This document shows positions 1 to 64,000 of a DNA stretch of 64,000 nt, piece by piece. Numbering within the stretch: the stretch's first letter is position 1; the number at the start of each line of letters is the position of its first letter. Location: assembly GCF_000317085.1 (NCBI RefSeq), contig NC_019702.1, positions 3,440,394 to 3,504,393 on the forward strand, in the 5' to 3' direction. The notes beneath the pieces are model-generated. The model was not told where the DNA came from. It made no database searches and saw only the letters and a program-made list of their open reading frames with translations. The translations under genes and the position numbers were made by a program. Origin of the DNA: Synechococcus sp. PCC 7502. Its GTDB lineage: Bacteria; Cyanobacteriota; Cyanobacteriia; Pseudanabaenales; Pseudanabaenaceae.

Positions 1-666
1 TAAATACCAACCCATAGTCGGACGCACATTCGTAATTAAGCCATACATCCCTCCGCCAAGGGCTGTCAAAGTTCCTGCCATAATCCAAGTCCATAGGATT
101 ACGGTTTCAACATTAATACCCGTAACTCTTGCTAATTCAGGGTTATCAGCCACTGCTCGCATTGCCTTACCAATTTGGGTATTTTGTAATAAATAGTAAA
201 GCCCCGCAATTACGGCGATCGCCATCACAATTACGACAATACTATTACGGGTAATAATTAATCCCATAAAATTTAAGGCGGGAAATGTCGGCAGGTCATA
301 TTTTTGTGGTGACGCTCCCCAAAGTAAAATAATGCCATTTCGCATCACCAATGCTAAGCCTACGGACACAATCAACATTGTGGTTTCACTTGCCCGTTTT
401 TTTCTAAGCCCCGCCCATAGAATTTTTTCGCAGATTAATAAAAATATGACGGCACCCACACAACCGATCACAAAGGATAGCCAAATATTAAGCTTAAGTA
501 CGGTATTAGCAAAAAAAGCAACGTAGGCACCAAGGGTCAAAACATCACCGTGGGCATAGTTCTGTAGTCTTAAAATCCCATAGGTTAAAGTCAGACCAAC
601 GGCTGCTAGGGCAATAATGCTACCTAAAGCAATACCATCTATTCCTGATTGCAGGATTTCTTGCAT
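1..666 (-). CDS. livH: Branched-chain/neutral amino acid ABC transporter permease, LivH type (3' end beyond the window)
   Basis: An open frame starts with ATG at 666 and reads to base 1 without a stop, giving the first 222 residues of a very hydrophobic protein. The N-terminus (MQEILQSGIDGIALGSIIAL) and the later stretch GIALGSIIALAAVGLTLTYG are typical of LivH-family permeases of branched-chain or neutral amino acid importers; the family is usually about 290 residues, so roughly the last quarter lies outside. Several membrane segments are visible. In cyanobacteria this family includes the NatC/NatD permeases of the N-I neutral amino acid system, but the ATPase and binding-protein partners are not in view, so the substrate cannot be fixed. 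It is divergent from the RNase gene at 762. Confidence 0.88.
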   Translation of the reverse strand, partial: MQEILQSGIDGIALGSIIALAAVGLTLTYGILRLQNYAHGDVLTLGAYVAFFANTVLKLNIWLSFVIGCVGAVIFLLICEKILWAGLRKKRASETTMLIVSVGLALVMRNGIILLWGASPQKYDLPTFPALNFMGLIITRNSIVVIVMAIAVIAGLYYLLQNTQIGKAMRAVADNPELARVTGINVETVILWTWIMAGTLTALGGGMYGLITNVRPTMGWYL

Positions 667-761
667 ACTGAAAAATTGAGAGTAAAGAGTTTTTTGATGT
701 TATCGTGAAATGCTTAAATAAAATAGGATCATAAAATACTAGCAACCATAAAGGGGCATTT

Positions 762-2786
762 GTGGAGAAGGGAACAATGGTTGAGTTTCGGCTACATGGC
801 GATCGCCGTCTAGCTGTAGTAGATCGACCCGAAGGTAAAAAGCATTTACAGGTTATTGATGAAAATGGGACTCCGCATATTCTCCATCCTCGCCAAATCG
901 ATTTTGTAATTACAAGTTCAACAGAATCGCCTCGGTTTACGGTTAAGCAAATTCAAACTTTTTTCCAACAGGTACAAGAATTTCTCGACCCATCCAGCCT
1001 TGAAGTCGCATGGGAAATTTTAAGTGCCGATGTCCAATCCACAACTCCTGAAGATTTAGCCAGCTTACTATTTAGCGATGTTAGACCTGCTACCATCTAT
1101 GCTGCTTACTGGTTACTTAGTGACGATAAGCTCTATTTCAAGCAAAAAGGGCAGGTATATGAGCCTCGTCCCGCCTCTCAAGTTGCCGATCTCAAACATC
1201 AAAACCAATTGGCACAGGCACGCGCCCAAGAGGTAGCAAACTTTGTTAAAAAAATGCAGGATCGAGTTAATGGTGTGACCGTAGAATGGACAGCAAGCGA
1301 TCGCACTCGTCTGGAAAGTTTAGAACGATTTGCCATTCATGGGGATGAAGCCTCCGATAAATCCACAGCCTTTGAATATCTATCGGCACTGAAAAGAACT
1401 CGTAGCGAGGGCTCGGCATTTCAGCTACTTGTAGATTTAGGTATTTGGACAATTCACGAAAATTTAAATTTGCTACGGAGCCAAGTCCCCACTAAGTTTC
1501 CTGCGGATGTGCTGAATCACACTAAAGCCTGTATCGAAAACCCCAAGCCTGATCCCATGCACCGCTTGGACTTAACCCATCTCCATGTCTATACCATTGA
1601 TGATGAAAGCACTACGGAAATTGATGACGGCTTAAGTATTGAGACCTTACCGAATGGCAAACAGAGGTTATGGATTCACATTGCCGATCCCACCCGATGG
1701 ATGGAACCAAACGACATCTTAGATCGAGAAGCAAGAAAACGAGGTACTACGATCTATTTACCAACAGGGATGATTCCCATGTTCCCGCCCGCCTTGGCAA
1801 CGGGAGAGATGAGCTTAGTGCAAAGACAGATTTGCCATGCCCTTTCCTTTGCGGTGGAGTTAAGCGATCAAGGTGAAGTCGAATATTATGAAATTCATGC
1901 CAGTCTAATTAAGCCTAGCTATCGTTTGACCTACGAAGATGTGCAGGAAATGTTAGCATTAGGGGTAGAGGCAGATTTAGAAGCGATCGCTCACCATGCC
2001 CGACTCAGAGCTAGTTGGCGGTTAAATCAAGGTGCAATTAATATTAATCTACCTGAAGCGATTATTAAAGCTAATCCCCACGACAATGATCAGCTAGATA
2101 TAGAAGTAATTGATAATTCCTTTGCCCGTAAGTTAGTGGCAGAAATGATGATTTTAACGGGAGAAGTAGCAGCAAAGTATGCCCAAACCCATAATATTCC
2201 TGTTCCCTATCGGTTTCAAGGACAGCCCGAATTACCGACGGAAGAGACTCTTCAAACTTTGCCCCCAGGTCCCGTGCGTGAGTTTGCGATGGTACGTTGT
2301 ATGCAAAAAGGAGAGGTGGGGGTGATTCCTTCTCGTCATGCAGGTTTGGGCTTAGATGCCTATGTGCAGGTAACTTCTCCCATTCGCCGCTATGGAGATT
2401 TATTAATCCATTTCCAAATTAAAGCCCATGTAGCTGGCTTACCTTTACCGTTTACGGAATCAGCCCTACAAGACCTTTTAAGTATGATTGATCCAGCTAT
2501 TTATGAAGCTTCGCAAATGGAGAAACAAACCGTGCGCTATTGGAGTTTGGAATATCTACGGCGGCATCGGGATCACGTCTGGCGAGCAGTGCTGCTAGAT
2601 TGGCTCAAAGAACAGGATCGCATTGGTCTAATTTTATTGGAAGATATTGGCTTAAAAATTCCGATTAAACTAAATCGAGCCGTGAATGTGGGCGAAAACC
2701 TGAACTTAAAAGTAAGCGATGTCGATCCCCGCAGGGATATTATTCAATTTCAAGAAGCAACAATGGCAACAATTTCTGATCTCTAA
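762..2786 (+). CDS. RNase II/RNase R family 3'-5' exoribonuclease
   Basis: The 674-residue protein carries an RNB catalytic domain from about residue 270 to 600, with the metal-binding acidic cluster YTIDDESTTEIDDGLSIE (Asp280, 281, 288, 289) followed by HIADPTRWM. The last ~60 residues look like an OB/S1-type RNA-binding fold. This is the processive exonuclease family that degrades mRNA and structured RNA in the cytoplasm. The frame opens with GTG at 762 behind AAGGGG; an ATG at 777 behind GAGAAGGG is an equally good start and would remove five residues. It matches the size of the single-copy cyanobacterial RNase R-like enzymes, shorter than E. coli RNase R. The exact RNase II versus R assignment is not possible from sequence reading alone. 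Confidence 0.9.
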   Translation: MEKGTMVEFRLHGDRRLAVVDRPEGKKHLQVIDENGTPHILHPRQIDFVITSSTESPRFTVKQIQTFFQQVQEFLDPSSLEVAWEILSADVQSTTPEDLASLLFSDVRPATIYAAYWLLSDDKLYFKQKGQVYEPRPASQVADLKHQNQLAQARAQEVANFVKKMQDRVNGVTVEWTASDRTRLESLERFAIHGDEASDKSTAFEYLSALKRTRSEGSAFQLLVDLGIWTIHENLNLLRSQVPTKFPADVLNHTKACIENPKPDPMHRLDLTHLHVYTIDDESTTEIDDGLSIETLPNGKQRLWIHIADPTRWMEPNDILDREARKRGTTIYLPTGMIPMFPPALATGEMSLVQRQICHALSFAVELSDQGEVEYYEIHASLIKPSYRLTYEDVQEMLALGVEADLEAIAHHARLRASWRLNQGAININLPEAIIKANPHDNDQLDIEVIDNSFARKLVAEMMILTGEVAAKYAQTHNIPVPYRFQGQPELPTEETLQTLPPGPVREFAMVRCMQKGEVGVIPSRHAGLGLDAYVQVTSPIRRYGDLLIHFQIKAHVAGLPLPFTESALQDLLSMIDPAIYEASQMEKQTVRYWSLEYLRRHRDHVWRAVLLDWLKEQDRIGLILLEDIGLKIPIKLNRAVNVGENLNLKVSDVDPRRDIIQFQEATMATISDL

Positions 2787-2836
2787 ATGATCAAAATAAC
2801 CGATCAACTTTTGGCGGTTGGTGTGCATGGAGTTTG

Positions 2837-3502
2837 TTAGGCTGCTGGCTGATTTGATGGCATTTCCAATGAATCAAACCGAAAAGGGTTTGAAAACAAG
2901 GTTACGCCAAAAAACACAAAACCAACACCAAATAGGAATGCACCAATATCGGTAATTAAATTACCCATAGAACCTTTACTGACAAAAAGGGCACCTACCC
3001 AAAACAAAGGTGCACCTACAGCAAGGCAGAAACCACTTAATATCGGGACAAAACGTTTTTGAACGAGTGCAATGCCATATAGAATGAACCCCAAAGAAAA
3101 AATAAATATAGTCAGAAATACAATTACTCTAAAAACTAAAACTGAGGTTTCAGTTGAAGTTTCCTCAATTTGAGCGATAAAGTCTGGGGCGTGTCTTGCT
3201 AGGTATGGAATAACGAATGAATCCCAAACAGCAATTGGTAAACAAAGAAGTGATCCGACAAAAGCCAGCCAATAGCTAATAGTTAACAGGAAATTCTTTG
3301 ATGAAGCAAGAGGAACGTATATAGGTATAAAGCTACAAATTATTAAGATATAGGACAGAAACCATGCGAGGTGAACGGGAACCCATATTGGCTCCAGCGC
3401 TCCTTGTGCATTGTTTGCAGGATGAAAAAACATAAAGCTCGCAAACAGAACTCCAGCAACAATGGAAAGAAGACCACTTGCTCGGAGATTTAGGTATCCC
3501 AT
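2837..3502 (-). CDS. Hypothetical integral membrane protein (about 7 TM)
   Basis: The 221-residue product is hydrophobic along nearly its whole length, with about seven predicted membrane segments (around residues 8-28, 40-60, 72-95, 120-145, 150-175, 180-200) and a short polar C-terminal tail. I do not recognise a named family; the layout resembles small uncharacterised seven-helix proteins of the DUF4386 kind, but I see no motif that proves it. It starts with ATG at 3502 and is convergent with the upstream RNase gene. No partner gene is adjacent, so no function is proposed. Confidence 0.7.
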   Translation of the reverse strand: MGYLNLRASGLLSIVAGVLFASFMFFHPANNAQGALEPIWVPVHLAWFLSYILIICSFIPIYVPLASSKNFLLTISYWLAFVGSLLCLPIAVWDSFVIPYLARHAPDFIAQIEETSTETSVLVFRVIVFLTIFIFSLGFILYGIALVQKRFVPILSGFCLAVGAPLFWVGALFVSKGSMGNLITDIGAFLFGVGFVFFGVTLFSNPFRFDSLEMPSNQPAA

Positions 3503-3798
3503 ATTTCTTTACCTCTCAGTATTCCTAGTTGAAATCGCAACAACCAGTAATACGTCAGATCTCTCAAAATAGATCTCAGAAATGTCCAGGCATTGTTCAA
3601 GGGTTATTACCGAATTTCAGAGGTGAAGCAGGCTAACTATGTATTAGACGGAAAATTTCAGTATAACTACCGTATATTGGGTGATTATACAAAATAAATC
3701 GGTATAACTCCCTAATAAGGCAATTTATTTTAATAGGTTTCCATGACTGGCATATATCTGTTGTGGGTCTGTTTGCGCTCTTAAATTTTTCTTAGAAA

Positions 3799-4833
3799 TC
3801 AGCTTTTCTCTTTAAATTTAAGTGCAGTAACAGCATGGGTAGAGTCAAGTTCAATTACTAAATCTGCAGATGCAGATAATGGAGTTATAAAAATTTCTGG
3901 GGGTAGCGATCGCCAAAAATAATGCACAAATTTTTCAATCTCCCTAGTACTCATACCCTTACCCTGTTTTGACTCTGCGTCCTGCCGCCAACCTAGGCTA
4001 AATCGGTAATCTTGGGGCAGTAAAAGCCATAGACTATGCAGTTTTTGCCATAGAGGTAAATAGTCCTGTAATTTATGATTCATTTTATGGACAAATTGCC
4101 GATCGCCTTGCCAATTATTAATAACCACTGGATCGACGGGACGCACACCCACAAACCAACCTTCAAATAGGATAATTTGGGGCTTGATGAATATAGTTTC
4201 AGGATCGGTGCGATCGCCTGCCCCAGCATATAGCGATTTATCAAACCTTGGAATCTGCCACGGGGAGTGATCACAACACAGTTGATTGAGGGTATTGATC
4301 CCTAATTCAAGATCATGGGTACCGGGAACACCACGCCATTGAATATCTGGATCGAGTTTTTTAAGTTCTTCCCGTTCGGCATAGGTTTTATAGAGGTCAT
4401 CAAGGGAAAAACTGACGCAGGCATAGCCCATAGCTGCCAAGATCATCTGTAAAAACTTAGTCATGGTGGTTTTACCTGCCCCCTGTCCTCCGATTATGCC
4501 TTGAATGATCGGTGTTCCCTGAAATTTTGCTGCCAACTGCATTGCCAAAGGTATCCACACATACCACAGGGTTGGGATTAGAGATTCATTGATGGGAAGC
4601 GGGAATTTGGATTTTGGGGTGGTGTTGAAAATTGATTTTAATATTTGCGATCGCCTTGCTATCACCTCGTCAATATTGGCAGAATTAACATTAAACCCTT
4701 GGCAACTGGCTTGATCAAATAACAGATTAGCTTTGAGCAGATTGTGATCGAATGTTGTTAAACTGCTGGAGCCTATAAGCTTTACTAAAACAGCCAATAG
4801 ATTAGGATCAGAAAAATTACTTGTATAAAGCAT
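3799..4833 (-). CDS. glyK: D-glycerate 3-kinase (plant/cyanobacterial type)
   Basis: The 344-residue protein has a P-loop GGQGAGKT at residues 115-122, then SFSLDDLYKTYAEREEL and WRGVPGTHD, which mark the GLYK family of the phosphoribulokinase/uridine-kinase superfamily. It phosphorylates D-glycerate to 3-phosphoglycerate, the last step of photorespiratory 2-phosphoglycolate salvage, in the cytosol. The ATG at 4833 lies only about 60 bases from the divergent Hli gene start at 4893, so the two share a promoter region. Length and motif order are normal for the family. Confidence 0.9.
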   Translation of the reverse strand: MLYTSNFSDPNLLAVLVKLIGSSSLTTFDHNLLKANLLFDQASCQGFNVNSANIDEVIARRSQILKSIFNTTPKSKFPLPINESLIPTLWYVWIPLAMQLAAKFQGTPIIQGIIGGQGAGKTTMTKFLQMILAAMGYACVSFSLDDLYKTYAEREELKKLDPDIQWRGVPGTHDLELGINTLNQLCCDHSPWQIPRFDKSLYAGAGDRTDPETIFIKPQIILFEGWFVGVRPVDPVVINNWQGDRQFVHKMNHKLQDYLPLWQKLHSLWLLLPQDYRFSLGWRQDAESKQGKGMSTREIEKFVHYFWRSLPPEIFITPLSASADLVIELDSTHAVTALKFKEKS

Positions 4834-4892
4834 TAAGTATTGTTAAGATATATTTACGAATTTCAATTAAATTTCAATATTCAATAACAGCT

Positions 4893-5060
4893 ATGACAAA
4901 CAAAGTAACAAATCAAAAGGAAAATCAAAAACCAGACTTTGGCTTTAATGCGTTTGCAGAGACTTGGAATGGTCGCCTAGCTATGATTGGGTTTCTTACG
5001 GCTCTAATTAATGAATATGTCACTGGACATGGAATTTTATCTCAGCTTGGTTTGCTCTAA
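4893..5060 (+). CDS. High-light-inducible one-helix protein (HLIP/SCP)
   Basis: A 55-residue protein ending in a single membrane helix with the chlorophyll-a/b-binding signature ETWNGRLAMIGF, the hallmark of Hli/SCP proteins that bind chlorophyll and carotenoid and protect photosystem assembly intermediates in the thylakoid membrane. The frame is open upstream to 4821, but the ATG at 4893 gives the usual family length and removes a non-conserved extension that would overlap the start of the divergent kinase gene. A second family member is at 33441. Hli genes are normally induced by strong light through RpaB; I do not see a clear HLR1 box in this short intergenic region. Confidence 0.9.
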   Translation: MTNKVTNQKENQKPDFGFNAFAETWNGRLAMIGFLTALINEYVTGHGILSQLGLL

Positions 5061-5078
5061 TTCGCTTGATCTAAAAAA

Positions 5079-5930
5079 TTAGGAATGGAAGCAGATCAGG
5101 ATAAACGGTGAAGCAGCTAAAATGATCCAGCCCCAGTTAAATTTTGAACTAACTAAGGGATAATCTTCACCTGTCTCTGTCAGTAATGTCTCTATTCTTT
5201 CTTCAAGGCGATCGCTAAACTGACTGAGGGTAGCTGCGACTGTAGGAGCAAACACTGACATCCCGCCCACAGCCCAGAGTAAGGACTCTGCTAAAACTAA
5301 GGGTTCTACAGACTGCACTGCCCACCGATCCGCCCTTAATTCCCGCAATAGTAAAAGTTCCTGCCATAAAATTTCAGTTTGAGGTAACCAAGGAGTAAGC
5401 TGTCTGAAGTAGCCCAAGATAAAAAACCAAAAGGTATCTCTATAGACTAGATGTGCCTGCTCATGCTTAATTACCGCTTCTAGGTGAATGGGATCAAACT
5501 GTTGGATCATGCCCGAACTAACCACCAATTGAGGCTGCCAAAATCCGATCTGTGCCGCAAAAATACTATCGGATTCCCATATTTTAAATTTTTGGTTAAA
5601 GTCTTGACCATGTTCTTGCTGGGGCAAATGAGAAATTTGGGCTATGGTTTGCCATCCCTGCCACCACAGAATTATCCCTAACCCTAAGCTGTATAGGCAT
5701 ACAAGTAACCCAGTAACGTAACTAAGCTCTCCGACTGGTAGTCCCATCATTTTACCTTGGCTTCCCATGCACACAAGGGCGATCGCTGTACTCAGAAGTA
5801 GCAGAGGTGGAAATAAAAATCGAGTCAGGGCTGTATGCCAACGTTCATACCAAGTGGATTTGGTATTAATGAAACTGTTGCGAATACCGCAGGCTATGGC
5901 TATAGCAACTAAAATCATCAATAAATGCAT
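5079..5930 (-). CDS. M56 (BlaR1-like) membrane metallopeptidase, PetP-like
   Basis: The 283-residue protein has N-terminal and C-terminal membrane helices and a zinc-protease motif HEQAH (residues 156-160) with a downstream E198-x3-D202 pair, as in M56/BlaR1 peptidases. It lacks the penicillin-binding sensor domain of true BlaR1. It directly follows the BlaI-type repressor gene, and the two overlap at TAATG (5930). In Synechocystis the equivalent pair, PetR and PetP, controls the plastocyanin/cytochrome c6 switch: the protease degrades the repressor when copper is present. By analogy this protein probably degrades the neighbouring repressor; the signal it senses is inferred, not shown. The catalytic motif is intact. 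Confidence 0.85.
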   Translation of the reverse strand: MHLLMILVAIAIACGIRNSFINTKSTWYERWHTALTRFLFPPLLLLSTAIALVCMGSQGKMMGLPVGELSYVTGLLVCLYSLGLGIILWWQGWQTIAQISHLPQQEHGQDFNQKFKIWESDSIFAAQIGFWQPQLVVSSGMIQQFDPIHLEAVIKHEQAHLVYRDTFWFFILGYFRQLTPWLPQTEILWQELLLLRELRADRWAVQSVEPLVLAESLLWAVGGMSVFAPTVAATLSQFSDRLEERIETLLTETGEDYPLVSSKFNWGWIILAASPFILICFHS

Positions 5931-6349
5931 TAGTTTGTCTCCTGCCCTTGACGTAATTCCTGCAATTTTTGAGCGATCGCCTCCAAGCGACTTTGAGAAG
6001 CTAGATCAAGTTCATCGGCAAAGGCAGCCACAATATCCGCATTTCCCACTTGAAGAAAGCTATGTAACTGGTTATAGGCATTTAATACTTGAAACTCCTC
6101 ACGGGAAATTAAAGCTTGCCAATATAATAACTTGTCTCTTTTTCCTGAACTCACCCAACCCTTTTTAGTTAAACGATTCAGCACCGTCATCACTGAGGCA
6201 ATGGTCAATTCTCGATCAGGATTCGCTAAAATGCGATCGTGAATATCTCTGGCTGTTAATAAACCTGAGTCCCAAATAATATTGAGAATTTCTGATTCCA
6301 AAGAACCAAGGGATAATTTTTGAGGGCGATGATCGGGTAAAGGTGCCAT
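5930..6349 (-). CDS. BlaI/MecI/CopY-family transcriptional repressor, PetR-like
   Basis: The 139-residue protein carries the winged-helix DNA-binding region of BlaI/CopY regulators near residues 10-75 (LSLGSLESEILNIIWD; then TIASVMTVLNRLTKKGWV) and a short C-terminal dimerisation region. It is translationally coupled to the M56 peptidase gene downstream and starts 18 bases after the stop of the Hsp70-like gene, so its own promoter may lie inside that gene. The family dimer represses until a partner protease cleaves it. In cyanobacteria the described member of this pairing is PetR, which controls petE and petJ according to copper. Neither of those target genes is in the window. Confidence 0.86.
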   Translation of the reverse strand: MAPLPDHRPQKLSLGSLESEILNIIWDSGLLTARDIHDRILANPDRELTIASVMTVLNRLTKKGWVSSGKRDKLLYWQALISREEFQVLNAYNQLHSFLQVGNADIVAAFADELDLASQSRLEAIAQKLQELRQGQETN

Positions 6350-6367
6350 TGGTGTTAAATCACAAGT

Positions 6368-9300
6368 CTAAATCACAAAACTGGGAAATACTAAGGGTTC
6401 GCTAAAGCTCTGGTTGCCACTAGACTCTAGGATTTTTAGATAGTCACCTAAAACTTGAATATATCCAGGATTGGGCGCATATAAATCGTTACCCACGGTT
6501 GTAAATAGCCGACCCGTTAAGACTTGCGGATCAAGGAGATCAGATTGAGGAGGAGCAATTAGGGATTTTTCTGGTTCTAGCCACGGTAATATACCCGCAG
6601 GCAGTTGTCCAGAAATAATTGTACTGAGGCGATCGCTACAGGCTTTGGCATTAACCCCACGATTTTGCAGTTTTTTGATTAACTCACCTAGACTTAAGGG
6701 TTCCTGTAAATTCAAGGCGCAGATTTCACTGAGTAAAAAGTAATCGGAATATTGGTGTCTATTAATTTCAAGGTTAACTTCTGGGGAGGTATCTAGGGAT
6801 TGGAAATGTAATGGGGCGATCGCTAAGCCCTGTGCCAAATTAGAATTAGGTAACTCCTGTACCTCGGCATTAGCAAATTTAGATTCCAACCATTCTCGCA
6901 CCGCAGGTAACTGGGTTGTGCCGCCAGCGATCGCAATACTAGTAATATCTTCAGGTAAAGTTGAGCCGATTAGTTCATCTACCGCCCCATTAATGGATTG
7001 AATAAACGGCTGAATTACCTTAACTTCCCAGTCTGAACGTAGGATTTTAATAGGCTTACCTCCCAAACTTCCCTGCCATGATTGAGACTCTGGCTGTTGG
7101 GAAAACCATAGTTTCATTTCCTCGGCGATCGCCAATGCTTCAATGCCAATAGAACTATTCAGTAAAAATCGTTGTAATTGGGTACGGTGATTAGGGTTAG
7201 GGCTGCCAGATGCAATAAATTTAGTGGCGGGAAATTTATCCTTAGTTTTGGCGTAGAGCAGTTCTAACACAATATCCTGATTTATCCCTAGCCCAGCATA
7301 TTCCAGAGATTCCAACCGTCTTTGTCTCGACCCAGTAAAACTGATGGTGGTGGTAAATGCTCCAGAGTTGATGCTTAGTTGGCGTAATTGTTCTTGAATT
7401 GGAAATAAACAGGCGATCGCCTGATCAATTACTAAAACTTGATCAATCGAACTCACCAAACCACTGGCAAAAACCATTTCCCGTAGATTTAAGATATAGG
7501 CATCTGACCACTGATGGGGATGCCCTAAAATTACAGTTCCAAGGCTGGCTAAAATTTCCGAAATATTACCAAGATCGGGATGGGAGGCAGTTTTAATTTG
7601 CGTAAAAAGCTCTTGACAATATACTTGTAAATCCTTCAAACTCAGGCGGTATTGATTTGTCCATTGTATTAAAGGTTGCCATGTTTGCTGTACTTGAAAT
7701 GGTAGTCCCACACGTAAAAATTGCTGTACTCCTTGTAGGGAAATTTCTATATTTTCATCTTTAGCCACTTTAGAATTTACAGAAATATTTGCAGTAATAT
7801 CGGTACTAATAACATCTGAACCTGCCCATGCTAAAGAATAAATTTGCTGGGTAACTTGATTAAATAGACAGGCACGAATTGCTGAGTAGCCAAAGTCTAT
7901 ACCTAAATGCCAGATATTAGTTGCTGAAGCATCAGGGATACGATCCATAGCATTACCATCAGGAAAATCGCTATTTAACCAAAAGTTAGCTTCCGTTTCC
8001 AGATCAGCAAATTGTGATAGTTCCTCATCCGCAATTTCTTGAATTTCTGGGACTTCTTGAATCTTAGGTATTTCCGTCAAACCCAAAGGAGTAACTGGAT
8101 TTGAAACTAAATCTAGCTCTCTCTCCAGTTCTTGATTAAGGCGATCAGATTCACTTAGTGCTTCAAATTCTTCTGGTTTATTAGCTTCTATTTCATCTAT
8201 TAGAGAAAACGAGGGGAACTGCTCATCTTGTGGTTCATAGACTATTTCGGGGGATATTTCTGAGAACAGGTCAGACTGCTCGGCAAATGGATCAGCAACT
8301 ATATCTGGATTTGGCTCATGATCAGAGCGATCAGAACTCAGATCAAGGTCATTCCATAAATTTAGGTTCTCATCTAAGCTGGTATCTGTAAATAAATCTA
8401 ATTCTCCAGAATTTTCTGTGTTAGATTGCCCAAGGGAAGTAACTTCTTCATTTATCTCTAAATCTGAGGTTGATAAATATACTTCCTCATGTTCATTTTG
8501 ACTGAGAATATCTAACGTCGCACTTTCTGCAAATAGATTAAGTTCATGATCTTCGGATTGCTCTCCAACTTGATCATATTCACCTGAATTATTCTCTATA
8601 TTCTCTATGCTTGGCTCTGCTATTGAATCTAGCTCTGAATCTAAATGTGATTCTAAGTCATCTTCAATATTAAACAAACCTAAATCTTGATCAAGTTCAT
8701 CAAGTTCAAAATTAGGTTCTGTGACCTCTTCAGAGAAAGCCTCAGAAACAAATGGTTGCAGAGGTTCACTGTTATTAGTTTCTAAACTGAGAAGATCATT
8801 TAGAGTAGCTATGGCAGAATATTGATCATCTAAGGAATCATCTTGATTATCAAACCTAGCATCTTCTAAATCTGTATTATCTAACTCATTCAGACTTAAA
8901 TCGACTTGGGATTGCTCAATAAACTGATCGAGTCGCTCAAGGTCGGTGGATTCATTTTCTAAATCCTCTGGTTCTGGAGTTGATTGATCGGTCAAGGAGA
9001 ATTCATTGTCATCGCTATATTCACCTAAATAATCAGCAGTAGCGAAGGGATCAAATACTTCCGTTTCTGCCTGCTCTGTTTCTAATAAATAGTTATTTTC
9101 ATCTAAAGAGTTATCCGCAAAATTCTGTGATAGAGAGCTTTCTTTCCAAATACTTAATTCTTCTGTATCTTCAACATTAGAATCTTCAGCATCGGCTTTA
9201 ATATTTGCTTGATATGAATCCACTAAGTCAGAAATATTACTCCCAAAGGCTTCTTGGGGTTCAAGATCGGCAAATAAGTTTAATTCTATATTGCTATCAT

Positions 9301-9703
9301 CTTCTTCACTTACTTCTGAAAAAAGCTCAGATTCAGATTCTAGATCACTCAGTTCTAAATCTTCTCTTTCGACTTCTTGCTGATCTGGATCAAGTTCTAA
9401 AAAATCAGAAGTTATAACCTGCTCTACAGCTTTTCCTAGCCTTTCCAGTTGTTGATAATGCTGAAATTTTAGATCATCAATTTTAGCTTGCAGCTCCATC
9501 TCTAGTTCCTGCCTTTGAGTTGCGAGTTGCTGTTCAAAGTAAGTTTTTAGGGTTTGGGTGAGATGGGAATTTACTTCATTAATTAAAAGTGATCGCTCTT
9601 GTTGCCAAATTTCTTGAATTGCTGTAGTTACGCTCTGACTGACACTTTGGCTAACAGTTTGACTAATAAGATTCGCAAGCTGTTCCTGTTCCGTTCTTTC
9701 CAT
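6368..9703 (-). CDS. Giant acidic Hsp70/actin-fold ATPase-like protein
   Basis: The product has about 1111 residues from the ATG at 9703 (an upstream TTG at 9724 is possible; neither has a clear Shine-Dalgarno). Residues 1-100 are Gln/Glu-rich and look coiled coil. Roughly residues 105-585 are extremely acidic and low in complexity (Asp, Glu, Ser, Leu, Asn), with recurring ELNLFAD/DLFSE-like motifs. From about residue 596 an actin-like nucleotide-binding domain begins with IWHLGIDFGYSAIRACLF and later shows IAIAGGTTQLPAVREWL, the Hsp70 phosphate/adenosine signatures. A usual DnaK substrate-binding domain is not evident; the C-terminus is unrelated sequence. It lies 31 bases after the malic enzyme gene. 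Function unknown. Confidence 0.8.
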   Translation of the reverse strand: MERTEQEQLANLISQTVSQSVSQSVTTAIQEIWQQERSLLINEVNSHLTQTLKTYFEQQLATQRQELEMELQAKIDDLKFQHYQQLERLGKAVEQVITSDFLELDPDQQEVEREDLELSDLESESELFSEVSEEDDSNIELNLFADLEPQEAFGSNISDLVDSYQANIKADAEDSNVEDTEELSIWKESSLSQNFADNSLDENNYLLETEQAETEVFDPFATADYLGEYSDDNEFSLTDQSTPEPEDLENESTDLERLDQFIEQSQVDLSLNELDNTDLEDARFDNQDDSLDDQYSAIATLNDLLSLETNNSEPLQPFVSEAFSEEVTEPNFELDELDQDLGLFNIEDDLESHLDSELDSIAEPSIENIENNSGEYDQVGEQSEDHELNLFAESATLDILSQNEHEEVYLSTSDLEINEEVTSLGQSNTENSGELDLFTDTSLDENLNLWNDLDLSSDRSDHEPNPDIVADPFAEQSDLFSEISPEIVYEPQDEQFPSFSLIDEIEANKPEEFEALSESDRLNQELERELDLVSNPVTPLGLTEIPKIQEVPEIQEIADEELSQFADLETEANFWLNSDFPDGNAMDRIPDASATNIWHLGIDFGYSAIRACLFNQVTQQIYSLAWAGSDVISTDITANISVNSKVAKDENIEISLQGVQQFLRVGLPFQVQQTWQPLIQWTNQYRLSLKDLQVYCQELFTQIKTASHPDLGNISEILASLGTVILGHPHQWSDAYILNLREMVFASGLVSSIDQVLVIDQAIACLFPIQEQLRQLSINSGAFTTTISFTGSRQRRLESLEYAGLGINQDIVLELLYAKTKDKFPATKFIASGSPNPNHRTQLQRFLLNSSIGIEALAIAEEMKLWFSQQPESQSWQGSLGGKPIKILRSDWEVKVIQPFIQSINGAVDELIGSTLPEDITSIAIAGGTTQLPAVREWLESKFANAEVQELPNSNLAQGLAIAPLHFQSLDTSPEVNLEINRHQYSDYFLLSEICALNLQEPLSLGELIKKLQNRGVNAKACSDRLSTIISGQLPAGILPWLEPEKSLIAPPQSDLLDPQVLTGRLFTTVGNDLYAPNPGYIQVLGDYLKILESSGNQSFSEPLVFPSFVI

Positions 9704-9734
9704 ATATGAGGAATTTAATATCAATATATTTGAA

Positions 9735-11126
9735 TTAGAGATTAGCTAAACCAGCATCCCTAGCGCACTGGGTAACTGCGGCGGCGACAGCACTGGCAAC
9801 CCTAGGGTCAAACACAGAGGGAATAATAAAATCAGGAGCTAAATCATTGGGACTTACTAAGGAGGCGATCGCTTTGGCGGCTTCCAAGTACATATCCGTA
9901 GTGATTTTGGCAACACGACTATCTAATGCTCCCCGAAATACACCGGGAAATGCTAGGACATTATTAATTTGATTGGGATAATCACTGCGCCCAGTGGCAA
10001 TTACGGCAACATCATTTTCCACTAATTCGGGTTGAATTTCAGGAATAGGATTAGCCATCGCAAAGACAATACGTTGATCTGCCATAGTTCTGACCATTTC
10101 GGGCGTAAGGGCTTTAGGCACACTTAGCCCCACAAATACATCGGCTCCGACTAGCACCTCGGCTAAACTTCCGGGTTGATCGCTGGCAAATTCTAGTTTT
10201 TCTGTGGTCAAATTGGGGCGATCGCGACTTATACAGCCCTTAGAATCGCACATCACAATATTGGCAACTCCCGCTTTGCGTAACAGGCGAGCCACGGAAA
10301 TTCCAGAGGCACCCGCCCCATTCATCACCACCCTAATTTTATCTATAGGTTTACCCACTACCTTAATCGCATTAAGCATTGCTGCCACCACCACGATCGC
10401 CGTGCCATGTTGATCGTCATGAAATACGGGAATATTTAATTCATCTTGGAGTCTTTTTTCGATTTCAAAACATCGAGGCGCGCTAATATCCTCTAAATTT
10501 ACACCACCAAAGCCCGGAGCTAAATATTTAACGGTTTTCACGATTTCTTCCACATCCTGAGTGGCAAGGCAAATGGGAAAAGCATCTAAATTACCAAATT
10601 TCTTAAACAGCATGGCTTTTCCTTCCATCACAGGCAAGGCGGCTTCAGGTCCAATATTACCTAATCCCAGCACAGCGCTTCCATCGGTAACAATCGCAAT
10701 CATATTACTCTTAATTGTCAGGTCGTAGGCACGATTCACATCTTCGGCGATCGCCATACATACCCTACCTACACCGGGTGTATAGACCATTGCCAAGTCA
10801 TCCTGTCCATTGACTTCAACTTTGGAATGAACGCTAATTTTGCCGTGGTGATGGACATCAAAGGTGCGATCGCTCACACTTAGGAACCTAATCTCAGGTA
10901 AATCCTTCACAACACTGACTAACTCTTCGGCATGAACTTCACTGTATGCATTCACGACCACATCCCGAATGATACTTTTACGGGTTTGCTGAATTAAGTT
11001 AATCTGCCCTAGGGTTCCGCCCGCCTCTGCCAATGCCGTTAATACTGAAGCCAACATGCCCGCCCGATGGGGTAACTGTACTCTGATGGTTAGACTATAA
11101 CTAGGATTCGGGGTCAGTTGTTGCAT
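9735..11126 (-). CDS. NAD(P)-dependent malic enzyme with N-terminal ACT domain
   Basis: The 463-residue enzyme starts with an ACT-type ligand-binding domain (about residues 8-80, [20 protein letters not shown]) followed by the malic-enzyme catalytic core: [30 protein letters not shown]-like region, FHDDQHGTA and the Rossmann motif [17 protein letters not shown]. It converts malate to pyruvate and CO2 with reduction of NAD(P). This ACT-fused short form is common in cyanobacteria. ATG at 11126. The ACT domain suggests allosteric control by an amino acid or similar small molecule; that is an inference. Confidence 0.93.
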
Positions 11127-11189
11127 GGATTATAGTTCATAATTTGTTTAGCTGTACTTTACCATAATCAAAAACTAGGTACACTATAT

Positions 11190-13454
11190 GTGCCAATTGA
11201 TACGCCAATTGATATGCCCATTGAATTACAGACCGCCATTGCCGATTTACGTAATTATCTGCGTCCCGATCAACGGAAAATGTCCTACTGGCAAGATGGG
11301 GAAATGGCAGTATCCGCAGTGCCGGGAGCAGGCAAATCTACGGGAATGGCAACTTTAGCGGCGATCGCTATCCTAGAGCATAATCTCAATCGCAATCATC
11401 AATTAATTATCGTCACCTTCACCAGAGCCGCCGCCAACAATATTCGCTCTAAAGTCAATCAAAAACTAGCAGAACTTTTAAGAGAACCGCGCCTAGCTCG
11501 CACATTTCAAACCGCTTTTATTGCCAATACTCTGCATGGTTTAGCTTTTAGCATTGCTGGCTCCCATCGTGAATTGGCTGGCTTCAGTGAAAATGAAACT
11601 AAAATCATCTCAGAATCACAAAAACTCCGCCTAGTCCGACTGGCGATCGCTGAATGGATCAGAAATTATCCCCAACAATATAATCACCTAATTGCCGGTA
11701 GAAGTTTTGATGGGGAGGAATCAGAACGCCTGCGCCGCCAAACGGTTCTACGCACAGATATTTTACCTAGCCTTGCCCTTGAGATTATCTCGACCGCTAA
11801 GAGTTCACAGCTACTGCCCCAAAACTTACAGGAACAAGGGGAAATTTTAGAAACTGGGGCGGGTTTATATGAAACCTATAATAAATTACTCAAAGCGGAA
11901 CAAGCGATCGACTACGATGACATGATTATCGGTTCACTCCGAGTCCTAGAAAATCCTACAGCCCGACAACTTTGGCAAGAACGCACCTTTGCCGTATTTG
12001 AAGATGAAGCACAGGATTCCTCTCCGCTTCAAACCCAGTTATTAAAGCAATTAGCCACTAAGTCAGATAATAACGCAAATAATTCAACCAACTTAGTCCG
12101 AGTTGGCGATCCCAATCAGGCAATTAATTCCACTTTTACCACCGCCGATCCCAGTTTTTTTGCGGCTTTCTGTCAGCGTGCTAAGCAAGTGGTCACGATC
12201 GCTCAGGCGGGACGAAGCTGTATGGAAATAATCAACGCTGCTAACTATGTATTAGATTGGGTAAATACCAGTTACTACGCCCAAAGTCGAGAGAAGCCAT
12301 TTTTAGCGCAACATATTACTCCTGTGGGCGATGCTAACCCCTCAGCCTTGGGACTGGGCTTAGAAATTCAGTTTCCTGAGGATATTGACCAAACGATGGC
12401 TGTAATTAAGCAGAGAATTATCAATTTATTAGCGGAGGATGCCAACCTAGCGATCGCCATTTTGGTCAGAAATCATAATCAAGGTAAGTATATTTATCGC
12501 TACCTGTCCGATCTTAAGGATACTCAGGATATTAAAGTCTATGATGTGGAAGATCGCGATCGCAGCCTCAAAATCCCCAAGGAAATGCTCGGGATTTTAC
12601 AGTTTATTGAACGCCCCCATTCTCCCGATAACCTCAAAGCCTGTTTGCAAATTCTGCTGGATCGACAGTTAATTAAACCCCAGGATTTTAATGCCCTCGC
12701 CAGTCTGCCCGAACAATTTCTCTATCCTACCCCCCTCGATCGCCCCTTTCATCCTCAATCCCAGATTGCACAAAGCATTTGTCGCAGCTTATTGCGATCA
12801 CGCATGGAACTACCTCTATATAACCTGATTGCTTTTATTGCCCTTACCCTCAACTACAACCAAGGCGAACTAGCAACGGCGGATAAACTGAGCGATCGCC
12901 TGCGTCAAGAATTAGTTGGTACCTATAACATTGCTAATTTACTTTCAACTTTGCAGGAAATTGTATTATCAGAGAAATTTGAAGTCATAGAGATTGAAAA
13001 TCCCGAAAATCAATATACCCAACCCGCCCAAGTCACAATTATTAGTCTGCATAAATCCAAGGGTTTAGATTGGGATGTAGTATTTATTCCCTTTATGGAT
13101 GAGCGCATCTGTCCCGGTAAACCCTATATTCCCGAACCTGTGAAGTTTTTAGGGGATTTTAACCTCCCCGAAGTTGCCAGAATGCAAATGCGTGCGTTAA
13201 TTAATCAAGAGGAATTACCTGACTCTAACTCAGCTTGGCTCCATGCCCAAACCCTCAAGCAGTTTGAAGAATTTCGATTGCTATACATGGGGATGACTCG
13301 TCCGAAGCGATTGCTACATATTTCCGCCAGTACCAAAGCTCCATTTTCTTGGAATAATCTGGATAGTAAAAGTCAGTTTAAGCCCTGCCCAGCGATCGCC
13401 CAACTTGCCCAAAAATTTCCCCAGTCCGTAGTTCCTTGCTCGCATCTGAATTAG
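11190..13454 (+). CDS. UvrD/Rep-family (SF1) ATP-dependent DNA helicase
   Basis: The 754-residue protein shows the superfamily 1A motifs: Walker A AVPGAGKST near residue 45, IVTFTRAAANNIRSKV (motif Ia), Walker B FEDEAQDSSPLQ, RVGDPNQAI (motif III), VTIISLHKSKGLDWDVVF (motif V) and LLYMGMTRPKRLLHIS (motif VI). It should unwind DNA with 3'-5' polarity in repair or recombination. The GTG at 11190 starts a short PIDTPIDMPIE stretch; an ATG at 11214 is a plausible alternative. Walker A has VPGAGKS, as in UvrD/PcrA-like proteins, and no nuclease domain is visible, so this is not RecB or AddA. Confidence 0.9.
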   Translation: MPIDTPIDMPIELQTAIADLRNYLRPDQRKMSYWQDGEMAVSAVPGAGKSTGMATLAAIAILEHNLNRNHQLIIVTFTRAAANNIRSKVNQKLAELLREPRLARTFQTAFIANTLHGLAFSIAGSHRELAGFSENETKIISESQKLRLVRLAIAEWIRNYPQQYNHLIAGRSFDGEESERLRRQTVLRTDILPSLALEIISTAKSSQLLPQNLQEQGEILETGAGLYETYNKLLKAEQAIDYDDMIIGSLRVLENPTARQLWQERTFAVFEDEAQDSSPLQTQLLKQLATKSDNNANNSTNLVRVGDPNQAINSTFTTADPSFFAAFCQRAKQVVTIAQAGRSCMEIINAANYVLDWVNTSYYAQSREKPFLAQHITPVGDANPSALGLGLEIQFPEDIDQTMAVIKQRIINLLAEDANLAIAILVRNHNQGKYIYRYLSDLKDTQDIKVYDVEDRDRSLKIPKEMLGILQFIERPHSPDNLKACLQILLDRQLIKPQDFNALASLPEQFLYPTPLDRPFHPQSQIAQSICRSLLRSRMELPLYNLIAFIALTLNYNQGELATADKLSDRLRQELVGTYNIANLLSTLQEIVLSEKFEVIEIENPENQYTQPAQVTIISLHKSKGLDWDVVFIPFMDERICPGKPYIPEPVKFLGDFNLPEVARMQMRALINQEELPDSNSAWLHAQTLKQFEEFRLLYMGMTRPKRLLHISASTKAPFSWNNLDSKSQFKPCPAIAQLAQKFPQSVVPCSHLN

Positions 13455-13489
13455 ATTCAGAATTAGATTTTGTGAGTAGTTGAGGATTT

Positions 13490-14140
13490 TTAAGATTGAT
13501 TAGTATAGACAGGTAATAGTTCGTTAATATTTACGGAGAATCCCGATAAAACCTTGGGTGAGTAAGCCTGTTGCGTATTTGCAAATAGCTGCCATTTCAC
13601 TTGTGATTGTTCTTCTAGTAGTTCTAAAGTAGCGATGATAATTAACCGATTCTTAGGAAAAACCAACCATACTTCCTCTGCACCAGCTTGTAAATATTCT
13701 TCAGCTTTAGAAAAAATGTCTTCAACTACATCATTGGGAGAAGCAATTTCAATCACAAGTGGAAAACATTCAGGTAGAGTTATAAAATCATCATTCCCAT
13801 AGACCTCAACCTGTTTAGTCGACATATAGGCAACATCGGGCTTTCGAGCTTGCTTGAGCGTACGACAAAGAAGTTCAGTACAGACAATACCAGCCAAATT
13901 ATTTGCCTTAGCAAAAGTGAGAAGTAATGAAGCTAGTTCTACCTGTAATTTGCTATGAAGAAATCCCATATTTTGTTTCTCAATAATTTGTTCATTTACC
14001 CATTCAGAATTTTCAGGAGGATTTTGCATAAATTCCTCAAGGCTGACTTTATGGATTTGTTGATTAGCTATGTGAACGATTCCTGAGAGAATCTGAGGCT
14101 TTGATTCAAGTACAGTTGATTCAATTACGGGGGTGGGCAT
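13490..14140 (-). CDS. Uma2-family (DUF820) putative endonuclease
   Basis: The 216-residue protein matches the Uma2/DUF820 pattern greatly expanded in cyanobacteria: an EWVNEQIIEKQNMGFLHSKL start, KPDVAYMS, LVIEIASPNDVVEDIFSKAE and EYLQAGAEEVWLVFP. The residues D (KPD), E (VIE) and K (SKAEEY) form a PD-(D/E)XK-like nuclease core. The biological role of the family is not established. It stands alone, convergent with the helicase gene. Confidence 0.85.
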   Translation of the reverse strand: MPTPVIESTVLESKPQILSGIVHIANQQIHKVSLEEFMQNPPENSEWVNEQIIEKQNMGFLHSKLQVELASLLLTFAKANNLAGIVCTELLCRTLKQARKPDVAYMSTKQVEVYGNDDFITLPECFPLVIEIASPNDVVEDIFSKAEEYLQAGAEEVWLVFPKNRLIIIATLELLEEQSQVKWQLFANTQQAYSPKVLSGFSVNINELLPVYTNQS

Positions 14141-14344
14141 AAAATTTATCTACAAATTTCTGTCTCGATCTTAATGCAAATCTATATTTTGAGTATTCCT
14201 GTTTAAGACCATTTGAATTAGTCTTGCCGCTTATTTCCTAGATAATTTTATTAATTGCCTGAAACAATTTAGTTTGCTGAATAACCTACTTTTTTAATTT
14301 TCAATGGCTTATTATATGAAGTAATGTAAAGCCTGCAACTCTCC

Positions 14345-15553
14345 ATGTTCAAAAGTATTAAAAGCCCATCCCCTTACACCAAGACTTGGATTAGTAGCAT
14401 TACTCAGGTTGATAGTACAGTATGGAATGATCTAGCTAAACCCCTAGCAACTCCGTTCTTAGAATGGGAATGGTTATGGAATTTGGAATCTTCTGGTTGT
14501 GCGATCGCAACTGAAGGATGGTTACCCAATCATTTACTATTGTGGCGAGATACGAAGCTGGTGGCGGCGGCTCCACTTTATCTAAAGGGACATAGCTATG
14601 GCGAATTTGTCTTTGATCATCAATGGGCAGATTTATCAAGACGTTTAGGCATTAACTATTATCCGAAGTTACTGGGCATGGCTCCTTTTACCCCTGCGGC
14701 AGGCTATCGGTTTTTACTTGATCCAGATATTACGGATGCGGCAGAAATAAAAAAGATTTTGGATGAGATGTTATTGGAAATTGATCATTTTTGCGATCGC
14801 CATCAAATCTCAGGTACTAATTTCTTATTTGTTGACCCAAATTGGAAGCATGAACTAGAATCCCGTGGCTATACTGCTTGGATGCACCATAGTTACATTT
14901 GGGAAAATCAAAATTTTCAGAACTTTGATGACTATCTCAAAAGCTTTGACTCCAATCAACGGCGCAATATTAAACGGGAGCGCAAGGCGGTTACCAATGC
15001 TAACATCACCATGAAGGTTTATGCGGGCGATCAGATTCCTCACCATTTCTACAGTTTTATGTATGACCTTTACAGTGATACCTGTGATAAGTTTTGGGGC
15101 GGTAGTAAGTATTTAAATCGTAAATTTTTTGAGCAGTTACGGACTAGTTTTAGCGATCGCCTCGTATTCACAGCAGGAGAAATTGAGGGTTATCCCACCC
15201 CCGTGGGCATGGCTTTTTGTATTCGTAAAGGGACAAACTTGTATGGGCGTTATTGGGGCGCAGTTCAGGATATAGATTGCTTACACTTTGATGCCTGCTA
15301 TTACACTCCCATTGATTGGGCGATCGCTGAAGGCATAAAAATCTTTGATCCAGGGGCAGGGGGACAACATAAAAAACGCCGAGGTTTTCCTGCTACACCC
15401 AATTACAGTTTGCATAGGTTTTATCGTCCCCGTTTAGAACAAATTCTCATTCCCCACATCAAAGAAGTCAATGAATATGAACAAAGACAAATTGCCGCAA
15501 TCAACCAAGAGCTACCATTTAGTTTTGAACCACCCAAATTAAATTCCATATAA
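14345..15553 (+). CDS. GNAT/FemAB-like acyltransferase (DUF482 family)
   Basis: The 402-residue protein fits the DUF482/peptidogalycan-biosynthesis-like family, a double GNAT fold related to FemAB: TPFLEWEWLWNLESSG near the N-terminus, QRRNIKRERKAV in the middle, and FDPGAGGQHKKRRGF near the C-terminus. The substrate of cyanobacterial members is unknown; the relation to FemAB suggests transfer of an acyl or aminoacyl group. No operon partner: about 200 bases of non-coding sequence lie upstream and the next gene, clpS, starts 95 bases downstream. Confidence 0.82.
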   Translation: MFKSIKSPSPYTKTWISSITQVDSTVWNDLAKPLATPFLEWEWLWNLESSGCAIATEGWLPNHLLLWRDTKLVAAAPLYLKGHSYGEFVFDHQWADLSRRLGINYYPKLLGMAPFTPAAGYRFLLDPDITDAAEIKKILDEMLLEIDHFCDRHQISGTNFLFVDPNWKHELESRGYTAWMHHSYIWENQNFQNFDDYLKSFDSNQRRNIKRERKAVTNANITMKVYAGDQIPHHFYSFMYDLYSDTCDKFWGGSKYLNRKFFEQLRTSFSDRLVFTAGEIEGYPTPVGMAFCIRKGTNLYGRYWGAVQDIDCLHFDACYYTPIDWAIAEGIKIFDPGAGGQHKKRRGFPATPNYSLHRFYRPRLEQILIPHIKEVNEYEQRQIAAINQELPFSFEPPKLNSI

Positions 15554-15648
15554 ATTCCATATAAAACAACTCTTGGAGACTAATTAAAAATTTGTTAAGC
15601 TATAGTCAAAATTAATCGTGTTAAATTTTTTGTTAATTTTGTAGAAAT

Positions 15649-15930
15649 ATGTCCACAGAAACCATTGAACGCACTTCAACAGTCCGCAAAATTGCCCCTC
15701 GCTATCGAGTTTTGTTGCATAACGATGACTACAACTCTATGGAATATGTAGTACAAAGCCTAATGGAAGTAGTTAATTCCGTAACTCAACCCCAAGCCGT
15801 AGATATTATGATGGCTGCACATAATGATGGTTGTGCTTTGGTCATTACCTGTGTCCAAGAACATGCCGAGTTTTATAGTGAAGGCTTAAAGAGTAAAGGA
15901 CTTAGCAGCAGCATTGAACCAGAGGATTAA
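15649..15930 (+). CDS. clpS: ClpS-family Clp protease adaptor (paralog with Met/His pocket)
   Basis: The 93-residue protein has the ClpS core from about residue 18: YRVLLHNDDYNSMEYVV with the Asn-Asp-Asp that binds the N-terminal amino group of N-degrons, and VDIMMAAHNDGCALV with Met and His at the positions that line the E. coli ClpS specificity pocket. It delivers substrates to ClpC/ClpP. A second, more divergent ClpS is at 34550. Its stop codon overlaps the end of the decayed gene on the opposite strand. An AT-rich upstream region with TATAGT could be a promoter. Confidence 0.88.
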   Translation: MSTETIERTSTVRKIAPRYRVLLHNDDYNSMEYVVQSLMEVVNSVTQPQAVDIMMAAHNDGCALVITCVQEHAEFYSEGLKSKGLSSSIEPED

Positions 15931-16286
15931 TTGCGACTTACAGGCACAAAATCATAACCCGTCCCCGAACCTTTACCTGGTTGAACTTTAACTAAAATTG
16001 CAGCATTATTGCGATCGCCTGATGGTTGAAATTGAATTTTTGCAGCTTTTGCCACGGCGATCGCCTTTTCAATTACACCTATAACTAGGATTTAAGAGCA
16101 ATCCATTCACACCATCACTCACCATTGCCCAAACCACCGTAGCAGGGTTAAAGTTAGGCTTGGAAAAGTCACATTCTACCTAACTGATTTTGGTACCATC
16201 CGCAAATACCGCCGCCGTAAATTCTTCAGTCATGGATACAGATGCCTTGGAATCCGAACTAAAACAAATTGCGAGATTCTTCTCAA
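15927..16286 (-). pseudogene. Decayed gene, small secreted or regulatory protein remnant
   Basis: Reading minus-strand from about 16286, one frame gives coding-like sequence (ASVSMTEEFTAAVFADGTKI), then an in-frame TAG, then VECDFSKPNFNPATVVWAMV and a frame end near LLLNPSY. The next frame then continues with EKAIAVAKAAKIQFQPSGDR and ends in VQPGKGSGTGYDFVPVSRN and TAA at 15927. One stop plus one frameshift therefore interrupt an otherwise protein-like reading. It sits immediately downstream of the cupredoxin gene and may once have been co-transcribed. I do not recognise the family. A sequencing error could mimic the frameshift but not easily both lesions. Confidence 0.6.
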
Positions 16287-16289
16287 GAT

Positions 16290-16784
16290 TTACTTCTCTA
16301 CTGCGATCGCTCCGTGAAACATTCCCATACCGCAACTAAACTGAAATACCCCAAGGCTATCGGGCGTAAATTCCACAGGTGTAGTTTGATTCAATACCAA
16401 ATCTTGAGCAACATGAAAGTCGGGGAAGAGAACTTTTTCTAAGCAACTACTGGGATCGAGGCGAAGGAACTGCAAACATACAGGCTGACCTCGTTTAACC
16501 GTTACCAAAGAAGGAACATAACCACCATCAACCGTGATCGTTACCTCTTGAACACCTTCACTCATTTCTGCCTTTTGAGATTTAGGCTTACTTCCTAAAA
16601 ACCACCAAAGCTGTGCCACCATTAGAGATAAACCGCCTAGAGCGATCGCTACTCTCAGAGTAATAGGTTGTTCAATGGGTTGAAATTTAGCTGAATTGTT
16701 ATGTTTCATCTCTTGTGCTGACATACTAGAGACGATACCAACGGATAAGCCAATACTTAGCAAAATACCTATCAGTTTTTTCAT
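16290..16784 (-). CDS. Membrane-anchored cupredoxin-domain protein
   Basis: From the ATG at 16784 (behind AAGGAAAA) the protein has 164 residues; the frame is open 13 codons further but that start has no ribosome site. It begins with a signal-like helix (MKKLIGILLSIGLSVGIVSS), a second hydrophobic helix near residues 42-62, then a cupredoxin-like beta domain: VTITVDGGYVPSLVTVKRGQ, a Cys in SSCLEKVLFPDFHV, and FSCGMGMFHGAIAVEK at the C-terminus, where Cys, Met and His resemble a type-1 copper site. It probably binds copper on the periplasmic or lumenal side. The copper-type ATPase gene at 17993 is 1.2 kb away, which fits a role in copper handling. Confidence 0.78.
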   Translation of the reverse strand: MKKLIGILLSIGLSVGIVSSMSAQEMKHNNSAKFQPIEQPITLRVAIALGGLSLMVAQLWWFLGSKPKSQKAEMSEGVQEVTITVDGGYVPSLVTVKRGQPVCLQFLRLDPSSCLEKVLFPDFHVAQDLVLNQTTPVEFTPDSLGVFQFSCGMGMFHGAIAVEK

Positions 16785-16894
16785 CAATTTTTCCTTATTT
16801 AGTTGAAGTAGAAGTTTCCACAATTTTTTAGCTTTCGTGCCCGTAATATGAGATTATTAATTTGCTTACGTCTTAAGTTTTAATAAACCTAAAA

Positions 16895-17968
16895 ATGACA
16901 AAAATTACTCGAAAGAGTTTATCTATTATCTGTCTTTTGGCATTTGGATTGGGAACTTTAAAACTCACAGCTTATATCCCTTCTCCAGTATTTGCCCAAA
17001 TACAGTCCGAAGCTCCAGATAGTTTGGAAGCCGATAGACTCTCAATTCTAGGAGATCAATTGGAGGCAGCAAGTCGCTATCGTGAAGCAATAGAATCATG
17101 GCAAAAGGCATTAAGGCTATATCGAATCCTAGAGAATCGTAAGGGGGAAGGCAAAGTACTTGTAGATTTATGCGTTGTCTATCGCCGATTAGGGCAGTAC
17201 CAGAAAGCAATTGAATTTGGTGAGCAATCCTTGGTAATATACAGGCAAAACGGCGATCTCAACGGTGAAGGAAATTCACTTGGTAATTTAGCAACTGTTT
17301 ATCGCTATTTAGGGCAGTACCAGAAAGTAATTGAATTAAATCAACAATCTTTAGCAATTTTTAAGCAAAACGGTAATCGTAAAAATGAAGCAGGTATTCT
17401 CAATAATTTAGGTCTAGCTTATAAAAGTCTAGGACAGTATCTAAAAGCATCTGAGTTCTATCAGCAATCTCTAGCAATTAAAAAGGAAATCGGTGACCGA
17501 ATTGGCGAAGCAAATTCACTTATGAATCTAGGGGATATTTATCGCATCCAAGGACAAAATCAGAAAGCAATTGAATTCACCCATGAGTCCTTTTTAATAT
17601 TCAAAGAAATTGGCGATCGTAGCGGTGAAGGAAATGCACTCGGAAGTATTGGCAATAATTACCTCAATCTACGCCAGTATCAGAAAGCAATTGAAAGCTA
17701 CCTAAAATCGTTGTCAATCTTTAAGCAAATTGATGATCGCTATGCTGAAGTGGGTACTCTTAATAACTTGGGTGCTGCATATGGCAATTTAGGACAGTCC
17801 CCAAAGGCGATTGAATACTTTCAGCAGTCTTTAATAATCGCAAAGCAAATTGGCGATATCAAAAGTCAGAGAACCGCGCTGAATAATCTCATCAATATAT
17901 ATAACACTCTTGGAAAACAGCAAGAAGCAATTGAATTCCGTCAGCAACTTCTAGAGATAACAAAATAA
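16895..17968 (+). CDS. Exported tetratricopeptide-repeat (TPR) protein
   Basis: The 357-residue protein has an N-terminal signal peptide (about residues 1-35, ending PSPVFAQ) followed by about seven to eight 40-residue TPR units of the kinesin-light-chain type (GQYQKAIEFGEQSLVIYRQN and variants, with GDRxGEGNxLGNLG linkers). TPR arrays bind proteins; the target is unknown. Such proteins are abundant and rapidly changing in cyanobacteria. The repeats are similar enough at DNA level to suggest internal duplication. It lies between the cupredoxin and the P-ATPase genes but on the opposite strand, so no operon link is implied. Confidence 0.85.
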   Translation: MTKITRKSLSIICLLAFGLGTLKLTAYIPSPVFAQIQSEAPDSLEADRLSILGDQLEAASRYREAIESWQKALRLYRILENRKGEGKVLVDLCVVYRRLGQYQKAIEFGEQSLVIYRQNGDLNGEGNSLGNLATVYRYLGQYQKVIELNQQSLAIFKQNGNRKNEAGILNNLGLAYKSLGQYLKASEFYQQSLAIKKEIGDRIGEANSLMNLGDIYRIQGQNQKAIEFTHESFLIFKEIGDRSGEGNALGSIGNNYLNLRQYQKAIESYLKSLSIFKQIDDRYAEVGTLNNLGAAYGNLGQSPKAIEYFQQSLIIAKQIGDIKSQRTALNNLINIYNTLGKQQEAIEFRQQLLEITK

Positions 17969-17992
17969 ATTGATTTATATAAAGCTTTAACT

Positions 17993-20233
17993 TTAGACAT
18001 GCAATTTTGAATCAGTATGAAAATTTCTTAGCCTCAAAGCATTTGTGACTACTGAAAGAGAACTAAGTGCCATCGCCCCACCCGCCACAATGGGATTAAG
18101 CAGCCAGCCCCAGATCGGATAGAGAATCCCAGCCGCAATCGGAATCCCTGCCACATTGTAGATAAAAGCGAAAAAGAGATTTTGTTGAATATTACTAATC
18201 GTGGCTCGACTAAGTTGAATCGCCGTCACTATCCCCTGTAAATCTCCTGAAATTAGGGTAATATCACTCGCTGCGATCGCCACATCAGTACCTGTACCAA
18301 TTGCCAAACCCACATCCGCCTGAGCCAAAGCGGGAGCATCATTAATGCCATCACCCACCATTGCGACAACTTTACCTTCAGCTTGTAATTCTCTGATTTT
18401 TTCCACTTTTTGATCGGGACGTACCCCCGCAAATACCCGTCTGATTCCGACTTCACGGGCGATCGCCTCGGCAGTAGATTGATTATCACCAGTCAACATT
18501 ACCACTTCTATTTTCATCTTTTGTAAAGTATTAACTACACTCTGAGATGAGGATTTAAGTTTGTCCGCAATCCCAATCAGACCCTGAGCGATACCATTGA
18601 CCGCAATTAAAACCACAGTTTTACCACCTGTTTCCCAAGAGTCTTGATATTCATATAACTCACTCGTATCAATCTTTAACTCATCCAACCATCGTCTTGT
18701 GCCAATTTGGACTAAGAAGTTATCGACTTTTCCTTGCACTCCACTACCTGTGATCGCCATAAAATCAGTTGCTGCAGGAATAGGAATATCTTTCTGTTTA
18801 GCATGATTAACAATAGCTTCAGCCAAAGGATGCTCGGAATTACGTTCGATCGCTGCTACAAGTTTTAATAATTGATCATCATTCTTATTCACAGAGAATA
18901 TATCTGTCACAACTGGCTTGCCTTCCGTTAGTGTCCCCGTTTTATCTAAAACAATCGTTTGAATTTTATGAGCGAGTTCTAAACTAGCAGCATCCTTAAT
19001 TAAAATTCCGTTCTCTGCACCTTTCCCAGTCCCAACCATAATCGAAGTCGGAGCTGCTAAACCCAAAGCGCAGGGACAGGCAATAATCAGCACCCCTACT
19101 GCCGAAATCGTTGCCAGAGTAACATTACCCATAATCTCAAACCAGATCACAAATGTAGCGATCGCAATGGAAATAACCACAGGTACAAACCAACCTGTTA
19201 CCTGATCTGCCAGTCTCTGAATTGGGGCTTTAGAACCCTGAGCATCCTTTACCAGTTGCACAATTTGTGAAAGTACAGAATCTTTACCGATATGACTAGC
19301 TTTAATTTGTAAGCTCCCAGATTTATTCATAGTTGCCCCAATTAAGCGATCGCCCACTTTTTTCTCAACAGGAATACTTTCGCCCGTCACCATCGACTCA
19401 TCAACGGTAGAATTACCTGCGATCGCCTCTCCATCCACAGGGATTTTCTCCCCTGGACGCACTAAAACCACATCACCAATGATCACATCTTCTATGGGAA
19501 TATCTGACTCCTTCCCATCTCTGATTACTCTGGCAGTTTTTGCCTGCAATCCTATTAACTTCCGAATTGCCTCCGATGTTTCCCCCTTTGCCTGATTCTC
19601 AAATAATTTACCCAAAAGGATTAAAGTGATTACAACTACCGAAACTTCATAGTAAACTTCAGGCTGTAGTCCTTGAGAGATAAAGAAATTAGGATTAAGT
19701 GTAACTGTGATCGAGTAAGAGAATGCTGCGAGCGTTCCCAAGCCAATCAGCGTATCCATGGTCGCTGTGTGATTTTTAAATGCTTTCCATGCTCCAATGT
19801 AAAATGAACTCCCACACCACAACTGTACAGGTAGAGCAAGGGCAAGCTGGAGCCAAGGATTATGCAGCCAGTCAGGAATTATGGGAATAGATAACCCTGT
19901 CATCATAGAAATCGAACCAATTACCAAAATTATGCCAATTACGCCACCCACCCAAACTTTACGGGTCAGATCTTGAGTTTCTTGCAGTCGAGTTTTTTTA
20001 TCAGCATCTTCATTTACTTGATCTGGCAGAATTGCTTCATAGCCAATATCTGCGATCACTTTTTGAATAGCCGCAGGACTGGTTTTTTGAGGGTCATATT
20101 CGATCGCTACTTCTTCGGTCGCAAAATTAACATTGCTACTACTGACACCAGATATAGAGCGAGTTGCAGTTTCAATACTACTGGTACAACCAGCACATCG
20201 CATTCCTTTTAAATTAAGCGTGACTTTACTCAT
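17993..20233 (-). CDS. Copper-type P1B ATPase (CopA/PacS/CtaA family)
   Basis: The 746-residue pump has one N-terminal HMA domain with GMRCAGC (Cys13, Cys16), eight expected membrane helices, TGES (283-286) in the actuator domain, the CPC metal site (386-388), the phosphorylated Asp430 in [20 protein letters not shown] and [23 protein letters not shown] with a CxxC HMA domain indicates Cu(I) transport. Cyanobacteria have two such pumps, CtaA (cell membrane) and PacS (thylakoid), which together feed plastocyanin and cytochrome oxidase; I cannot tell which one this is. The upstream region (20234-20350) holds a restriction-gene fragment rather than a recognisable regulator. Confidence 0.93.
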
Positions 20234-20265
20234 CTTTAATCCTTTTTTAGCTAATTGCCATCATT

Positions 20266-20345
20266 CATCATTATCACTTCTCAATTGTCTAGGTTTTCTC
20301 TCCTTGTTCTGACTTCTTGGGTAATCTTTTCTTGAATGCTGACTT
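20266..20345 (-). pseudogene. HsdS-like C-terminal tail remnant, copy A (frameshifted)
   Basis: On the minus strand this stretch reads SIQEKITQEVRTRRE and, after a one-base frameshift, ARQLRSD. The same sequence, intact, is in copy B at 20821-20958 (IQEKIAKEVRTRREKARQLR). The pattern of Arg/Glu-rich helix followed by RQLRSDAE is typical of the last helix of type I restriction specificity subunits (HsdS). The family call is from pattern memory. It lies between the copper ATPase and HicA. Confidence 0.6.
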
Positions 20346-20354
20346 TATCTTTAA

Positions 20355-20576
20355 TCAAATTTCAAATAAGGATCGGGGAAGACTTGACTGTCTGATGATC
20401 GATTGAAGTGTACCGATCTTGATTTCTGAATAGTTAGGGATGGGAACTGTAATAGTAGAGTCATCAGTTTTCTTTTGCATAATGATATGACTTCCTCGCT
20501 GTCTAACCTGAGTAAAGCCATTTGCACTTAAAATTTGACAGAGTTCCTTTGCTGAAAGTACTCGTAGTTTACCCAA
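20355..20576 (-). CDS. hicA: HicA-family mRNA interferase toxin
   Basis: The 73-residue protein shows the HicA double-stranded-RNA-binding-like fold: LSAKELCQILSANGFTQVRQ, the catalytic-His motif RGSHIIMQK, and VPIPNYSEIKIGTLQSIIRQ. HicA cleaves mRNA and is held inactive by HicB. Its start overlaps the end of the HicB gene by eight bases (20569-20576), the antitoxin-first order common in cyanobacteria. The gene is complete and the catalytic His is present. Confidence 0.88.
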   Translation of the reverse strand: MGKLRVLSAKELCQILSANGFTQVRQRGSHIIMQKKTDDSTITVPIPNYSEIKIGTLQSIIRQSSLPRSLFEI

Positions 20577-20796
20577 CTGCTACCTCAATTTGAGTTATGT
20601 ATATTTCTGAATACATTCTTGCTTCTAACTCATTTGGGCTTGCCATTTCAAAGAATAGCTCGATCGCCTCAACCAGATTATTTCTTGCTTCTTCAACCGA
20701 TTCGCCTTGGCTGGCAATATCTATCTGTGGGCAAAGGGATACATAACCATCATTTTCACGCTCAATAATGCAAGTTAGCTGTTTGATTTGTTTCAT
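20569..20796 (-). CDS. hicB: HicB-family antitoxin
   Basis: The 75-residue protein matches the partial RNase-H fold of short HicB antitoxins: LTCIIERENDGYVSLCPQID, then GESVEEARNNLVEAIELFFE. It should bind and neutralise the HicA encoded immediately downstream, and it lacks a separate C-terminal DNA-binding domain. Its ATG at 20796 is only 24 bases after the stop of HsdS-like fragment copy B, suggesting that the pair sits at a junction of rearrangement. Confidence 0.86.
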   Translation of the reverse strand: MKQIKQLTCIIERENDGYVSLCPQIDIASQGESVEEARNNLVEAIELFFEMASPNELEARMYSEIYITQIEVAVG

Positions 20797-20820
20797 ATAA
20801 TTTAGTTGTTTTTTCTTATT

Positions 20821-20958
20821 TTACTCATCACTCAACAACTTGAACTCAAATCTTTGCTTTGCCTCTTCCCATTGGCTTTCTGCATCACTTCTCAATTGTC
20901 TGGCTTTTTCTCTCCTAGTTCTCACTTCTTTGGCGATCTTTTCTTGAATAGCGATCAA
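20821..20958 (-). pseudogene. HsdS-like C-terminal tail remnant, copy B (longest)
   Basis: The minus strand reads an uninterrupted run of about 45 codons ending in TAA at 20821: IQEKIAKEVRTRREKARQLR, SDAESQWEEAKQRFEF and KLLSDE. This is the amphipathic tail pattern seen at the end of type I restriction specificity subunits (AExxWxxAKxRFExxLL). No start or upstream S-subunit domain is present; the PemK/MazF gene ends at 20955, three bases into it. Copy A matches its first half and copy C its last third. Confidence 0.6.
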
Positions 20959-21293
20959 CTAATCTTAATAATTTGTTGTAGAGAACTTTTTAACGTCTGA
21001 ATATCTGGTGTTTCTAATTTGCCAAGTTTTTTAAGTACAAGAGATTTCTCCAGAGTTGTGATGATTGGCTTGATTACTGAGGGCTTAATCAGTCCTGCTC
21101 TTGACCAATCAGATATAAGCATCTCACCAAATTGCAAACTTACTTGACTGGTGACAGCAATTAAAATTATGTCTAGTTTCTGCTGATTATAAATATCGGA
21201 ACTGATTACAATGGTTGGGCGTTTTTTGGTGGTGGTTTGATCCGTAAAAGGGAACGGAACTAAAAGCACATCTCCAAAACTATAGGTTGTCAT
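20955..21293 (-). CDS. PemK/MazF-family endoribonuclease toxin
   Basis: From the ATG at 21293 the protein has 112 residues: YSFGDVLLVPFPFTDQTTTK, KRPTIVISSDIYNQ and DIILIAVTSQVS are classical PemK/MazF features, including the FPFTD loop and the RP-x-VVIS-like strand. The frame is open 38 codons further upstream but this part overlaps the antitoxin gene and is not conserved-looking. The start overlaps the antitoxin by 14 bases, so the pair is translationally coupled. It should cleave single-stranded mRNA when free of its antitoxin. Confidence 0.88.
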   Translation of the reverse strand: MTTYSFGDVLLVPFPFTDQTTTKKRPTIVISSDIYNQQKLDIILIAVTSQVSLQFGEMLISDWSRAGLIKPSVIKPIITTLEKSLVLKKLGKLETPDIQTLKSSLQQIIKIS

Positions 21294-21495
21294 AAGCTGC
21301 ATCTTCAGGATTATCCCATATTTTTGAAAAACTGTTTTCAGAGAGTTTAGTAGCTTCATAAACCAGATTTTTATCAGATTCGGTTTCACGTTGATAGAGA
21401 AAATCAACGAAGTCTTCTATTTCTATGATTTTATCGGATGGGAGTTTGCGAATCTTTTCTAGTAATCTTTGCTCAACTGTAATGCTGTTATTCAC
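21280..21495 (-). CDS. Antitoxin partner of the PemK/MazF toxin
   Basis: A 71-residue acidic protein (MNNSITVEQRLLEKIRKLPS, then EIEDFVDFLYQRETESD) resembling DUF2281-type antitoxins: an N-terminal segment with LxKIRxLPxDKxxEIxDFVDFL followed by a flexible toxin-binding tail. It precedes and overlaps the toxin gene (21280-21293). The ATG at 21495 lies 30 bases from HsdS-like fragment copy C. The identification rests mainly on the motif and on the neighbouring toxin. Confidence 0.8.
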   Translation of the reverse strand: MNNSITVEQRLLEKIRKLPSDKIIEIEDFVDFLYQRETESDKNLVYEATKLSENSFSKIWDNPEDAAYDNL

Positions 21496-21525
21496 TTTTT
21501 TAGTCTCCTAATTTAATACTTAATT

Positions 21526-21580
21526 TTACTCTTCACTCAACAACTTGCGCTGAAATCTTTGCTTTGCCTCTGCTTGGGGA
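21526..21580 (-). pseudogene. HsdS-like C-terminal tail remnant, copy C (3' end only)
   Basis: The minus strand reads QAEAKQRFQRKLLSEE and TAA at 21526, clearly homologous to the end of copy B (EEAKQRFEFKLLSDE). At DNA level both share a long run starting TTACTC.TCACTCAACAACTTG on the plus strand. It lies just downstream of the large restriction-methylation gene, whose stop is at 21590, but is not in its reading frame. Confidence 0.55.
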
Positions 21581-21589
21581 TTTTAATAT

Positions 21590-24500
21590 CTATCCTAATG
21601 GGAAACCGCCGTAGCTTTCAATTATTTGGTCAATGCGATCCATCTTTTCTATGGTTTCGCCAAGAATGGAAATGATATTTTGATAATGGGATAAGTCATC
21701 GTAGGTTAATTCTCGATTCTTTCTGTCCTTCAGCCATTTCTGACAGACTTGATAGCCACCGATATAAAAGTTCCAGATTGCTGTAGGTACAGGCTCAAAG
21801 TATTGAACTTTATTGATATAAACTCTTTGATTAGTTTCGTCATATTTTACTTGCTCAACTATGTTCGATCCAGAAATGGGATAACTACAAATCTCACTTC
21901 CTGTCTCTTTCATTAAATGTAGTTGGACTAATCTCTCTCCTAAATTTGCTAGTTCCCAAAACAGTTTGACATCAGAAGTCAAGGGCACACGGGGAAAGTC
22001 TATTTTTAGAAATTCGGCATAACGAGATCGATATTGTGGGGAATGAAAAACGGCATAGATGTAGTTAAAAATATCTTCTGGTGCAAAGGTTTTAATTTGA
22101 TCGCCTTTTCCATCAGTCAAGAATTGTAGGTTTAGTTTTTGCGAAAATTCAGTAATAAATTCTGGAGCTAAATTAGGACTGCGTGTAGTATATTCTGATT
22201 CCTGAAGGATGGTATCGGTGGGATAAAGATAGAGAGGGAAGTTATGATTAGATTCCTTAGTGATATTAGAAATTAGGCAGTCATTAGGAACTAAATCAGT
22301 AACAAAGACGTGCTTATAGTCATTTGTAGATATTTGACGAGAACAAATAAGACATAGATTATCTTTTCTAAATAGATGTTTCCTAAGTTCGGGTCTTATT
22401 CTATCCATAACATATTCAGAATAGAACATGAAACGATTATCAAGTGGTCGGTAAGAACACAAATCAATAAACTTTTCTAAATCCTGATTCTGTAATGCTG
22501 TAGCTGCAATTCCTATATTGAAATTTTTAAGATCATATTTATCTAAAAAAGAATAGTCCAATTTTTTGAAGCTTACTAATTCGTTAATTCTATCGGCGAT
22601 GATATTTTTTTGTAAATCTATTGCAAAGTGATCCCTATGAGTTTTGAAACCATAAACATGATTCGGCATTATGTCAGTAATTTTCCAGAACTTCTGATAT
22701 TCATCGGATATGTATCCATTTTGATCCTTAAATATATAGAAAGGAATAGATGGTTTTATGGTTTGCCACTGAGTCGAACTAATATCATTTTCTGCAAGCC
22801 AGTGATATTTACCGCCTACTAACTGCTTATTATCATAAACTTCTCTCGCTCCCCATAAATCGGCATGATAAACCGTTGCTACATCTTGCTGGCTATTTTG
22901 ATACTTAATGAAAATTCCGATCGCTACGCCCTGCTGAATATCGAATACATTTTTATCAGGTGAACCATCAGGGCAGACCTCCTTTTTCTTGCTGTTTCCA
23001 TGCAAATCTAAAACATAAATTTCATCAAAGGTTTTCATTAAGCTCTGACGCATTCCCCGAAAAGTTGGATTATCCAAATAGCCATGATTTGTAATCAAAG
23101 CCATCACACCATAGCCTGTTTCAGAAATTCGATGTTGAGCAAAACGGATAAACTTCACATAATCATCTAATAAGCCTTTAGGGTTTCTTTCGCCTAATGG
23201 TTTGCCGTCCACTTGATAATAATCTTTAACCAAACTCACAATCCAAGGATCAGTATTCATCGACTGATAAGAATAGGGCGGATTGCCTAGAATTACCATT
23301 ACAGGAGTGTCTTGCTTCACATCTCTTGCTGCTTCGGCTTCATCCCTAATCCGATTCATAAACCCATCTGCCGCAGGAATTTGAAAAGCTTCTTGCAACG
23401 TATTCGTCAAGTAAATTCGTAATCGTTCTTCCGAGCTAAAATCATAGCCCAACTGCTGCAACTGCAAACCCAGCTTCATGTGTGCCACCGTGTAAGGAGC
23501 CATTAGCAACTCAAATCCAAACAAACGGGGTAGTAAATGTTGACTCACATAGCCCGACCACATTCCCTTTTGATTTTTGAAACTCTCATAAATATGGTCA
23601 ATTACCGCATACATAAAAGTTCCTGTTCCCACCGCAGGATCGAGAATTAAAACCTGATGAGTTTCTATTGTTCCTTCACCTTTAGGAATAGAAATCTTTT
23701 TAGCATCAGCCAAACCCTTAGCAATCTTAAATTTGTGTTTGAGAACATAATCCACACTCCGCACAATATAGGAAACCACTGGCTCTGGCGTGTAATAAAC
23801 TCCCCTAGACTCACGCATTTTGGCATCATATTCAGCTAAAAACGTCTCATAAAAATGTACCACTGGATCTGATTGACGAGTGCGCTTGCCAAAATCCTTT
23901 AGAATCTCTGCCATATCTGTTTGCTTCAGAATATTTGCTAAAGTATCCACCGCCCATGCAATTCTTTCATCTAAATCTATGCCTGCAATTTGCGAAAAGA
24001 TACTGCGTAAAAATGGATTTGTTTTAGGTAGATCGTAGGCTGCTGTTTTGCGAGAGAACTCACTCGGACTATCCGTACTACATCTTGCCGCAAATAAACC
24101 ATAGGCGATCGTCTGAGCATACATATCCGCAAATTGTTCACTTGTTAAATCTCGAATTAGCACCTTTTGAAAAGATTCAAACTGTTGGCGGAGCATTCCC
24201 CCTTGATCTTCAGAATTTAATGCAGCTTTAATTGCATCTCGAATTAATTGAGCTAATGCTGCCATCCGCTTTGCTAAAACCTTTGGCGTATTAACTTGAA
24301 TAGCTTTGGTTAATAAAAATTGCTCTAAAAGTTGCTCAACCTCCAGTATTCCTGAGCGATCGGCGACTAACTTCTTCTTTTTATCAATAGTTGCTAAACA
24401 AGCCGTTAATCTATGCTCTCCATCCACATACCACCGAAACTCTAAATGATCGGTAACAATTAAATTATTCAAGGCATGGAAATATCTATTTAACTGCTCC

Positions 24501-24751
24501 GTTGCCACAACCTTACTTAGAGAAATTCCAATATCTTTCGCTTCGATATGTCCAATTTCTAGTTCATTTTGCTTAATCAAAAAATCTGGCGCACCGCAAG
24601 CAATCCGTTTCGGTTCATTAATTGCTCGAATATTCCCCGCCAATGATTCTATTAATTTCTGTAAGGCAGGGCGATAGCTGTGTTCTGTTGCCTGATGAGT
24701 GTTATAGATTTGCTCTACTTCTTGCCAATATGCCTGTAAAGATTGATGCAC
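21590..24751 (-). CDS. Single-chain restriction-modification enzyme (type IIG/ISP-like, N6-adenine methyltransferase)
   Basis: The 1053-residue protein combines an N-terminal PD-(D/E)XK nuclease (PDFL at 55-58; IEAKD with Glu70 and Lys72), a helical linker, and an adenine methyltransferase with SAM motif LDPAVGTGTFM (370-380) and catalytic NPPY (490-493). The C-terminal ~450 residues should be the target-recognition domain. The SF2 helicase that type ISP enzymes carry between nuclease and methyltransferase is missing, so a type IIG mode (cutting at a fixed distance) is more likely. It stands at the head of a minus-strand run with two toxin-antitoxin pairs. The recognition site cannot be read from sequence. 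Confidence 0.87.
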   Translation of the reverse strand: MHQSLQAYWQEVEQIYNTHQATEHSYRPALQKLIESLAGNIRAINEPKRIACGAPDFLIKQNELEIGHIEAKDIGISLSKVVATEQLNRYFHALNNLIVTDHLEFRWYVDGEHRLTACLATIDKKKKLVADRSGILEVEQLLEQFLLTKAIQVNTPKVLAKRMAALAQLIRDAIKAALNSEDQGGMLRQQFESFQKVLIRDLTSEQFADMYAQTIAYGLFAARCSTDSPSEFSRKTAAYDLPKTNPFLRSIFSQIAGIDLDERIAWAVDTLANILKQTDMAEILKDFGKRTRQSDPVVHFYETFLAEYDAKMRESRGVYYTPEPVVSYIVRSVDYVLKHKFKIAKGLADAKKISIPKGEGTIETHQVLILDPAVGTGTFMYAVIDHIYESFKNQKGMWSGYVSQHLLPRLFGFELLMAPYTVAHMKLGLQLQQLGYDFSSEERLRIYLTNTLQEAFQIPAADGFMNRIRDEAEAARDVKQDTPVMVILGNPPYSYQSMNTDPWIVSLVKDYYQVDGKPLGERNPKGLLDDYVKFIRFAQHRISETGYGVMALITNHGYLDNPTFRGMRQSLMKTFDEIYVLDLHGNSKKKEVCPDGSPDKNVFDIQQGVAIGIFIKYQNSQQDVATVYHADLWGAREVYDNKQLVGGKYHWLAENDISSTQWQTIKPSIPFYIFKDQNGYISDEYQKFWKITDIMPNHVYGFKTHRDHFAIDLQKNIIADRINELVSFKKLDYSFLDKYDLKNFNIGIAATALQNQDLEKFIDLCSYRPLDNRFMFYSEYVMDRIRPELRKHLFRKDNLCLICSRQISTNDYKHVFVTDLVPNDCLISNITKESNHNFPLYLYPTDTILQESEYTTRSPNLAPEFITEFSQKLNLQFLTDGKGDQIKTFAPEDIFNYIYAVFHSPQYRSRYAEFLKIDFPRVPLTSDVKLFWELANLGERLVQLHLMKETGSEICSYPISGSNIVEQVKYDETNQRVYINKVQYFEPVPTAIWNFYIGGYQVCQKWLKDRKNRELTYDDLSHYQNIISILGETIEKMDRIDQIIESYGGFPLG

Positions 24752-24848
24752 TCAGCTAACTCCGTACTTGTGTTTCAATGCCTATAATATTAGCTATTAA
24801 GTTTCAGACATACAATGACTCTAATACTTTAATATCTTGTGAATTTCT

Positions 24849-25070
24849 ATGCTAAAACCAATCACCTTAGAAGTTGATGAAGCGATCGCAGACAATTTCA
24901 ATAATGCCACCATTGAACACCGACACAAGATTCAGGCGATCGTTAGTAGTTTGCTCTACTATGTAAATCAACCCGATTCTTTAGAGAACATAGTAAAAGA
25001 AATTCGTCAAGAAGCCTTTGCCAATGGACTGACTTCAGAAATTCTTCAGGCACTACTTAATGATGAGTAA
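24849..25070 (+). CDS. Putative antitoxin of a PIN-domain toxin
   Basis: A 73-residue protein (ITLEVDEAIADNFNNATIEH and IVKEIRQEAFANGLTSEILQ) with no domain that I recognise with confidence. Its place, directly before and overlapping a PIN-toxin gene by 11 bases, and its small size argue for the antitoxin. The C-terminal acidic LLNDE tail may contact the toxin. It is divergent from the restriction-methylation gene, about 100 bases away. Confidence 0.72.
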   Translation: MLKPITLEVDEAIADNFNNATIEHRHKIQAIVSSLLYYVNQPDSLENIVKEIRQEAFANGLTSEILQALLNDE

Positions 25071-25479
25071 ATTGCGAGTAATCTTGGATACAAATGTGCT
25101 TATCAGTGGATTACTGAGTCGTTCTTCTATTCCACAACAGGTCTTTGATTATGTAATTAGTAGTGCGATTTTGCTCATGTCTGAACCGACAAATGCTGAA
25201 TTAGAGAGAGTCTTAGCCAAGCCCAAATTTGATAAATATATCTCTTTAGAGAGGCGAATAAAATTCTTTGCGTCTATTACTAATCGCGCAGAGCTAGTAG
25301 CGATCGATTCTAGTATTGATATTTGTCGAGATCCAAATGACAATAAGTTTCTCGATCTGGCGATCTCAGGTAAATCAGACTACATCATAACTGGAGATAA
25401 CGATCTGCTAGTACTTCATCCATTCAGAGAAGTTTCAATTCTTTCACCGCAAGATTACTTGAGTTTGATCCATGCCTAA
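25060..25479 (+). CDS. PIN-domain ribonuclease toxin (VapC-like)
   Basis: The 139-residue protein has the PIN-domain acidic residues in RVILDTNVLISGLLSRSS, TNAELERVLAKPKF, and DPNDNKFLDLAISGKSDYII followed by TGDNDLL. This is the COG1569-type putative toxin family found with small antitoxins. It should cleave RNA with Mg2+. The start is ATG at 25060 or 25063 (adjacent ATGs); both overlap the upstream gene. It is followed directly by the tandem repeat at 25497. Confidence 0.88.
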   Translation: MMSKLRVILDTNVLISGLLSRSSIPQQVFDYVISSAILLMSEPTNAELERVLAKPKFDKYISLERRIKFFASITNRAELVAIDSSIDICRDPNDNKFLDLAISGKSDYIITGDNDLLVLHPFREVSILSPQDYLSLIHA

Positions 25480-25496
25480 AGGCTCCAAGAAACTCC

Positions 25497-25731
25497 CGCA
25501 ACCTTTTGAAGCTCAGATTTGACTTAATTTACGGCAAAGTCGAGCTTGCACTGGCTCACACTTGACTCTTTTTACTCAAAAGTTGACCTTACCCAAGCTG
25601 AAACTTGACCTAATTTAGTACAAAATCCAACTTGATGAGGCACAAACTTGACTCTTTTAAGCTCAAACTTGAATGAATTTAGCTCAAAGTTGATCTTGAT
25701 CAAGTCCAAACTTGACTCTCAAAAGCTCAAA
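25497..25731. repeat. Eleven-unit degenerate tandem repeat, 21/22-bp period
   Basis: Read on the minus strand, eleven consecutive units of 21 or 22 bases fill exactly 235 bases with no gap. Each starts near TTTGAGCT and ends near AGTCAAG or GATCAAC; lengths are 21,22,21,21,22,21,22,21,22,21,21. The best unit is on the minus strand at about 25647-25667. Unit borders form a near-dyad TCAAGTTTGA about every two helical turns. Unit lengths that are not all multiples of three rule out protein-level selection. It lies between the PIN toxin and the 3' end of the conserved gene at 25753. Confidence 0.85.
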
Positions 25732-25752
25732 CCTGACCATCAGAGGATTAAT

Positions 25753-26220
25753 TTACACCTTTGGCAGTTCTTCCGCTTTCTTCGACTTACGGGCAAACCT
25801 GCGCCCAATGTCATCAACCACCCCGTCCAGTCCAGCCCCCAACCCCGAATCCTTCGCATATCTGTAAACCACCAAAGCCGCCGCATAAGCCTCACTGCCC
25901 ACCACCATCACCGTATCATCGATCAACTCTTGCAATTGATTCACTGCTTGCAGCATCGGATAAAGATCGTTAAGTAGTTGCACATCCTTTCGCATCTCTT
26001 CTACTTCAAAGGCACGGGGTAAAAATCCATCATTCTGATTTACCAGTTCCATCGTTTTCTGCACAAATGTCCGACTTTTATCACCCATTTTCAGCATGGT
26101 CTTACGCTCTTCGGCGGGAATATCAATTAAGAACGGTAACTTGGCTTTAATTGTGGCTAATGCTGCCATTACCGCATCTTTATCCGCTTGAGAGAGATTA
26201 GCACTTACACGGTTTTCCAT
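25753..26220 (-). CDS. Conserved hypothetical protein, helical, cytoplasmic
   Basis: From the ATG at 26220 the protein has 155 residues; the frame is open 17 codons further to 26271, but no ribosome site distinguishes the two. It is mostly alpha-helical and soluble, with LPFLIDIPAEERKTMLKMGD, SRTFVQKTMELV, VMVVGSEAYAAALVVYRYAK and GLDGVVDDIGRRFARK. I recall related proteins of this layout as conserved hypotheticals in several bacterial phyla; no function is known to me. Its 3' flank is the phased tandem repeat, which would be part of its mRNA tail. Confidence 0.75.
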   Translation of the reverse strand: MENRVSANLSQADKDAVMAALATIKAKLPFLIDIPAEERKTMLKMGDKSRTFVQKTMELVNQNDGFLPRAFEVEEMRKDVQLLNDLYPMLQAVNQLQELIDDTVMVVGSEAYAAALVVYRYAKDSGLGAGLDGVVDDIGRRFARKSKKAEELPKV

Positions 26221-26330
26221 GATTTTTGTTGTTTTTGTAGATCTAAACGGGATTATTTTAACATTTGCCATTGCTTACAAACGGAAGCTGACAAGTTTGA
26301 GGGCTGCATCCTATTTTAGTTAACTTCGCT

Positions 26331-26639
26331 GTGCAAATTGGCTATCAGCGTTTAACCGAGATTCAAGAAGAGATTCTCTGGCTATGCGAAGCTGCTCATG
26401 TGCCAGTGATCTGGGCAACTCAAGTGTTAGAAAGTTTAGTCAAAAATGGCACTCCTTCCCGTGGAGAGATGACTGATGCGGCAATGGCAGAACGGGCTGA
26501 ATGTGTGATGTTAAATAAAGGAGCTTTTGTGGGTAAAGCGATCGCTATTCTCAATGATGTGCTCACGCGCATGGAATCCCATCAATTAAAAAAACGCCCC
26601 AGTTGCGAGCACTCCATTCTTGGTAGTTGTTTGGGCTAG
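26331..26639 (+). pseudogene. Truncated pyruvate-kinase-like gene, C-terminal part
   Basis: The frame reads GYQRLTEIQEEILWLCEAAH, VPVIWATQVLESLVKNGTPS, RGEMTDAAMAERAECVMLNK and ends soon after. This matches the end of the pyruvate-kinase-type barrel of the cyanobacterial family with IWATQVLE and RAECVMLNKG. A full enzyme needs several hundred residues; here the N-terminal part is absent and the GTG at 26331 is only the first possible start. The last 93 bases recur at 27828-27920. Almost certainly a non-functional fragment. Confidence 0.72.
26536..26628 (+). repeat. Direct repeat, left copy (end of pyruvate-kinase-like fragment)
   Basis: These 93 bases match 27828-27920 with about four to five mismatches, offset by exactly 1292 bases. 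They cover codons reading AIAILNDVLTRMESHQLKKR and PSCEH. The pair brackets the secreted-protein gene at 26828. Confidence 0.88.
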
Positions 26640-26827
26640 TCATTTTTTACTGAAAATACCATTTCAAGATTTCCAGTTCAGAGTATATCAACTAATTGAA
26701 AACAAATCCGAAGCGGTATAGCCTTGTAAATTAATTTCAAAAATACGTTAACTTAGCTGCAACTGGGAGTAATAGAGCACCTCTGGATATAAAATCTATA
26801 GTAGGGTTAAATTTTTCAGGAGTTATC

Positions 26828-27589
26828 ATGTTTTTTGAAAAACTCAAGAATTCAACTGCGAAGAATCACATTCTTGTCTTCATTATTTTGAGTGGTTTTT
26901 ATTTTGGGATAATTCCCACTTTAAGCTGTCTAGCCGAAATTGGATTAGAAATTAAGCCCGATCAAATACCCAATCACGGTAAAAACATAAAAGACTTTGT
27001 TCCACAAGGATGGATATTAAGCGATAGTGTCCAAGGAGAATTGAATCCTGATGGAGTCAAAGGGGCAGTTTTGATGTTGATTGAAATTGGTGCGCCTAAA
27101 TCTCCAGAATCAAGACCAATAATAGTTGTGCTTAAGAAACAAATAGATGGCAAGTGGCAAAAGATTGCAATTGCAAATAGGATTCTACTATGTCATTTGT
27201 GCGGTGGAATGTTTTTTCAGCCGCCCAAGAAAACAATTCCAGTTAAGCTTGAAAAGGGAGTTATTATCATCGATCAAATAAGTGGTTCACGAGGAGTATT
27301 TCAGTCTTTACATCGCTTTTGGTTTGACCAAAAATTGAATCAAGTAGTTTTAATTGGTGAGGATATTCAAATTCGCGATCGTGCTACTGGAGATAGTAAT
27401 AAACAAAGCATTAATTACTTGACAGGAGAGAAAATTACTGAAAAATATCGTAATAATCGCAAACTGGGAGCTACAGGAGTTCTCGAAACCAAAATGTATT
27501 CAGTTCCAAGAAGCATTCAACCAATAGAGTCGATAGACATCAACAAGGTTCAAAAAGAATTTTTCAACACAACAGAGTTGATTAATTAA
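26828..27589 (+). CDS. Hypothetical exported protein
   Basis: The 253-residue protein starts at ATG 26828 behind a good AGGAG site and has an N-terminal hydrophobic signal segment (about residues 14-36, ILVFIILSGFYFGIIPTLSC), possibly with a lipoprotein-like Cys. The mature part is a mixed alpha/beta domain with VPQGWILSDSVQGELNPDGV, RPIIVVLKKQIDGKWQKIAI and FDQKLNQVVLIGEDIQIRDR. This arrangement resembles exported proteins annotated only as hypothetical in other bacteria. It lies between two copies of a pyruvate-kinase-like fragment, so it may be an insertion. Confidence 0.72.
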   Translation: MFFEKLKNSTAKNHILVFIILSGFYFGIIPTLSCLAEIGLEIKPDQIPNHGKNIKDFVPQGWILSDSVQGELNPDGVKGAVLMLIEIGAPKSPESRPIIVVLKKQIDGKWQKIAIANRILLCHLCGGMFFQPPKKTIPVKLEKGVIIIDQISGSRGVFQSLHRFWFDQKLNQVVLIGEDIQIRDRATGDSNKQSINYLTGEKITEKYRNNRKLGATGVLETKMYSVPRSIQPIESIDINKVQKEFFNTTELIN

Positions 27590-28003
27590 ATATTTATGCT
27601 ATCCCATTGATGTTAATCGTTCAAAATCTTTTTGCCAATCGCTTCTCCAGAAATATCAAGTTCATATCAATCGGCACACCCGTTGCTAGTTCTAGGGCTG
27701 TTACTTCCTCTGGAAAGTTCTTCTACTTCTAATGGTTTGACATCAGAGGCACAATAAGCTGATCGCAAGTCGGTAGCAGGATGAAATTGCATAACTAACT
27801 AGACCAAATTATTAGTTGTATTCTAGCAAGCGATCGCTATTCTCGATGATGTGCTCACGCGCATGGAATCCCATCAATTAAAAAAACGCCCCAGTTGCGA
27901 GCACTACATTCATGGTAATTCTCTTAACTGAGTACTGGTTTAACTGAGTACTGGTTTCACTCTTGCCGTAGATTATTTGTAGTTCTGTTTTCTAGATTTG
28001 ATA
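27590..28003. other. Intergenic stretch with gene debris
   Basis: No intact gene. On the minus strand about 27650-27795 there is protein-like sequence starting MQFHPATDLRSAYCASDVKP and, after a frameshift, VTALELATGVPID, possibly the decayed end of a phosphoglycerate-mutase-like gene (weak). From 27828 the second copy of the pyruvate-kinase-like fragment follows. A short direct repeat of AACTGAGTACTGGTTT occurs near 27926-27958. Confidence 0.45.
27828..27920 (+). repeat. Direct repeat, right copy (pyruvate-kinase-like fragment)
   Basis: Second copy of 26536-26628. It reads AIAILDDVLTRMESHQLKKR then PSCEHYIHGNSLN and a stop. No upstream coding sequence is attached, so this copy is a pure fragment left by a duplication or rearrangement. 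Confidence 0.88.
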
Positions 28004-29260
28004 TTACTCGATAAATTTTTTAAATACTAAGCTGACGTTATGTCCACCAAAGCCAAAGGAATTAGATAACACCACATTAATAGGCATAGGTCTTGCCACA
28101 TTGGGAATATAGTCTAAATCACAGTCGGGATCAGGATTAGCTAAATTAATGGTTGGTGGAGCGCAGTCACGATTTACGGCTAAAACTGCTGCCACTGCCT
28201 CAATACCGCCTGAACCTCCTAGCAAATGTCCAGTCATGGATTTAGTGGAGCTAATTGCCACTTTACGAGCATGATCACCGAAGGTAGTCTTGATTGCTGC
28301 GGTTTCACTGGGGTCATTAACGGGAGTACTAGTGCCGTGAGCATTGATGTAATCTACAGCATCGGGAGTAACACCTGCATCTTTTAGTGCCAAGGACATA
28401 GCTCTAGCTGCGCCTTCGCCACCGGGGGCAATTCCCGTCATGTGGTAAGCATCGCAGGTAGCACCATAGCCGATGATTTCTCCGTAGATTTTGGCACCAC
28501 GGGCGATCGCCTGCTCCAGATTCTCTAATACTAAAATGCCTGCACCTTCACCCATGACAAACCCATCTCGATCAACATCAAAGGGACGGGAAGCATGGGT
28601 TGGATCATCATTGCGTAGAGATAAGGCACGGGCAGAGGCAAAACCCGCATAGCTTAAGGGCGTAATGGCAGCTTCGGTACCACCACAGATCATGGCTTTA
28701 AGGTAACCCCGTTGAATTAACCGAAAAGCATCGCCAATGGCATTAGACCCTGCGGCACAGGCAGTGACCGTACAGCAGTTGAAACCTTTGGCTCCTGTGT
28801 GAATTGCGGCTAAACCTGCTGCCATATTGCCAATCATCATCGGAATCATGAATGGACTACAGCGATCGGGTCCCTTGGTCATTAAAATCTCAGCTTGATC
28901 CTCTAAAACCTGTAAACCACCGATTCCACTACCGATAATTACCCCAACCTGAGTATCGTTAAGCGGTGTGATCTCTAACTTGGCATCGGCGATCGCCTGT
29001 AAGCTTGCAGCTACTCCAAACTGAGAAAAGCGATCCATACGTTTTGCTTCTTTGCGCTCAAAGTAGTCATGGGGATCAAAACCCTTAACCTCTCCCCCAA
29101 TCTGGCAAGCATGTTTAGAGGTGTCAAAGCGGGTCACACGACCAATACCGTTTTTAGCATTAATTAGTCCTTGCCAATAATCTTCAAGGGTATTACCAAT
29201 AGGCGTAATTGCACCCATACCAGTTACAACTACACGAGAAAGGGGTTGAGAGTTTTCCAT
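28004..29260 (-). CDS. fabF: 3-oxoacyl-[acyl-carrier-protein] synthase II
   Basis: The 418-residue enzyme has the KAS signature with the active-site Cys in CTVTACAAGSNAIGDAFRLI and the two catalytic His residues in NAHGTSTPVNDPSET and STKSMTGHLLGGSGGIEAV. It elongates acyl-ACP with malonyl-ACP in fatty acid synthesis. Starts with ATG at 29260, only 13 bases after the acyl carrier protein gene, so the two form an operon. Length is normal. Confidence 0.97.
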   Translation of the reverse strand: MENSQPLSRVVVTGMGAITPIGNTLEDYWQGLINAKNGIGRVTRFDTSKHACQIGGEVKGFDPHDYFERKEAKRMDRFSQFGVAASLQAIADAKLEITPLNDTQVGVIIGSGIGGLQVLEDQAEILMTKGPDRCSPFMIPMMIGNMAAGLAAIHTGAKGFNCCTVTACAAGSNAIGDAFRLIQRGYLKAMICGGTEAAITPLSYAGFASARALSLRNDDPTHASRPFDVDRDGFVMGEGAGILVLENLEQAIARGAKIYGEIIGYGATCDAYHMTGIAPGGEGAARAMSLALKDAGVTPDAVDYINAHGTSTPVNDPSETAAIKTTFGDHARKVAISSTKSMTGHLLGGSGGIEAVAAVLAVNRDCAPPTINLANPDPDCDLDYIPNVARPMPINVVLSNSFGFGGHNVSLVFKKFIE

Positions 29261-29273
29261 AGTCTTCAGGTCG

Positions 29274-29516
29274 TTAGGCGGCGGCTTGTTTCTGCTCTAT
29301 ATAATCAACGGCTTCTTGCACAGTTTTGATACTATCGGCATCCTCATCGGGAATCTCGACTTCAAATTCTTCTTCTAGTGCCATTACCACTTCTACTAAA
29401 TCTAAAGAGTCGGCTCCTAGATCATTTTGAAAGCTGGCTTCAGGTTTGACTTCTGCTACTTCTACGCCCAGTTGTTCGGCAACTATGGATTGAACTTTTG
29501 CTAGAGTGTCGCTCAT
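29274..29516 (-). CDS. acpP: Acyl carrier protein
   Basis: An 80-residue acidic four-helix protein with the 4'-phosphopantetheine attachment Ser37 in [12 protein letters not shown]. It shuttles acyl intermediates for FabF and the other Fab enzymes, and in this organism also for LpxA (53564). First gene of the acpP-fabF operon; promoter sequences must lie in the 149 bases shared with the divergent gene at 29666. Confidence 0.97.
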
Positions 29517-29665
29517 TTAATTATCTCTACTTACAATAAAAAAAACATGGAAATTTTTTGCGTTACTAATTGTAGCTAATAAGGTGTATCGTAGTTTGCG
29601 AAATCCTAGATTGATCATTTGAATGTGCCAGTTTTTAAGCTGGATGAGACTGCAAAAATTGGACT

Positions 29666-30139
29666 ATGGCAAAAATTATTTTTGAACTTGCAGAATTTGT
29701 GGAGCTATTAAGGCGATCTCCTGAAGCTTGGAGACCCTTAGTATTTACCAATGGTTGTTTTGATTTGATTCATGTGGGGCATGTGCGTTACCTAGAAAGT
29801 GCTAAGGCATTAGGAAAAACCTTGGTGGTGGGCTTAAATAGCGATCGCTCTGTCCAAGAACTCAAAGGATTAAGCCGTCCGATTATTCCCGAAGACCAGC
29901 GTGCAGAAGTGATGGCAGCGTTAAAACCCGTGGATGCCGTAATTATTTTTCCTGAACCTACAGCAATTAAAACCATCGAGGCGATCGCTCCCGATATCTA
30001 TGCCAAAGGCGGTGACTATACTGTGGAAACCTTACCCGAAGCTCCAACTGTGAATGGCTATGGCGGCAAAATTAGCTTAATTCAAATTGAAGTACCTAGC
30101 TCTACTACTAAAATTGTGCAAAGGATCAAGTCGCTATAA
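29666..30139 (+). CDS. RfaE2-type nucleotidyltransferase (heptose-1-phosphate adenylyltransferase-like)
   Basis: The 157-residue protein is a single cytidylyltransferase-fold domain with FTNGCFDLIHVGHVRYLESA (HxGH), VVGLNSDRSVQELKG and a C-terminal SSTTKIVQRI. This is the C-terminal half of HldE as a free enzyme (RfaE2), which activates D-glycero-beta-D-manno-heptose 1-phosphate with ATP. The kinase partner is not nearby, and cyanobacterial lipopolysaccharide often lacks classical heptose, so the physiological sugar is uncertain. ATG at 29666. Confidence 0.87.
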   Translation: MAKIIFELAEFVELLRRSPEAWRPLVFTNGCFDLIHVGHVRYLESAKALGKTLVVGLNSDRSVQELKGLSRPIIPEDQRAEVMAALKPVDAVIIFPEPTAIKTIEAIAPDIYAKGGDYTVETLPEAPTVNGYGGKISLIQIEVPSSTTKIVQRIKSL

Positions 30140-30294
30140 AGAGATTTATTTAGTTTTCAAAACATAACCATAAATGTAATCACAGCTTAACCAGATATTA
30201 ATTTCCTTCCCTAAAAGGGTGGGATAAGCTATGTCTAGCGGGACGATTAATCGCCAGTGCTATTTGTAATGTGAGAAAACCAATTTTTAATTCT

Positions 30295-30810
30295 ATGCTC
30301 AAAAAATTATTGATTGCCAGTGTGATTAGCTTAGGATTAATCCAATCTTTTGGTGAATTGCCTAGCTCTGCCGCTAAAAAATCTAAAACCGTAAAGCAGG
30401 ATTCCGTATTTGAGATTGCCCAAGCCAATGGCGCTTTCCGCACATTTACTAACGGTCTGGTCTCCACGGGTTTGTCAGGCTCACTGTATGGGAAGCAGTC
30501 ATTTACAATATTTGCCCCAACTGATGCAGCTTTTCAAGCCCTGCCCAGGGAAACCACCGAGATGCTGTTTAAGCCAGAGAATAAAGAAAAATTAATGAAA
30601 GTCTTGTCCTATCATCTGGTGTCAGGGAAACTAACTGCTAAGAAACTCAAACCCGGCTATGTCAAAACTGTTGAGGGTTCTGGTGTCTTGGTTGCTGTTA
30701 AAAATGGGCAAGTAATGATCAATAATGCTGCTGTTACCCAGACTAATATTAAGGCTAGAAACGGTTATATTCATGTTATTGATCGGGTGATTCTACCCCC
30801 AGATTTGTAA
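30295..30810 (+). CDS. Exported fasciclin-domain protein
   Basis: From the ATG at 30295 (a GTG at 30271 is open too) the product has a signal peptide (MLKKLLIASVISLGLIQSFG) and one FAS1 domain: FTIFAPTDAAFQALP, VLSYHLVSGKLTAKKLKPG, VMINNAAVTQTNIKA and GYIHVIDRVILPP. FAS1 domains mediate adhesion to proteins or polysaccharides outside the cell. It is followed after 24 bases by an acetyltransferase gene. Confidence 0.88.
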   Translation: MLKKLLIASVISLGLIQSFGELPSSAAKKSKTVKQDSVFEIAQANGAFRTFTNGLVSTGLSGSLYGKQSFTIFAPTDAAFQALPRETTEMLFKPENKEKLMKVLSYHLVSGKLTAKKLKPGYVKTVEGSGVLVAVKNGQVMINNAAVTQTNIKARNGYIHVIDRVILPPDL

Positions 30811-30834
30811 CTAGATTTAGAAATTCATAACTCC

Positions 30835-31332
30835 ATGTCATTAACTAACGATTTCGTACTGCGATCGCCTACCTCAAAAGATGTTTCTGCTATATTTAAC
30901 TTAATCCAAGCCCTAGCAGAATATGAGCAACTGAGTCATACTGTTACGGGAACAGTCGAAGCATTAGAACTAGATTTATTTGGCGATCGCCCAGTGATTG
31001 AAGCGGTAGTAGCAGAGATTGATGCTCAGATTGTTGGCTTTGCCCTATTTTTTCGCAACTATTCCACGTTTCTCACTAAGTCTGGAATTTATTTGGAAGA
31101 TATTTTTGTTCTACCCGCATATCGTGGTGCAGGAATTGGTAAGGCGTTAATTAAGTATTTGGCAAGTTTAACAGTAAGTCGGGGCTATGGACGCTTAGAA
31201 TGGTCAGTCTTAGATTGGAATCAACCAGCGATTAGTTTTTATGAGGCGATCGGCGCAAAGGTTTTGCCAGACTGGCGCATTTGTCGACTCACGGGTGAAG
31301 ATTTGATCAAATTGGGAACTAGTTCAGGCTAA
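30835..31332 (+). CDS. GNAT-family N-acetyltransferase
   Basis: The 165-residue protein has the GNAT acetyl-CoA site in VLPAYRGAGIGKALIKYLAS (R/Q-x-x-G-x-G/A) and YLEDIFV before it, plus WSVLDWNQPAISFYEAIGAK. The pattern is close to the diamine/spermidine N-acetyltransferase-like branch (LEDIFVxPxxRGxGIGxxLL), but the substrate is not certain. It lies between the fasciclin and ssb genes with short gaps. Confidence 0.88.
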   Translation: MSLTNDFVLRSPTSKDVSAIFNLIQALAEYEQLSHTVTGTVEALELDLFGDRPVIEAVVAEIDAQIVGFALFFRNYSTFLTKSGIYLEDIFVLPAYRGAGIGKALIKYLASLTVSRGYGRLEWSVLDWNQPAISFYEAIGAKVLPDWRICRLTGEDLIKLGTSSG

Positions 31333-31378
31333 AATCTTGAACATCTGGCATTTTAAGCTTACATAGGAAATAAAAACC

Positions 31379-31744
31379 ATGAGCATTAACAGAGTTAACC
31401 TAGTCGGTCGCGCGGGCAGAGACCCTGAAGTTAAAAATTTCGATTCAGGCAAGCAGGTATGTAACTTTACATTGGCAGTAAATCGCCGCACTAGCAATAA
31501 AGACGAGCCACCCGATTGGTTTGACTTGGAACTATGGGATAAAACGGCAGATGTGGCAGGCAGATATGTCAGAAAGGGCAGCCTAATTGGGGTTACAGGT
31601 TCCTTAGTATTCGATCGCTGGAAGGATAAAACCACTGGGGAAGATAGAACGAAGCCTGTAATTCGTGTTGATCAGTTGGAGTTACTGGGTTCTAAGCAAG
31701 ATAATCAGCCTTCCTCATCATCTTCCTATGATTCAGATTTTTAG
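31379..31744 (+). CDS. ssb: Single-stranded DNA-binding protein
   Basis: A 121-residue OB-fold protein: MSINRVNLVGRAGRDPEVKN, FTLAVNRR, DWFDLELWDKTADVAGRYVR and KGSLIGVTGSLVFDRW. The C-terminal tail is Ser-rich and ends SYDSDF, an acidic tip with terminal Phe as in other SSBs that recruit repair proteins. Cyanobacteria often carry two ssb genes; this short form is one of the usual types. Confidence 0.93.
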   Translation: MSINRVNLVGRAGRDPEVKNFDSGKQVCNFTLAVNRRTSNKDEPPDWFDLELWDKTADVAGRYVRKGSLIGVTGSLVFDRWKDKTTGEDRTKPVIRVDQLELLGSKQDNQPSSSSSYDSDF

Positions 31745-31750
31745 CATCAC

Positions 31751-32317
31751 CTAGATTTTAACCGCCCCTTGCCGTTTAACTATCCAACCCTGATCCGTCC
31801 ATGCCAAGACTGTAGAAGGTTGACTATTTGTAATGACATTAGGGGTATCTAAAACCAGAACTTGGGGAAACTGTAGATATATTTCTTCCTTAGTAAGTAA
31901 TGTCGGTGAGTTGCTGAGATTAGCACTGGTGGTTAATAGGGGTGTAGTTTGTCGCAGTAGGGCGATCGCGATCTTGTGATCGGGAATTCTAATGCCAATG
32001 CTCCTAAAACCAACGTTCAAGGGTGGATAATCAGGATTCTGGGGTAATACTAAGGTTAATGCCCCTGGTAGCCTAGACTGTGCTAGTTCTTGCCATATCG
32101 AGAAGTTAGGATTACTCACATCGACATAATCCCACAGTTCTTCTAGGGTAGCTGCCATTAAAATTAAAGGCTTATCGGGCGATCGCTGCTTCAGGGCAAA
32201 AATCGACTTGGCGTGATCTGGAACTACTGCTAGGGCAGGAACCGTATCTGTCGGAAAACTAATAACCTTCCCTGCTCTTGCTCCAGCTATCACAGAGGCG
32301 ATCGCTACTAAAGCCAT
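31751..32317 (-). CDS. tsaC: Threonylcarbamoyl-AMP synthase (TsaC/YrdC/Sua5 family)
   Basis: The 188-residue protein has the YrdC pattern: GKVISFPTDTVPALAVVPDH, KQRSPDKPLILMAA, LPGALTLVLPQ and TPLLTTSANLSNSP. It makes L-threonylcarbamoyladenylate for the t6A modification of tRNAs reading ANN codons. Convergent with ssb (six bases apart) and downstream of rpaB on the same strand. Confidence 0.92.
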   Translation of the reverse strand: MALVAIASVIAGARAGKVISFPTDTVPALAVVPDHAKSIFALKQRSPDKPLILMAATLEELWDYVDVSNPNFSIWQELAQSRLPGALTLVLPQNPDYPPLNVGFRSIGIRIPDHKIAIALLRQTTPLLTTSANLSNSPTLLTKEEIYLQFPQVLVLDTPNVITNSQPSTVLAWTDQGWIVKRQGAVKI

Positions 32318-32350
32318 AGTTAATCACATAATTAATCAAAATAGAGAGTT

Positions 32351-33079
32351 TTAGCTTTCTTCAGATTCAGTAATGCGCTGAAATAAGTAGCCAGTGCCTC
32401 TAGCCGTCAAAATTAGTTCTGGGTTACTGGGGTCTTCTTCTAGCTTTGCCCGTAATCGAGAAATATGCACATCAACCACACGGGTATCCACATGACGCTC
32501 AGGGGTATAGCCCCATACTTCTTGTAGAATATCAGCACGGGAAAAAGCTTCCCCAGACTTACCAACTAAAAGCTCTAATAGGCTAAACTCCATACCTGTA
32601 AGCCGAATGCGCTCATCACCTTTATAGACTTGGCGTTTATTGGCATCAATTCTAATATTACTAATATGCATTACCCCAGAACTAGGAATGCCAGAGCTAC
32701 CATTGCGATCAACTCGGCGCAGCACAGACCGAATCCGAGCTTCTAATTCCTTAGGAGAAAAGGGCTTAACCACATAATCATCGGCACCAAGTTCTAACCC
32801 TGTGATCCGATCAGCAACGTCACTGAGTGCGGTCAACATAATGATCGGGACATCAGATTCTTTGCGTAATTCTTGGCAGACCCCATAGCCATCAAGCTTA
32901 GGCATCATTACATCTAACACGACTAAATCTGGAATTTCATCACGGAACATAGCGATCGCCTCTTCACCATCTCCCGCCGTGACTACTTCATACCCGATCA
33001 TAGAAAGTCTGGTTTCTAAGATACGACGAATACTTGCCTCGTCATCTACGACTAAAATTTTCTCTTTATGACTTTCCAA
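32351..33079 (-). CDS. rpaB: OmpR-family response regulator RpaB
   Basis: The 242-residue protein has a receiver domain with phospho-acceptor Asp56 (DLVVLDVMMPKLDGYGVCQE) and an OmpR-type winged helix with EVWGYTPERHVDTRVVDVHI. The sequence is almost identical in memory to RpaB (Ycf27) of Synechocystis. RpaB, phosphorylated by Hik33 (NblS), binds HLR1 boxes and controls photosystem, phycobilisome and hli genes in response to light and redox state. An hli gene is divergent from it, 361 bases away. Essential in studied cyanobacteria. Confidence 0.96.
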   Translation of the reverse strand: MESHKEKILVVDDEASIRRILETRLSMIGYEVVTAGDGEEAIAMFRDEIPDLVVLDVMMPKLDGYGVCQELRKESDVPIIMLTALSDVADRITGLELGADDYVVKPFSPKELEARIRSVLRRVDRNGSSGIPSSGVMHISNIRIDANKRQVYKGDERIRLTGMEFSLLELLVGKSGEAFSRADILQEVWGYTPERHVDTRVVDVHISRLRAKLEEDPSNPELILTARGTGYLFQRITESEES

Positions 33080-33440
33080 GTTACTTAAAACCTCGTAAAT
33101 TCTGGTTGTGATTTATTGTATAAATTAATGATTAAAACTTAAACCTATTAATTACTTTAATCGTAATGTTAAGTTTAGCTCAGATATAAAAACTTAAATT
33201 AAGGCTTAAATACTTTTAATTAGTCTTTATAACCTTATATTAGTTAACTTACAAGAAATTTGCTATAAGAATTAAGAAACAAGGTTTTAGTTACAGAAAT
33301 TTGCAAATCTTAAAGCTATGTAAGAATATAGTAATCATCCAGTTACAAGTTAACATTGCCGAAATGCTAAGGTTTATTGGCAAAATAAGGTTTAACTTAC
33401 TGGCTAGATTAGTATCAAATTCAAGGAATAAACTACATAT
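33080..33440. other. AT-rich rpaB-hli divergent promoter region
   Basis: 361 bases without a gene, strongly AT-rich, between divergent rpaB and the hli gene. Two related blocks are visible, TTACAAGAAATTTGC at 33249-33263 and TTACAGAAATTTGC at 33291-33304. The second forms an HLR1-like box. No RNA gene recognised. Confidence 0.7.
33290..33307 (+). promoter_or_regulatory. Candidate HLR1 box (RpaB site)
   Basis: GTTACAGA-AA-TTTGCAAA fits the HLR1 pattern of two (G/T)TTACA(T/A)(T/A) octamers with a 2-base gap, with one mismatch in each octamer. It lies 134 bases before the hli start and 210 bases before rpaB, both plausible targets. Confidence 0.5.
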
Positions 33441-33605
33441 ATGACTGAACCACTTCAATCCCCCCAAGCCACCGATCCTAGTTTTGGCTTTAATAGCTAT
33501 GCTGAACGCTTAAATGGTCGAGCCGCAATGATTGGCTTCCTTACGGTATTAGTGATTGAGTTTGCTACGGGTAAAGGGGTGCTGGCTTGGCTAGGTTTAC
33601 TTTAA
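33441..33605 (+). CDS. High-light-inducible one-helix protein (second Hli)
   Basis: A 54-residue protein starting at ATG 33441: MTEPLQSPQATDPSFGFNSY, then AERLNGRAAMIGFLTVLVIE, the chlorophyll-binding ExxNGRxAMxGF helix, and an ATGKGVLAWLGLL end. It inserts in the thylakoid membrane and binds chlorophyll/carotenoid. It is a paralog of the gene at 4893 (same FGFN start and GLL end). It lies next to rpaB, the known regulator of hli genes, with a candidate HLR1 box upstream. lspA follows after 43 bases. Confidence 0.92.
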   Translation: MTEPLQSPQATDPSFGFNSYAERLNGRAAMIGFLTVLVIEFATGKGVLAWLGLL

Positions 33606-33648
33606 TTGCTCATTCATTTACTTACTTATACTTACTTATAAAGCTTAG

Positions 33649-34110
33649 GTGCGAATGCTGAGGAACCTATACTTTTGGATTTGCGCCCTGTCTTGGTTAT
33701 GTATAGATCAACTGACTAAAACTGCGATCGCCCAAAACCCTAGTCTCCATGATTTAGCGATCTGGCAAGGTATATTGCATTTGCGCTACATTACTAACTC
33801 TGGCGCAGCTTTTAGTATCTTTAGTGGCGGTAGTGGCTGGCTCAAGTGGGTGTCATTGGTGGTGAGTTTTGGTTTAGGAGTTTTAGGTGTATTTGCCAAA
33901 AAATTAACTATATGGGAACAGTGCGGTTATGGCTGCATCCTTGGCGGGGCTTTAGGTAACGGGCTTGATCGCTTTATTAAGGGTGCAGTGGTTGACTTTT
34001 TAGACTTGAGGTTTATTAATTTCCCTGTATTTAACTTTGCCGACATTGCCATTAATGTGGGACTGGCGTTTCTATTGATTAATTTTATGCAAAGCTCCAA
34101 AAAATCCTGA
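33649..34110 (+). CDS. lspA: Lipoprotein signal peptidase (signal peptidase II)
   Basis: The 153-residue four-helix membrane protein has the SPase II motifs RYITNSGAAFSIFSG and GNGLDRFIKGAVVDFLDLRF followed by FNFADIAINVGLA, containing the two catalytic Asp residues. It removes signal peptides of diacylglyceryl-prolipoproteins. Start is GTG at 33649 or ATG at 33655; neither has a strong ribosome site. Confidence 0.94.
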   Translation: MRMLRNLYFWICALSWLCIDQLTKTAIAQNPSLHDLAIWQGILHLRYITNSGAAFSIFSGGSGWLKWVSLVVSFGLGVLGVFAKKLTIWEQCGYGCILGGALGNGLDRFIKGAVVDFLDLRFINFPVFNFADIAINVGLAFLLINFMQSSKKS

Positions 34111-34129
34111 ACTTTAACCTATACAGTAG

Positions 34130-34185
34130 TTAGGGTAAGATACTGAGTATAAACATTACTGGGTTCTCTAGTAACGATGATCAGT
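34130..34185 (+). repeat. Duplicated clpS leader, upstream copy
   Basis: From TTAGGGTAAGATA to the end CTAGTAACGATGATCAGT, this block matches 34502-34558, the leader and first three codons of the clpS gene at 34550. Here the copied ATG (34177) opens only MISKF and a stop. The middle is less conserved than the two ends. Confidence 0.8.
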
Positions 34186-34230
34186 AAATTTTGAGAGTAT
34201 GGCGATCACTGAATTCAGTGGAACAGAAAT

Positions 34231-34440
34231 ATGACTTATGAAGAAATGCAGGCAGTAATAGCCCAGATGTTAGCAATAGAGAGGCAACTACAAGAGAGAC
34301 AGTTACAGCACTCTGAAAACTTTGCACGAATAGAAGAGAGACAGGATAGAACGCAGTCACAACTAGAAACACTGGTAATGATAGTATCCAGATTTGTTGG
34401 CGCAACCAATACCAGATTGGACAAGCTAGAGGACAAGTAA
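34231..34440 (+). CDS. Small coiled-coil protein
   Basis: A 69-residue Gln/Glu-rich helical protein (MTYEEMQAVIAQMLAIERQL, then RQLQHSENFARIEERQDRTQ) that ends in ATNTRLDKLEDK, predicted to be one long coiled coil. Similar small proteins are common hypotheticals in filamentous cyanobacteria, sometimes with transposon or toxin contexts. It lies between the two copies of the clpS leader, so it may have been inserted there. No function known. Confidence 0.6.
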   Translation: MTYEEMQAVIAQMLAIERQLQERQLQHSENFARIEERQDRTQSQLETLVMIVSRFVGATNTRLDKLEDK

Positions 34441-34501
34441 CCCTCTCTGGGACTACGCCCTGCATCCCTAAAACTGCGAAGACTATTTCTTTTGAAGTCC
34501 C

Positions 34502-34558
34502 TTAGGGTAAGATAACTGTATATAATCCGTACTGTCTTGCCTAGTAACGATGATCAGT
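34502..34558 (+). repeat. clpS leader, functional copy
   Basis: Downstream copy of the block at 34130-34185. It runs into the clpS start codon at 34550 (ATGATCAGT). Conservation of TTAGGGTAAGAT at the left and TAGTAACGATGATCAGT at the right suggests a duplicated promoter/leader region. Confidence 0.8.
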
Positions 34559-34855
34559 GCAGCTACTCAATCCCCTGAAAAAATCAGAGAACGAGATTCT
34601 CAGGTAGTCCGTAAGCCCTATCCCAACTATAAAGTCATAGTCTTAAATGATGACTTCAATACCTTTGAGCATGTGTGTAAGTGTTTGGTTAAGTATATTC
34701 CAGACATGAGTGAACAAAGAGCCTGGGAACTAACTAATCAAGTGCATTTTGAGGGTATGGCGATCGTTTGGGTAGGTCCACAGGAGCAAGCGGAATTATA
34801 TCATGCTCAACTGAAGCAGGAAAAACTGACCATGGCTCCCTTAGAATTGGCTTAA
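34550..34855 (+). CDS. clpS: ClpS-family Clp protease adaptor (second paralog)
   Basis: The 101-residue protein has the ClpS core YPNYKVIVLNDDFNTFEHVC with the conserved Asn-Asp-Asp, LTNQVHFEGMAIVWVGPQEQ and the end AELYHAQLKQEKLTMAPLEL. It resembles the widespread cyanobacterial ClpS form. At the positions where the paralog at 15649 has Met-Met-x-x-His, this one has Leu-Thr-Asn-Gln-Val-His, so the two may accept different N-degrons. Followed after nine bases by the gene at 34865. Confidence 0.9.
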   Translation: MISAATQSPEKIRERDSQVVRKPYPNYKVIVLNDDFNTFEHVCKCLVKYIPDMSEQRAWELTNQVHFEGMAIVWVGPQEQAELYHAQLKQEKLTMAPLELA

Positions 34856-34864
34856 CTATCCCTA

Positions 34865-36325
34865 ATGTCTTTAACCTCTGTAAGTAGAAATTTTCAGTTA
34901 AAAGCTAATTTATTTTCCTTAGTTCCATCCTTAAATCAACGCAAATCTGCTAACTATTTAGTTAAAGTCTGTCTATGGTTTTGGTGCGCCAGCATAACCT
35001 CAGCACAGGCTTTACCTGTGGGTTCGATAAGTGTTTCTAGTTGTAATGTAGATGTCAACGAGAGCATACTCAAAAACAATTTACGCAAAACTAATGATCC
35101 GTCCTATCTATCCCTTGTGGCAAAACACAAAAATCAATTAGCTGTTTGTCGGAGCCAAGATGCAATTAAATCCCAAGCTCTGGTGCTGAGACTATACCCC
35201 AAGGATGCGAAGTCAGAGGTTTTAACAGATGTCCTAGATCGAGTTGTTAATCGTGGCTATAACGCCATATTTGTTGAAGTATTTTACGATGGGCAGATTT
35301 TATTACCTGTGGCTAGTAATCCTACGCCTTGGCAATCTGTCACTAAAGATGCGGTAAAAGCTGGAACTGTGACAGCAGATTATGATCTATGGGCAGAGGT
35401 GATTCGTCAGGGACATGAACGGGGATTAAAGGTCTATGGTTGGGCGATCGCTATGAACTATGGCTACAGTTACAGTCAATTTTCCGAACGGGCGCCGGGG
35501 AAAACTCTGTCTAATCCCTTAGAGCCAGAACATATACTTGTTGATCCTTTTAATGCTCAGGCAAAGTCCAATTTTGCTGGGGCGATCGCTAACTTAATCA
35601 AGCGTCAACCCGATGGCATTTTGTTTGATTATTTCCAGTACTCCAATAGTAAAAAACTAATTAATAACGTTAAAGACCTATGGATTTATGGAGAGGAATC
35701 ACGCCAGTCTTTATTGGGGGCAATGCCCGATGCTGGAACTAAACAGTTAATGGCAAGTTATCTAGAAACAGGTAAAATTACCCCCGAAATGATTAAGCTT
35801 CTGCAAGTAACCCAGCAAAATACTTCAGGTATTGTTCAAACCCTCTCCTCAAGTCCAGTCTTGGTATCGCAATTAGTCGAGCAGATGCTGTGGCAGTTGG
35901 CGGTAAATCATGCCTATCAAGGTGTATTGGGTTTTATAAATGGGGCGATCGCTAGTATTAATAGCACTAACTCCCAAATTAATATTGGTGCCGTATTTGC
36001 GCCGAGTCGAGAAATTTATAATGCTCGGGTTAAGACTTGGGAGAGGTTTCCTGCTGCGATCACACGGTATCCGATGATATTTAACCAATGTGATAGTAAA
36101 TGTATCGCCAACGAAGTCCTAAAAATAATCAATGCTTTGCCCGTTAACACTAAAGTCTGTCCAGTTTTAATGGGAACGTGGGGACAGCCTTGGCAGGGAC
36201 ATCCCAGCTTAGAAAGCCAAATGCAAGCAATTCGGTCTGTAGCCCCGCAAATTTCCTGTATTAGTCATTGGGACTATGCCGCATTGGAACCCGACTCTGA
36301 TCGCGAGCGTCAAACTGGACTATAG
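34865..36325 (+). CDS. Exported glycoside-hydrolase-like protein (GHL10/family 10-like)
   Basis: The 486-residue protein has a hydrophobic N-terminal segment near residues 36-52 ending in AQALPVG (signal or anchor) and a TIM-barrel-like region: RGYNAIFVEVFYDGQILLPV, HERGLKVYGWAIAMNYGYSY, DPFNAQAKSNFAGAIANLIK, RQPDGILFDYFQYSN. That layout resembles the family-10-like putative glycoside hydrolases of cyanobacteria (GHL10). Catalytic residues cannot be assigned with certainty. The start may be coupled to clpS, which ends nine bases before it. Confidence 0.65.
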   Translation: MSLTSVSRNFQLKANLFSLVPSLNQRKSANYLVKVCLWFWCASITSAQALPVGSISVSSCNVDVNESILKNNLRKTNDPSYLSLVAKHKNQLAVCRSQDAIKSQALVLRLYPKDAKSEVLTDVLDRVVNRGYNAIFVEVFYDGQILLPVASNPTPWQSVTKDAVKAGTVTADYDLWAEVIRQGHERGLKVYGWAIAMNYGYSYSQFSERAPGKTLSNPLEPEHILVDPFNAQAKSNFAGAIANLIKRQPDGILFDYFQYSNSKKLINNVKDLWIYGEESRQSLLGAMPDAGTKQLMASYLETGKITPEMIKLLQVTQQNTSGIVQTLSSSPVLVSQLVEQMLWQLAVNHAYQGVLGFINGAIASINSTNSQINIGAVFAPSREIYNARVKTWERFPAAITRYPMIFNQCDSKCIANEVLKIINALPVNTKVCPVLMGTWGQPWQGHPSLESQMQAIRSVAPQISCISHWDYAALEPDSDRERQTGL

Positions 36326-36393
36326 TTAGGGTAAATAGGAAAAAGAGTAATCAAAGCATTTATACAAAGAAATAAGGTATTACATTTGCAATT

Positions 36394-37299
36394 ATGTGGT
36401 CAGTAATTATTCCCACTTACAATCGCCTGCCGATTTTACAGAAATGTTTATTGGCGATGGAACATCAGGATTTTAATGGGGATTATGAGATTTTGGTAAT
36501 TGATGATGGTTCTACGGACGATACGATCGCCTGGGTTCAAGCTAACCAAGAAATAAATCTACCCCATGTCAGGCTGTTACAACAAAATCATCAAGGAGCC
36601 GCCGCAGCCCGCAATTTGGGTATAGAGAAAGCCTTAGGGGAAATAGTTGTCTTTATTGATAGCGATTTGGTTGTCACTGAGCAGTTTTTATCTGCCCATG
36701 CTGAGGCTTTACAAAATCATCCCCGAGCTTTTACCTACGGTACCGTAATCAATACTGCCAATTTTGATGAACCCACCTCAACTAAATTCAAACTTACGGA
36801 TATTTCCAATGCTTTTTTTGCTACAGGTAACGTAGCGATCGCCCGTCATTGGTTAATTGAAGCGGGAATGTTTGATTTGCAATTTAAGCAGTACGGCTGG
36901 GAGGACTTAGAACTGGGCGTAAGACTTAAAAATTTGGGCTTAAAACTCATTAAATGCCCACAGGCAATCGGCTATCACTGGCATCCAGCTTTTAACTTAG
37001 CTCAACTACCTCACCTAATCGATCAAGAACAGCAACGCGGCAGAATGGGTGTAATTTTCTACAAAAAGCATCCGACTTGGGAGGTAAAGATGATGATCCA
37101 AATGACTTGGATTCACCGTTTGCTGTGGGGAACCTTAACTTTGGGGGGGCTGATCAATGAGCGATCGCTCCAACCATTATTAAGCTGGTTAATCAATCAA
37201 GGCAAACCCCAACTAGCATTAGAAGTTGCTCGTATATTTTTGAATTGGTATAATGTACAAAGTGTCTATGCTGCTTACAATTTAGAACATCAAAGCTAG
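36394..37299 (+). CDS. Glycosyltransferase family 2
   Basis: The 301-residue protein has the GT-A fold: WSVIIPTYNRLPILQKCL, EILVIDDGSTDDTIAWV, GAAAARNLGIEKALGEIVVF, the DxD-like IDSDLVV and GWEDLELGVRL, the acceptor-side ED motif. It transfers a sugar from a nucleotide donor, probably for surface polysaccharide; donor and acceptor are unknown. ATG at 36394. It is followed by a possible terminator. Confidence 0.9.
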   Translation: MWSVIIPTYNRLPILQKCLLAMEHQDFNGDYEILVIDDGSTDDTIAWVQANQEINLPHVRLLQQNHQGAAAARNLGIEKALGEIVVFIDSDLVVTEQFLSAHAEALQNHPRAFTYGTVINTANFDEPTSTKFKLTDISNAFFATGNVAIARHWLIEAGMFDLQFKQYGWEDLELGVRLKNLGLKLIKCPQAIGYHWHPAFNLAQLPHLIDQEQQRGRMGVIFYKKHPTWEVKMMIQMTWIHRLLWGTLTLGGLINERSLQPLLSWLINQGKPQLALEVARIFLNWYNVQSVYAAYNLEHQS

Positions 37300-37358
37300 A
37301 AAATGGACAAATCAGAGGTTAGTTTCTGCGATTTTTATATTCTTTTACTCAAAGACAA

Positions 37359-37414
37359 AAGCTAAGAGGTTCTCTATTACAGACTACTTTCTCCTAGCTT
37401 CTTTTGTTTTTTTG
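37359..37414 (+). terminator. Candidate intrinsic terminator after the glycosyltransferase gene
   Basis: AAGCTAAGAG near 37359 pairs with CTCCTAGCTT at 37391-37400 with a bulge, followed by a T-rich run (CTTTTGTTTTTTT). The loop is about 22 bases, longer than ideal. Confidence 0.4.
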
Positions 37415-37475
37415 GCATTGCGTTTTATATTAAATTATGCTTCTTTAAGCAGTCTTGGTTACTACTTTGCATAAA

Positions 37476-37601
37476 TTAACCTTGGCGGGCTTTAAATTTA
37501 GGGTTGCTCTTGCAAATAACATAGACTTTGCCACGACGACGCACAATCTTACAGTCTTTATGGCGAGTTTTGGCGGATTTCAGAGAACTGAGAACTTTCA
37601 T
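37476..37601 (-). CDS. rpmJ: Ribosomal protein L36, YkgO-like zinc-ligand-poor form
   Basis: A 41-residue basic protein: [20 protein letters not shown] then [20 protein letters not shown] and G. The [17 protein letters not shown] start and CKSNPxFKA end are those of the alternative L36 (YkgO type). Canonical L36 binds zinc with Cys-Cys-Cys-His; here one of the first two Cys and the His are replaced (KDCK; NPKF), so zinc is probably not bound. It is part of the 50S subunit. Located 52 bases downstream of ruvC on the same strand. Confidence 0.88.
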
Positions 37602-37653
37602 GGCTTTAGCAGTTTAATTTCAAATAGGCAAACGGTTTATAAGTTTATCATAG

Positions 37654-38127
37654 CTAATACTCAGAAAACAACCAACAGGTTAAAGCGATCGCCAAAGCAT
37701 CACTAGCATCATCAGGTTTAATAGGTTTAGTTAATCCCAATTCCCGCATTACAGCCGTTTGAACTTCTGATTTATCAGCGCCACCATAGCCTGTCAGGGA
37801 TTGCTTAATCTGCGGTGGTGAAAATTCCATAGGCGTAATATTATTTTCTGCCAAGGTCATTAAAATTACTCCCCTTGCCTGCGCCACGCTAATCAAGTTA
37901 CCCATGCGATAAAAAAATAGTTTTTCCATACCGACAATTTCGGGTTGCCATTGCTGACAAAGGGTGTGCATATCCTCATGAATAGTTTTGAGGCGATCTC
38001 CCATCGGTGTATTTTTGGGTGTTTGAATTACTCCATACTCTAATAACTTAGGGGCAGTATCTTTTTCTACATCAATTAGCCCAAATCCCAATATGGCAAT
38101 TCCCGGGTCTAGTCCTAAAATTCGCAC
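37654..38127 (-). CDS. ruvC: Holliday junction resolvase RuvC
   Basis: The 157-residue nuclease has the four acidic active-site positions: ILGLDPGIAILGFGL (Asp7), GMEKLFFYRM (Glu), and KPDDASDALAIALTCW (two Asp). It cuts Holliday junctions together with RuvAB. ATG at 38127. Probably transcribed with the rpmJ gene downstream. Confidence 0.95.
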   Translation of the reverse strand: MRILGLDPGIAILGFGLIDVEKDTAPKLLEYGVIQTPKNTPMGDRLKTIHEDMHTLCQQWQPEIVGMEKLFFYRMGNLISVAQARGVILMTLAENNITPMEFSPPQIKQSLTGYGGADKSEVQTAVMRELGLTKPIKPDDASDALAIALTCWLFSEY

Positions 38128-38384
38128 AGATACACACTTGATAATTAAGCTAAAAATTTAACTAAAAACTAATCTTTACTTGATGCTAACCAAGAAATCA
38201 TAAAGTAATGCCATATAGGGTAAATATGGAGAGACTTTCACTATAGTAGATTCTCCCAGATATTAAAAAAGGGGTAGTAAAGCTGCTACATAATTAATAT
38301 CTTGATTCAAAGCAACACGCCAGTAAGATGCAAGTAGTTATGCAGGAATAAGATATATTCGTTACATAGTCCTACGCAAAATAT

Positions 38385-38990
38385 ATGACTCCCGCCCAAG
38401 AAATTAGTCGACTAGCTGACCTTCTCCCCGCATCTTGGCGGATGGCAACTAAAATTCGTAATCTGGATCAACCACAGGTAATTACTAGTACTCCACTTCT
38501 ACCTTGGGCATCTGTAAGCGAAGTTACAATTAATTTTAAGCTGTGGTCTCAACTGTCACCTACCTGTCAAGACCTTTTATTAATTAGGGAAGTGGCATGG
38601 CGGCAACAGCAAAAATGGTTTACGGTCGGTACATATCAGTTGGTATCTCTTGGGGCAAGCATAGGATTAATAGCTCAGCTATGGCAGTCCGATCCTGTGG
38701 GTATAGTTGCTAGTGGGGGGTTATTAGCGATCGCCATTAGACAGCTTTGGCAAAAAAATCGTAGTAATGAAACTCAGGTGGAAGCCGATACTGAGGCAAT
38801 CAAAGTGGCAATAAAACGGGGCTATGATCAAGCTACTGCTGCTAAAACTTTACTCGAGGCAATACAATCGGTGACTAAGCTAGAAGGACGTAATCCTCCC
38901 GAATTTATAGAGCTACTAAGATGTCAAAATCTACGGGCGATCGCTGGACTTACCAATGTTACGGTACCTGCTGAACTAAGAAGTTACTAA
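38385..38990 (+). CDS. DUF3318-family protein, two membrane helices
   Basis: The 201-residue protein begins EISRLADLLPASWRM and has LVSLGASIGLIAQLWQ and GIVASGGLLAIAIRQLWQ as hydrophobic segments (about residues 86-123), followed by a soluble C-terminal helical part (AIKRGYDQATAAKTLLEAIQ). This matches the cyanobacterial DUF3318 family; its function is unknown. ATG at 38385 is preceded by ATAT-rich sequence without clear ribosome site. Confidence 0.8.
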   Translation: MTPAQEISRLADLLPASWRMATKIRNLDQPQVITSTPLLPWASVSEVTINFKLWSQLSPTCQDLLLIREVAWRQQQKWFTVGTYQLVSLGASIGLIAQLWQSDPVGIVASGGLLAIAIRQLWQKNRSNETQVEADTEAIKVAIKRGYDQATAAKTLLEAIQSVTKLEGRNPPEFIELLRCQNLRAIAGLTNVTVPAELRSY

Positions 38991-39129
38991 ATGAAATCAC
39001 TAAATATTGAAGATTTCTTGATTTTAGAGATTTATTTTTTTGATTTTGGAGATTTATATAGTTGACATCTGCACTTATTAGGTTAATATTCTGGGGATAT
39101 TTAACAAAAGATCAGCGATCGTAAACTGT

Positions 39130-40221
39130 ATGCCAACTTGGGAGTTCTTATTACAAAAAAAGGGTGATAAATCATGGCTACCTTTGGAGTCGCCTACCCT
39201 AGAAATTTTAGAAGGTGAATATCGCCTCGCGGCTAGGTGTGGGTTAGTTAATACTCCCATTGATATTGATATTGATTATTTATCTTATAAAGAAAATGAT
39301 GAACAAGTTGATCAATCTTGGCAGCGTCACTTTACCCGCTTAGTTAATCGCCAAGGTTTGGTTTTAATCATGCCTTTTCTAACTTTTGGGGTCGGCTTTT
39401 GGCAAATTAAATGTCATTTCCGCCAATTTAACGAGTCCATAGTGAAATCACTCAAAATCGAAGTTTTAGAAGCAATCTCCTCTGATATAGACCTTGATTG
39501 GGAAGGGTTTGATACTGAATCTAATGTTATTCAAATCAAGTCACAGGATACTTCAGCTACTCCAGATCAAGAAGATGTCCTAATTGATCCGCTATTGGTA
39601 CTAGAACTAGCCGAACTAGATTTACTCATGGCTGCCCCAATTCAAAATTTTGGTAAAACTCAACTACCAAATCAATTAATTAACCTAGCAGAAACTGAGT
39701 TTGCCGTTAAAGGCACAGCTACCATAGAAATTAGAGGCGAAGCTTATCTTTCTGGCAGTTTGGAAATTGTCCTTAAGCATAAACACACCTATATTTGCCG
39801 CCAACAATTCCTGCATAACACTTCTGATAGTGATTTCTTTAGCTATACCATTGAAATCCCAGAGTTATCAGAGCCGCAAATGTTGACTGGGGAGGTACGA
39901 ATTTATACCCACCAAGCAACGCACGAAGGAATAGATGGGCAGAAATATTTAACTAGTCAAGCCATTCGGGTTAGCTACCAACCTCTAGTCGATCCGTTTC
40001 GGCAATTTCCGCTTCTGCCCTTTGAGAATTTACCTGCCCATGCTCCACGACGTAATATCAAATTCCCTGAGTTACCAGAATTTTTAACTCTAGGCAGAAA
40101 AAATAAAGCTAAAGCTATCCTTGGTAAGCCTAATTCACCATTACCCAACTGGGATGTAACTAGTGCTTTTAAAATCCCAAGTTATGCCGATAGTAATGAT
40201 TTACGCTTTGAATTTGAATAA
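39130..40221 (+). CDS. Cyanobacterial hypothetical protein, beta-rich
   Basis: The 363-residue soluble protein starts MPTWEFLLQKKGDKSWLPLE and shows GEYRLAARCGLVNTPIDIDI, LVLIMPFLTFGVGFWQIKCH, an acidic middle and RGEAYLSGSLEIVLKHKHTY; the many alternating hydrophobic strands suggest Ig-like beta domains. The C-terminal ~70 residues are Pro-rich. I recall similar proteins only as cyanobacterial hypotheticals. Followed after 26 bases by the antiporter gene, so the two may be co-transcribed. Confidence 0.75.
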   Translation: MPTWEFLLQKKGDKSWLPLESPTLEILEGEYRLAARCGLVNTPIDIDIDYLSYKENDEQVDQSWQRHFTRLVNRQGLVLIMPFLTFGVGFWQIKCHFRQFNESIVKSLKIEVLEAISSDIDLDWEGFDTESNVIQIKSQDTSATPDQEDVLIDPLLVLELAELDLLMAAPIQNFGKTQLPNQLINLAETEFAVKGTATIEIRGEAYLSGSLEIVLKHKHTYICRQQFLHNTSDSDFFSYTIEIPELSEPQMLTGEVRIYTHQATHEGIDGQKYLTSQAIRVSYQPLVDPFRQFPLLPFENLPAHAPRRNIKFPELPEFLTLGRKNKAKAILGKPNSPLPNWDVTSAFKIPSYADSNDLRFEFE

Positions 40222-40247
40222 TATTTGAGTAATAAATAATAACCCTA

Positions 40248-41327
40248 ATGTCCATTAAAAAAATTATCTCCTTTGGATTTTTAGTGTTCTTACCAATTTC
40301 GGTTATGGCTGAATACCTGCATTGGGGGGCAATCGCTATTTTTGCAACCTGTTGTCTAGCGATCATTCCTTTAGCTAGTTGGTTAAGTACAGCCACCGAG
40401 GAAATTGCCGTGGTTTTAGGACCAACTCTAGGTGGGCTCATGAATGCGACCTTTGGTAATATCACGGAGTTAATAATTGGTTTAGTGGCATTAAATGCAG
40501 GCTTAGTAGAGGTAGTAAAAGCCAGTATTACGGGGTCAATTTTAGGTAACTTGTTGCTAGTTTTGGGATTAGCAATGTTTTTGGGCGGACTACGCTTTAA
40601 GGAACAGGAATTTCAGCCCATGCTTGCCCGTACTAATGCGTCGGTAATGAATTTAGCGGTTATTTCCCTGTTGATTCCAACGGCAGTTAATTTCACCTCG
40701 GCACGGATTCCTGAAAGTGAGATGCAGCAGCTATCGATCGCCATATCACTGGTCTTAATTTTAGTTTATGGGGCAACTTTGTTATTTTCCATGAAAACCC
40801 ATTCCTATCTTTACGATGTCGGTGTCACTGAAATTGAAGGTGAAGGTGGGAATCCCGAAAAGGTTAATTTGTGGCTGTGGATCGCTGTTCTTTTGGTTTG
40901 CACAGTTCTAGTAGCGATCGAGTCGGAATTTCTTGTTTCCAGCCTAGAAGAAGCAACCGCTAGTTTAGGATTAACCGCTTTATTTACGGGGGTAATTGTC
41001 CTACCAATTGTGGGTAATGCGGCGGAACATACCACTGCCGTAACCGTTGCCTTGAAAAATAAGATGGATTTATCTGTATCTGTGTCTGTCGGTTCCAGTA
41101 TGCAGATTGCTTTATTTGTAGCACCCGCTTTGGTTTTAGGTGGCTATTTTATGGGACAGCCCATGGACTTAAACTTCAACCCTTTTGAATTAGTGGCCGT
41201 AGCAGTATCGGTTTTAATTGTTAACTCCATTAGTTCCGATGGTCGATCTAATTGGCTAGAAGGTCTTTTATTGTTAGCAACCTATGTAATTTTAGGCATA
41301 GCTTTTTATGTTCATCCCATTACCTAG
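40248..41327 (+). CDS. Ca2+/H+ antiporter (CaxA family)
   Basis: The 359-residue membrane protein has the two CAX repeats with LGGLMNATFGNITELIIGLV and VLPIVGNAAEHTTAVTVALK, each with the Glu that binds the cation in GNxxE. About eleven helices. It exports Ca2+ against protons, relevant to calcium and salt tolerance. Length and motifs are normal. Confidence 0.94.
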   Translation: MSIKKIISFGFLVFLPISVMAEYLHWGAIAIFATCCLAIIPLASWLSTATEEIAVVLGPTLGGLMNATFGNITELIIGLVALNAGLVEVVKASITGSILGNLLLVLGLAMFLGGLRFKEQEFQPMLARTNASVMNLAVISLLIPTAVNFTSARIPESEMQQLSIAISLVLILVYGATLLFSMKTHSYLYDVGVTEIEGEGGNPEKVNLWLWIAVLLVCTVLVAIESEFLVSSLEEATASLGLTALFTGVIVLPIVGNAAEHTTAVTVALKNKMDLSVSVSVGSSMQIALFVAPALVLGGYFMGQPMDLNFNPFELVAVAVSVLIVNSISSDGRSNWLEGLLLLATYVILGIAFYVHPIT

Positions 41328-41332
41328 ATGAT

Positions 41333-42487
41333 TTATTTAAGAGCTTTTTTTATGCCTTCTGCTACTCGAGCGATCGCAGTTGCATCCAACTCTGCCCAAA
41401 TTGGCAAACTTAACACCTCTGCCGCCAACAATTCACTGACGGGATTAGTCGGATACTTTCCTTTATATACGGGCAGTAAATCTTGGGGAATTGGATAGTA
41501 AATCATATTACCAATGCCCATTTCCAAAAGGTTTTGAGCCACTTGATCCCGTTTGCCACCAGTAACCCGAATCGTATATTGATGAAAAACATGTCCCGCA
41601 GGAATGGCTGGGGTAATTATATTCGGCACATCGGCTAAAAGTTGATTATAGGTTTCTGCCACCCGTCGCCTTTCTTGATTCCACTGATCAAGGTGAGGTA
41701 GCTTTACGCGGAGAATTGCTGCTTGAATGCTATCCAGGCGGGAGTTGTAACCAAACATTTCATTGTGATAACGCTTTTGGGAACCATGTACTCTTAGCAT
41801 TTGACTTAGTTCAGCAGTGCGATCGCAATTAGTAGTAATAACGCCCCCATCACCATAGGCACCCAGATTTTTGGTCGGAAAAAATGAAAATGCTCCTAAG
41901 TCAGCGATCGCCCCTGTAAATTTATTTTGAATCGAGTTGCGAATTGATGGATCGCATTCATCTTTGCAAATCCCACAATCACCGTAGTATCTAGCTCCAA
42001 AGGACTGCGCGCAATCTTCAATTACCTTTAAGTTATATTCCTTAGCAATTTCCAGAATTTGGGTCATGGCGGCGGGATAACCGAAAAGATGGACGGGCAT
42101 AATTGCCTTAGTACGATCAGTAATTTTGGCTTTAATCAGGCGAGGATTAATATTAAAACTGTTAATATCCACATCCACAAATACGGGAGTTGCGCCCACA
42201 TTACTAATGGATTCCGCTGTGGCAAAAAAACTAAAAGGAGTAGTAATTACTTCATCCCCGTGACCAATGCCCAAAGTTCTTAAGCCAATGATTAAAGCAT
42301 CCGTACCTGAATTAACAGCGATCGCATGTTTAACTCCCAAATAGGTAGCAATCTCTTGCTCTAGTAGCCTTACATCTTCACCGAGAATAAACTGTCCCGA
42401 TTCAAGGACTCGATTAATGGCGGCTTGAATTTCAACTTTAATGCTGTTGTATTGAGGTTTGAGATCGAGGATGGGGATTTTGGACAT
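41333..42487 (-). CDS. DegT/DnrJ/EryC1/StrS-family PLP aminotransferase
   Basis: The 384-residue protein has the family signature: VNSGTDALIIGLRTLGIGHG, TPFSFFATAESI, MPVHLFGYPA, EDCAQSFGARYYG and the PLP lysine Lys206 in SFFPTKNLGAYGDGG. It most likely makes an amino sugar nucleotide for surface polysaccharide. An insertion at about residues 169-190 contains DCGICKDEC, three closely spaced Cys that most family members lack. The start is ATG at 42487. Substrate is unknown. Confidence 0.92.
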   Translation of the reverse strand: MSKIPILDLKPQYNSIKVEIQAAINRVLESGQFILGEDVRLLEQEIATYLGVKHAIAVNSGTDALIIGLRTLGIGHGDEVITTPFSFFATAESISNVGATPVFVDVDINSFNINPRLIKAKITDRTKAIMPVHLFGYPAAMTQILEIAKEYNLKVIEDCAQSFGARYYGDCGICKDECDPSIRNSIQNKFTGAIADLGAFSFFPTKNLGAYGDGGVITTNCDRTAELSQMLRVHGSQKRYHNEMFGYNSRLDSIQAAILRVKLPHLDQWNQERRRVAETYNQLLADVPNIITPAIPAGHVFHQYTIRVTGGKRDQVAQNLLEMGIGNMIYYPIPQDLLPVYKGKYPTNPVSELLAAEVLSLPIWAELDATAIARVAEGIKKALK

Positions 42488-42597
42488 ATTTCATTTTTTA
42501 ACTTACCAAATCATACCAAGATCGATCTCTTTAGTTCCTCTTTTTAATTTGTTTAATTTGTGTTTAGAGAAAGCATTATGAACCGAAAATATGCAGT

Positions 42598-43689
42598 TTA
42601 AACGTTTGCCGTTGCCTCAGTTTTGGCAAAGATCATTCTGCCCGCCGAGGTTTGTAAAGCACTCGTGACTACTACCCGCAACTGCTTGCCCACAAAGGTC
42701 CGTCCGTCCTCAATTACAACCATAGTGCCATCCTCTAGGTACCCTACACCTTGGGTTTGCTCTTTACCTTCCTTGAGAACTTTTAAATTCAAAAAGTCAC
42801 CAGGTAAATAGGTAGGGCGTAGAGCCTGAGCTAGATCGTTAATATTCAGCACCTCAACTTGGTGAAAACTCGCAACTTTATTGAGGTTGTAGTCATTGGT
42901 TACTAAGGTGCCATTAATTTCCTGTGCTAGACGGACAAGCTTGGCATCTACAGTGGCAATATCTTCATAGTCAGCAGGATGAATTTTAATGCGATCGCCA
43001 TACTCATTTCTCAGACTATTTAAAATATCTAAACCTCGGCGACCTCTTACCCGTTTTTGATCGTTGGAACTATCGGCGATGGTTTGAAGTTCTTGAATTA
43101 CAAACTGTGGTACCAGCAATTGTCCTTCTAAAAAACCTGTGTGCATGAGGGTTTCAATTCTGCCATCAATTACACAACTGGTATCCAAAACCTTACTAGC
43201 AGCAGGCTTAAGAGTTCCCTCTGCCAATAGCGAACTTTCGATATTATTGGGACTTATTAAACGCAATAAAGCTCTGCCGTGGGTATCTGAGAGCGTCATG
43301 CCCGTATAGGCAAAAATAATGCTGACCATAATTGCGGTCAAAGGCTTAAAGAAAGAGAAGTCGTCGGGAAAGGGTAGCAAAAATAGCGGTGCCAGTATCA
43401 GATTAGCCAATAATAAGCCCACAACTAAACCCACAGCCCTACTTAACAAAGCCTCAACGGGCATCGAACGCACCTGCGCTTCCAGGCGGCGATAGGTACT
43501 TTGGGCTAACAAACCTAGGATTAACCCTAAAAAGGAACCAACTCCTAACATTACCCAGCGCAACCCTTGGGAGTTAATCTCGGCTAGGGTTTGAATTGGC
43601 AGAAGGTCAACTCCGTGAAACCCAGTGCCTGCGCCTGCAAGAATAAATGAAATAATAATGACGGCATCAATCATGATGGTTGCGGACAA
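42598..43689 (-). CDS. PIN/TRAM-domain membrane protein (YacL family)
   Basis: The 363-residue protein has four N-terminal membrane helices (about residues 5-140), a PIN domain with KVLDTSCVIDGRIETL, GTLVTNDYNLNKVA, and a C-terminal TRAM domain (YLPGDFLNLKVLKEGKEQTQ, GVGYLEDGTMVVIEDGR). This matches the YacL/PIN-TRAM family conserved in cyanobacteria, thought to be a membrane-bound ribonuclease. Not a toxin: it has no antitoxin neighbour. Confidence 0.93.
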   Translation of the reverse strand: MSATIMIDAVIIISFILAGAGTGFHGVDLLPIQTLAEINSQGLRWVMLGVGSFLGLILGLLAQSTYRRLEAQVRSMPVEALLSRAVGLVVGLLLANLILAPLFLLPFPDDFSFFKPLTAIMVSIIFAYTGMTLSDTHGRALLRLISPNNIESSLLAEGTLKPAASKVLDTSCVIDGRIETLMHTGFLEGQLLVPQFVIQELQTIADSSNDQKRVRGRRGLDILNSLRNEYGDRIKIHPADYEDIATVDAKLVRLAQEINGTLVTNDYNLNKVASFHQVEVLNINDLAQALRPTYLPGDFLNLKVLKEGKEQTQGVGYLEDGTMVVIEDGRTFVGKQLRVVVTSALQTSAGRMIFAKTEATANV

Positions 43690-43864
43690 TACCGCTATGT
43701 ATGAATAATTTATGAATATTTAGAGTTTAAGGCGTTATTTTCACAATGCCCAGTCTCTTAAGTGTTTCTCAACTCTATATTCACAATTCTACACAACTCT
43801 ACTGAGATAGAAATGGAGGTAATCCGAAACCATCTAAAAATTACCAGTATTCAGTGTCAAGTAT

Positions 43865-44266
43865 TCAGCGCAGATATAAATAGATCAAATAAGCGATCGC
43901 TATCACTACTAAAGCTGTAAATAGGCAAAATCTCAACCAAAACCAGATAAATTGTGACAATAATCCCCAAAATTTAGGTACCCTAGTGTAGTTCCAGCAA
44001 GGCTTCAGGGATTTTATCTCTTCCCGTTCATAGGCAGAAATTTGGTGCTTAGGCAGAACTTTGTAATGGACTCTAGCAAAGGGTGTCAAGATTTTAATTT
44101 GTTTGTATCTTTGATGTCTTGCCGTTAAACGTCGGCGTAAGTTTACTGCCTTACCCACATAAAATAATCGCCAGAGGGCTGTCATATAATACACCCCAGA
44201 TTCTTCAGGCATTTGGTTTAGGCTAGCGATCGCCCTCGAAGGCAAGAAAAAAATCTTGATTGGCAT
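43865..44266 (-). CDS. GIY-YIG nuclease-domain protein with C-terminal membrane helix
   Basis: The 133-residue protein has a compact GIY-YIG domain: SGVYYMTALWRLFYVGKAVN, LRRRLTARHQRYKQIK, and YEREEIKSLKPCWNYT (catalytic Tyr, Arg and Glu visible). The last ~35 residues (WFWLRFCLFTALVVIAIAYL) form a strong membrane helix, so the nuclease domain should be tethered to a membrane. It is not UvrC (too short). Function unknown. Confidence 0.82.
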   Translation of the reverse strand: MPIKIFFLPSRAIASLNQMPEESGVYYMTALWRLFYVGKAVNLRRRLTARHQRYKQIKILTPFARVHYKVLPKHQISAYEREEIKSLKPCWNYTRVPKFWGLLSQFIWFWLRFCLFTALVVIAIAYLIYLYLR

Positions 44267-44286
44267 ACCCTTAGCTAATTCCTAAT

Positions 44287-44619
44287 CTAACCTCTGGGAG
44301 CATACATAATTACCACCACCCCCAGCAGGGAAATTCCAGCACCTAACAAATCAAAGCGATCGGGTAGTACTCGATCAACTAGCCATCCCCACAAAATCGA
44401 TAAAATAATAAAAACTCCGCCATAGGCAGCATATACCCGCCCAAAATTAGCATCCTGTAGAGTGGGAGCGATCGCATATAACCCTAATAAGACTAAGCCT
44501 AGTCCAGCCCACCAGACGCTCTTACCTGCTCGTAACCACAGCCAAACTAAATAGCCGCCGCTAATTTCTAGTAATCCCGCTAGGACAAAAAACACTAGAG
44601 ATTTAATCAAAAGTTTCAC
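44287..44619 (-). CDS. YnfA-family small membrane protein
   Basis: A 110-residue four-helix protein: [60 protein letters not shown] and a final [20 protein letters not shown]. This matches the UPF0060/YnfA family related to small multidrug-resistance-type transporters. The transported substrate is unknown. Co-directional with the GIY-YIG gene, 20 bases before it. Confidence 0.92.
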
Positions 44620-44731
44620 CTCACACTTGATTTCAAAAGGATTCCTAAATTATTAATTTCCGTTGTAATATTACTAGCTTTTCATTTCTGTAAAGTATGC
44701 AAAAATTTCTTCAAGTAGATCAAAAAACATC

Positions 44732-45643
44732 ATGAATGAAACTTGTCTGCCCAAAAAAGCAACATCTCGGCGTAAATCAAACAACCTTATTTTGCGTCCT
44801 TTCCTTAAATGGGCTGGTGGCAAGAGGCAATTATTGCCCGTCTTAAGACAATACATTCCTAAAAACTTTAGTTCTAGCACCTATTTTGAACCCTTTGTGG
44901 GGGCTGGAGCTCTTCTGTTTGATTTGCAACCCAAAAAAGCAGTTATTAATGATGCAAATAAAGAGCTAATTAACTGCTATCAAACAATCAAAGACAATCC
45001 AGACGAGCTGCTAGAGCTTACTAGAGAGTATCAAAAAAATATATCTAAAGATCGTTACTACGAGTTACGGGAATTAGACCGTAAGCCAGACTTTGAAAAA
45101 CTTAGTAATGTCCAAAGAGCAGCACGAATTATTTACCTAAATAAAACATGCTTTAATGGACTTTTTCGAGTCAATAGTCAGGGTCAATTCAATGTTCCTT
45201 ATGGAGACAATAAAAACCCTATAGTTGCGGATGATGCTGTTATTAAAGCAATAAGTAAGTATTTGAATAATAACAATATTATAATTACAGACAAGGATTT
45301 TAAAGAAGCAGTCTCTACCACAAAAAAAGGTGATTTTATATACTTTGATCCACCCTATGATCCTCTATCAGATTCATCATCTTTTACTGGCTATGATCTA
45401 AGTGGTTTTGGTAAAGATGAGCAACGTCGTCTCAAAGAAGTTTGTGATGAATTAGTCGATAAAGGATGTAAAGTCCTACTTAGCAACTCTTCAACAGATT
45501 TTATTAAAGAGCTTTACAGTGATAAAAATTACTATACATGTCAAGAAGTTAAAGCAAATCGACATATTAATTCTGTTGGAACCAGTCGAGGTAAGATAAA
45601 TGAAATATTAGTTTTTAGTAATTACGATGTCAGAAAAACCTAA
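44732..45643 (+). CDS. DNA adenine methyltransferase, D12 class (Dam/DpnM-like)
   Basis: The 303-residue enzyme has LKWAGGKRQLLP (residues 25-36) and FEPFVGAGALLF as SAM motif, IYLNKTCFNGLFRVNSQGQF, and the catalytic DPPY (206-209). These are class alpha adenine methylases of the Dam/DpnM type, many of which modify GATC. The last 17 bases overlap the restriction gene. This pair is AT-rich, uses more AAT/ATT codons than its neighbours and contains no HIP1 octamer, which suggests acquisition by transfer. ATG at 44732. Confidence 0.9.
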   Translation: MNETCLPKKATSRRKSNNLILRPFLKWAGGKRQLLPVLRQYIPKNFSSSTYFEPFVGAGALLFDLQPKKAVINDANKELINCYQTIKDNPDELLELTREYQKNISKDRYYELRELDRKPDFEKLSNVQRAARIIYLNKTCFNGLFRVNSQGQFNVPYGDNKNPIVADDAVIKAISKYLNNNNIIITDKDFKEAVSTTKKGDFIYFDPPYDPLSDSSSFTGYDLSGFGKDEQRRLKEVCDELVDKGCKVLLSNSSTDFIKELYSDKNYYTCQEVKANRHINSVGTSRGKINEILVFSNYDVRKT

Positions 45644-46931
45644 AAATGATATTGCTTGGGAAAGTCTTTTTGAGACGCATAATATTTTACAAGAAATTAA
45701 TAAAAACGGTGTATACAAAATCTCAGCAAAAGCTATAAATACTAAGCGTGAAGCGAGATTAATGACAAAATTTGATCACTATATTCAACTCCCTAGTATT
45801 TTCAAACAGAATCATCTAACCATTCAACCTGATTCAAGAGGGTCATATATTATTGGGAGATTCAAAAGCTATGAAAGTCTTCCCAAAGAATCATTTATTG
45901 ATATTACAGAGATGCCATTCCCAACTTATCTTGAAACAATTAACCCCACAAATATTTATTCGGAATCATGTGCTATTCTCTGTGCATATAATACTGGAAT
46001 GATAGATGATCTTCTTAATGAAGAAACTAAATTTACAGTTTCAGGAAGAATGTCTACTGGTAGGTTTAGCTATTTAATTAATAGTACGCAAGATGATATA
46101 AGTCATGAAATTAATGTAGATAACTCTCAATGTGAAATTGATAGTGGATTTGAAGGAGATAATATACTTGCAATAATTGAAGCCAAAAACCAAACTGTAG
46201 ATGATTTTTTAGTTAGACAGCTTTATTATCCCTACAGACTTTGGAAAAACAAAACACAGAAACAAGTTATTCCAATTTTCTTGTTTTACTCTAATGATAT
46301 TTTCTCATTTTATATTTATCGATTTACAGATGATAATTATTACAATTCAATTGAACTTGTAAACCAAAAAAAATATCAAATAGGTTCAAATGATATTGAG
46401 TTAGAAGACATTTTATCTATACTTGAGCGAGTCAAAATCAAACCAGAAGATAAAAGAATCCCATTTCCTCAAGCTGATAGTTTTGTGAGGATAGTAGATT
46501 TAATAATGCAAATCTACAATATAAACACCTTTTTATCTCAAGAAGACATAACCTCAAACTATGCCTTTGATGTTCGTCAAGCTCAATATTATACAAATGC
46601 TGCTATTTATCTCGATCTTGTTCAAAAAACAAGTGATAGAGAACAAGGGGTAATGTATTCAATAACAGAACGTGGAGTAAATATTATTGAACGCACGCCT
46701 AAAAGGAGAAACTTAGCTCTTGTTGAGTGTATTCTTGAGAAAAGAGTTTTAAATCAAACTCTACAACTCTATCTTCAAGAAGGGAGCAAGCCAACTTTAA
46801 GTCAAGTCGTTGAAATAATGTTAGAAGCAGAGCTTGATCTAAGTTTAAACACTATGTCTCGCCGAGGTCAAACAGTGCTTGCTTGGATAGATTGGATAAT
46901 GAGTTTGAGTCAACCATCTACGCTTGATTAA
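45627..46931 (+). CDS. Type II restriction endonuclease (partner of the adenine methylase)
   Basis: The 434-residue protein has a PD-(D/E)XK-like site: QCEIDSGFEGDN (Asp172) and LAIIEAKNQT (Glu185, Lys187) followed by LVRQLYYPYRLWKNKTQKQV, and a C-terminal winged-helix-like part (from about residue 300, AQYYTNAAIYLDLVQKT and YSITERGVNII). The 17-base overlap with the methylase is typical of a restriction-modification operon. I do not recognise a named enzyme; specificity should equal that of the methylase. Confidence 0.82.
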   Translation: MSEKPKNDIAWESLFETHNILQEINKNGVYKISAKAINTKREARLMTKFDHYIQLPSIFKQNHLTIQPDSRGSYIIGRFKSYESLPKESFIDITEMPFPTYLETINPTNIYSESCAILCAYNTGMIDDLLNEETKFTVSGRMSTGRFSYLINSTQDDISHEINVDNSQCEIDSGFEGDNILAIIEAKNQTVDDFLVRQLYYPYRLWKNKTQKQVIPIFLFYSNDIFSFYIYRFTDDNYYNSIELVNQKKYQIGSNDIELEDILSILERVKIKPEDKRIPFPQADSFVRIVDLIMQIYNINTFLSQEDITSNYAFDVRQAQYYTNAAIYLDLVQKTSDREQGVMYSITERGVNIIERTPKRRNLALVECILEKRVLNQTLQLYLQEGSKPTLSQVVEIMLEAELDLSLNTMSRRGQTVLAWIDWIMSLSQPSTLD

Positions 46932-46981
46932 TCCATAATTACAGTTTCAATAATTCTTGAACTTATTACTATCTAACCCAA

Positions 46982-47899
46982 ATGACTCACTCCCATAGTC
47001 ATCACAATCATAGTCATGCTCCCAAAAACTTTAATCGGGCTTTTGTTGTCAGTATTGCTCTAAATACTGGATTTGTCATAGTTGAGTGCAGCTATGGCAT
47101 CTTAGCTAATTCTCTGGCACTAATCGCCGATGCTGGGCATAATTTGAGCGATGTTTTAGGGCTACTGATAGCCTGGGGAGCAAGTTTATTGGTGCATAGA
47201 CTACCCACCCCTCGACGTACTTTTGGTTTCAAGCGATCGACAATTTTAGCAGCACTTCTAAATGCTTGTTTTTTAATGATTGTGTCAATTGGGGTAGCAT
47301 GGGAGGCAATTCAACGGCTGAGCGCACCTGCGGAGGTTAATGGAGAAACCGTAATAATTGTGGCATTGGCTGGAACCGTAATTAATACAATTAGTGCCGC
47401 CATGTTTTTTATTGGAGGTAAGGGCGATCTAAATATTCGGGGCGCATTTCTGCATCTAGCGGCGGATGCGGCTGTCTCACTGGCAGTGGTTTTATCGGGA
47501 ATTGCCATTCTGGTCACAAAATGGAACTGGATCGATCCTGCCATGAGTTTAGTTGTGGTTGTGGTGATTATTGCTGGAACATGGCAGTTATTACAAGAAT
47601 CCACTAATTTGATCATTGATGCTGTGCCCCAGGCAATCGATCCCGTTGTTGTTCGTAGTTTTTTTGAGCAATTGGAAAATGTATCTGAGGTGCATGACCT
47701 CCATATTTGGGCGATGAGTACTACGGAGATTTGCCTGACCGTACATTTAGTTATGCCCCAAGGACATCCGGGAGATCAGTTTTTACAGGATGTATGCCAT
47801 GAATTACATCACCGTTTTGATATTGAACATCCCACCATTCAGGTTGAGCTTGGGGACTCGGATCATGCCTGTTACTTAGCCCCTGATACTGTTGTTTAA
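46982..47899 (+). CDS. Cation diffusion facilitator (CzcD/ZitB-like, Zn2+ efflux)
   Basis: The 305-residue protein starts with a His-rich metal-binding tail (MTHSHSHHNHSHAPK), has six membrane helices with the HxxxD metal sites ALIADAGHNLSDVLG and AFLHLAADAAVSLAVV, and a C-terminal cytoplasmic domain (VSEVHDLHIWAMSTTEICLT). It exports Zn2+ or related divalent metals in exchange for H+. Confidence 0.93.
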   Translation: MTHSHSHHNHSHAPKNFNRAFVVSIALNTGFVIVECSYGILANSLALIADAGHNLSDVLGLLIAWGASLLVHRLPTPRRTFGFKRSTILAALLNACFLMIVSIGVAWEAIQRLSAPAEVNGETVIIVALAGTVINTISAAMFFIGGKGDLNIRGAFLHLAADAAVSLAVVLSGIAILVTKWNWIDPAMSLVVVVVIIAGTWQLLQESTNLIIDAVPQAIDPVVVRSFFEQLENVSEVHDLHIWAMSTTEICLTVHLVMPQGHPGDQFLQDVCHELHHRFDIEHPTIQVELGDSDHACYLAPDTVV

Positions 47900-47948
47900 T
47901 TAAAAGTTTGTCCCTTAACTCGTTACTTAATCTGTTAAGAAAAAAATT

Positions 47949-49292
47949 GTGACTATGGATAACTGGCAAGTAATTACAGCCTTAATAATTTTTGGAGGCG
48001 TGATCTTTCTGGTAATTACAGAATGGATACACATGACGATCGCCGCCCTCTTAGGTGCGTTGCTCTTAGTTATATTTAATATTATGTCGCTGCCCCAAGC
48101 AATTACTTACATTGGCAAAAGTCACGGCACATTAAGCCTATTTTTTGGGGTGATGGTGATGGTGAGGGCATTTGAACCTACTAAAGTATTTGAATATCTG
48201 GCAGCCCAAATCGTGATTTTTGCCAAGGGCAAAGGTAGTCGGTTGTTATTAGGAATTGTAGGAGCGGTTACGCCAATTTGTGCATTTCTCCCCAATGCTA
48301 CGACGGTAATGCTGATAGCACCACTAATTCCTCCGATGGCGAAAATTGTTGGTGTTGACTTTGTGCCGTTGCTGATTCTGCTTGTATTTGTGGCAAATAG
48401 TGCGGGATTACTAACAATCGTGGGCGACCCCGCTACTTATATTGTCGGCAGTGCTATTAATCTAAGTTTTAGTGATTATTTAGTGCGATTAAGTCTAGGA
48501 GGAGCGATCGCTATTGGGGTGCTAGTCATTATGCTCCCTTTTTTATTTCGGAAAATTTGGTTAAAAAAGTTAGAAAATATTGAAGAAATAGTCTTGCCCC
48601 AGATTAATCATCCACGAATATTACTGATTGGGGTAGCGATCGCTATTTTTGTTTTAGTATTTTTCGTCATTGGTGAAACTCTTCCCGTTCCTATTTCTCC
48701 AGCTACCGTAGCACTTTTGGGCGCAGTTTTAGCTTTGTTACTAGCTCACCATAGCAAAATTGATTCCGTTAATCATATTCTCCGAGATGTAGATTGGAGT
48801 ACCTTAATATTCTTCATGTCAATATTTGTCTTGATTGGGGGATTGCAAAAAACAGGAGTAATTGACAGTATCTCGAGTGTATTAGCCGTAATTCTGGGAA
48901 AAAATATTGCTTTAGGTTCTATCGTCTTAATATTCTTTGTCGGCATTATATCCAGTGTTGTTCCTAATATTCCCCTAGTAGTGGCAATGGTACCCCTATT
49001 AAAAGAGTATGTGGTCAAGGTTGGGTTAACAGGCTCAGAAGTGCTTGCTCCCGAATATGCTGGACAATTTCCCGATGCGGTTTTGCCTTTATTTTATGCC
49101 ATGATGTTTGGAGCAACCCTTGGGGGAAATGGCACCTTAGTTGGAGCTTCATCAAATATTGTGGCGGCAGGAATAGCTGACCTGCATGGGCGTAGAATAA
49201 AATTTAAGACGTTTCTCCGCTATGGTATTCCAGTAATGATCGTGCAGTTAGTCGCTAGTGCTATTTATGTGGGACTAAGGTTTTTAGTCTGA
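47949..49292 (+). CDS. ArsB/NhaD-type (ion transporter superfamily) permease
   Basis: The 447-residue protein has about eleven membrane helices and the ion-transporter pattern: LPQAITYIGKSHGTLSLFFG, FLPNATTVMLIAPLIPPMAK, GLLTIVGDPATYIVGSAINL and a second inverted half with MMFGATLGGNGTLVGASSN. Candidates are an arsenite, Na+/H+ or dicarboxylate carrier; sequence alone does not decide. Start GTG at 47949, or ATG at 47955. It is 49 bases after the CDF gene, maybe in the same transcript. Confidence 0.88.
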   Translation: MTMDNWQVITALIIFGGVIFLVITEWIHMTIAALLGALLLVIFNIMSLPQAITYIGKSHGTLSLFFGVMVMVRAFEPTKVFEYLAAQIVIFAKGKGSRLLLGIVGAVTPICAFLPNATTVMLIAPLIPPMAKIVGVDFVPLLILLVFVANSAGLLTIVGDPATYIVGSAINLSFSDYLVRLSLGGAIAIGVLVIMLPFLFRKIWLKKLENIEEIVLPQINHPRILLIGVAIAIFVLVFFVIGETLPVPISPATVALLGAVLALLLAHHSKIDSVNHILRDVDWSTLIFFMSIFVLIGGLQKTGVIDSISSVLAVILGKNIALGSIVLIFFVGIISSVVPNIPLVVAMVPLLKEYVVKVGLTGSEVLAPEYAGQFPDAVLPLFYAMMFGATLGGNGTLVGASSNIVAAGIADLHGRRIKFKTFLRYGIPVMIVQLVASAIYVGLRFLV

Positions 49293-49346
49293 TGATCATA
49301 GTGTTTTTCAGTTTCTATCTGTGAAATCACTTTTTAAGTTGAAAGC

Positions 49347-50108
49347 CTAAAAAATAGCAGCAATACCTTTAAAGATTAGATTTTTGTCTAATTGGACTTG
49401 AGATAAATAACTATTGTCTAACTTGCTACTTGACTTACTGTTCAGGAACTGAATAATTAACTCACTATCTCCCCCTGTAAAGATGATCTGAGTATTAGCA
49501 TAAAGCGATCGCCAGTCTTCGATAAAATCCTCTAAACCTGCTGCTACTGTATAAATCAAACCACTATAAATTGCTGAAGGTGTATCCGTTGCCCATCGAG
49601 ATGGAAAATTCTTAATTAAATTTTGGGATAAATCTGCTGGTAAATCTATTAAAGGTAAAGCCGCAGTTGCCCTATTTAAGCTTTGTAATTGCATTCTTAG
49701 TCCCGCTAATATTGCTCCACCGATAATCCTGCGATCGCCATTAATTCCCGTAAGCGAAATCGCCGTACCGCAATCTATAACTAAAACTGGAGACTTATAC
49801 TTAAGCCAAGCTCCCAAGGCTGTGAGAACCCGATCTAAACCCATAGTCGGATAAATGCCACTTAGCGGGATCATCTCCTTTGTAATCATTTGAGTTTGGG
49901 GTAAATGATGCCAAGGGGTGATTAATTCTGGGACTACAGTGGCGATCGCAATGTTGTTAAGTGTTCTTGCTCCTAAGTATTCTTCTAAAACTGCCTTCAA
50001 AAGATCAGTTTGATTGTGGGCATAGGCATAATCAACAACTAAAATTCCTTGCTCAAAAACTGCTGCCCGAATCCGAGTATTACCAATTGCGATCACTAAA
50101 TCAGGCAT
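49347..50108 (-). CDS. coaX: Type III pantothenate kinase
   Basis: The 253-residue enzyme has the ASKHA-fold motifs LVIAIGNTRIRAAVF, PVLVIDCGTAISLTGINGDR, RIIGGAILAGLRMQLQSL, and IIFTGGDSELI. It phosphorylates pantothenate, the first step of coenzyme A synthesis. Divergent from the small gene at 50146. Confidence 0.93.
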   Translation of the reverse strand: MPDLVIAIGNTRIRAAVFEQGILVVDYAYAHNQTDLLKAVLEEYLGARTLNNIAIATVVPELITPWHHLPQTQMITKEMIPLSGIYPTMGLDRVLTALGAWLKYKSPVLVIDCGTAISLTGINGDRRIIGGAILAGLRMQLQSLNRATAALPLIDLPADLSQNLIKNFPSRWATDTPSAIYSGLIYTVAAGLEDFIEDWRSLYANTQIIFTGGDSELIIQFLNSKSSSKLDNSYLSQVQLDKNLIFKGIAAIF

Positions 50109-50145
50109 AATATGACCAGAACCATCTAAATTACTAAAATTCTAT

Positions 50146-50400
50146 ATGCCAAGAGAACCTAGAAAGCCAGATGAATATATTGTGCATCTCATATTAGAGG
50201 GCAATCATGTTGTTGATATTCGGTTTAATACCATTGAAGAAGTTAAAGGCTACGCTGCTAAACTCAAGGCAAAATCTGAAGAAGAAGAATTACTGTCAAT
50301 GCCGATGAAAACCGATAATGAATTACTGTTGGTACGTCCCAAACGTATTTCTGCTATTCATGCTGAACCCATCTTCTCTTCTAGTGTGGATATGTTCTAG
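50146..50400 (+). CDS. Small conserved cyanobacterial hypothetical protein
   Basis: An 84-residue soluble protein starting MPREPRKPDEYIVHLILEGN, with VVDIRFNTIEEVKGYAAKLK and a C-terminal LVRPKRISAIHAEPIFSSS. Beta strands separated by an amphipathic helix suggest a small alpha/beta fold. No domain I recognise. It is divergent from coaX with only 37 bases between. Confidence 0.68.
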   Translation: MPREPRKPDEYIVHLILEGNHVVDIRFNTIEEVKGYAAKLKAKSEEEELLSMPMKTDNELLLVRPKRISAIHAEPIFSSSVDMF

Positions 50401-50589
50401 CTGCATATTTTAGGCTTTTTAATAGCTGTGTAAGCTTTAATTTATATTGCCCCAAAGCTCAGGTAGTTAGCAACTAGGGCTATTTTTGGCTTTGGCTATG
50501 TCTATTTTGTGGGGATTCTTAGCAGTTGTCTTAAATTTGCAGTAACCCCGTATGATATTCTGTTCAAGTCCAAGGGTCATGGGGTAGTC

Positions 50590-51780
50590 ATGGAGTCGTT
50601 GTTGCAGGTTCTGTTCATTATTGGTTTGGTAGCGATCGCTCTGGTTAGCTTGCTCTTGATTATTTTTGAGTGGCAATATCGGCAACGTGATGGCAATAAA
50701 ATGGAACTGGATCAGGGTAATTGGCAGATTCAGGAATACACGCCCGAAACCTATAAATTGCAAGGAATATTGACGGCGGTTAATGAAACTAAAAAATTAG
50801 ATATATTCCTAACTGAAGTTGATGTAGAACTAGTCTTACTTTCTAAGGATAGTCTTGAGGGCATTACCCATAGTATTAGCATTACATCCCGTCATCCTGA
50901 GCAACAGGGACAGATTGGACGCTTAGATAATTACTGGGAATCCTATATTGTCAAAGGTAAGCATTCTACGGAAATTGAAGTAGAGATCGCCATTAAGGGA
51001 CAAGATTTAAGTGGACTGGAAACCGCATGGGTTAAAGTGCATTACGTTGTCTATGGACCCGGTGGCAGAACTCCAAAAACCAGACATTGCATCATTCCCC
51101 TCAAGTTTCCCGATGAAAATGCACCGAAACACTGGCGGTCTACCACCAATGCTGATGTTTTACCGATCCGTACCCATTTACTATCCCCTTTAGATTCAGT
51201 GGTTGAAGTTATCCGCCGCTATGTTATACCCGAAGCGCAAGCGGGAGATATTGTGACGATCGGTGAAAGCCCCGTAGCAATTATCCAAGGGCGATGGATT
51301 CATCCCAGTGAGGTTAAACCCGGTTGGCTCGCCAAAAGATTATGTTACTATTTCCTGCCTACTTCCAGTTTAGCGACTGCCTGTGGTTTACAGGTGTTGG
51401 TGGATAATTCGGGAGCATGGCAAGTGGGATTTGCTTTTATTGTGGGAGCGATCGCCAAGGGATTATTTAAAATTCCCGGTGTATTTTATATGTTGGCAGG
51501 GGAACAGGCAAAACTAATTGATGATGTTACGGGTACACTTCCTCCCTATGATCAATTTATTGTCCTAGGTCCAGCTAATTCCCAGGCTGTAGTCGATGAA
51601 ATTTTAGCAAAAACTGGTTTAGAAGCGGCGATCGTCGATGTTAATGATCTGAAGCGGGTAGCAATTTTAGCGGCAACTCCCAAGGCTACTCAAGAAATAC
51701 TCAATCAGGCGTTGTTAAATAATCCCGCAGGTAATGCTGCTGAACAAACTCCAGTGGTGTTAATTAGACCAGTTAATTAA
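50590..51780 (+). CDS. Membrane protein with CofE (F420 gamma-glutamyl ligase)-like domain
   Basis: From the ATG at 50590 the protein has 396 residues; the frame is open from 50509 but the extra part is not protein-like. It starts with one membrane helix (LQVLFIIGLVAIALVSLLLI) and a beta-rich part up to about residue 185. The C-terminal half (PLDSVVEVIRRYVIPEAQAG, DIVTIGESPVAIIQGRW, VGFAFIVGAIAKGLFKIPGV, PPYDQFIVLGPANSQAVVDE) resembles coenzyme F420 gamma-glutamyl ligase. Whether it acts on F420 is unknown. Followed by convergent rimM. Confidence 0.6.
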   Translation: MESLLQVLFIIGLVAIALVSLLLIIFEWQYRQRDGNKMELDQGNWQIQEYTPETYKLQGILTAVNETKKLDIFLTEVDVELVLLSKDSLEGITHSISITSRHPEQQGQIGRLDNYWESYIVKGKHSTEIEVEIAIKGQDLSGLETAWVKVHYVVYGPGGRTPKTRHCIIPLKFPDENAPKHWRSTTNADVLPIRTHLLSPLDSVVEVIRRYVIPEAQAGDIVTIGESPVAIIQGRWIHPSEVKPGWLAKRLCYYFLPTSSLATACGLQVLVDNSGAWQVGFAFIVGAIAKGLFKIPGVFYMLAGEQAKLIDDVTGTLPPYDQFIVLGPANSQAVVDEILAKTGLEAAIVDVNDLKRVAILAATPKATQEILNQALLNNPAGNAAEQTPVVLIRPVN

Positions 51781-51792
51781 ATACAAACTAAA

Positions 51793-52329
51793 TTAAATTA
51801 ACCAGTGATCAACTAAACCATTGGGAGGAGTAATTTCAATATACTTTTCTCGGATATTAACCACAGGGGCGATCGCCTCGACAAAGGGAATTAAAACTTT
51901 TTCTTGGTTATCGTTCTGGACTTCTAATAAATCATTACCCCCGGGTAAAACATCAATTACTATGCCTAAATACTTACCTGTAGGTTGATGTATAACTTTA
52001 CAGCCAATTAAATCCGTGACGTGATACTCATTTTTAGCTAATTTTGGGCGATCACTGTCTTGTACCATGAGTAAATTTCCCCGCAGTGCTTCCGCTGCAT
52101 CGCAGGTATCGATTCCGCCTAATTTGACTACATAGAGACTAATCTTGCCCGGCACATCTCGACCGTGGATTAACTCTATGGGTTCTGGGGTAGCGGTTTC
52201 TGACTTGGAAATCCATCGTTTACCTGCTTTTTCAAAACGTTCAGGAAAATCTGAATAGGAAAGCACTCTAACTTCACCTTTCAGCCCTTGGGTAGAGACA
52301 ATCTTGCCAATTACGATCCATTCAGTCAT
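51793..52329 (-). CDS. rimM: Ribosome maturation factor RimM
   Basis: The 178-residue protein has the RimM N-domain (MTEWIVIGKIVSTQGLKGEV, VLSYSDFPERF) and C-terminal PRC-barrel (YHVTDLIGCKVIHQPTGKYL, VLPGGNDLLEVQ, VLIPFVEAIAPVVNI). It assists 30S subunit 3'-domain assembly. Last gene of the fabZ-lpxA-ydcF-aldolase-rimM run. Confidence 0.95.
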   Translation of the reverse strand: MTEWIVIGKIVSTQGLKGEVRVLSYSDFPERFEKAGKRWISKSETATPEPIELIHGRDVPGKISLYVVKLGGIDTCDAAEALRGNLLMVQDSDRPKLAKNEYHVTDLIGCKVIHQPTGKYLGIVIDVLPGGNDLLEVQNDNQEKVLIPFVEAIAPVVNIREKYIEITPPNGLVDHWLI

Positions 52330-52363
52330 GCTGTATTATTCTACTTAATTTAATCTGATTAGC

Positions 52364-53023
52364 TTAGTCTAAGAGAAACTTATTATATATCCTTAAAATT
52401 GCCGATCCAGCCTGTTCACAATTACGCCCAAAGGCAAAAATCCCATCCTCATGCCCTGCCATCACAAATAAATTATGGCTAAAAATATCCTCAATCGGAG
52501 CATAGATACGACCAATTTCAATTGCCATCTCTGGGGTTCCATACTCAATATCATCACTGGTGGCAAGATAGCCAATTTCTAAAAGCTTTTGCCAAAGTGG
52601 AGCAGAGTGAATGTGAAAGATTGCCTTAATTTCAGAATGGAGGGCATAAATGGCACTGTGGGTTGGAGCCTCGCTGCTGGGAAATTTAGAGCCTTGAATT
52701 ACTAGACTATGACTACTAAGGTTATAGCTTAAAACTTGAGGATAGTCAGAAATTTCAAGATTGGGTAAAGCCCCAGTTTGGGTGGCTGTAATATAAAAAC
52801 CTTCCCCCTCAGCGCGCATACTCAGATTGCCGTAACCTACCCCATCTGGATATTGCCCAATTAGTTTTAGGTCATAAAGTTGCGATCGCCAAGCTTCTAG
52901 CTCTTTAAAATCTATAACTTTAAATCTTGAAGATTGTTTTAACCCTGAAGCAGTAATGGCTTCTAAGCTGTACTTAATTACGCCATCTTTAGGAGAATCA
53001 TCAACCAGATTATCGGCGGTCAT
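52364..53023 (-). CDS. Class II aldolase/adducin-family protein
   Basis: The 219-residue protein has the class II aldolase fold: DGVGYGNLSMR, FYITATQTGALPNL, EAPTHSAIYALHSEIKAIFH, HIHSAPLWQKLLE (two metal His) and NLFVMAGHEDGIFAFGRNCE. It probably cleaves or isomerises a sugar phosphate or related compound with Zn2+; the substrate is unknown. Starts 14 bases inside the ydcF-like gene, so translation is coupled. Confidence 0.86.
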   Translation of the reverse strand: MTADNLVDDSPKDGVIKYSLEAITASGLKQSSRFKVIDFKELEAWRSQLYDLKLIGQYPDGVGYGNLSMRAEGEGFYITATQTGALPNLEISDYPQVLSYNLSSHSLVIQGSKFPSSEAPTHSAIYALHSEIKAIFHIHSAPLWQKLLEIGYLATSDDIEYGTPEMAIEIGRIYAPIEDIFSHNLFVMAGHEDGIFAFGRNCEQAGSAILRIYNKFLLD

Positions 53024-53567
53024 TCAAGGTCACCCCTGTAAATAGCCACAATACCGATCGGGCGCCGTCTCTTACCGATTTGCTAGTGATCTCTTTTTCT
53101 CTATACTTATGTTCAGGATAGTAAGCCATCTGCGGCGGAATTGGGACGGGGTGCATTTTAATGCCTCGACTGCCTAAAACCACACTGCCGATTATTTGCG
53201 CTCTAGGCATATGAAAAGTATCAGTAATCACATAGACATCAGTAATCTGCCGAGCTTTAAATTCATCCACAAGAGTCGTAAAATTAGTTACTGTATCTAC
53301 GGCTCGATAATCCAAAGTGTAGCGATCGCTTTTAATTCCCGCCTTAGCAAAAATTTCATCGCTGTATTCCTTGGGGCTACCCCCAGATACCCAGATTGGC
53401 ATATCAGGATGTGCAACTGCGTATTTAGCTCCATACACTTCCCGCTTGGGAGAGCCACCCAAAATTAAGATCGCTTTATTAACTTTACGCATACTTCCCG
53501 CCAGCATCACGCCCACTAAAGCTAGCAGTAACCCTGAAATTACTAATTTAGCTTTAGGATGTTTCAT
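53010..53567 (-). CDS. YdcF/ElyC/SanA-family (DUF218) protein
   Basis: The 185-residue protein has one N-terminal membrane helix (LVISGLLLALVGVMLAGSM) and a DUF218 domain with ILILGGSPKREVYGAKYAV, MPIWVSGGSPKEYSDEIFAK, VDTVTNFTTLVDEF and VYVITDTFHMPRAQIIG. Family members such as ElyC affect envelope polysaccharides. The ATG at 53567 overlaps the lpxA stop (ATGA), so the genes are coupled. Confidence 0.87.
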   Translation of the reverse strand: MKHPKAKLVISGLLLALVGVMLAGSMRKVNKAILILGGSPKREVYGAKYAVAHPDMPIWVSGGSPKEYSDEIFAKAGIKSDRYTLDYRAVDTVTNFTTLVDEFKARQITDVYVITDTFHMPRAQIIGSVVLGSRGIKMHPVPIPPQMAYYPEHKYREKEITSKSVRDGARSVLWLFTGVTLNDRR

Positions 53568-54373
53568 GACTTTCGCCCCGGAATTGGTCCACGCCGATGC
53601 TCTCCCGCTAGGGATGCCTGTAGGAATTTGCGTAAATGCTGCACGTGCGGATCGTCAGTTAAACTTTCCAACTTGCTGATTGCTTCTGCTAACGTTAAGC
53701 CTTGGCGATACAAAATCCGATGGGCAGTTTCCATTAACTTGAGGGTTTGGGGTGTAAATCCAGCCCTCTGCATACCAATGCGATTAATTACCCTCACTCG
53801 GCTAGGATTACCTTCAATCAGCATATAGGGAGGGACATCTCGATCAATACGGCTCATCCCCCCCACCATCGCTAGTTTACCAATATGAGTGAATTGATGA
53901 ATACCCACGATGCCGCCAATCCGAGCATAGGATTCAATGACCACATGACCTGCTAAAGCTACAGAATTAGTAATGACCACATGATCGCCAATTACACAAT
54001 TATGTGCCACATGCACGTATGCCATCAGCAAATTGGAGTTACCTATCACAGTTGACTCCCCCGCCCCAGTGGCGCGGTTAATGGTCACATATTCCCGAAT
54101 GCGGTTGTCATTGCCAATAATGACTCGACTAGTAGAGCCATCATACTTTAGGTCTTGGGGTTCTAGTCCGATCGCTGCGCCGGGAAAAATTTGATTGCGA
54201 TCGCCAATTTCCGTACAACCATCAATCACCACATGGGCACTAATAATTGAATCTGCCCCAATTTTCACTTTTTCCCCAATCACGGCATACGCACCAACTT
54301 TAACAGTGGGATGCACCTGAGCATCGGGATGAACTACGGCAGTAGGATGAATCAACTGAGGTAAAACTGGCAT
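53564..54373 (-). CDS. lpxA: UDP-N-acetylglucosamine acyltransferase
   Basis: The 269-residue protein has the left-handed beta-helix hexapeptide repeats of LpxA (VHPTVKVGAYAVIGEKVKIG, NRIREYVTINRATGAGESTV, LLMAYVHVAHNCVIGDHVVI with catalytic His, GGIVGIHQFTHIGKLAMVGG) and a C-terminal helical domain. It is the first acyl transfer of lipid A synthesis and uses ACP-bound acyl chains. It follows fabZ by nine bases. Confidence 0.95.
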   Translation of the reverse strand: MPVLPQLIHPTAVVHPDAQVHPTVKVGAYAVIGEKVKIGADSIISAHVVIDGCTEIGDRNQIFPGAAIGLEPQDLKYDGSTSRVIIGNDNRIREYVTINRATGAGESTVIGNSNLLMAYVHVAHNCVIGDHVVITNSVALAGHVVIESYARIGGIVGIHQFTHIGKLAMVGGMSRIDRDVPPYMLIEGNPSRVRVINRIGMQRAGFTPQTLKLMETAHRILYRQGLTLAEAISKLESLTDDPHVQHLRKFLQASLAGEHRRGPIPGRKS

Positions 54374-54382
54374 AAATATCCA

Positions 54383-54838
54383 CTAACTATCTACTAAAGA
54401 AAACATTAATTCTCCTTCAGCTACTAACTTACCGCTTACTTCAGCGCGTGCCTGCATTTTACCAAACCGTTTGCGTTTAACTACAATCAGTTCTGTAGTC
54501 ATGACAAGTTGGTCTCCCGGAGTTACGGGGCGGCGAAATCTCACCTTATCAATGCCTGCAAATAAAGATAGTTGCCCAGAGGCTTCAGGTAATTGTGTCA
54601 ATACTATACCCCCTACTTGAGCCATTGCCTCCACTATCAATACGCCGGGCATAATCGGTCGATTCGGAAAATGCCCCTGAAAAAATAATTCATTCATAGT
54701 GACATTTTTAATACCTGTTGCCGACTTGCCAGGTACATAGCTAATAATGCGATCAACTAGTAAGAAAGGGTAGCGATGGGGTAAGAGCTTTTGAATTTCT
54801 TCAATTAAAATTATGTTTTCGGTAGAAGCTTCAATCAA
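54383..54838 (-). CDS. fabZ: (3R)-hydroxyacyl-ACP dehydratase FabZ
   Basis: The 151-residue protein has the hot-dog fold dehydratase pattern: [40 protein letters not shown] (active-site His and Glu), and [20 protein letters not shown]. It dehydrates 3-hydroxyacyl-ACP in fatty acid synthesis. The start appears to be TTG at 54838 with no clear ribosome site; no ATG exists before the conserved part. lpxC, often upstream in other cyanobacteria, is not here. Confidence 0.94.
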
Positions 54839-55172
54839 GGTAATTTTTAAATATTTAAGTTATTAATCACAAGTTTTATCACAATCCATCCCAACTTAAT
54901 TAAGAAATGTGATTACGAAATATCAGATTAAATCTTGAGAGCACAACTTAAGCAAATATTTGTTACTTCCTTCCGAATATAAAAGTAAAACTAATTAAAT
55001 GGAGTAAAGGAGTGAAACCCCTGCGTGGGTAATGCGCCCACACACCCCCAACACCTTAAAGTTTCAGTGGGAATAGAGTAGAGAAATCCTTGGAAATAAA
55101 CGATCGCTAACTGGAGAAATCTTGTAGCAGCCCTTAAAAGTATTAAGATATTTATGAGTCAGTTTATGGATA
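54839..55172. other. Intergenic region between fabZ and hom
   Basis: 334 bases without a gene between the divergent fabZ and hom genes. The left 140 bases are AT-rich. From about 55005 the base composition shifts and inverted repeats appear (see the candidate RNA at 55005-55110). No tRNA and no known riboswitch consensus was recognised. Confidence 0.6.
55005..55110 (+). ncRNA. Candidate structured RNA or mRNA leader upstream of hom
   Basis: Within an otherwise AT-rich gap the plus strand has TGAAAC at 55013-55018 pairing exactly with GTTTCA at 55061-55066, enclosing a C-rich region with the hairpin GTGGG (55025-55029)/CCCAC (55037-55041). Runs CCCC, CCCCC and ACACACCCCC resemble unpaired C-rich regions of small cyanobacterial RNAs. 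I recognise no known family (not SAM-I, 6S, SRP or Yfr1). Confidence 0.35.
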
Positions 55173-56462
55173 ATGCTTGTGAGTTACAAAGTTGGGATTT
55201 TGGGGATGGGAACCGTAGGCACGGGAGTTGCCAAAATTCTCCTTGATCCCGTTGGTCGCCATGCCATCCTGCAATCAGTGGAAATTAAGCGGGTGGGGGT
55301 GCGATCGCTTAATAAAGACCGAGGAATTATCCTTGATCCCAGCATTTTTACTGACGATCTGGAAGCAGTTGTAACCGATCCTAATATTGATGTGGTTATA
55401 GAGCTAATTGGTGGCATTGAACCAGCACGCAGTTTAATTTTGCAAGCGATCGCCCAAGGCAAACATATAGTCACAGCTAACAAAGCCGTTTTAGCGCGCT
55501 ATGGAGATGAAATATTTACCGCAGCGACAGCTAAGGGGGTGTATGTAATGCTCGAAGCTGCCGTTGGTGGTGGCATTCCCATTATTCAAACCTTAAAACA
55601 AGCTCTAGGTGCCAATAAAATTACAGCGGTTACAGGCATTATTAACGGCACGACCAACTATATCTTAAGTCGCATGTCTGCCAACCCCCATGAAAGCTTT
55701 GCCGAGATTTTAGCCGATGCTCAGGCACTTGGTTATGCCGAAGCTGATCCCACTGCCGATGTCGATGGTTATGATGCCACGGATAAGATTGCAATTTTGG
55801 CGAGTTTAGCATTTGGTGATCGCATTAAGCTAGAGCAGATTTACCGAGAAGGGATTCGCCATGTAACCAGTACCGATGTGGCTCGTGCCGCCGAACTAGG
55901 ATATGTGATTAAGCTCTTGGCGATCGCCCGCAATCATGAAGGCTTAGAAATCAGAGTCCATCCCACTCTAGTTCCAAAGGATCACCCCCTTGCCAGTATC
56001 AATGGCGTAACTAATGCCATTACTGTTGCTGGCGATCCCATTGGTGAAGTTGTCTTATCAGGGGCGGGGGCAGGGATGGGTGCTACAGCTAGTGCTGTGG
56101 TTGCCGATCTAATTAACATTGTTGCCGCCATTCAAGTTCAGCCTCAGAGACCAAATCAACTCATGGGCTGTTCCCATCACCACTATGCTACGGTTAAGCC
56201 AATTACAGTATCTACTTCTCAGTACTACCTGAGATTGCTGGCATACGATCATGCAGGGGTAATTGGTGATCTTGGCAACTGTTTTGGTAAATATGAAGTT
56301 AACCTAGAAACCATCCTGCAAAAACACCATCACCAAGGGCTAGCGGAAATTATTGTAGTTACTAAAGTTGTGAGCGAGTTAAACCTCCAAACCGCATTAA
56401 CAGAAATTCGCAGCTTAGCAGCGTTGCATAGTATTCCTACCGTACTAAGACTTTTAGCTTAG
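55173..56462 (+). CDS. hom: Homoserine dehydrogenase
   Basis: The 429-residue enzyme has a Rossmann NAD(P) domain (VGILGMGTVGTGVAKILLDP), the catalytic region GGGIPIIQTLKQALGANKIT, GIINGTTNYILSRMS, ALGYAEADPTADVDGYDATD, and a C-terminal ACT domain (YYLRLLAYDHAGVIGDLGNC) that binds threonine for feedback inhibition. It reduces aspartate semialdehyde to homoserine for threonine and methionine. ATG at 55173. Confidence 0.96.
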   Translation: MLVSYKVGILGMGTVGTGVAKILLDPVGRHAILQSVEIKRVGVRSLNKDRGIILDPSIFTDDLEAVVTDPNIDVVIELIGGIEPARSLILQAIAQGKHIVTANKAVLARYGDEIFTAATAKGVYVMLEAAVGGGIPIIQTLKQALGANKITAVTGIINGTTNYILSRMSANPHESFAEILADAQALGYAEADPTADVDGYDATDKIAILASLAFGDRIKLEQIYREGIRHVTSTDVARAAELGYVIKLLAIARNHEGLEIRVHPTLVPKDHPLASINGVTNAITVAGDPIGEVVLSGAGAGMGATASAVVADLINIVAAIQVQPQRPNQLMGCSHHHYATVKPITVSTSQYYLRLLAYDHAGVIGDLGNCFGKYEVNLETILQKHHHQGLAEIIVVTKVVSELNLQTALTEIRSLAALHSIPTVLRLLA

Positions 56463-56621
56463 TTTGCCCAGATTTATCCAGATAAAAAGTTTTAGCGCAC
56501 CCTAATATATCAACAGGCCTCAAACTGTTATACTCAGTAAGCGGTTTTTAGATTAGACTATAAAAACTTAAAAAATTTAAATTGTATTAATTCAAACATT
56601 ATTTATAGGAGTAAGGAAGCT

Positions 56622-56951
56622 ATGTCATCAGCGGTTGCAGTCTCAGATTCTAGCTTTGAGCAGGACGTAATAGCGAGTGAAATCCCTGTTCTAGTTGACT
56701 TCTGGGCACCTTGGTGCGGTCCTTGCCGCGTAGTTGCTACGGTCGTAGACGAAATTGCCAATCAATACGAAGGTAAGGTTAAAGTTGTAAAGCTAAATAC
56801 CGATGAAAACCCCGGTATTGCCACCCAGTACGGTATTCGTAGCATTCCTACCCTGATGCTATTCAAAGGCGGACAAAAAGTTGATTCTGTAGTTGGTGCC
56901 GTCCCTAAAACCACGATCGCTAATACCATTGAAAAGCATTTAGCTGATTAG
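56622..56951 (+). CDS. trxA: Thioredoxin
   Basis: A 109-residue thioredoxin with the active site WCGPC (residues 31-35; Cys32, Cys35) in [16 protein letters not shown], cis-Pro in [15 protein letters not shown] and a normal fold length. It reduces target disulfides, in cyanobacteria with electrons from photosystem I through ferredoxin-thioredoxin reductase. Preceded by an AGGAG-like ribosome site. pyrR starts six bases after its stop. Confidence 0.97.
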
Positions 56952-56956
56952 TTCCA

Positions 56957-57493
56957 GTGTCTCATGTCATTCAAATTCTCTCGGCTGAAGAAGTAAGGCG
57001 CACTGTTAATCGTCTGGCATCGCAGATTGTGGAAAGTTGTGCGGATTTGTCTGACTTGGTTTTATTGGGAATTCGCACTAGAGGCGTACCCTTGTCTAAG
57101 GTTATTGCTAAACAAATCAATATTTTAGAAAACGTAAATGTCCCCACGGGAGCGATCGACATCACCTTTTACCGAGATGACCTAGATCGCATTGGCTTAA
57201 GAGAGCCTGGTAAAACCGATATTCCCTTTGACCTAAATCGGAAGACGGTTGTTCTTATTGATGATGTCATTTATAGTGGCAGAACTATAGGTGCCTCTCT
57301 TAGTGCCGTTAATGATCATGGTCGTCCCCAGTGCGTAAGGCTGGCAGTATTAGTAGATCGGGGACATAGGGAGCTACCGATTCATGCTGATTTTGTGGGT
57401 AAAGTGCTACCAACTTCTAAGGATGAGCAGGTTAAGGTTTTTCTCCAAGACCCCGATGGACGGGATGAAGTGCAGTTAATTAAACCCAAGTAA
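56957..57493 (+). CDS. pyrR: PyrR-type bifunctional regulator/uracil phosphoribosyltransferase
   Basis: The 178-residue protein has [29 protein letters not shown], the PRPP loop [18 protein letters not shown] and [13 protein letters not shown]-like [20 protein letters not shown]. It converts uracil and PRPP to UMP and, in bacteria with pyr attenuators, regulates pyrimidine genes; no pyr operon is adjacent, so regulation is not shown here. GTG start at 56957, coupled to trxA. Confidence 0.92.
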
Positions 57494-57666
57494 ATCTGTC
57501 AATCTTGTTGGGAGACTAGTTTTAACCTATAGCTCTGGTTAGATTTAGAGTGAGAGATATAGGGCTGTCCTGCCAAAAATATTATTTATAATTTATGGTA
57601 TTGTTGAATACATATAGATTTTGATTATTAGTGAAACCTTAGAGTAAGACTACCAGAGAAATTACT

Positions 57667-57888
57667 ATGTCGGACAATCTACCTACCGATGTCGAAAAGA
57701 AACGCAAACCGATTGAGTTAGACCCTGCACTTTTAGCGGAGCTTTCTGAGGTCACTAATAATCCAACAGAAGTAATTGATGTGGCAATCAGGCAGTGGTT
57801 GCAAAGAAGAGCGATTAAAGAGGCTGATAATTCCCGTCCTCTCACCATGAACCCAATTGTCCCACCTAGGGGAGAATGGAATGATTAG
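57667..57888 (+). CDS. Small conserved hypothetical protein upstream of zeta-carotene desaturase
   Basis: A 73-residue charged protein starting MSDNLPTDVEKKRKPIELDP, with LLAELSEVTNNPTEVIDVAI and RQWLQRRAIKEAD, a helix-helix pattern like a ribbon-helix-helix or VapB-type dimer. It ends SRPLTMNPIVPPRGEWND. Only 21 bases before the desaturase gene, so likely in the same transcript. No function recognised. Confidence 0.7.
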   Translation: MSDNLPTDVEKKRKPIELDPALLAELSEVTNNPTEVIDVAIRQWLQRRAIKEADNSRPLTMNPIVPPRGEWND

Positions 57889-57909
57889 CAGGGAATAGTT
57901 ATTGGTTGT

Positions 57910-59298
57910 ATGAAAGTAGCAATTATTGGTGCGGGATTGGCAGGGATGACCACTGCCTTAGAGTTATGCGATCGCGGGCATGAAGTAGAAATATTTGAAT
58001 CTCGTCCCTTTGTGGGCGGTAAAGTAGGTAGCTGGCTTGATACCGATGGCAACCATATTGAAATGGGACTGCATGTATTTTTTGGCTGCTACTATAATCT
58101 TTTTGCCCTCATGGAAAAAGTGGGAGCATTGGATCACCTCCTACTTAAGGAACATACTCATACTTTTATTCAGAAGGATGCAAAAACAGGAGCATTGGAT
58201 TTTCGTAACTTTGGGGGCGCACCGTGGCATGGACTGAAGGCATTTTTTACCACCGATCAACTTTCTACCTTAGATAAAATTCAAAATGCGATCGCAATTG
58301 GTACTAGTCCAGTAGTTAGAGCCTTGGTAGATTTTGATGGAGCAATGCAAAGTATCCGTAAGTTAGATGGCATTAGTTTCAAAGATTGGTTTTTGTCCCA
58401 CGGTGGCTCCCAAGCTAGTTTAGATAATATGTGGGATGCGATCGCCTATGGATTAGGATTCATTGACTGTGAACATATTTCCGCCAGATGTATGTTAACT
58501 ATTTTTCAGTTCTTTGCCACTAAAACCGAAGCATCAGTACTGAGAATGCTAGAAGGTTCACCCGATCAGTTTTTGCATAAGCCTATTGTTAGCTATATTG
58601 AAAGCAAAGGCGGCAAAATCCATCTGCGGCGGGGTGTACGAGAAATTTTATTTGAAGGTGAAGGCGATCGCACTCAAGTAACTGGATTTGTTATTGGCGA
58701 AGAAATTATTACTGCCGATGTGTATGTTTGTGCTGCTGCTGTCCCCGCCACCCAACGCTTGATCCCAGAAAAGTGGCGAGTTTGGTCACAGTTTGACAAT
58801 ATTTATAAGCTCGATGCTGTCCCTGTCGTCACCGTGCAACTACGGTTTGATGGTTGGATTAACGATCTGGAAATGGATAATTTGCTCTATGCCGTTAAGG
58901 TAGATTTTTCCACCTTTGCTGATCTAGCGGTTACTAGCCCAACCAATTACAAAAAAGCATGGGAAGGATCACTGTTGCAATTAGTCCTAACTCCCGGTGA
59001 TCCATTTATTAAACAAAGTAATGAGGCGATCGCCCAACATACTCTGGATCAAGTTCATGAAATTCTACCTTCTAGTCGTAACTTAAATATGACTTGGTAT
59101 AGTGTGGTCAAGTTGGCACAGTCTTTATATCGTGAGGCTCCGGGTATGGATGTGTATCGCCCTGCTCAAGCTACTCCTATTTCTAACTTCTTTTTGGCTG
59201 GTAGCTATACGATGCAGGATTATATTGACAGCATGGAAGGCGCAACAATTTCAGGTAAGTTATGCAGTAAAGCAATCCTAGCCTCTATGGATATATAA
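57910..59298 (+). CDS. crtQ: Zeta-carotene desaturase (plant-type, CrtQ/ZDS)
   Basis: The 462-residue flavoprotein begins with the dinucleotide-binding motif [20 protein letters not shown], then [20 protein letters not shown], and ends with [20 protein letters not shown], the FAD-binding carotenoid desaturase signature. [15 protein letters not shown] is typical for ZDS. It turns 9,9'-di-cis-zeta-carotene into tetra-cis-lycopene for carotenoid synthesis at the thylakoid or cell membrane, passing electrons to plastoquinone. Length normal. Confidence 0.95.
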
Positions 59299-59345
59299 GC
59301 TAAGCTAAACCTCCGTCCAATAGGGAGTTAAAACTAATAATAATT

Positions 59346-59801
59346 TTATAGCTTTGCTTTCCGACGAATTAACGCCTCACCTGTGGGTCTTTCAGTCACG
59401 AACTTCCATAATATTTCGTTGATTTCCTCTAAGGAAGTATCTCCGAACACAGAAGCAATCCCAGCATAAAAAGCTTGTTCGATCACGATGACTTGCTCAG
59501 TGAGTTTCCTCCCAGTTATTGAGAGTGCAAGTATTACCATCCTGCGATCGTGTTCAGCAGGTGTTCGCTCTACCAAGCCTTTCTCCACTAGGGTATTTAC
59601 CAACCGACTTGGGCTACCCGTTTCACAGACGAGCCGTTCCCCCAGTTCAATCAGCGATAGGGGCGCATGGTCATAAAGAACTCGTAATACCTCAGCTTGC
59701 GAAGTGGTTAAGCCAATTGGCTCAAGCGCCGCAGACAGTAGACGATCGCCTTCCCGTTGTGATGCCAAAATCAGATAACGTAATTCTTCAATAGCATTCA
59801 T
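59346..59801 (-). CDS. MarR-family transcriptional regulator
   Basis: The 151-residue protein has a winged helix: LTTSQAEVLRVLYDHAPLSL, ELGERLVCETGSPSRLVNTL, VEKGLVERTPAEHDRRMVIL. It probably binds as a dimer and responds to a small ligand. It is coupled (ATGA overlap, 59798-59801) to the alpha/beta hydrolase gene, so it may control that gene or its own expression; the operator was not found. Confidence 0.9.
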   Translation of the reverse strand: MNAIEELRYLILASQREGDRLLSAALEPIGLTTSQAEVLRVLYDHAPLSLIELGERLVCETGSPSRLVNTLVEKGLVERTPAEHDRRMVILALSITGRKLTEQVIVIEQAFYAGIASVFGDTSLEEINEILWKFVTERPTGEALIRRKAKL

Positions 59802-60541
59802 CTTGTAATCAATTCACCTACCAAATGATCCTGTAAAAACTCTCGAATAGCATTAGCATACGTTACTGGATGAGTAAAACGGAACATATGCCCTGTGTTA
59901 GGCAAAATCACTTCAGTCGCATTTGGAATTCCCTCGACCAACTGTTGTGCTGCATTTTTACCGATTAGCCTTTCATACGCAGGGGTAAGAATTAAAGTAG
60001 GTACCTGAATGTGATCGAGTTTACCTAGGTAGTTAGCTGAAAATGCAGCTTTCATACGGCTTAGGTAGCTGCGACGAGGCGTATTTTGTATAAATAACTC
60101 CCGAATTGCGGATTGTGACAGAGGTACTTGTCCATCCACATCAAACGGAGAAGCTAGACTTTGGGCATGAAAGCGCAAAGTGATTTGCTGATATAAGTTC
60201 CCTGGCAGGAAAGATGCGGCGGTCAGTTTGAGCTTTGTGATTGGGTTAGTAATTGGATTGGCAGCAAATCCGCCAGACAAAACTAATGCCACAAGTCCAC
60301 GGGGATGTCGAGTCGCCAGAGCGATCGCTATGTTTGCTCCAAAGGAGTCACCAACAAGAATATAGCGATCCAGATCGACAACTTGTCCAGCTACAAAATC
60401 GGCATAAGCTTCTATATTATCAAGGGCTTCTGGCAATCGCATTGTTCTCAAAGACCAGTCCGATAGGGGTGTCAGTTGCTCCAGATACCAGGGGCTGCCA
60501 GAGAAACAAGGTACAGTCACAATTGTTGAAGGAGAAATCAT
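59798..60541 (-). CDS. Alpha/beta hydrolase
   Basis: The 247-residue enzyme has the nucleophile elbow VGDSFGANIAIAL (Ser), PTLILTPAYERLIGKNAA with the likely Asp/Glu region, and the catalytic His in NTGHMFRFTHPV. The N-terminal half is a normal alpha/beta hydrolase core. The substrate is unknown. First gene of a pair with the MarR regulator. Confidence 0.88.
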   Translation of the reverse strand: MISPSTIVTVPCFSGSPWYLEQLTPLSDWSLRTMRLPEALDNIEAYADFVAGQVVDLDRYILVGDSFGANIAIALATRHPRGLVALVLSGGFAANPITNPITKLKLTAASFLPGNLYQQITLRFHAQSLASPFDVDGQVPLSQSAIRELFIQNTPRRSYLSRMKAAFSANYLGKLDHIQVPTLILTPAYERLIGKNAAQQLVEGIPNATEVILPNTGHMFRFTHPVTYANAIREFLQDHLVGELITR

Positions 60542-60760
60542 AGGAGTATTTAAACTAATTACATATCATTTAATAACATGTCATCAATATAAACAGATTA
60601 GTAACAATTAGTCAATAGTCTTATCTTATTAGTAGTCGTAGTTTAAGTGGTCTAACAATCCCCATGCACATCGACGATTAGAGGTGCGTTACGATACAAA
60701 GGCTATTGGGGGCAGGTGGATACTCAAAGATTAGGGGTAGAGCGTCAACAGCCCAAGTCA

Positions 60761-61069
60761 TTAATCGTTGTACATTTCCCTTACCAGATGCTGAGGCTTA
60801 TAGGTAGGATGATCGATCCCTCGGAACTGTCCATATTCACTTAGTTCTGCGCGTAACATTGCTACTTCCCTTTGAATTGGGGCGATCGCTTGGGCAATTC
60901 GATCATCTATTTCCGTATTTTTAACATACATATCGGGGTTATCAAGGTAAAAATAAATTGCCTTTTCAATGACTTCAAGTACGGAGATACCCTCTTGTTT
61001 AGCTCGTATTTTAATACGTTCCACAACTATGGGATCAAGTTTTTGCGAGGATTTAGGTTTTTCTGACAC
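60761..61069 (-). CDS. Small hypothetical protein with ribbon-helix-helix-like N-terminus
   Basis: A 102-residue protein: KLDPIVVERIKIRAKQEGIS and VLEVIEKAIYFYLDNPDMYV resemble an RHH DNA-binding or antitoxin-like unit; IDDRIAQAIAPIQREVAMLR adds a coiled-coil helix and the tail is YGQFRGIDHPTYKPQ. It starts at ATG 61069. No partner toxin is adjacent. Conserved in some cyanobacteria as far as I recall; role unknown. Confidence 0.7.
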   Translation of the reverse strand: MSEKPKSSQKLDPIVVERIKIRAKQEGISVLEVIEKAIYFYLDNPDMYVKNTEIDDRIAQAIAPIQREVAMLRAELSEYGQFRGIDHPTYKPQHLVREMYND

Positions 61070-61144
61070 AGGTTTAGGAGTATTACAGAGGGAGAATAGC
61101 GATCGCCCTCCTGAGACATCAATAATAACCTAGCATAAACTAAA

Positions 61145-62155
<1,011 letters not shown>

Positions 62156-62341
62156 TCAACCGTAAAAATGTGTATAGAATTTAACCAGTCTTCTAGTTTA
62201 CTCAAAACTGCATCATTTAATCTGATAAGTTGCATATTTTTAAGAATTACTCCCTTATCAGTTAAAAATTAAAGTGTGAAAGCTTTGCCTTTACGAAAGG
62301 GCGAAAGACATTTACTCATTTAACTAGCTATAGGCTCCGCC

Positions 62342-63556
62342 ATGAATAGTCTGCTCCCAAAAACTGCATATCCCCAATCATTTTATATTCATATTCCCTT
62401 TTGCCAGAGGAAATGCTTTTACTGTGATTTTGCGATTACCACGGGGAAAGCTGACTTACAAGAACGGTATGTAGAGGTGCTGTGCCAAGAGATTAAGCTT
62501 GTGGCTATGGAGGTAATCCACCAATTAGATCAAATAAGAGATAAACAAAGTAACCAATTACCCGAACTTAAAACTATTTTTTGGGGTGGTGGTACGCCGT
62601 CGTTGCTAAAGCCTAGGCAAATAGGTGAGATTTTAAATAGAATTAGTCAATACTGGGCGATCGCCCCCGATGCGGAAATCAGCCTAGAAGTAAATCCGGG
62701 AACGGTGACAGCACAAAGCCTAAAAGAATTGCGATCGCTAGGGATCAATCGGATTAGTTTGGGAGCGCAGGCATTTCAAGATCAGTTGCTAGACCTCTGC
62801 GGTCGAGGACATGGGGTCACGGAAATTTATGAGGCGGTGACAGGGATTAAAAAGGCGGGGCTGGATAACTTTAGTTTAGATTTAATTTCAGGATTACCTA
62901 CACAAACCATTGAGCAATGGCAAGAATCTTTGGAGCAGGCGATCGCCCTCGAACCTAAACATATATCTGTGTATGACCTGACCATTGAGCCGAGTACTGC
63001 CTTTGGCAAACGCTATGAAGCCGGAGCTAAACCTTTACCCACGGAAGAATCTACGGTAGCAATGTATTTAATGGCACGCGATCGCTTACAAACGGCAGGC
63101 TATAACCATTATGAAATTTCCAACTATGCCGTGGCTAACTATCAATCTCGCCATAATCTCACCTATTGGCATAATCAGCCCTTTTATGGCGTTGGTATGG
63201 GAGCTACGAGTTATATCAATCAATACCGTTTTGATCGCCCGCGCAAAATGCGTGAATACACGGCAATGGTAGAAGCTTGGACGGAGGGAAAGGCTCCGAC
63301 TGTACCTAAAATTAGCGATCGCGAAGAGTTATTTGATACTTTAATGCAGGGACTACGCCTAGAACAGGGATTGAGTTTAGAGTATTTAATTAATAGATTT
63401 GGGGCAGCACCGATCCAGCAGGTTTTACAGCAGATAGAGGCTTATTCTCCCCACTGGGTAAACATCTCTGGGGAATATCTCAGCCTGACCCAGCCACAGG
63501 GTTGGTTATTTTCCGATGAAGTAATTGGCAAACTATTTACATATTTTTTTGGATAA
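62342..63556 (+). CDS. hemW: HemW-type radical SAM protein
   Basis: The 404-residue protein has the CxxxCxxC cluster (Cys21, Cys25, Cys28) in FYIHIPFCQRKCFYCDF, WGGGTPSLL, ISLEVNPGTVTAQSLKEL, NRISLGAQAFQDQLLDLCGR and NYAVANYQSRHNLTYWHNQP, and a C-terminal HemN-like domain. HemW binds heme and is not a true coproporphyrinogen oxidase (the CxxxCxxC without an extra Cys of HemN). Role: heme chaperone. ATG at 62342. Confidence 0.92.
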   Translation: MNSLLPKTAYPQSFYIHIPFCQRKCFYCDFAITTGKADLQERYVEVLCQEIKLVAMEVIHQLDQIRDKQSNQLPELKTIFWGGGTPSLLKPRQIGEILNRISQYWAIAPDAEISLEVNPGTVTAQSLKELRSLGINRISLGAQAFQDQLLDLCGRGHGVTEIYEAVTGIKKAGLDNFSLDLISGLPTQTIEQWQESLEQAIALEPKHISVYDLTIEPSTAFGKRYEAGAKPLPTEESTVAMYLMARDRLQTAGYNHYEISNYAVANYQSRHNLTYWHNQPFYGVGMGATSYINQYRFDRPRKMREYTAMVEAWTEGKAPTVPKISDREELFDTLMQGLRLEQGLSLEYLINRFGAAPIQQVLQQIEAYSPHWVNISGEYLSLTQPQGWLFSDEVIGKLFTYFFG

Positions 63557-64000
63557 GGTAGCAATACATACTTTACAAATTATCACAATAGGTATATATT
63601 CTTATCTAGTGACAAGTCGATTTAAATTTAACTATACTTTCTCTTTGTCCACTAACTTACTCAAGAGGGTAAATGTATGACTAAATCAACGTCCACCTCA
63701 AATAATTCTGGATTAGGCTCTGGACTAGTTGGATTAAATTGAATTCCCTCCAAACCTAAATCCCCCTTCTACGTCACTTCAACTTTTTAATTTTCTTACT
63801 ATTTCCGTAGCATTTCTAAGTTTGGATGTTTGTTCCTAAAGTTGCTGATAGTTCCTATGGATATGACGCGCATCCCTATCTATAGATGATTTAGTTATAC
63901 TTGGGACAAATGATCTAAAAACTCAATCAAAAATCTGATTGGATCATCTAACTGAAAATCCAACTCGAGAATTTTACGCAAAGAAGTTCAAGACTAATTT
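63557..64000. other. Gene-free right end, with a possible 21-residue ORF
   Basis: 444 bases with no recognisable gene. ATG at 63677, preceded by an AGAGGG site, opens a 21-codon frame (MTKSTSTSNNSGLGSGLVGL, N, stop). Downstream sequence is T-rich and holds no ORF of note up to the window edge. It could be the 5' region of a gene that lies outside. Confidence 0.5.

Follow-up and report, generated by a model that had tools for sequence, protein, structure and literature searches.

A stretch of 64,000 nt from Synechococcus sp. PCC 7502 (NC_019702.1, assembly GCF_000317085.1; hereafter the window) carries the 3' end of hsdS, the gene for a type I restriction specificity subunit, in three incomplete copies that alternate with two unrelated toxin-antitoxin (TA) modules. 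We propose that this tail-TA-tail-TA-tail array probably originated from at least two serial, homology-anchored insertions of TA modules at the 3' end of hsdS, and that the body of the gene was lost later. DNA stretches examined outside the window, in the same genome or in relatives, are labelled with L-numbers.

On the minus strand, the locus reads type ISP-like gene, fragment C, DUF2281-PemK, fragment B, HicB-HicA, fragment A and copA (Table 1). Positions and Pfam families agree with the earlier sequence-only reading, which had placed HicBA between A and B and the PemK pair between B and C. HicA was assigned by its Pfam family, and its overlapping HicB-like partner matches only below threshold; the second module consists of a PemK/MazF toxin with an upstream, overlapping antitoxin, the same DUF2281-PemK pair as in relatives. 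Fragment C lies 15-18 nt past the stop of the type ISP-like gene, and the gap from the end of C or B to the next antitoxin is 24-30 nt in each case, hicB starting about 24 nt past the stop codon of tail B. Homology of the DUF2281-PemK DNA to four related TA modules spans 20967-21507 and stops just short of B. The shared TA sequence thus occupies almost the entire interval from C to B, and the insert is therefore a bare TA module.

Table 1. Features of the array and its flanking genes, in window coordinates
Feature	Position	Strand	Assignment and context	Identity
copA, copper-type P-type ATPase gene	17993..20233	-	abuts fragment A	87% in DNA to a copA-like paralogue in the same genome (L002)
Fragment A	20273..20337	-	5' part of HsdS tail (IQEKITQEVRTRRE...), frameshifted, shortened before copA	89-92% in DNA to B
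HicA toxin, 73 aa	20355..20576	-	PF07927, E 9.6e-18; ends about 12 nt ahead of fragment A	
HicB-like antitoxin, 75 aa	20569..20796	-	PF15919 sub-threshold, E 0.0085; overlaps hicA	
Fragment B	20818..20957	-	complete HsdS C-terminal tail (IAIQEKIAKEVRTRREKARQLRSDAESQWEEAKQRFEFKLLSDE, then stop); begins at mazF stop codon	
PemK/MazF toxin, 113 aa	20955..21296	-	PF02452, E 1.3e-13	
DUF2281 protein, 71 aa, presumed antitoxin	21280..21495	-	PF10047; same PemK pairing in relatives	
Fragment C	21523..21571	-	final 49 nt of HsdS tail (...EAKQRFQRKLLSEE, then stop)	92% to B
Single-chain type ISP-like/IIG-like restriction-methylation enzyme, 1053 aa	21590..24751	-	PF18135 Type_ISP_C, E 7e-96; PF02384 N6_Mtase	

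The Type_ISP_C and N6_Mtase domains bear out the claim that a single-chain restriction enzyme adjoins the array. Pfam detected no helicase family, and hence no ATPase/translocase domain, over its 1053 aa, and the predicted architecture looks closer to type IIG. In relatives, orthologues of this gene stand among TA genes of diverse kinds, including MNT/HEPN, RelBE-like, VapBC-like and PIN. One of them, at L052 4948-5352, also among TA genes, has been reduced to its start and end by an internal deletion.

The three fragments had been described as homologous pieces of one tail, all on the minus strand, with A matching only the first part of B and C only the last. DNA-level alignment, which had been proposed as a check, confirmed them as copies at about 90-92% identity. 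A repeat search found that B and C form a 49-nt direct repeat (20818-20866 and 21523-21571, 92% identical), and that A and B share one block of 44 nt (20294-20337 and 20906-20949, 89%) and another of 25 nt (20273-20297 and 20884-20908, 92%), giving about 90% identity overall. Local alignment scores were 89 for A-B and 78 for C-B, far above the shuffle maxima of 34 and 35 (500 shuffles each); no alignment was obtained between A and C. The fragments had thus been correctly located, with outer limits drawn slightly too wide; C begins at about 21573. An extension of A to 20238 was dropped, since the sequence as far as about 20254 is shared with the leader of the copA paralogue. Fragment B is an unbroken frame of 45 aa. 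Fragment A, with a 1-nt gap and stops, is therefore not an open tail, and C retains only the last 14-15 codons. To within a few nt, A and B have the same starting point in the tail, though they are joined to two different toxins. The divergence of 8-11% between the copies is equally compatible with a recent and an old origin.

Comparison with protein families confirmed, at the level of sequence, that A, B and C derive from the C-terminal ~44 residues of HsdS, the type I specificity subunit. A search of 58 relatives, later widened to about 390 genomes of the class, showed that all good matches to B are C-termini of HsdS-like frames (41-60% identical), as the earlier reading of an HsdS-like tail had anticipated and its proposed search with translated fragments has now established. 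The matched frames are 316-490 aa long, apart from a single frameshifted one. Both matched proteins whose domains were tested belong to Methylase_S (PF01420), and B is 51-60% identical to C-termini of Methylase_S proteins over 42-44 aa. A further scan of genome contigs yielded no match with the single tail; with the tail alignment it returned HsdS-like genes only, namely four HsdS genes, none directly followed by TA genes. The two objections raised in advance, an unrelated family and a likeness limited to low-complexity helix sequence, were both examined and neither applies: the matches are confined to HsdS, and the shuffles rule out chance similarity.

The hsdS body is indeed gone, since sensitive tblastn with four HsdS proteins detected neither the body nor target recognition domains (PF01420) anywhere in the window. 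Other hsdS genes exist elsewhere in the genome, in which no further copy of the tail was found. Plasmid records gave no match to the tail or the array, and no empty site, intact hsdS or donor for the window locus was found in the same genome, the roughly 390 class genomes, the plasmid records or the genome contigs.

An analogous locus on another contig of the same genome (C1) indicates how such a junction may have formed. At L053 (2350-6531, compared with L213 and L214), a TA insert located at the stop of hsdM separates this gene from hsdS, and a second copy of its final 49 bp lies downstream of the insert. The Dolichospermum plasmid NZ_CP043059.1 (L213) carries the same hsdM-hsdS pair with the genes overlapping and no insert, and thus represents the empty site; near the junction it is 93% identical to L053. 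The downstream copy of the hsdM end is native, agreeing with Dolichospermum. In the upstream copy, the final ~25 bases (...FLVKLGYLN, then stop) have diagnostic bases in common with Planktothrix plasmids (...FLVKLGYVS, then stop), where a related antitoxin follows an orphan hsdM tail and hsdM itself is missing. The upstream copy is therefore a chimera, as judged from a few diagnostic positions within ~25 nt. The foreign end on this copy, resembling the orphan tail of the antitoxin, argues that homology was used there. The simplest reading of these sequences is that hsdM tail and TA module came in together, with homology in the tail serving one side and an illegitimate join the other, and it agrees with homology-facilitated illegitimate recombination (PMC3240628).

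We then asked how common such repeats are at TA loci. The survey covered 60 loci of the order (30 HicA and 30 PemK, the index locus included) and counted direct repeats of 35-250 bp that bracket the toxin with a gap of 350-900 bp. Such repeats tightly bracket the toxin in 16 of the 60 loci. The controls gave 7/340 for random slices of relatives, 5/680 for slices of the same genome and 2/166 for mismatched halves, and none of the 60 loci has its toxin bracketed by inverted repeats. After related loci were merged the count was 15/47 (p 2e-10). Some of these repeats are minisatellites or attC-like, so that 16/60 overstates target duplications; removal of low-complexity, minisatellite, terminator, paralogue-motif and attC-like cases left 11/47 (p 5e-7). 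Direct repeats are thus strongly enriched at TA loci, beyond the case in the window.

The closest parallel is L166, where the last 106 bp of a gene, including the stop and four more bases, flank a DUF2281-PemK pair; the copies are 91% identical, with the pair plus one gene between them. At L071, the end of a glycosyltransferase gene stands on either side of a DUF2281-PemK pair, and at L063 a stretch of 124 bp stands on either side of a DUF433/DUF5615 pair. Arrays recur as well: L131 (MNT/HEPN and HicAB), L173 (PemK and PIN) and L182 (DUF433/DUF5615 and DUF4160/DUF2442) each contain at least three copies of one repeat together with different TA modules, and the repeat differs between all of these loci and the window. 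L182 was also considered as an empty-site case and discarded, its repeat having turned out to be a dispersed family.

Two further kinds of repeat were seen in relatives. A 42-bp repeat, GCGATCGCCCTTTACTTTCACAGAGATTAAAGAGGCGATCGC, separates consecutive TA or defence-like genes, its copies all pointing the same way, with seven of them at L239 (1537-5530) and others at L182, L240, L241, L242, L243, L244, L245, L247 and L248; a genome typically has one or two such loci. The repeat folds as a hairpin of 14 bp carrying a single bulged base (z about -6.5), and its arrays look like cassette arrays without a known integrase. L192 and L172 contain arrays of about 430 to 740 bp with the cores GCCTAAC/GCATAAC and GTTATGC, like integron attC sites. 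With respect to repeat boundaries, a perfect HIP1 octamer, GCGATCGC, occurs within 10 bp of 21 of the 58 edges of 29 repeat pairs versus 1.7 expected, a count based on BLAST edges and open to bias from them; examples are L173, L182, L126, L158 and window position 26536, and the repeats concerned are mainly intergenic. As a general boundary, HIP1 was rejected: it holds for many intergenic repeats and fails for the hsdS case.

Duplicated gene ends also surround other cargo. Within the window, 93 bp of a pyruvate-kinase-like 3' end (26536-26628 and 27828-27920, 96% identical) enclose an insert of 1.2 kb whose single gene, of 253 aa, has no Pfam match, and a 57-bp direct repeat (34130-34185 and 34502-34558, 82%), which looks like a duplicated gene start, surrounds a small gene (34231-34440) directly before a clpS-like gene. 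An 800-kb sample of the same genome added the pyc 5' end duplicated around a DUF29 gene (L089 13978-14665), a phoH-like 3' end duplicated around three small genes (L102 696-3593) and the cobQ 5' end duplicated around two genes (L117 4568-6950), the neighbours of the last not being syntenic in relatives. The process is therefore not limited to TA modules, and duplicated ends are far more frequent at TA loci than around other cargo.

By analogy with L053, we infer the same origin for the window, with HsdS in place of HsdM and two such insertions in succession; the order of the steps and any involvement of RecA or natural transformation are likewise deduced. The DUF2281/PemK and HicBA modules probably carried a 3'-end piece of the restriction gene that they had followed. 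This incoming tail would pair and recombine with the resident tail, and the other end would join illegitimately just inside the resident tail. Homologous pairing on one side and an illegitimate join on the other would thereby duplicate the tail, the resident gene and its downstream neighbour presumably being intact when the module entered. Afterwards, the hsdS body next to the type ISP-like gene would have disappeared, leaving C with the tail end only, and A may have been cut where copA was joined. One observation does not fit easily: A and B share their start at two toxins, which independent illegitimate joins would not lead one to expect. Either one already truncated tail could have been copied with its cassette, or a preferred position could exist. 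The sequence-only reading had offered TA insertion at the end of hsdS and recombination through it as equal options. Entry beside such tails stands, given the repeat enrichment and the empty site and chimeric junction at hsdM, but the two options need not be kept apart, since the data favour a single process that combines homologous pairing in the tail at one end with an illegitimate join at the opposite end.

The same product would result from a classical long target duplication, in which a break-and-fill event copied 50-140 bp of the hsdS tail around incoming DNA without tail homology, as described for restriction-modification genes of Helicobacter pylori (PMC1643837, PMC3874152). Non-TA inserts between duplicated ends (the pyruvate-kinase-like case and L089, L102 and L117) speak for it as well. 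However, it leaves two inserts at one tail position as a coincidence, and at hsdM the end of one copy is foreign and similar to the orphan tail that accompanies an antitoxin; we regard this explanation as rather unlikely. That same orphan tail, found with the antitoxin and without hsdM on Planktothrix plasmids, would suit ready-made cassettes, in which the tail is a leader in front of a TA module once located behind hsdS, perhaps supplying a promoter and a ribosome site, and the whole block was acquired from elsewhere in a single transfer. In both complete cases a tail does precede the antitoxin, and the start point is common to A and B. Yet a related block is absent from plasmids and the sampled relatives, a promoter as the cause of tail retention was rejected because 5 promoter-like sites against 4.6 expected are no excess, and the first formation of the array would be left unexplained, which makes this origin improbable.

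The alternation of modules and repeats resembles a cassette array, and the separate hairpin repeat family of relatives forms such arrays, which would suit tails acting as site-specific recombination sites of an integron-like system. But an attC-like hairpin was ruled out by folding, tail B folding worse than its shuffles (z +1.2 and +1.5), and the repeat is coding HsdS sequence and varies by locus; such a system is very improbable here. Three independently decayed hsdS genes in a row are barely credible, even in a genome with hsdS genes elsewhere: A, B and C are ~90% identical in DNA versus ~60% protein identity for the nearest HsdS tails elsewhere, and the window has no body fragments.

Serial, homology-anchored insertion hence remains our preferred reading of the window. 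As a tentative extension, TA modules of these cyanobacteria might behave as transposase-free cassettes defined by a shared repeat, whereby the acquired end of the gene in front of a module, or a small repeat bounded by GCGATCGC, becomes a re-usable docking site. Such a site could then accumulate modules of different TA families; the arrays in the window, L131, L173 and L182 and the one with seven repeats in L239 would be examples.

It has long been asked how chromosomal TA modules can move in the absence of a mobile element. Insertion with long target duplication was reportedly proposed 25 years ago for restriction-modification genes, its mechanism being said to be unsettled. The same duplication signature has now been measured around TA modules with controls, and one case, hsdM, points to homology in the tail of the neighbouring restriction gene. 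Its empty site and chimeric junction make the mechanism testable in naturally transformable cyanobacteria. The pattern suggests how "selfish" TA modules enter behind genes without breaking them, and a duplicated end of a neighbouring gene provides a simple marker for finding recent TA acquisitions.

Taken together, the window represents a variant of an already known type of gene insertion, with a mechanism better documented at the hsdM analogue than in the window itself. Target duplications of ~100 bp around restriction-modification genes in H. pylori are described in PMC1643837 and PMC3874152; these two papers and PMC3031569 cite Nobusato et al. 2000 for insertion with long target duplication. 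As in those accounts, a block without transposase lies between direct target duplications of ~100 bp, often beside restriction-modification genes, and the window has direct repeats of ~50-150 bp around an insert without a transposase. Unlike in those accounts, the cargo is a TA module, two modules entered one target serially, and one copy in the hsdM analogue is a donor-recipient chimera. Type I restriction-modification loci with TA modules between or behind hsdM and hsdS have the TA genes in the same position, as does the L053 operon, whereas the window lacks hsdM, hsdR and the hsdS body and has a type ISP-like enzyme in front. Integron cassette arrays similarly consist of successive small modules, often TA, each beside a repeat copy, but the repeat here is an HsdS coding tail without a foldable attC. 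For the type VI secretion effector-immunity arrays of Vibrio cholerae, a model of homology-facilitated illegitimate recombination has been put forward (PMC5361080): a conserved stretch anchors the module at one end, an illegitimate join attaches the opposite end, and repeated events of this kind build arrays with displaced 3' ends, as proposed here. The outcome differs in that the V. cholerae events displace effector genes, whereas the array in the window gains TA pairs behind a restriction gene, together with extra copies of that gene's tail.
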